20,818 nt of DNA from positions 1 to 20,818 of IMG/VR virus record IMGVR_UViG_3300049734_000529; one strand, given 5' to 3'. Positions 1 through 20,818 of this stretch are shown here, in pieces; positions within the stretch are counted from its first letter, which is position 1, and the number at the start of each line of letters is the position of its first letter. The notes beneath the pieces were generated by a model. That model had not been told where the DNA came from. It searched no databases and saw only the letters and a list, made by a program, of their open reading frames with translations. A program made the translations under genes and the position numbers. Source of the DNA: a virus.

Positions 1-2046
1 TACCGCACCAACCGCCAGTGCAGGCGCTCCAATAAAAGCCGTAAGATCGGCGGCCGTTACTTTCTGGACCCGGTCATCTGTCGTCAGCCCCAGGAGGGTT
101 TGCGGCGTGCCGGCACCCGTCACCGCACTCTTGAGCCAGACGACGGCGGTTGAAGCAATCTCAAGGTCCTTGCCTGAAATGCGAAGGCGGTTGCTCGCAA
201 AATCAATCCGCGCCGCGGCCGGTGATACACCGTCCCCGAGAAGCAGGGCGCCGCCCGCAAGGATTTTCAGGCCCGGCTCTGCGGTGCTGCCCAGCCCCAT
301 TGACACCATCACCTCGGCGGCGTCACCAGCCACACTGTACCAGGCCTTGGTTCCCGAAAGCGCCTGGTCCGTGTGCAACGTGACCCAATGGGTGTCCAGG
401 GTCGTGAGGTCAAGGGAGAGGGTCCAAGTGCGGTTGTCTGAAAGATCCCATGTGGCCTGCGTCGATACGTTAATCTGGCCAGCGGTGCCGGCGATGGTCA
501 GTTGCCGCGAGGTGGGCACGGCGCCCACGTCCGTACTCGTGATCCCGAGCCAGGCCTTGATGGTGGGCGCTGGCCACCCGACAACCTGCCGATGATTGGC
601 GTTGGGGTCGGTGACAATGTCCTGTGTTCCCAGGAGACCGCCAATTGAACCAGTGCCGCCGACCGGAGCCAGCCGCAGCACCTTTGACCAGACAGAGGCC
701 CAAGGCTTCGTGTCAGAGCCCAGACCCACCGTTGCCGAGGCAATCGAGTTAAGGGGCGCGACGACGCTCGTGATGCCGGCCGTCGTGTCGTCCATCAAAT
801 AACTGTCTACAATCTTCGCCGTGTCGGTATCGAACCGGGCATGGTAGTAGGCCGTCCGCGGCGTGCCTGGCAGGATCGGGTTGGGCCAGTTCGAAATGGC
901 GCTGATGGTGATGGACGTCCACTCAGGCCGGGTCGTCGTCTGGTTGTAGGTGAGAAACTGGTTGATCGCCGAAGGCGGCGGCACCAGCGGGGTCACGGTC
1001 CTCGCTGCATTGGCCCAGAACAACGAGCCCACCGTGTAATCGGCATTCTGGCTGAAGTTGAATTCGAGGCCGTTGAGGACCATGCCCCGGCCTGCGGTGT
1101 AGGCCGATTGCTGGAAGGTCTTTGTCCAGATCTGCTGCTGAACATTGATGTCGATGGCGTTCCCGGTTTCACCCGCCGCGTGCTGGCAGGACCATTGGGT
1201 TGCCCGGTTCGTCGTTCCCGCTTCGATGTAGACAAGAGCGCCCACCGTGAGCTCGCCGGTCTGGTCCGCATCAGATGCCCGGGTGAGGACCGCGGCCGCG
1301 CCGGCTGAACCAGTGGCGGTGACCGTGAACACGCCGTTGTCGATGGCGGTGCCTCCCGTCTGCTGGTCCTTGAGCAGCACTCGATCATTCACGGCAACAG
1401 TAACGCCATCCACCACCAGGGCGCCGTTGGCGCTGGCGGTGATAACGTTGCCGCTCCGGGTTCCGGCAAAGCGCGCCGTGGATGCCACCCGGCACGGCGA
1501 TAGAACCACGAGGCCGGAAAGACCTGCCTGCCAGGTCTTCCGGTTAATGGCATCGTAATCGTTAACGGGATCGGCGACGGCCAGTTGGCCCGTGCCGCCG
1601 TAAACAGGGATAAATCCTGCGGATGGCGCCGAAGTGCCGACGTATTCGAGGACGTGCCGGCCATCGACCAGGTCGGCATTGAGGTTCTGAACCCAGTTGC
1701 GGAGACGACCGGAGGAATCGAAGGCGCAGTTGCTCCCGAGCGCAAAGGGCGCTTTCTCGCCATCACCGGTTCCGGCACCGCGGTTGGGTGGGTTCCACGT
1801 CCAGAGGCCCGAGGCCGTCTCGTTGCGGTTGAGACCCGCAAGAATTGACCAGGTACTTGCCGGCGAGCCCTGACCAGACACGCCGTCATAGAGGAGCCAA
1901 TGGAGCGGGCCGACCGCGGCACCGGAAGCGGCGAAAAGGAATTCACCCAGGACCGGGTCGCCCGGCGGCGTCGAGAGAAGTTGCGCGCCGGACCGTAGGA
2001 GCCGGTTCCGGTGTAGGTGGACGTCGTGGAGAAGGTCTAGGTTCAT
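1..2046 (-). CDS. Phage tail fibre protein, partial (3' end beyond window)
   Basis: An uninterrupted reading frame of 682 codons starts at ATG 2046 and is still open at base 1, so only the N-terminal part is present. The ATG overlaps the stop of the upstream gene (ATGA), and AAGGG lies a few bases upstream as a plausible ribosome site. Residues 122-131 read LNADLVDGRH, the LNADxLDGxH motif common in tail fibres. Residues about 185-287 form a fibre module seen in many phages: CRVAST, then DGVTVAVNDRVLLKDQ, NGVFTVTA, LTRASDAD and VYIEAGTTNRATQW. The rest is Gly/Thr/Ser/Ala-rich beta-type sequence, as expected for a trimeric fibre shaft. By family and by position at the distal end of the tail cluster, it probably binds the host surface. 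The receptor-binding tip is probably in the missing C-terminal part. Tail fibre is well supported; the receptor is unknown. Confidence 0.85.
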   Translation of the reverse strand, partial: MNLDLLHDVHLHRNRLLRSGAQLLSTPPGDPVLGEFLFAASGAAVGPLHWLLYDGVSGQGSPASTWSILAGLNRNETASGLWTWNPPNRGAGTGDGEKAPFALGSNCAFDSSGRLRNWVQNLNADLVDGRHVLEYVGTSAPSAGFIPVYGGTGQLAVADPVNDYDAINRKTWQAGLSGLVVLSPCRVASTARFAGTRSGNVITASANGALVVDGVTVAVNDRVLLKDQQTGGTAIDNGVFTVTATGSAGAAAVLTRASDADQTGELTVGALVYIEAGTTNRATQWSCQHAAGETGNAIDINVQQQIWTKTFQQSAYTAGRGMVLNGLEFNFSQNADYTVGSLFWANAARTVTPLVPPPSAINQFLTYNQTTTRPEWTSITISAISNWPNPILPGTPRTAYYHARFDTDTAKIVDSYLMDDTTAGITSVVAPLNSIASATVGLGSDTKPWASVWSKVLRLAPVGGTGSIGGLLGTQDIVTDPNANHRQVVGWPAPTIKAWLGITSTDVGAVPTSRQLTIAGTAGQINVSTQATWDLSDNRTWTLSLDLTTLDTHWVTLHTDQALSGTKAWYSVAGDAAEVMVSMGLGSTAEPGLKILAGGALLLGDGVSPAAARIDFASNRLRISGKDLEIASTAVVWLKSAVTGAGTPQTLLGLTTDDRVQKVTAADLTAFIGAPALAVGAV

Positions 2047-2429
2047 GGCGACCCTTCGGAGGATTTCGGGATGTCCGCAAAGATCGGACCCACCAGGATA
2101 ACGAGCGCATCGAACTGTTCCGGCTTCTGACAGGACAACTCCTTGACCGCTTCAAGCTTGATCGGTTCCGGCAGGGACACTTCGAACTCGTCACCGTTGA
2201 CCTGGGCACGAACCCGGGTCTCCGCGGCGATCCACGCCTTCTCGGTTTTCTCCTCACCCTTGGCGAATTCGGCGCGGACGTTCTCAATGTAAGGGTCGAT
2301 AAACTCGTTGAGGCGCTTGCGGGCCACGGCCCAGCGGACCTGGTCGGCCGGCGAAAGTCGGAGGCCCGCGCCCTCGATGGCCTTCATGGAGTTGCCAATC
2401 TGAAGAATCTCGGTCAGGTGAATTTTCAT
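2043..2429 (-). CDS. Small hypothetical phage protein, DUF1617-like in appearance
   Basis: This encodes 128 residues from an ATG overlapping the previous stop (ATGA), and its own stop overlaps the fibre start. The protein is soluble, charged and mostly helical in appearance. It begins MKIHLTEIL, has a charged helix near residues 35-60 (AVARKRLNEF, YIENVRAEF) and a later EVSLPEPIKLEAVKEL segment. The order of N-terminal KI.L.EI, long helix and a later LPEPI strand recalls small siphophage proteins of the DUF1617 type, but this comes from memory of the pattern and was not searched. No catalytic motif, signal peptide or membrane segment is visible. Lying between tip genes and a fibre gene, it could be a small structural or assembly factor. 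Function unknown. Confidence 0.7.
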   Translation of the reverse strand: MKIHLTEILQIGNSMKAIEGAGLRLSPADQVRWAVARKRLNEFIDPYIENVRAEFAKGEEKTEKAWIAAETRVRAQVNGDEFEVSLPEPIKLEAVKELSCQKPEQFDALVILVGPIFADIPKSSEGSP

Positions 2430-2953
2430 CGGATCGTGTCGGCGTAGACGAAGGTAGGGAGGGTGACGGTACTCGAGATAAAGACGAAGTATTCACCACC
2501 CACCCGGCGCACCGGCGCCAGGACGTGCCATTCCTCGGCGCCGTTGCTGAAGGTGATGGTGACGGACTTCGGGGTGTCCCCTTCAAAGCGGGCCATCCAC
2601 CCTTCGCTCGTGAGGATGAAGGTCAGGGTCTTGCGTTCAATACTCGGAAGGATGACCGGCTCGCAGAAATCGCGGATCGCCTCGAGGCTCGTCTGGCGCG
2701 TGCCCCGCTCGAGGTGATCGAGGAGAAACATGTCCTCGGGGTACAACGCCGAGGCAATGGGCTGGTCAATGACCCGCTCGCCTTCGCAGATTGGTTCCGT
2801 CTCGAACGGTTCAACGATGCGGGTCGGCGGTGGAATGGGGTTTTCGAGACGAACAAACTCGGAGCGCAGCCGTCGAGACGGGGTCAGCGTGAAATTTCCT
2901 GTGCGCGTCAGGCTCGGAAGCTTCGGCGGGGTCGGTGCAAGAGGTTCGCTCAT
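2426..2953 (-). CDS. Hypothetical protein of the distal tail cluster
   Basis: This encodes 175 residues. The frame is open further upstream, but the ATG at 2953 overlaps the lipoprotein stop in an ATGA unit, as at other junctions here, so I chose that start. The first 50 or so residues are proline-rich (PLAPTPPKLPSL, ENPIPPPTRIVEPF). The middle is charged and helical, with acidic and aromatic residues (ALYPEDMFLLDHLERG). The last 60 residues look like alternating beta-strands (TLTFILTSEGWMARF, SVTITFSNGAEEWHVLAPV, EYFVFISSTVTLPTFVY). A disordered N-terminus with a beta C-terminal domain would fit a small tail-tip or fibre-attachment protein, but that is inferred from layout alone. No family is recognised. 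Confidence 0.65.
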   Translation of the reverse strand: MSEPLAPTPPKLPSLTRTGNFTLTPSRRLRSEFVRLENPIPPPTRIVEPFETEPICEGERVIDQPIASALYPEDMFLLDHLERGTRQTSLEAIRDFCEPVILPSIERKTLTFILTSEGWMARFEGDTPKSVTITFSNGAEEWHVLAPVRRVGGEYFVFISSTVTLPTFVYADTIR

Positions 2954-3096
2954 GGCTGTAATTGGACCTGGCCGACCCGGTTTGAACCATCCTGGTTCAC
3001 AACGTCGCTCCGGTGATAGGTGGCGTTGCGCCCAACAAAAACACAGCCGGCCAGGGCGCCAAGCAGCACCAGAATGAGTAGGCACTTTTTCATCAT
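2950..3096 (-). CDS. Small lipoprotein with lipobox
   Basis: This encodes 48 residues. The chosen start is ATG 3096, which overlaps the stop of the 1107-residue gene (ATGA) and gives a proper signal peptide. The longer frame upstream would place charged sequence in front of it. The signal runs MMKK, then a hydrophobic core CLLILVLLGALAG, then the lipobox LAGC with the lipidated Cys at residue 18. The residue after Cys is Val, not Asp, so in a proteobacterial-type host it would be sorted to the outer membrane. The mature peptide is only 31 residues and polar, without the proline richness of Rz1. Possible roles are an outer spanin, a superinfection-exclusion or receptor-masking lipoprotein like T5 Llp, or an unrelated small lipoprotein. 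The lipoprotein call is strong; the role is unknown. Confidence 0.75.
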   Translation of the reverse strand: MMKKCLLILVLLGALAGCVFVGRNATYHRSDVVNQDGSNRVGQVQLQP

Positions 3097-6000
3097 CCTG
3101 GTTTCACCCCGGCCGGCCAAAGCATCACGACGAACCCGCCGTTGCCATCCCACCCGGTCCCGCCCAAGAGGGAATAAAGTGCGCTCGGGTCGGCCGTTGT
3201 TCCCAAAGACGCAATATCCGCCCATGTGCCATTAAGAGGTTTCGCGGAATGCGCTTCAATATCGGTTGCGCCCCACTGACAGGCTGGCGTTGGGAAAATC
3301 CCGAGGCGGTGTGCGGGCAGGGTCCAGCCTGGAGGCGCTCCGGTCGTGTCGGCACGGAACAGGTGAAGCCGCGGCGCCTCCCAATATGCGCTCCCGTTCT
3401 GCCACCAATTTTCCGTAAGCCAATCGGAGTTTTGATGCGTCGAGTTGTCGCCGAATTGAGAGAAAGTCGTGCGCACCCGACGGTCAAAGGGCAGGGTGTC
3501 TGTTTGAACGTCGTTGGTGCGGGCAACGCCCTGGTCAAGTTGCCCGAGCCATTCCGAGGCCTCATCAACAAAAACGGGTTCAGGCATAGGCCGCCATGCG
3601 GCAACCCTGAAAACTCCGCTTGGCGCAAACCAACTCGTGACGCCGGCAATCATAATAAAATCCGGCGTGGAGGATGAGTCGGGCACCATCGCAATCTGAG
3701 TGCGGTTGCCGAGCCCACCCCAGCCAATCAAATTTGCTGTCCGCAACGGAGGCCGGACCTTGATGAACTTATGACCGCGGGCCAGGCGAAAGAACCGGAA
3801 TGGAATCCCGAGGCTAGCGGCCTTGACCTGAACATCGCCGATTGTCACCCAGCGGAAATCCGGCAGGACAGCCTCGGCGTTGTTGATGCCCCACCAGCGA
3901 AGGGCCGGGTTGCCCGACACCAGGTTTCCCTGGAACCAGGGCGGCGGCATGCTTGAAACCTCGGGAATCACAACGGCAATGTTGCTCTGAGAAAGTTCCC
4001 GGTCCGGCCGCCAGTAAAGGCAGAGGTCATTCAGGAGGTTATGCGAGAGGAAGGCCGTGTAGACGACAGGCGCCGCAACGGTGCCGGTTGTAGACTCAAC
4101 TGCCGTGTCCTCCCAACTGACGATTTCCGGGTAACGGGTGGCGAAGGTCCGAACGGTTATCCCAAGGTCCGCGGCGCGGTCGTTGGTTTCGCTGCCGAGC
4201 TCGGCGGTTGCGCAGTAGTCCCCGGGGAAAAGCGGACCGTCTTCGATTCCCACCGATGCAGGGCGGAACGGCGTCCCGTACCATTGGGCATCAAAGAAAC
4301 TAAAAGGCACAACTTCCGAAATGGCGTTCAGCCGGGCGGCAAGAATATTGAAATGTTCGGACATGAGCCCGACGCCGAGGTTGGGAACCTTTTCCCCGGC
4401 CGGCCTGGTGCCGGCGTAAATTTCGGTGCGGTGCGCAGCCCACCATGCAGGGTCAAGAGCCTTCACTTTGAGAAGGTCCAGCATGTCCTCGGAGATGTAG
4501 AGCGGGACGCCGAAGGTCGGACGGGTCGGTATCGGCGGGCTCTCGAATCGTGCAATGCCGGACAGGGGCGCCTGCGTTGTGGGTTTTGCCGCCCAATCCG
4601 CGCCGGTTGGTTGGCCTCGGGCGGCAAGGATCATCGGTTGAAAGACGATGTCATCCACAGCCGCCTCCCACTTGCGGCGCCGACGCTCTGGCAGGAACCA
4701 GACGCCGCCAATGGGAGGCACAACCTGAACCTCTCCTATCTGGAACCAATGCGCCTTGGTTTCCTCCACGCTCACCGAATGACTGGCCCAAAGATCGGCC
4801 AGGGAGGAACCCGGTGAACCGTTGCCGGTCCTCGTCTGGAAATCGACCGCAAGAAGCTTTGCCAGGCGCCGGCCGTCCCACCTGGTTTCGTCCAGGGGAA
4901 AGGCAGACCAGGTGTTTTCAACCGGCCCGTAAGCGTCCACGTCAGCAATGGCGGTGTCGCCGAAGGCCTGCCAGAATTCCCCGCCCGGCGTGCTGCCTTC
5001 GGGCCCGAGGAAAACGTGGTCCTGATTAACTGTGGTCCCGCGGCCGTAAGCCGTCTCCTCTACCGTTGAACTGGCGACCCGGTATAGGACCGGCTTCGGC
5101 AACACAACGCCGTCATCAACCGAAGTCCCGCCTGGTGGCACGTAAATAGGCCCGGCCCGCAGGGAACACGACAAGCAAATGACATCGGTGAAATCGGGGA
5201 CCGGTGTCTTCATGTCCTCAAGGAGAAGGTCGTTGCTGCGAACGGTCAGCTTGAGGCCAGAAAGAGGGTCGCCGCCCGCTTCCTGCATGGCGTCCAGGTC
5301 GAGATTGACGGCCGTGTTCGTAAAGACCCCGTCCTTGCTCCGGCAGATGATTGCCTCCCCGCCGTGATGCCGGAGCCGCCACACTGGCGTCTCGGGATTC
5401 TCGGCGTCTCCGAGCGGAGGACAGGAAGGCGGCGCCGGCATCATCTCGGAACGCTTCAGCCAGATGCCGGTTCGCTGGTCATAGGCGTCTGAGAGCCCGC
5501 CACCCGGCAGGGAATCCCTCATTTCCCAAGGCGTGCCGGTCGGGGTGAAACATTCAAGGGCCCAAAAGACCGCGGCGAAGCTGGCGACATTGTTTGCCGC
5601 GTCGGCGTCGGCGAGGATTTGCCAGGGGTTTGCCTCGGGATTAGCGCGGACCTTGTCATTCCAGGGCATCGTGTTTCCGAACCTGGCAATGTCAGAGCCT
5701 CGCGCTCGGAATAGAAGAAAGCCCTGCCGCTCCCATGTCGGCCCGGTCGGATTCCGTCGGTACGCGAGGCAATCCCAAGGGTTCAGGTTGAAGGCCTGTC
5801 CTGTCTCCTCAAAAGTAACGACAAGCGGCGTCGGGTTCGGGTCCAGATTGTGAAACCGGACGCACTGGAATTTGTTCCACGCCGTAGGCCAGGTGAAGAC
5901 TCGGGCGGTCTGCCCCTCAAAGACAACGTCAGCAACGGCAAGATCGTGGACGTGTTCAAAGTACCAGATTGCTCCGGTGCTCCCACCCGTGCTAAGGAAA

Positions 6001-6416
6001 GTCCGAATCCAGTAATCTTCGGGGCTCCCTTGCGGATTCGTCACGGACCGTTTCTGCGCTTTCAGGGATTTATCAAAAGCATAGGTCGCAACCGCCCCGC
6101 TTAATGTAACCTGCTTGAGCGCGTGGTCGTAAATCTCGCTCTCTGCCCCTTCCCAAAGCGCGGAGGTTGCGGCCAGGGTGTCGAATGTCGCCTGGTTGTG
6201 GGACACTTCACCGGGAAGAATCTTGCGGTTTGCCTGCGTCCCAAAAAGGAACATGAGCCCGGCCAGGCGCGACGCGCGCCACGTTGCAAGGTTCAGAAAA
6301 AGGAGCGGGGACCGACCTTGAAAAAGCGCGGTCAGGGCGGAATCAAATGAATCCGCGACAGCGTTCATGTCCGCCGCCGTGATAGCAGAACCCGGGTTGA
6401 CATAGGCTATAGCCAC
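3093..6416 (-). CDS. Very large tail/tip structural protein of unknown family (1107 aa)
   Basis: The start is a GTG at 6416 that overlaps the end of the 68-residue gene by 10 bases; AAGGGTGA lies just upstream and resembles a ribosome site. The N-terminus, AIAYVNPGSAITAADMNAVADSF, is of a kind often seen in phage tail and fibre proteins. The rest is a long soluble sequence rich in Trp, Pro and Gly, with many beta-type stretches and no clear membrane segment, coiled coil or tandem repeat. I recognise no lambda gpJ, fibronectin, lysozyme, peptidase or pectate-lyase motif. It is the largest complete gene, lies downstream of the tape-measure candidate and just before a lipoprotein and the fibre, which is where lambda-like phages encode the tip or host-specificity protein. 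The call of a distal tail virion protein rests on position and size. Confidence 0.75.
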   Translation of the reverse strand: MAIAYVNPGSAITAADMNAVADSFDSALTALFQGRSPLLFLNLATWRASRLAGLMFLFGTQANRKILPGEVSHNQATFDTLAATSALWEGAESEIYDHALKQVTLSGAVATYAFDKSLKAQKRSVTNPQGSPEDYWIRTFLSTGGSTGAIWYFEHVHDLAVADVVFEGQTARVFTWPTAWNKFQCVRFHNLDPNPTPLVVTFEETGQAFNLNPWDCLAYRRNPTGPTWERQGFLLFRARGSDIARFGNTMPWNDKVRANPEANPWQILADADAANNVASFAAVFWALECFTPTGTPWEMRDSLPGGGLSDAYDQRTGIWLKRSEMMPAPPSCPPLGDAENPETPVWRLRHHGGEAIICRSKDGVFTNTAVNLDLDAMQEAGGDPLSGLKLTVRSNDLLLEDMKTPVPDFTDVICLSCSLRAGPIYVPPGGTSVDDGVVLPKPVLYRVASSTVEETAYGRGTTVNQDHVFLGPEGSTPGGEFWQAFGDTAIADVDAYGPVENTWSAFPLDETRWDGRRLAKLLAVDFQTRTGNGSPGSSLADLWASHSVSVEETKAHWFQIGEVQVVPPIGGVWFLPERRRRKWEAAVDDIVFQPMILAARGQPTGADWAAKPTTQAPLSGIARFESPPIPTRPTFGVPLYISEDMLDLLKVKALDPAWWAAHRTEIYAGTRPAGEKVPNLGVGLMSEHFNILAARLNAISEVVPFSFFDAQWYGTPFRPASVGIEDGPLFPGDYCATAELGSETNDRAADLGITVRTFATRYPEIVSWEDTAVESTTGTVAAPVVYTAFLSHNLLNDLCLYWRPDRELSQSNIAVVIPEVSSMPPPWFQGNLVSGNPALRWWGINNAEAVLPDFRWVTIGDVQVKAASLGIPFRFFRLARGHKFIKVRPPLRTANLIGWGGLGNRTQIAMVPDSSSTPDFIMIAGVTSWFAPSGVFRVAAWRPMPEPVFVDEASEWLGQLDQGVARTNDVQTDTLPFDRRVRTTFSQFGDNSTHQNSDWLTENWWQNGSAYWEAPRLHLFRADTTGAPPGWTLPAHRLGIFPTPACQWGATDIEAHSAKPLNGTWADIASLGTTADPSALYSLLGGTGWDGNGGFVVMLWPAGVKPG

Positions 6417-6613
6417 GTTGACTCACCCTTGCGGCCGGAGGCTTCCGCGGTGGGCCGTGCCTCGAATTGCATGCCCGTTCCCCAATGCGCCACCCGCATC
6501 CGGTTCGACTGCGACGGCGTGATTGAACGCACGTAATCAATCAACAGATTGATGCGCCGATACAGGGCCGCGTTGCGGCCGGTTTCCGGCAGGCGTTGGG
6601 GGAGTTGAATCAT
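6407..6613 (-). CDS. Small hypothetical tail-cluster protein (68 aa)
   Basis: This encodes 68 residues from an ATG that overlaps the previous TGA stop (ATGA). It ends in TAG ten bases inside the next gene. The N-terminal half is helical and basic (QRLPETGRNAALYRRINLLIDYV). The C-terminal half is polar and lacks hydrophobic segments. The LLIDYVR stretch resembles the C-terminal YELIDYVP of the preceding protein, and the two share a 13-base DNA word. Tight coupling on both sides supports it as a real gene. No family is recognised; a small tail accessory or adaptor is only a guess. Confidence 0.55.
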   Translation of the reverse strand: MIQLPQRLPETGRNAALYRRINLLIDYVRSITPSQSNRMRVAHWGTGMQFEARPTAEASGRKGESTWL

Positions 6614-6627
6614 GGCACGTAATCAAT
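6529..6627. repeat. 13-base direct repeat, two copies
   Basis: The word gcacgtaatcaat occurs at 6529-6541 and again at 6615-6627. On the minus strand it encodes the IDYV part of LIDYVP at the end of one gene and of LLIDYVR inside the next. It may reflect a small duplication or a shared peptide motif, or chance. Confidence 0.4.
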
Positions 6628-7554
6628 TAGCTCGTACATTTCGAGGGTCCACGCCGCAAAAACCCAATCAATCAACTCCTCAACTCGACCGGTGCGAGGA
6701 AGCTGTTGAGTATCCTGCCGCCGAATCTTCCAGGCCCATTGCGTGTAGGGGGCGTTGTTGGTCGGATTGAGCGGCAGGCGTTGTCCGATTTCCCCGGGCC
6801 CATTGGGTATGTTGAAATAGTAAATGAGGGCGCTTCGCGTGTAGATGTATTCGACCCCATCGGCGACATGCTGCGCCGCATAGTTGGGTGAACAGGTGCG
6901 GCGCCGGCTCAACGTAATCTGCCTGACGGGCCAGCGGGTCGTGCCCATCGTCATCATCCAATAGTAACGGACCAGGTTGTTAACCCTCGCGTTGGCATTG
7001 GCATCACCATAATTGAAATCTGCGGCAGCCGTCGGGTTGACGGTCGTGGTCCCTGGAAGGTAAAGTCCGGTCTTCTCTAATGGTGTCGGCCCCTTTCCTT
7101 CCGTGACGGTGGCACTTCCCGAAGCCTCAACATCAACCGTTGCATACCCGTTGTAGAGGTCACGGAGCCGCGTTTCACAGAAGCGCCGGAACTTCGCAAC
7201 GCAGTCTTCGTGCTGCCGAATCTGCGTCGTTTGATTGAGGAGCGTGCCGGCCTGGATCTTCGGATTGCCCCAGACATCCACCGTCTCGTATTCGGTGGAC
7301 ATCTCGTAGGAATCCACGGGCACCTCAGTAACCCCGCCTGATTCCGGTGTGACCGTTTGCAGGGTGACGTAGTGCTGGCCGTCTCGGACCGTACGCGTAA
7401 TCCGCACCGATGGGTCAATTGTCTCAAGAAACGCGTCAACGGCCGCCTCGGTTCCAACCCATTCTTCGGCAAAGGTCCAACCCAGGGTCGGGTCAAAGTT
7501 AGACTGACCCGAGAGCTTGCAGAGGTCGCTACCATTCCAGGCTAGTGAAGGCAT
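6610..7554 (-). CDS. Hypothetical tail structural protein (314 aa)
   Basis: The ATG at 7554 follows the TAA of the tape-measure candidate after five bases, so the two are probably co-translated. The protein is soluble. Residues 1-100 look like beta-strands (MPSLAWNGSDL, VRITRTVRDGQHYVTLQTVTP, PVDSYEMSTEYETVDVWGNPK). A charged helical section follows (TTQIRQHEDCVAKFRRFCETRLRD is one helix-like region), then mixed strands, and a C-terminal acidic-aromatic helix ending YELIDYVP. Its place directly after the tape measure is where siphophages encode distal-tail or minor tail proteins. I recognise no specific distal-tail (Dit), gpM or gpL motif, so this is inferred from position. No signal peptide, membrane span or catalytic motif is evident. 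Confidence 0.65.
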   Translation of the reverse strand: MPSLAWNGSDLCKLSGQSNFDPTLGWTFAEEWVGTEAAVDAFLETIDPSVRITRTVRDGQHYVTLQTVTPESGGVTEVPVDSYEMSTEYETVDVWGNPKIQAGTLLNQTTQIRQHEDCVAKFRRFCETRLRDLYNGYATVDVEASGSATVTEGKGPTPLEKTGLYLPGTTTVNPTAAADFNYGDANANARVNNLVRYYWMMTMGTTRWPVRQITLSRRRTCSPNYAAQHVADGVEYIYTRSALIYYFNIPNGPGEIGQRLPLNPTNNAPYTQWAWKIRRQDTQQLPRTGRVEELIDWVFAAWTLEMYELIDYVP

Positions 7555-7559
7555 AAGAC

Positions 7560-8480
7560 TTACTCAAGTACCGCTTCCGCTGCCTGCATGCGGTGGAGTG
7601 CGGCAGTCTCCTTGGTATGTTCCTCAATCAGTTTTAAGAATTCGGTCTGCGTCTTGGCTTCGGTGCGTGCGAGAATTCCGGCAGCGGAAGTGAATCCACC
7701 GATGCCCGAGAGTGAGCCCTGGTCGGGGCGGCCTAATGAAAAGGCATTCGTGCGGCGTTGTTCGCGAATACCTATGAGCTCTTGAAATCCCGCGGCGTTA
7801 CCTGGCCCGAAGACAGGGCCCCGCATCATATCAATCCACCTTTGATAATTGAGAAGCATCCAGTCCTGTTCTCCTTCTTCATTACCGGGCCCAAGCTTGG
7901 GGCTCCCGGCAATCCCCATCGCACGCTTTGCCGCGTCCTCACGGGCCCGAATCCCCGCCCCGAAAGCCCTGATTGCATTCAGGGACACATTGCCCCATGT
8001 GCTCAACCCAAGGAGACGACTGAACAAATCACCGCCAAGTGTTTTTGCTCCCTGCCAACCGCGGCCGACATCTCCCCATGTCCCGCTCGGACCAATCGGC
8101 CGCAAGGTCTTGATGGTGTCCCTGAATTCCTTGGCAACCGAAGTGTTGCTTTTCCACAAGGCCACCATGTCCTCAAGGGACGCATTGATTTGCTGGGACA
8201 CCGTCTCAAGCCGGGTGAGGTCATCAAGCGGGATGTCCATTGCCGCGGGCATTCCCGCCGCGTCCTGCGTTGCCGAGGCAAGCTGACTCGCCGCCCCGGC
8301 CGCCGCCGCGGACACCTCGGAAAACCATCGCTTCGGAGACATGGCGCCGAAAAAGGCGTTCCTCATGTCGCCGGCAACCTTCTTGCCGAATTGCTGGCTC
8401 AAGCTGGCGGACTGAGCCAGGCCAGCCTTGAACCCGGCAATATCAAGCCCGAGCTGTGCCCATAGGCTCGCGATGGCCAT
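7560..8480 (-). CDS. Short tape-measure-like tail protein
   Basis: This encodes 306 residues from ATG 8480, overlapping the end of the preceding gene by 38 bases. The N-terminus SLWAQLGLDIAGFKAGLAQS matches the pattern common at the start of tape-measure proteins (short strand, LGLD, then xGFxxGL). Next come Ala-rich helical stretches (SAAAAGAASQLASATQ), a helical LTRLETVSQQINASLEDMV region, Gly-rich linkers, and a C-terminal helix LKLIEEHTKETAALHRM. The gene sits directly after a chaperone candidate, as expected. The oddity is its size: tape measures are usually 600 residues or more, and this one has no lysozyme or peptidase domain and no long hydrophobic region. It may be a genuine short tape measure for a short tail, or a related minor tail protein. 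Confidence 0.65.
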   Translation of the reverse strand: MAIASLWAQLGLDIAGFKAGLAQSASLSQQFGKKVAGDMRNAFFGAMSPKRWFSEVSAAAAGAASQLASATQDAAGMPAAMDIPLDDLTRLETVSQQINASLEDMVALWKSNTSVAKEFRDTIKTLRPIGPSGTWGDVGRGWQGAKTLGGDLFSRLLGLSTWGNVSLNAIRAFGAGIRAREDAAKRAMGIAGSPKLGPGNEEGEQDWMLLNYQRWIDMMRGPVFGPGNAAGFQELIGIREQRRTNAFSLGRPDQGSLSGIGGFTSAAGILARTEAKTQTEFLKLIEEHTKETAALHRMQAAEAVLE

Positions 8481-9054
8481 TGCTTTCTTCCCTTCTCAAT
8501 CGGTCCTGTTCGTCGGCCCATTCCATGAACGCCGCTTCGGCGTCATCCTGTAGACGGATTTCTCCCAAGTCTTCGGCTCTCACGAGCCACAACCACACAA
8601 GATCAGCAAAGCCGAGGTCGTTGAACGTCTCATCGTCCTGATTCAGTTCGGACATGGCGAAGTAACGAAGGCGCAAAAGGAATGGTGCACCGGGCACCTG
8701 GCCTCCCACACCCTCCCGTTGCTTGCGCCGGAACCTCGGGATGACCAGGGCCGACTCAAGGTATTGCTGCCAGCCCCTCGCAACTTCAGGGATGGAAACC
8801 CGCCCCGCCAGGGACCTGAGAAACCGGTTGGCGCGGCGACTCCCGACACCGGCCCAAGCCTCGCGCCAGGGCCGGCTGCAAACGTAAAGCCCGAGCGGAA
8901 TATCCCCGGATCCATAGACAGTCCCGAGCGGCTGCCAGCCCGTCAGCCGGACCAGGAGGAGAACATGCCCGCAGGTGAGAGGATGCAACCGGACCCCGCC
9001 CAACTCGACGGGCTCAGGCAATAAAGCCTCAATCCATTGCTCGTGGATTTTCAC
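8443..9054 (-). CDS. Putative tail assembly chaperone or minor tail protein
   Basis: This encodes 203 residues. The start is a GTG at 9054 that overlaps the stop of the tail-tube candidate (GTGA). The first 45 residues contain strands (EPVELGGVRLHPLTCGHVLLLVRLTG). The middle is helical and very basic (RRANRFLRSLAGRV, RFRRKQRE), and the C-terminus is acidic and helical (DDAEAAFMEWADEQDRLRREE). It lies between a tail-tube candidate and a tape-measure-like gene, the slot of lambda gpG-type chaperones. No classical X-XXY-YYZ slippery site with a second chaperone frame was found; the tape-measure gene starts inside its 3' end. The role is inferred from order, not from a recognised motif. Confidence 0.6.
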   Translation of the reverse strand: MKIHEQWIEALLPEPVELGGVRLHPLTCGHVLLLVRLTGWQPLGTVYGSGDIPLGLYVCSRPWREAWAGVGSRRANRFLRSLAGRVSIPEVARGWQQYLESALVIPRFRRKQREGVGGQVPGAPFLLRLRYFAMSELNQDDETFNDLGFADLVWLWLVRAEDLGEIRLQDDAEAAFMEWADEQDRLRREESNGHREPMGTARA

Positions 9055-9503
9055 ACCGCTGGGACTTGAGTCTTCAGGCTGTCTGCATGATCCAGGTAAT
9101 TGCGGATGGTGAGGTCAACCACGCCAGCGTCATTGGCGTTGAGCGTCACCGTGGAATCCCCAACCAAGATCCAGTCGGACGAATTAAGAATGTCCTCCGT
9201 GCCAATCTTTACCGGCTTGAAGCCGGTCAAGGCCACCGTGCTGCCTTTCGGCAAGAACATCGCGTATCCGTCGGCAGCGGTTTTGCTGACCGACGACACC
9301 GGCCGGAACGCAATCGTCAGTTCAATGTATTCGTTGCTGTGCACAATCGAGCACGTTGAACCATCGGCGCCGACGTGCTCCGTCACAGTGGCCCGGTGCG
9401 CCACGGGCGCGGAATCCATGAAGACCGAAGCGTAACCGCCGACGGCAACCGTGCATGCGGTGCCTACGCCGCGGATGTCTGCGAATCCATTGAACGTGGT
9501 CAT
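9051..9503 (-). CDS. Putative major tail (tube) protein
   Basis: This encodes 150 residues from ATG 9503, preceded by AGGAG about nine bases upstream, one of the best ribosome sites in the window. That fits an abundant protein. The sequence is beta-rich with few charges: VGTACTVAVGGYASVFM, ATVTEHVGADGSTCSIVHSNEYIELTIAF, a Gly/Val/Thr-rich middle and an ILVGDSTVTLNAND segment, ending in a short helix (IRNYLDHADSLK). Size, strand-rich pattern and position before the chaperone and tape-measure candidates are those of a tail-tube protein. I saw no signature that settles it. The alternative is a small beta-rich minor tail protein. Confidence 0.55.
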   Translation of the reverse strand: MTTFNGFADIRGVGTACTVAVGGYASVFMDSAPVAHRATVTEHVGADGSTCSIVHSNEYIELTIAFRPVSSVSKTAADGYAMFLPKGSTVALTGFKPVKIGTEDILNSSDWILVGDSTVTLNANDAGVVDLTIRNYLDHADSLKTQVPAV

Positions 9504-9511
9504 AAGTGTTG

Positions 9512-9518
9512 GCTCCTA
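9512..9518 (-). promoter_or_regulatory. Ribosome binding site of the tail-tube candidate
   Basis: On the minus strand GTAGGAGCCAACACTT precedes ATG 9503, so AGGAG sits about nine bases upstream and overlaps the stop of the preceding gene. It is among the strongest ribosome sites in the window and fits a highly expressed tail protein. Confidence 0.6.
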
Positions 9519-10892
9519 CTTTTTTGCACCGGCTGCGTCGAGAATCCTCTTGAGGTTGCTCCGAAAGGCTTTTCTTTGATCGTCCACGGCGCGGCTCACA
9601 ATCCGCACTTCGCGCTCCTTGTATTGGATGTAAGGCACTTCATTGGAAATAACGGTCCACATTTTCATCGGGTCCCGGCTCATCATCGTTCCGTCAACGC
9701 CTCGCCCCTTGCCGTTGTGCTCTGACACCCAACCGGGAAGGGTCCGCGCCTGGCCGCCCCCTCTTTCGCCCATCCCGAAAAGTTTCACCGCCGCAGCCCA
9801 ACCGCTCTTGGCGTAACCGACCATGTGTTTCCGGCGCTTAACGTATCGGTCCAGGTTGGCAGGCCGCGTCACGAGTTGTTGATCCGGTTTCTTGCGGACC
9901 CGGCCACGCCGGTCCCGTTGCTTCATGTGGAATGAAGTAAGCGGGTAGGGAGAAACCACGGGGAAATTGAACTTCGGCCCCAGAATAAGGCGGATGGCAA
10001 CCGCGTCATTCTTCCTGACGGCTTTCTGGAAATCCTTGTTCCGCATGAAGGCCCAAAGCTTATTGACCGGAACGAACACGCGCCTGATGTCACGTTCCGC
10101 GGCACGCTCCCCGCGCCTCCTGGCGGTCCCACCATAGGCGCCGGGTCGGTCCTGCATCTTTGATTGCCGGCTGCCGGAATAGGGCGGGGTGTATTCGACG
10201 CAACGACGGAGCACCTGGGCTGTCTGCTGGCGAAGAAGCGTCACCAACGTTGCGTCCAGGCCGGACCGGAAATTCTTCAGGTCATCCGCGAACGCCTGGT
10301 GATCGACGGCAATCGTTGGGACAGGTGGATTTGCCGCGGCCTGCACGGCATTCTCCATCATTTCCATCATGCGTTCGGCGCCGTACCGACGGAGGAAATC
10401 CCCGGCGTCATCAATGAAACCGGAGACGACGGAGGGAGGAACAGGAGGACCAGGTGGACGCATGCCGCCGCCAGCAGAAACCATCGTCAAGATGCGGTCC
10501 GCGAGAATTGCCCCTTCCGCCACAACGGCAATGGCAATCCCGAAGACCCCAGGAATGCGCAGCCGGTTCAGGGCCGGCACTGAAACCCGCGGCCGCGGCC
10601 GGCGACGGAGCCGCTGCCAGTTTCGCCGCCCGGCCCTGCCGGCAGCACCGGCTGCCAGGGACCGCTGGAAAGCCCGCCGCCGCTTGATATGCGCAACGGC
10701 CTGTTGCCCGGCCCCGGCCTTTCCGGGGCGAGGCCCCGCACCTTCCCGCGGGATGAATCGGCCAACGCGAACCCTGATAGCTTTCCTGGGCGGCTTTGAG
10801 GCTTTGAGAATCCGCCGCCCCCGGTCGGTCATCCGCACGCCGGTAATGTTGCCGGCGTCATCCATGTCATACTCGTAAAGCGCCTGGCTCAC
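9516..10892 (-). CDS. Large basic head-tail/tail morphogenesis protein, HK97 gp10-like in its second half
   Basis: The start is chosen as GTG 10892, which forms a GTGA overlap with the preceding stop; the frame is open up to 10970. This gives 458 residues. Residues 1-110 are extremely Arg/Pro/Gly-rich. A hydrophobic segment follows at about 114-130 (GVFGIAIAVVAEGAILA), then a PPGPPVPPS linker. From about residue 200 there is a helix LKNFRSGLDATLVTLLRQQTAQ followed by YTPPYSG, and a later segment VFVPVNKLWAFMRNKDFQ. Helix followed by a TPxxSG turn resembles HK97 gp10-type neck proteins, which are usually only about 120-170 residues. Position between a tail-terminator candidate and the tail-tube candidate agrees. 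The long basic N-terminus and hydrophobic stretch are unusual. Coding is well supported; the family is tentative. Confidence 0.65.
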   Translation of the reverse strand: MSQALYEYDMDDAGNITGVRMTDRGRRILKASKPPRKAIRVRVGRFIPREGAGPRPGKAGAGQQAVAHIKRRRAFQRSLAAGAAGRAGRRNWQRLRRRPRPRVSVPALNRLRIPGVFGIAIAVVAEGAILADRILTMVSAGGGMRPPGPPVPPSVVSGFIDDAGDFLRRYGAERMMEMMENAVQAAANPPVPTIAVDHQAFADDLKNFRSGLDATLVTLLRQQTAQVLRRCVEYTPPYSGSRQSKMQDRPGAYGGTARRRGERAAERDIRRVFVPVNKLWAFMRNKDFQKAVRKNDAVAIRLILGPKFNFPVVSPYPLTSFHMKQRDRRGRVRKKPDQQLVTRPANLDRYVKRRKHMVGYAKSGWAAAVKLFGMGERGGGQARTLPGWVSEHNGKGRGVDGTMMSRDPMKMWTVISNEVPYIQYKEREVRIVSRAVDDQRKAFRSNLKRILDAAGAKK

Positions 10893-11422
10893 AGTGGCGT
10901 CGGACGAAGGTTTACCGGCGCGGCCTGATACTGCCGCCGATAGGTGTACGTTCGCAGGCGCCCTTCCCAACCGCTTTCCTCTGCCCAGTTCCCTACCCCG
11001 TGCAGGAGGGTAAATTCAGGCATTTCCGGTTGCGTGATTTCATTGATGCGCTCAATGAGGTCTTCCCGCAGAAGGGCTTCACCCAGCTTCTCCGCGGCAT
11101 ACTCAAAACCGCTCAAGGTGATTATCTGCGCCATGTCCTTATCAGCCGGGAAATAAAGGGTTATCTCGACGTCAACAATTGCTGTCGTTGTGCAGACCTC
11201 CGTCTTCAGCCCGCTCGCGCAGTAGCACACAACGCACGGTGCAATGCGCTCGACTTCGTCCTGTCCCCGGAGCGCGAGAAACGAGAATTGCGAGCCGCTG
11301 TAAAGCCGGATGCGGATTCCCTTGTCCGTCTCCACGTAGGTTCCCGTCCCGGTGATAAGCTGCCCCGTCTGTCCCCGAAGCCAGAGGGAGAACGCTCTTT
11401 CGGTTTTCAGAAGGAGGCTCAT
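10889..11422 (-). CDS. Putative tail terminator / head-tail completion protein
   Basis: This encodes 177 residues from an ATG overlapping the previous stop (ATGA). After an N-terminal helix (LLLKTERAFSLWLRG) come beta-strands (IRIRLYSGSQFSFLAL, IVDVEITLYFPADKD), a helical pair (AAEKLGEALLREDLIERI) and a final strand-rich part (RLRTYTYRRQYQA). The alternation of strands, helix and strands with a central V-x-V-x-I strand before a helix resembles tail terminators of the gpU/HK97 gp10-neighbour class. It sits just before the tail genes. CVVCYC near residue 85 is a small cysteine cluster of unknown meaning. The function is inferred from secondary-structure pattern and order. Confidence 0.55.
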   Translation of the reverse strand: MSLLLKTERAFSLWLRGQTGQLITGTGTYVETDKGIRIRLYSGSQFSFLALRGQDEVERIAPCVVCYCASGLKTEVCTTTAIVDVEITLYFPADKDMAQIITLSGFEYAAEKLGEALLREDLIERINEITQPEMPEFTLLHGVGNWAEESGWEGRLRTYTYRRQYQAAPVNLRPTPL

Positions 11423-12144
11423 CCCATGTGATAGATGCTCGCATCAAAGGTGGGTAGGTCCGGCTCCATTGGCATTGCTTGCTCAAGGGAAAGGGCCCAG
11501 CGGTGTTCGTTGTAGCTGCGCGAAGTGACAATCATTACGCGGCCGTGAATCTCAAGGCGCATGCCGACCCAAGGCTTCAAATTCACCCTGGCAAACTCGG
11601 ACAACTGCACAGTTAGAACCCCGTCGGCTTCCGGCAGGAAACCGCCTTCGCCTACCTGGTTGCGGTCGATGACTTCAGGACAGAGGCCGACAAAGGACCC
11701 GTAACCCTCAACGGTGAACTCGGTACAAAGCTGCCCAACAAGATCGGCCAGGCCGTGATTGAGCGCCTGACGCGCCCCGCTCGTCAGGCATTTGCGAGGG
11801 ACAACCTGCCGGAAGGCAAAGCCCTTGACCTGGACCGTGACCGTGGACCCTGACCAATCGGCAGTCCCGTCGTTGGTGACACCGAACCCACTGACGCCGA
11901 CCGTCACCGTTGAACCTGTCCAACTGGCGACGGTGCCAGGAACCGCCGTGAAGCCGGACACGGAAACCAAGACCGTTGTTCCGGTCCACGACGCCGTTGC
12001 CGACGACGCACCGCCTGCACCGAAACCGGAAACAGAAACCGTCAAGGTTGATCCGGTCCACGAAGCCGTCCCGCCCGAGGACACGACGCCCTGGTACGGG
12101 ATGCTTGCCCGGTAGTTCGTCGTGGAGCGATAGCCAGTCGCCAT
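11419..12144 (-). CDS. Beta-repeat protein with a separate C-terminal domain, head/neck region
   Basis: This encodes 241 residues. The ATG at 12144 shares one base with the previous stop (TAATG). Residues 26-109 contain four tandem copies of a 22-24 residue unit of the form [TV]A[SD]W[TS]G[ST]T.x.V.V.GF, starting at 26, 50, 72 and 94. Each copy would form two short strands, so together they could make a small beta-domain or an extended display arm. Residues from about 115 on are different: a helix (ARQALNHGLADLVGQL), then mixed strands (GVLTVQLSEFARVNL, MRLEIHGRVMIVTSRSY). The second domain may be a head-completion or adaptor domain, given its position between the head and tail genes. I do not recognise its family. 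The repeats are directly visible; surface display is inferred. Confidence 0.65.
   Translation of the reverse strand: MATGYRSTTNYRASIPYQGVVSSGGTASWTGSTLTVSVSGFGAGGASSATASWTGTTVLVSVSGFTAVPGTVASWTGSTVTVGVSGFGVTNDGTADWSGSTVTVQVKGFAFRQVVPRKCLTSGARQALNHGLADLVGQLCTEFTVEGYGSFVGLCPEVIDRNQVGEGGFLPEADGVLTVQLSEFARVNLKPWVGMRLEIHGRVMIVTSRSYNEHRWALSLEQAMPMEPDLPTFDASIYHMG
11818..12069 (-). repeat. Four tandem beta-repeat units (coding)
   Basis: Four successive units of 22-24 codons lie inside the neck-region protein. Each has the shape A-S/D-W-T/S-G-S/T-T followed by alternating Val and GF. They start at residues 26, 50, 72 and 94. The DNA copies are diverged, with shared words such as tggac-type variants, indicating old duplication rather than a fresh expansion. 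Confidence 0.75.
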
Positions 12145-12893
12145 TAGTACGGGAGGCCCGCGCCTCCGTTGTAGAGGGCTGTGAGCTCAGTGGAGTTGAG
12201 GACACGCTTCCAAACTCCCATCTCGTCAATGTCGCCGTCCCAGTAGTTGAGGCCACCAGTAAAACGGCCAATCTCGAAAGGCTGGCCTGTGTTCGGTGGA
12301 TCAATCGTTTTGGCGAGCGTATCGGCAGTCCCGTTGTTCACCTGAATCGCAATCACATTCCCCGTAGTATCCATCGTGGCTGCGATGAAGTACCAGACGC
12401 CCGTGGAGACTGCGCCAAGGTTGGCCGACGTGACGGTGTCAAGGGTCGTCACACTGGCCCGGCCGGTGTGAAAGCGGAACCTGTCCGTTGCCGTATCATA
12501 AGACAGATCGTACTCGCGGGTCCCCGTGGTATTCCCGTCTTTCCCGAGAATGAACATCGAACCGCCACCGGGCTTGGATGCGAGCTTTGCCCAGCAGGTA
12601 ATTGTTAGATCGACGTTGGACCCGACGCTCAACGCAGGATTGTCGGTGATGCTCAGATATTCGCTGTTCGCCCGGACCAGCGTGAGACAGTTGGCGATTT
12701 TGCCGGTGCCAGAGGCAGCGAATGGGCTGTTGTCGGTGAGGTGATTGGCCCCGTGTGAATCAGAACGGGTCACGGCGCTCGAGCCCGCCGACGACTCATT
12801 GAACTTCCAATAAGCAACAAGGCCCGTCGTGGAAACGAGCCCGCCAAAAGGCTGCGGCGGCGCATACCGGTAGGGATTGATGACACCGGTCAT
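12144..12893 (-). CDS. LamG/concanavalin-like lectin domain protein
   Basis: This encodes 249 residues from ATG 12893, overlapping the preceding stop (ATGA). After a short linker MTGVINPYRY come LVAYWKFNE at about residues 25-33, a YLSITDNPALS segment, DLTITCWAKL, WYFIAATMD and near the end DGDIDEMGVWKRVLNSTELTALY. This order (strand with YW.F, I.DNP.L, TI..W, W...A.T.D, and G.IDE...W.R.L...E) is the typical arrangement of the Laminin_G_3 / concanavalin A-like fold, in which the module often binds carbohydrate. No signal peptide is present, as expected for a protein built into a virion. With its neighbours it suggests a glycan-binding protein displayed on the particle. Fold: good confidence; ligand: unknown. 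Confidence 0.8.
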   Translation of the reverse strand: MTGVINPYRYAPPQPFGGLVSTTGLVAYWKFNESSAGSSAVTRSDSHGANHLTDNSPFAASGTGKIANCLTLVRANSEYLSITDNPALSVGSNVDLTITCWAKLASKPGGGSMFILGKDGNTTGTREYDLSYDTATDRFRFHTGRASVTTLDTVTSANLGAVSTGVWYFIAATMDTTGNVIAIQVNNGTADTLAKTIDPPNTGQPFEIGRFTGGLNYWDGDIDEMGVWKRVLNSTELTALYNGGAGLPY

Positions 12894-13435
12894 CGGCGGC
12901 CAATGATGTAGACCTTGAGCCCGGCCCCGGCCGTGGATGATCCGACCTGGTCAATGTCGATGGTGATCTCGGCGTCATCAGCCAGTGCCGTATCCGAAAT
13001 GACCGCGGCCGAGGCGGCCGTCGTGGATGTTTTCTCCGAGGCATCGATCGAGAGCTTCGTTGAGAGGACCGAGGTCCCGGCCTCATTGATGTCGACAACA
13101 AGGGTGGATCCGACAGGTGCCGTGGTGACCGAAGCGCGCACGCCTGTAAGCGTCATCGCATGGGGCATACGGAACACGAGCTTACTCGTGCCGACCGTCA
13201 GAGCGGAGGTCTCGTCGGAACAGGCAAAACCGAACTCTACAGGCAAATGAGCCAGCTTGTAATCGAGACTCGTCGTGACGGCCGACGAATCGATCCCGAC
13301 CTTCGCCTGGATCGCCTCGATCGCGTCGTTCGCGTTGGCGTGCTGGACGTCGTGCAGGACCGCCGCCGAATCCAGATTATCCGAACTGGTCGGATTGGTT
13401 AACGCGTCGAGCCCGCCCGGGAAATTCGTAGCCAT
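12890..13435 (-). CDS. Fibre-like virion protein with conserved N-terminal attachment motif
   Basis: This encodes 181 residues. The start ATG shares a base with the previous stop (TGATG). Residues 1-50 carry NFPGGLDALTNPTSSDNL, then LHDVQHANANDAIEAIQAKVG; this MAxxFPxxLDxxxNP...LHxxxHxxxNDAIxAIQxKVG pattern recurs at the N-terminus of many phage structural and fibre proteins. From about residue 72 the sequence is beta-rich (FACSDETSALTVGTSKLVF, MPHAMTLTGVRASV, STLVVDINEAGTSVLSTKL, EITIDIDQVG, GLKVYIIG), which resembles a small receptor-facing or tail-fibre head domain. It lies between a beta-rich small protein and the LamG protein. I infer a head- or neck-attached fibre or adhesin; the exact attachment point is unknown. 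Confidence 0.75.
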   Translation of the reverse strand: MATNFPGGLDALTNPTSSDNLDSAAVLHDVQHANANDAIEAIQAKVGIDSSAVTTSLDYKLAHLPVEFGFACSDETSALTVGTSKLVFRMPHAMTLTGVRASVTTAPVGSTLVVDINEAGTSVLSTKLSIDASEKTSTTAASAAVISDTALADDAEITIDIDQVGSSTAGAGLKVYIIGRR

Positions 13436-13851
13436 CAGTTTTGCAGCGTGAAAGTCCCGCTATTGACGGTGAAAGTTCCGGCCGTGCTCGAAACGTCCGC
13501 GCCAAAATCGGCGTAGCCGATAAGCTCGTCAGCCGTCGCAGCACCGCCACGAGCCTTGTAAATCACGCCGGCCCTGGCCGTGATCGTGGACGCAGGCCAA
13601 CTCGTCTGTGCAAAAGTCAGGGTGAGTTGATCCGTCGCCGTGTTGAGCGCCACCGTGCAGGCGGTGGCGGCCCCGCCTGCCGTGTAACCCGTGCCCGTTA
13701 CCTCGGATGTCACGTCGCTTCGTTTGGTGTGAGTGTCCTTGTTGACGACGTACGCCGAGGTAACGAGCAACATTTTGAAGCTGTCCGTGTCAAAGTCGAT
13801 CAAACCCCGCGCCTGGTCGTTCAGGGCTGAGTTGTAAAGCAAGCTTGCCAT
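13435..13851 (-). CDS. Small beta-rich phage virion protein
   Basis: This encodes 138 residues from ATG 13851, the first gene after the putative terminator that follows the capsid gene. It reads MASLLYNSALNDQARGLIDFDTDSFKMLLVTSAY, then TSEVTGTGYTAGG, and later LTLTFAQTSW, ITARAGVIYKARGG and LIGYADFG, ending in a Thr-rich beta tail. This pattern (short N-terminal helix, DFDTD, LLVTSAY, V.GTGYTAGG, then AGVIYK) recurs in phage genomes as an uncharacterised structural protein. Its place right after the capsid would suit a decoration or head-associated protein, but lambda gpD-like features are not obvious. There is no signal peptide or membrane segment. Family recurrence is fairly certain; the role is unknown. 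Confidence 0.7.
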   Translation of the reverse strand: MASLLYNSALNDQARGLIDFDTDSFKMLLVTSAYVVNKDTHTKRSDVTSEVTGTGYTAGGAATACTVALNTATDQLTLTFAQTSWPASTITARAGVIYKARGGAATADELIGYADFGADVSSTAGTFTVNSGTFTLQN

Positions 13852-13859
13852 AATGATCC

Positions 13860-13874
13860 GTTCTTAAAAAGAAC
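13860..13874. repeat. Short inverted repeat overlapping the T-tract
   Basis: The bases gttctt-aaa-aagaac form a perfect 6-base inverted repeat with a 3-base spacer. It overlaps the minus-strand T-tract of the putative terminator and lies about ten bases before the start of the next gene. It may be a second small hairpin, a processing site, or chance. Confidence 0.4.
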
Positions 13875-13914
13875 CGCCGCCCCGGCAACCTTTGGAATGT
13901 CACCTTGGCGGCGG
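13866..13914 (-). terminator. Putative intrinsic terminator after the capsid gene
   Basis: In the 86-base gap after the capsid stop, the minus strand has an 8-base GC-only stem (CCGCCGCC pairing GGCGGCGG) around a 25-base loop, followed directly by TTCTTTTT. GC stem plus T-run in the direction of transcription is the form of a Rho-independent terminator. The long loop weakens the case slightly, though it could fold further. Because the downstream genes follow with no visible promoter, it would be expected to act as a partial terminator, giving more capsid message than downstream message. That effect is inference. Confidence 0.6.
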
Positions 13915-13937
13915 CCGTTCAGGCAGAAACGCTTTAG

Positions 13938-14828
13938 TCAGGCTGAAACGAGAGTGACACCCTGACAGGCAATCCCGAAAGCCGCCCCAAAAACAATGTC
14001 CAAGGATTGCAGCAGTTTGCGACCATTGACATCGCACCAGGTCGTCATTTGCACCGTGAGGCCGATGCCCGGAAGCGTGAATGTCCGCTGATCCATCAAG
14101 GTTCCGCAAACAGGCGGTGTGACCGGAATGCCACTTGCAATGACGATGGCCCCCGGGCAATACGCAAATCCATAGAGGTTGGGTTCACCTCCCGTCCAGA
14201 CGTTATGCTCGGAAATGGATGAGAACCCGAAAGCCGCAGCACCGCCATTGCTTCCACTCATCGGGAAGCAGCAACCCCCGGCCACGTACAGGAGTTTGCT
14301 CATCGCTTCCGGCGAAAGGATCAGATGTTTCGGGCTGCAAGCCAGTTTGCCATACAGCGTGCCGATGTCCGCTGGCGTAAAGCTCGCCAGTGCCTTCACG
14401 ACTTTGTTTCCGCTCGGGAACTTGTTGGGCGGGACAGCCGGGGTCGTCGCATCATTGACGATGAGCGGAAGGACTTTTCCCCAGATTGCAGCACCCAACT
14501 TTTGGGCATGTGCACGGACCAGTGATTCAATCCGGTAACCCTGGTTCAATTCCTTGTGCGTGATTTCGTAGGGAATCGACAGGATTTCCGGTGTGATGGT
14601 GATGCCGCGGGCAGAGGATGCGGCGCCATTCGCATAATTGCTCGGGTTGACCTGAACGCTGGCGCCGGCCGTCACGACCGGAACGATGATGGGTCGCAAT
14701 GGTTCGGCAGGATCGCCGGAACAGTCATTCGCAAAATGCGTTAGCGGCCCGAGATTCTGGCAGGTTTCGGTCAATGCAACGTCGCAGCAGAAACTGCAGA
14801 GCGTCTCGGCGTTGAAAGTATTGGCCAT
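13938..14828 (-). CDS. Major capsid protein, cysteine-rich
   Basis: I chose ATG 14828, giving 296 residues that begin MANTFNAETL, a usual kind of capsid N-terminus. An in-frame ATG at 14882 would add 18 Pro/Thr-rich residues and has AAGG upstream, so it cannot be excluded. The body has features of phage capsid proteins: GITITPEILSIPYEITHKELNQGY, a helical segment LVRAHAQKLGAAIWG, a KVVKALASFTPADIGTLYGKL region and HLILSPEAMSKLLYV. It follows the protease directly and precedes a terminator, as capsid genes often do. It has 12 cysteines (at 11, 14, 15, 23, 36, 164, 186, 187, 224, 241, 265, 288), which is very unusual for a cytoplasmically assembled shell. The capsid call rests on pattern and synteny. 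Confidence 0.8.
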   Translation of the reverse strand: MANTFNAETLCSFCCDVALTETCQNLGPLTHFANDCSGDPAEPLRPIIVPVVTAGASVQVNPSNYANGAASSARGITITPEILSIPYEITHKELNQGYRIESLVRAHAQKLGAAIWGKVLPLIVNDATTPAVPPNKFPSGNKVVKALASFTPADIGTLYGKLACSPKHLILSPEAMSKLLYVAGGCCFPMSGSNGGAAAFGFSSISEHNVWTGGEPNLYGFAYCPGAIVIASGIPVTPPVCGTLMDQRTFTLPGIGLTVQMTTWCDVNGRKLLQSLDIVFGAAFGIACQGVTLVSA

Positions 14829-14894
14829 AACAGTAGATGTTGGAGGAGGAGGGATGGGTGTTGATTGTCGCGTGCGACTCATGGGGAGTTCCCT

Positions 14895-15965
14895 TCAAGC
14901 CGCAGCAGGAGCGATGAAGCGCGACCAATTCTGATGAGCCATCGCGATTCGCTTTCGGGGATCAGGTTCGGACACGACCAGGTCCTGGACGGATGCAACC
15001 ACGGTCGTATTGCGGGCCCGAATCGGTGCAACGCCAGGGCCGGGCGGACGCAACTGCGCCAGGACGGCAACGGTGGCTTCCTCATCATCCTCGTAGCGGG
15101 AAATCATCGCTTCGCGCAACGCCGATGGAAGGGCGCCTGTCCCAATGGCTGCGTCGACGGCAGCCAGGGCGCGCGCTTTCCGTGAGGCCCTGTCGGCGTT
15201 TTTGAGTCGATCATTTTCCGCCTTGAGGGCATCGCGCTCTGCGCGAACTGCGGCGATGTCCTCTGTCGGCGGGTTGGGGTTACTTCGGGCCGCGGGATTT
15301 TGGCATCCGCAAGCCGTAATGCTTTGTGGGTTCATTGTATTTCTCAGGTCTGCCGGCGGATGCCGGAAATTGGTTAAGTCAAAACTCATTTGAACTGCCG
15401 GGATTTCTGACACACTCGACACGAAGCCCGCTCCCTTCGCGTCCTCGCCGTTGAACCAGGTTTCATCAGCCATCCAGGCCTTTGCCTGTTCAACCGTTTG
15501 CCCCGTGTCCCTGGCGTAGACCGCGGCAATCTCCTCACCGATTTTCCGAAGATCGGCGGCGTTCTTTTCGTGGACGGCTGCCGGGCCAATCGAAATCCCG
15601 GCCGGCTCGTGAATCATCAGGAAGGCGCCAGCGGCTAAAGACCGTCGCTCCTTGGGCGCCGCCATGAAGACAATGGAGGCGGCGCTGGCGGCGAGCCCGT
15701 CAACGACAGCCGAAAGCTTCGGGAAGGTTCGGAGGTAGTTCGCAATCGCGACACCGGCAAAGGCGCTGCCGCCAGGGGAATTGATGCGGAGCGTGACGTC
15801 CCGGGCCCGGTAGGCAGCAGTCGCCTCAACGAAAGCCGGAGGACAGACCCCTCCGTAAAACTCACACCCAGAATCATAGATGGCGTCATAGATGTAGATT
15901 TCCACGGGCGCCGATTCCTCGGCTTGAGCGCGAACTTCGTACCAGGGAGAAGAGGGCGTATTCAT
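14895..15965 (-). CDS. Head maturation protease (ClpP/S49-type) with scaffold-like C-terminus
   Basis: This encodes 356 residues; the ATG shares a base with the portal stop (TGATG). Residues 1-200 form a ClpP-like serine protease: LRINSPGGSAFAG at 59-71, nucleophile Ser94 in GLAASAAS, His119 in FLMIHEPAG, and Asp167 in WMADETWFNG as the likely third triad member by alignment to ClpP. From about residue 235 there is a coiled-coil-like charged helix (AAVRAERDALKAENDRLKN), then an Ala-rich helical part. Family knowledge: lambda gpC-class proteases cleave scaffold and portal or capsid during prohead maturation, and their C-terminal region often contains the scaffold. No separate scaffold gene is seen, which fits. 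Confident call. Confidence 0.9.
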   Translation of the reverse strand: MNTPSSPWYEVRAQAEESAPVEIYIYDAIYDSGCEFYGGVCPPAFVEATAAYRARDVTLRINSPGGSAFAGVAIANYLRTFPKLSAVVDGLAASAASIVFMAAPKERRSLAAGAFLMIHEPAGISIGPAAVHEKNAADLRKIGEEIAAVYARDTGQTVEQAKAWMADETWFNGEDAKGAGFVSSVSEIPAVQMSFDLTNFRHPPADLRNTMNPQSITACGCQNPAARSNPNPPTEDIAAVRAERDALKAENDRLKNADRASRKARALAAVDAAIGTGALPSALREAMISRYEDDEEATVAVLAQLRPPGPGVAPIRARNTTVVASVQDLVVSEPDPRKRIAMAHQNWSRFIAPAAA

Positions 15966-17488
15966 CAGGCGTCGGGTTGGGTTGTCATTTCGTCCTCTGG
16001 ATTCATGGGGGCATCCGCGGAGGGAAAATCCTGGGCAGCAATCCGGTCAGGCGTGATGCCGCGAGCGGCGGCAATCGAATCCAAGAGCACAACCTCATCC
16101 GCCCGCTGTTTCAGTTCCTCAACGTAATCGAGCCCCATCTCGGCGAAGATGCGCCGGTAGTTGGTTGCCCCTGCCGCAAGTTCGCGAAGCATCGCGTATG
16201 AATTGCGCCCAACGTCAACATTGGGCGCCCGGGGTGGACGCTGGACGAACCGGCGCCAGGTGGCAGGAGGATCAGCCAGGCCCCGGTCAGTCTTTATGCC
16301 ATGCTCCAAGACGTAGTAATAAATTTGGGCGAACCCGCGAACAAACACCGCCGAGCGAATGCGGAACCAGGCCGCGGCAATATCAAGAACGCTCCGTTGC
16401 ACTGTGCCTTGCAAGGACCCGGAATAAACCATTTGCCGAGGGATACCGACGCCGGCGCAAATCTTCTCCTCCAGAAGTTGCCAGTAATCGCGAGTAGCCC
16501 CCGACGGCCGCTCAACCTTCAATTGCTCGATCTCATCCTCGTGCTGCAGGAAGAATGTCCTGCCCCCTACCGTGCTCTCGTAGTAAGTCCGCTTCTGTGC
16601 TTGGGTCATTGCACCTTCAGGCGTGAGCCCACCCGTATAGAGAGCTTCCCCAACATCAGCCGTGCCGCTCTTGTTTTTAATGACATTGGTGATCTGCGAG
16701 CCATCTCTCGCCGCCTTGCTTTCCGTTAGCTGCAAGTCGTCAAGGTCGTGGATGTCATTGAGAACCGCATGCAACATGGGTTCGCCTCGATATAGACCGG
16801 GCCGCGAAGGCTCGAAAATGTGGACAATGAATTCCTTGGGGATCAGGCGCCACGTCTTCTGCCCCAGAGCGCCGGGCACGTCTTCGCCAATCCAGTACCC
16901 CGTCGGGCGGCCCTTGGAATCAATCGCCACGCCGTCAATGATTGAAATGCCTTCTTCAGCCTGACGATCAGGAGGCGTCTCGCACTGATCCGACTCAAGC
17001 ATCTGCACTTTGGGATTTCCCTCATCGTCCTGTGTCAGCAGGAAGAGGGCTTCGCCATCAACGAGGACCCGCCGCGCCGCGAGTTGCTGGAGACTGTTGA
17101 ATCCACGGAGGGAGACGAAGTCTCCGACGGGTTCCCAGTCAACCCAGTGGGCCCGGGCCCGCTGGTTCCATTCGACATCATCGCTTGCCGGATAAAAGCC
17201 GATGCCAATCCCGACGGTGTATTGCTCGAAAAGATCAACCAGCCGTTGAACCAGGGCATTGTTCCGTTCCCAGTACCGGCTTTTCTTCTGCAATTCCCGA
17301 CGCGCTGGCGGCGATAAATCGAGCCGGGCCGATTGAAGCGGTGCTGAAACGTATGACCGGTAAGGCTGATTCCTTGCCCCCTCGTAATGACCAAAGATCG
17401 CTTTGGAAACTGAACCAACCGCGGCCTTGATTCCATTCCATGCAGCCCTAACTCCGTTCCCAACCCGCGTGAGAATTCCGGGGTTCAT
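15965..17488 (-). CDS. Portal protein, lambda gpB family
   Basis: This encodes 507 residues from ATG 17488, seven bases after the TAA of the gpW-like gene. Hallmarks of the Phage_portal_2 family are visible: an N-terminal RSYVSAPLQSARLDLSPPAR region, then RRELQKKSRYWERNNALVQRLVDLF (a clip/helix region), GIGFYPASDDVEWNQRARAHWVDW, a VDGEALFLLTQDDEG segment, IPKEFIVHIFEPSRPGLYRGEP, AVLNDIHDLDDLQLTESKAAR and KICAGVGIPRQMVYSGSLQGT. The portal forms the dodecameric DNA channel at the unique vertex, docks terminase and anchors the neck. Length and neighbours (gpW-like before, ClpP-like protease after) match lambda order. No disruption was seen. Confidence 0.95.
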   Translation of the reverse strand: MNPGILTRVGNGVRAAWNGIKAAVGSVSKAIFGHYEGARNQPYRSYVSAPLQSARLDLSPPARRELQKKSRYWERNNALVQRLVDLFEQYTVGIGIGFYPASDDVEWNQRARAHWVDWEPVGDFVSLRGFNSLQQLAARRVLVDGEALFLLTQDDEGNPKVQMLESDQCETPPDRQAEEGISIIDGVAIDSKGRPTGYWIGEDVPGALGQKTWRLIPKEFIVHIFEPSRPGLYRGEPMLHAVLNDIHDLDDLQLTESKAARDGSQITNVIKNKSGTADVGEALYTGGLTPEGAMTQAQKRTYYESTVGGRTFFLQHEDEIEQLKVERPSGATRDYWQLLEEKICAGVGIPRQMVYSGSLQGTVQRSVLDIAAAWFRIRSAVFVRGFAQIYYYVLEHGIKTDRGLADPPATWRRFVQRPPRAPNVDVGRNSYAMLRELAAGATNYRRIFAEMGLDYVEELKQRADEVVLLDSIAAARGITPDRIAAQDFPSADAPMNPEDEMTTQPDA

Positions 17489-17495
17489 AGCCGCT

Positions 17496-17873
17496 TTAGC
17501 AACCGCAACCCCGAAGGCCCGAGGAATGATGAACGAGGTAGCGGGGCGCCGGCGCCGTGATAATCACTTTCAGGCACTCGAGCTTTTCCTCGTCCGTACC
17601 TAGGCACTGGGGGCAAAGGCTGGCGGCCTGAGCCAATACCTCAATGGCTTGATCTTGAGGAATCGTATCATTGTCCCCATCCCCATAGCTGACGCTCTGG
17701 CCGGCGTTGGAAACGGAAACGATTCTTCGCCCCGCCCCAGTGGTTGCACCTGATACCGCCTCCTTCCGCGCCGCCTTCAGATAATCGCAGAAAGGCACTC
17801 CGGCCGCCTGCGCTGCATCAAACAATCCATCCAGAATGCCTTCTATGATCCCGGGTGAGAGATTCGTTGCCAC
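17496..17873 (-). CDS. gpW-like head-tail joining protein with cysteine-rich tail
   Basis: The frame is open up to 18104, but that would include much unlikely sequence overlapping the HTH gene. I chose GTG 17873, 76 bases after the HTH gene stop, giving 125 residues. Residues about 30-63 (YLKAARKEAVSG, GRRIVSVSNAGQSVSYGD) follow the pattern of lambda gpW: helix, A.....A...G, then a hairpin V..V...G..V.Y. Its position between terminase and portal is also that of gpW. gpW closes the head and is needed for tail joining. The C-terminus is odd: CPQC at 87-90, C100 and CGC at 123-125, which might bind metal. The gpW match is from pattern and synteny, so moderate. Confidence 0.55.
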   Translation of the reverse strand: MATNLSPGIIEGILDGLFDAAQAAGVPFCDYLKAARKEAVSGATTGAGRRIVSVSNAGQSVSYGDGDNDTIPQDQAIEVLAQAASLCPQCLGTDEEKLECLKVIITAPAPRYLVHHSSGLRGCGC

Positions 17874-17949
17874 CGGCCACGAGCCTGCGCACAGAAGGGC
17901 CGGAAACGGACCGCACCAAAAGAAGCCAGTTCGTACCAGTTGACGCCAG

Positions 17950-18126
17950 TTAGGCCTCGAAACCGCGGGCCCGGAGCATGCGCAAGGTTGCCCGCTCCGG
18001 GTAAACAACAAGCCTTTGATTGACGCGCACGCGCAAATCCCGAAGCCCAAGCTTTCCCTCGTTGCGCTGAATGGAACGGGCAGAGAGCCCGGTGCGCCTC
18101 GCAATTTCCTTTCGCGTCAGGTTCAT
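17950..18126 (-). CDS. Small helix-turn-helix DNA-binding protein (58 aa)
   Basis: The ATG at 18126 overlaps the stop of the upstream membrane-protein gene (ATGA), and the frame ends in TAA at 17950. The 58-residue product begins MNLTRKEIARRTGLSARSIQRNE: a first helix, then a RTGLS turn and a recognition helix SARSIQRNE, followed by a basic stretch with a hairpin-like RVRVNQRLVVYP and a final helix ATLRMLRARGF. This is the layout of winged HTH domains of the excisionase/MerR/Nu1 kind. An HTH gene at this place in a packaging cluster is not standard. It may bind the packaging site with terminase, or regulate the late operon. The HTH call is strong; the role is open. Confidence 0.7.
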   Translation of the reverse strand: MNLTRKEIARRTGLSARSIQRNEGKLGLRDLRVRVNQRLVVYPERATLRMLRARGFEA

Positions 18127-18416
18127 GCCTTGCTGGCGTGAATGACCGCTTTAACAAGGAAGCTTTGAACGCCGGCCATCCAGGCCAGGAGAATCCAGTC
18201 GAGAATGAACCGGCTCACGCCGTTCGTCGAAGACAGGTTCGCCGTTGGATGGAAAACCACGATGACAAGGAGCGCCACCCAGAAGCCGAAACACCAGGGA
18301 CACTGAAAAAAGATGCCGATTTTTTTAAGATCACGGAGGGGCTTGCCCACCTTCATCACCGCGACAGTCAGGGCCACAAAAGCGACGACCATCGAAAAGA
18401 GGACGAAGGGCAGCAT
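18123..18416 (-). CDS. Small three-helix membrane protein with CPWC motif (DUF1360-like)
   Basis: This encodes 97 residues from ATG 18416. Three hydrophobic segments are visible: residues about 2-22 (LPFVLFSMVVAFVALTVAVM), about 43-56 (FGFWVALLVIVVFH) and about 72-90 (LDWILLAWMAGVQSFLVKAV). Just before the second one is CPWCFGFW, the type of motif found in DUF1360 small membrane proteins (CPFCxxFW). The loops are basic (VGKPLRDLKK). No enzymatic residues are clear. It is coupled to the HTH gene that follows. A holin-like, membrane-modifying or host-interaction role is possible, but nothing proves it. The family resemblance is from memory and should be treated as moderate. Confidence 0.7.
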   Translation of the reverse strand: MLPFVLFSMVVAFVALTVAVMKVGKPLRDLKKIGIFFQCPWCFGFWVALLVIVVFHPTANLSSTNGVSRFILDWILLAWMAGVQSFLVKAVIHASKA

Positions 18417-18422
18417 GGGGTT

Positions 18423-18488
18423 TCAACACCCGGATGCACAGCGGCGAACCGTCGGGAGCATGTGGCGAACCAAGGTCCAAACATTCAT
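18423..18488 (-). CDS. Possible 21-residue mini-ORF after large terminase
   Basis: An ATG at 18488 overlaps the terminase TGA in an ATGA unit and the frame ends in TGA at 18423, six bases before the next start. The 21 residues include MNVWTLVRHMLP and two cysteines near the end. The overlap geometry matches that of real junctions here, but so short a frame can easily arise by chance, and no family is recognised. Confidence 0.25.
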   Translation of the reverse strand: MNVWTLVRHMLPTVRRCASGC

Positions 18489-20422
18489 GACGCTGCCACA
18501 GAACCTGCATTTTCAGCCTGCAAAGTCGAGATTTTAAGGCGCCGGTGGATCATCGCCGCCACGACCTGCAAGAGCTCGCAGTCCAAAAGATGGTCGGCTG
18601 CTTTCTGCGTCCGGCTGGCCCACTTCATCACGACCTTGCCACGGCGCGCATCGGCAAAAGCCTTCCGGCCCCAGGAATCGAGTTGCAGATAATACGCGTC
18701 CTCATCCACCCGGCGCGCGCCGGGGACATCCACGCCGGCCGGGAACGGAACCAAGGCCCACACAGGCGCCCCTTCCTTGCCATCCCGCAGCCTCGCCAAG
18801 AGGTCGCGCACTGATTCGGCGTCCCACTCCACCAGGGGCAATTCAACGCGCATCTGGGGCGGCAGAGCGGCTCGCCCGAAGAAATACGGCGCCGGCTTCC
18901 GACCATTCTTGTCGATCCACACTAGCCGCCCTTCCCGGGACTTTGCTGGCGTCCACCCCACAAAGAGCGGGTTGCCATTGGCCCGCGGCAAAACCTTGGC
19001 GTGCCCCATGCACCGCGCATAGACCTCCTGGCCATTGAAGCCTGAGTCAACGAGGACCCGGTGGTTCTCCACCTGGTGCGCCAGTTGAATCCGGGCCAGG
19101 TCCTCCCACTGGTCGCAATGCCCGGCAAAGACAAGATGCGACTCGCCGGATTCGCCCCATTCCCGAATCACGACCCAGAACATCGGCGACAAGGCCTGCA
19201 CGTCCACGGTCATCAACCGAATCCCGCCCGGGACGGGATCGGACCCGAGCCACACCGCATCAGCCCGCCGGGACCGGATGGCAACCGTCTGATCCTCCCA
19301 GGGCTCCGCGAGTTCGCCCGTGATGAAACCTTGAAGCCCGACCAGGGAGGCCTTCGCCGTCAAAAACTTCATAGCGAGCCGGCCAAAGGTCGTTTCCGGT
19401 GAACTGGCGTACAGGCTCGGCAAATGCCAACTCCGATGAGAGGCGATGCCCGGCACCGTCGGAACCCAGCGCCCATCCCGCACCATCCGGGTCTTGTGCC
19501 CGTCCAGAATGTGCCCGCCGCAATACGGGCACTCGGCTCGAGCAGAACGCACCACCCGGGCCATGTCCCACGAGCCATCCTGGCGAGATGCTTCCGAGTC
19601 CCACCGGACAAAAGCCTCCCGCCCGGTCAGCCGGAAAAGCGTGTGATCCTTGCTCCACGCCAGGAGGAGGAACTTGTCGCAATGGACGCACGGCACCTCA
19701 TAGCGCCGCTGGTCGCCGGCCAGGAATCCCTGCCATATCGGGCCATCCGGCAAAGTCGGTGTCGACGTTCTCCACCGTTGCGGATTTGCAAAAGCCTTCG
19801 TTCGCTGTTCGGCCAGGGAGATTGCATCGGATTCACGCTCACTCGCTGGGGCGAACTTGTCCGTCTCATCACAGAGAAGAAGCCGGACCGGCCGGGAGGC
19901 AAGGTTGCTCGGACTGTTCGAACCGACCAGGGAGATCACCGCACCGCCGAGCTGCATCTGGGCGACCTTGTAAGCGTGCCGGTCAGTTCCACGAGGAACA
20001 AGCCGCGCTAAATCGGCCGTCGCCTCGATGATTGGTTGGAGTCTGGTCTCCGAATAGTTCCGCGCCAGGTCGCTATTGGGCATGACGACCAGACACGAGC
20101 ACGGCGCATTCGCCACCGACCACAGGAGGCCGACACTCAGGGTCGTCGTCTTGCTGACCTGGCTGCCCGTCACCGCGGCGCAGTCGGTTACTCCGGGCAC
20201 GTTGAAGGTGTCGAGCCATTCGCGAGCAAACTCGCGGGTCCGCAGCGAGAACCTGCCTGGGCTCGGCGTTTGCGGGCCCGGGATGACCACCACCCTCTCA
20301 GCCCACTGCGACACCGTTTCCCGCGGCGGCGGCCGGAGCAGGCTGGCGATCCACCCGTTGACGTCGGCGCGTTGGTTCCGGCGCACGGCGACGGTTTGCA
20401 GTCGTTCGAGGACGACGTTCAT
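18485..20422 (-). CDS. Terminase large subunit, GpA family
   Basis: Start ATG 20422 was chosen because GAGG lies about six bases upstream and the sequence from there matches the family; the open frame extends to 20581 but that part is Pro/Arg-rich filler. The product has 645 residues. VTGSQVSKTT (residues 84-93) is the P-loop-like region, LLLCDETD (181-188) is the Walker B segment with its acidic pair, CVHC (245-248) and CPYCGGH (298-304) form a probable zinc-binding element, and the later nuclease part shows LMTVDVQA (403-410) and VLVDSGFNGQEVY (456-468). Lambda gpA-type terminases translocate DNA into the prohead and cut at cos or pac. It overlaps the small-subunit frame by 125 bases. Strong call. 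Confidence 0.95.
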   Translation of the reverse strand: MNVVLERLQTVAVRRNQRADVNGWIASLLRPPPRETVSQWAERVVVIPGPQTPSPGRFSLRTREFAREWLDTFNVPGVTDCAAVTGSQVSKTTTLSVGLLWSVANAPCSCLVVMPNSDLARNYSETRLQPIIEATADLARLVPRGTDRHAYKVAQMQLGGAVISLVGSNSPSNLASRPVRLLLCDETDKFAPASERESDAISLAEQRTKAFANPQRWRTSTPTLPDGPIWQGFLAGDQRRYEVPCVHCDKFLLLAWSKDHTLFRLTGREAFVRWDSEASRQDGSWDMARVVRSARAECPYCGGHILDGHKTRMVRDGRWVPTVPGIASHRSWHLPSLYASSPETTFGRLAMKFLTAKASLVGLQGFITGELAEPWEDQTVAIRSRRADAVWLGSDPVPGGIRLMTVDVQALSPMFWVVIREWGESGESHLVFAGHCDQWEDLARIQLAHQVENHRVLVDSGFNGQEVYARCMGHAKVLPRANGNPLFVGWTPAKSREGRLVWIDKNGRKPAPYFFGRAALPPQMRVELPLVEWDAESVRDLLARLRDGKEGAPVWALVPFPAGVDVPGARRVDEDAYYLQLDSWGRKAFADARRGKVVMKWASRTQKAADHLLDCELLQVVAAMIHRRLKISTLQAENAGSVAAS

Positions 20423-20696
20423 CGAGGACCTCTTTCTCAAGCTCCTGGCAGACCCGGTCCAGGATGCGCGTGATGGTTTCCCGGAAGACCTCTGCGGCCA
20501 GCACGGGGTCACTGGGATTGGCCTGATACGAACAGGCCGTGGGCACCTCGAGGAGTTGCTGGCGCAGCCCGGCAAGAACACCCGACAGCCGCGCCTTCAC
20601 CGCGGCGATGGTTGTCGTCTCGCCGGTCAATCGAAGCCGCTCCAATTCAAGAAGATCAGCCCGCGCCCTGGATTCCCGGGCTCGCTCGTGCCGCAA
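20298..20696 (-). CDS. Putative terminase small subunit (Nu1-like)
   Basis: The frame runs from TTG 20696 to a stop at 20298 (132 residues) and is open upstream to a stop at 20766. A CTG at 20762 would give 154 residues and overlaps an upstream TGA as CTGA. Neither start has a good ribosome site. Residues 1-45 read as a charged helix (ESRARADLLELERLRLTGE, then TTTIAAVKARLSGVLAGLRQQLLEVP), similar to the long helices C-terminal to the HTH of Nu1-type small terminases. The ITRILDRVCQELEKEV helix follows. No N-terminal HTH is visible in this frame. The last 40 residues are Arg/Pro/Ala-rich and overlap terL by 125 bases. The call rests mainly on position before terL. Confidence 0.6.
   Translation of the reverse strand: MRHERARESRARADLLELERLRLTGETTTIAAVKARLSGVLAGLRQQLLEVPTACSYQANPSDPVLAAEVFRETITRILDRVCQELEKEVLDERRPRTTANRRRAPEPTRRRQRVDRQPAPAAAAGNGVAVG
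20428..20435 (-). promoter_or_regulatory. Ribosome binding site of large terminase
   Basis: On the minus strand AAAGAGGTCCTCG precedes ATG 20422. GAGG at this spacing is a fair Shine-Dalgarno match and lies inside the small-terminase frame. It decides the terminase start over the longer upstream open frame. Confidence 0.6.
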
Positions 20697-20758
20697 ATCA
20701 ATTGCGGCGTCGGTCCAGCGGCGGGAATCGGTCTTCGTCTGCGATTTCCGGATCTGCT

Positions 20759-20818
20759 TCAGAAGTCAGTACCAATGATTACGACGGACTTAGGCGATTT
20801 GGCCGCGGTGCCCGAACC
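20759..20818 (-). CDS. Possible 3' end of an upstream gene (partial)
   Basis: From the right edge, one minus-strand frame encodes 19 residues (including KSPKSVVIIGTDF) and ends in TGA at 20759. The stop overlaps a CTG that could start the small terminase. The other two frames hit stops within the window edge region. It is too short to identify and may not be coding. Confidence 0.3.
   Translation of the reverse strand, partial: GSGTAAKSPKSVVIIGTDF

Follow-up and report, generated by a model that had tools for sequence, protein, structure and literature searches.

The phage recorded in the window, by which we mean the whole 20,818-nucleotide stretch analysed here (IMG/VR record IMGVR_UViG_3300049734_000529), belongs to a little-known group of phages that carry a DNA-binding gene shortly behind the gene for the packaging motor. 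The gene occupying this place in the window, hereafter the slot, is a real winged helix-turn-helix (HTH) gene of 58 codons. Most of the related phages examined retain some gene of this type in the slot, which makes it probable that the gene serves in packaging or in late gene control and is no stray open reading frame (ORF). Our preferred reading, held tentatively at a probability of about 0.42, is that its product acts as an accessory DNA-recognition protein of the terminase.

The 58-codon gene and its predicted fold

The packaging genes of the window lie on the minus strand in the order small terminase-like (TerS), large terminase (TerL), DUF1360-like, HTH, a ~125-aa gene, and the gene for a lambda-family portal protein (Table 1). 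On inspection of the ORF, the slot gene runs from an ATG at 18126 to a stop at 17950, and its start codon shares an ATGA with the stop of the 97-aa DUF1360-like gene, which sits between it and terL; the coupling to an upstream gene described in a first-pass annotation of this DNA is thus confirmed, with the DUF1360-like gene as the partner. No equivalent ORF was seen by eye at that place in L090 and L091, two relatives. The same annotation had positioned the HTH gene between the terminase region and a gpW-like gene; the order stands, but the gpW label draws no support from Pfam or PHROGs profiles and describes position only. An Rfam scan of the window gave nothing at the gathering threshold, and a 1107-aa protein at 3093-6416 had no PHROG match at E 0.001.

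Table 1. Features of the packaging block in the window.
Feature	Position	Strand	Basis and remarks
Slot gene (group 1), winged HTH, 58 aa	17950..18126	minus	ORF, ATGA overlap, relatives' profile, AlphaFold2, codon GC
Terminase large subunit, GpA type	18485..20422	minus	profile E 1.8e-51; start taken as ATG 20422, frame open from GTG 20581
DUF1360-like gene, 97 aa	18123..18416	minus	PF07098 E 7e-4, 20 bits, just below Pfam cut-off of 21; phrog_781 E 2.9e-6
Gene in gpW position, ~125 aa, between HTH and portal genes	17496..17873	minus	ORF; GTG 17873 proposed start
Portal protein, lambda family	15965..17488	minus	PF05136 E 6.8e-48
Terminase small subunit without N-terminal HTH	20298..20762	minus	phrog_57 and relatives' TerS profile; start uncertain (CTG 20762 or TTG 20696)
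GC-rich contig end, probable genome terminus (cos), inferred	20796..20818	minus	relatives' contigs end at similar stretches just before terS

Family searches with the single 58-aa sequence returned HTH matches that were all below threshold (best Pfam E 0.026, PHROG 0.099), and NCBIfam returned no match. Likewise, a pattern search of IMG/VR with this sequence found no relatives, a search of phage records gave one insignificant match (E 0.4), and a portal pattern scan gave no matches. As these single-sequence searches could not demonstrate winged-HTH identity, it was established through a profile of relatives, with AlphaFold2 in support. In a scan of 29,169 ORFs of 40 aa or more, taken from both strands of 344 loci with distinct TerL DNA, a profile built from 11 relatives, with the window omitted, matched the window protein at E 5.2e-16, which together with the AlphaFold2 model bears out the earlier description of a small winged-HTH-like gene. 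The GC content of the gene by codon position (0.64/0.47/0.69) is similar to that of the TerL, portal, and protease genes, and the protein is basic, with a net charge of +10. A chance ORF was ruled out as an explanation by the profile match and by the related phages L224 and L225, whose GerE-type slot genes differ at 0 non-synonymous and 12 synonymous codons.

From the 21 group 1 proteins, AlphaFold2 predicted a confident winged HTH (pLDDT 92.3), with helices at residues 5-12, 16-21, and 23-26, a strand at 40-43, and a helix at 44-53. The model of a second group of slot proteins (L308; pLDDT 86.8) has a similar order of elements, with helices at 13-19 and 24-33, a strand at 41-43, and a helix at 44-53. 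Foldseek E-values for the group 1 model were weak (best 0.16). In VIA-align, its neighbours included the excisionases 8c3t (Z 6.8), Pukovnik Xis 4j2n (6.4), and 8dgl (6.0), the regulator BldC (6.8) with SoxR and other MerR-type regulators also close, and the terminase small subunits 7lw0 (6.4), 6hn7_B and 7lxs (both 5.5), and gpNu1 1j9i (4.9), with 7lwr, which has the same title as 7lw0, at 6.3; at Z below 8 such values may reflect merely a common arrangement, and a common fold is no demonstration of function. The best credible matches of the sequence profile to solved structures were BldC (E 0.014) and Pukovnik Xis (0.031), not TerS; 8vd6 was nominally stronger, but no stretch of it passed alone. 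A comparison with the Nu1 HTH and with excisionases, which had been suggested at the outset, therefore places both among the fold neighbours of the slot protein.

The three excisionases among the top structural neighbours, the small size and basic charge of the protein, and the match of the L178 slot protein to Cox-like and excisionase PHROGs (2e-6 to 1e-4) could point to an excisionase, or recombination directionality factor, placed in the late operon. We consider this very unlikely, as the slot belongs to the packaging block and, in records that may be fragments, integrase matches were found in only 4 of 27 slot-HTH records (1 above the cut-off) and serine recombinases in 0 of 15.

Occupants of the slot in related phages

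Relatives were collected through TerL, and two further scans with alignments led by relatives enlarged the set. Among 50,697 phage records, 626 match the window TerL, none of them reaching 60% identity (31% for the best-ranked among the matches listed); in TerL scans of IMG/VR, L090 and L091 stand at 50-51% identity to the window and the others at about 28-42%. A small basic HTH gene follows terL in many of these relatives. With the group 1 profile, 21 ORFs scored below 1e-9, and 20 of these lie in the slot behind terL (offsets of long ORFs were read by hand); the single exception is in L173. There, a group 1 HTH gene is inverted (L173:6435-6623, minus) and lies on the opposite strand 3 kb from terL, on a contig in which no portal gene was recognised. 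Weaker matches of this profile include N-terminal HTHs of TerS proteins, and the second group of slot proteins behaved alike in the profile scan of the 344 loci. By profile, 45 of the 344 loci have a match in the slot and 9 have matches elsewhere at E <1e-3, although profiles built from slot proteins show the location of such proteins and not their identity as HTHs.

The distribution of the slot gene was followed on a FastTree phylogeny of 75 TerL rows, from which TerLs below 295 bits or 380 aa were omitted and in which the L092-L169 family (72 TerLs) was thinned to every sixth and L346-L379 (19 TerLs) to every fourth. One branch of this tree holds 25 rows. Of the other 50, which do not form one clade with a midpoint root and include near-duplicates such as L231/L232, L176/L179, and L224/L225/L227, 45 have an HTH protein between terL and portal, recognised by profile in 43 and by eye in 2. 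The conservation beside terL for which the first-pass annotation had proposed to look is therefore present. Among the five exceptions, none was found in L305, L314, and L345, the L235 contig ends, and L173 has the displaced gene described above; within the 25-row branch (support 99), a slot HTH was found in 2 rows, both of group 2 (L337 and L340). In the openly available literature, subscription papers being largely out of reach, we found no account of an HTH gene placed between terL and either gpW or portal.

The occupants in the 45 rows are of several kinds: group 1 in 21, group 2 in 13, LuxR/GerE-type in 7, group 3 in 2, and one row each for the L090 and L306 kinds. Two of the seven LuxR/GerE-type proteins were checked, and both match GerE in Pfam (L315, E 1.3e-14; L224, E 1.9e-16). 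For group 3 (L091 and L334), the L090 kind, and L306, the HTH was called by eye, with sub-threshold Pfam matches (L091 0.12, L090 0.043, L306 0.071). For the slot proteins of L320 and L321, a search of the 50,697 phage records at E 0.01 gave nothing, and L310 carries a tandem pair of group 2 slot proteins behind terL (L310:2364-2831). In 22 of the 45 rows the terL stop is overlapped by 4 nt by an in-frame start codon (18 ATG, 3 TTG, 1 CTG); the window is not among these rows because its DUF1360-like gene intervenes, and L178, L234, and L323 are among the loci with further ORFs between terL and the slot gene. On the tree, the kind of occupant changes 23 times as against 8 changes in presence or absence; the slot is retained while its occupant is exchanged.

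A pattern of this sort would also be expected of exchangeable regulators, and the slot gene may instead encode a small transcription regulator of the late operon, for feedback control or early-gene shut-off, that is merely encoded behind terL. The GerE/LuxR-type HTHs found in the same slot of relatives are consistent with such a role, as are BldC, SoxR, and the other MerR-type regulators among the close structural neighbours. A regulator, however, would have no evident need for a fixed place in the packaging block or for an overlap with the terL stop.

Slot-type proteins were also sought in bacterial genomes. Against Verrucomicrobiota, the HTH profile had matches in 70 of 387 genomes at E <=1e-3, nearly all of them weak generic HTHs, with the exception of G160. 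Contig C229 of this genome contains a compact element (L402:929-6922) with a tyrosine integrase (E 1.7e-15), a DUF5906 gene (7e-8), a group 1 HTH (E 1e-16), and a capsid-like gene (Gp13-like, 0.0037, below the cut-off); the 12 kb examined held no TerL or portal match. This element is possibly a phage satellite.

The small terminase, the probable genome end, and close phage pairs

The TerS ORF of the window matches phrog_57 only at profile positions 79-175 of 199, and a profile of 26 relatives' TerS only at model positions 48-147 of 154 (E 2.5e-22). Together with the TerS alignment, these matches agree with the earlier observation that the small terminase candidate lacks a visible HTH. Of the 28 TerS proteins aligned, 26 were judged by eye to have their own HTH, leaving only the window and L091 without one. 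These 28 were chosen by eye among the TerS found near terL and do not represent all 50 rows; in L176/L179 no TerS was recognised. A TerS with its own HTH is accompanied by a slot HTH gene in L090, L174, L178, L307, L310, L311, L317, L321, and others. Complete TerS proteins are thus present in relatives, whereas the window, at 20.8 kb perhaps only a fragment of its genome, yielded none; close relatives do have the HTH gene. What the first-pass annotation had named as telling against a split subunit was therefore observed only in part. The second-best match of the TerS profile in the window is the 58-aa HTH protein itself, albeit a weak one (positions 6-37, E 0.029), and in likeness to TerS this protein ranks ninth among the 43 slot proteins scored.

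In both the window and L091, stops lie a few codons upstream of the TerS frame and the contig ends about 53 nt before it. A similar GC-rich stretch, located 53-73 nt ahead of the TerS frame, closes the contigs of the window, L091, and L171; the L090 contig runs through the place where these three end, and the contigs of several other relatives end about 30-80 nt before terS. GC-rich ends were noted in the window (Table 1) and at the contig starts of L091, L171, L304, L312, L321, L336, and others. Among 24 contig starts picked by eye, 13 begin with GGG or GGT, and those of L308, L309, L316, and L323 fall inside a reading frame; in the L092-L169 family, which is separate from this group, a common motif stands at the start of many contigs. 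From these features we infer that the contig ends are physical genome ends (cos). Given the similar contig ends near terS and the stops upstream of the frames, the loss of the N-terminal HTH from the window and L091 TerS is probably real. A mere contig-end effect was considered as an explanation for the missing HTH and appears untenable in view of the similar ends of the window, L091, and L171 and the continuation of L090 through them.

The HTH protein had been proposed to supply the DNA-recognition part of a split Nu1-type subunit. As a general role this does not hold, since relatives combine a complete TerS with a slot HTH, which indicates that the slot protein has some origin other than a half lost from TerS; it might apply in the window and L091, whose TerS lacks an HTH. 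Even for these two phages, we regard a small terminase split in this way, with the slot protein as its separate DNA-binding half, as distinctly unlikely. Both have a TerS ORF without an HTH as well as a slot HTH, and the likely genome end about 50 nt before their TerS frames leaves no room upstream, but the slot gene predates the HTH loss, being present in relatives with complete TerS, the two slot proteins differ in kind (groups 1 and 3), and that of the window is not especially TerS-like.

The close pair L311/L312 provides a view of where change falls. Their slot genes differ at 9 non-synonymous and 7 synonymous codons, compared with 8 non-synonymous and 224 synonymous differences in TerS, TerL, and a partial portal taken together (Fisher P 2.7e-8); the synonymous/non-synonymous counts are 40/0 for TerS, the protein being identical, 113/3 for TerL, and 71/5 for the partial portal. 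Six of the nine slot replacements (D17G, C22S, S23E, R24W, Y27K, and N28R) lie in residues 17-28, in and before the recognition helix. The stretch about 60-360 nt behind the slot gene is strongly diverged (29-45 differences per 100 nt), and local recombination is therefore possible. The signal of selection comes from this one pair only; it is weak for the L181/L182 slot gene (P 0.027), and the GerE-type pair L224/L225, with 0 non-synonymous and 12 synonymous differences, shows none. At the contig end of L311/L312, the first 24 nt differ at 5 places, for which neutral divergence could be the source, and the next 93 nt are identical. The identical stretch (nt 25-117) includes the first 20 terS codons, despite diverged synonymous sites elsewhere, and is a possible packaging signal overlapping the terS start.

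Possible roles of the slot protein and its closest known systems

A role in packaging is favoured by the constant position of the slot gene, by its overlap with the terL stop, and by a TerS that has lost its HTH. As an accessory recognition protein, the slot product would be a free-standing winged HTH that binds DNA and belongs to the packaging module, produced together with the terminase genes; it would be a protein that helps the terminase to find its DNA site and serves as a second, exchangeable recognition protein beside TerS. It would presumably bind the cos region and cooperate with TerS or TerL; where TerS has no HTH, as in the window and L091, it may be the main recognition domain. The predicted likeness to TerS DNA-binding domains is consistent with such a role, as are the apparent split of the TerS profile in the window between the TerS ORF and, weakly, the HTH protein, the concentration of L311/L312 change in the slot recognition helix with TerS unchanged, and, by analogy, the precedent of Rpp discussed below.

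Several features argue against an accessory recognition protein. In most relatives TerS has kept an HTH (26 of the 28 aligned), LuxR/GerE-type HTHs, which are typical of transcription factors, fill the slot in 7 rows, and a slot HTH was detected in only 2 rows of the 25-row branch and, by profile, in 45 of 344 loci. Moreover, the window, L091, and L171 ends look alike though their slot proteins are of three kinds, the slot protein is a bare domain without an Rpp-like oligomerisation part, and its neighbours by sequence profile are BldC and phage Xis, not TerS. The GerE-type occupants, the coexistence of the slot gene with complete TerS, and the similar contig ends despite different slot proteins make a late-operon regulator almost as likely as an accessory recognition protein, and the recognition-helix change in L311/L312 would fit a change of operator equally well.

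If the slot protein does join in the recognition of DNA ends, a phage could alter what it packages through the exchange of a single small gene, and the group would show how TerS can lose its recognition domain and would offer an equivalent of Rpp that belongs to the phage itself. A regulator, on the other hand, would mark a kept site of control within the packaging block of these uncultivated phages, one that is undescribed as far as our literature search shows. L311/L312 offer a ready natural swap for either reading. A bolder extension of the accessory-recognition reading, which we think rather unlikely, is that these cos phages carry an exchangeable cartridge beside terL, either a stand-alone winged HTH or a LuxR-type HTH in its stead, and that this cartridge determines the DNA end chosen by the terminase. 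Such a cartridge would let TerS shed its own DNA-binding domain, giving the split small terminase of the window and L091, and satellites may carry it to steer packaging, as an analogue of Rpp within the phage.

Among known systems, the slot protein resembles the excisionases (Pukovnik Xis 4j2n and the GIsul2 excisionase 8c3t) in size, basic charge, and MerR-like winged-HTH fold (Z 6.4-6.8), but its gene lies in a packaging block and an integrase is seldom found. BldC, a MerR-type regulator of bacterial development, is alike in fold (Z 6.8) and is the best credible sequence-profile match among solved structures (E 0.014); it is not known to be linked to phage packaging.

The N-terminal domain of lambda gpNu1 (TerS) has the same MerR-like winged-HTH fold, and the slot gene too stands in a terS-terL-portal block. 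The slot protein is predicted to have the N-terminal winged HTH that characterises Nu1-type TerS (Z 4.9-6.4 to TerS domains, below 8), but unlike gpNu1 it is free-standing, with its 58 aa wholly taken up by the HTH domain and no oligomerisation or TerL-binding part. In addition, the Nu1-type TerS gene of lambda lies directly upstream of terL, whereas the slot gene lies downstream of it in the window and relatives, and most relatives of the window phage have a TerS HTH besides the slot HTH.

A precedent for an accessory recognition protein is Rpp, the packaging redirector of PICI satellites. Its winged HTH joins TerS and changes which DNA is recognised, and the helix corresponding to the slot recognition helix is modelled as reading DNA (PMC6739421). 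Rpp is given as 139-154 aa in a second account (PMC9026076). Rpp and the slot protein are alike as non-TerS proteins with a TerS-like winged HTH that are tied to a terminase system, but Rpp has a C-terminal dimerisation domain and is borne by satellites, whereas the slot protein is a bare domain encoded in the phage's own packaging block.
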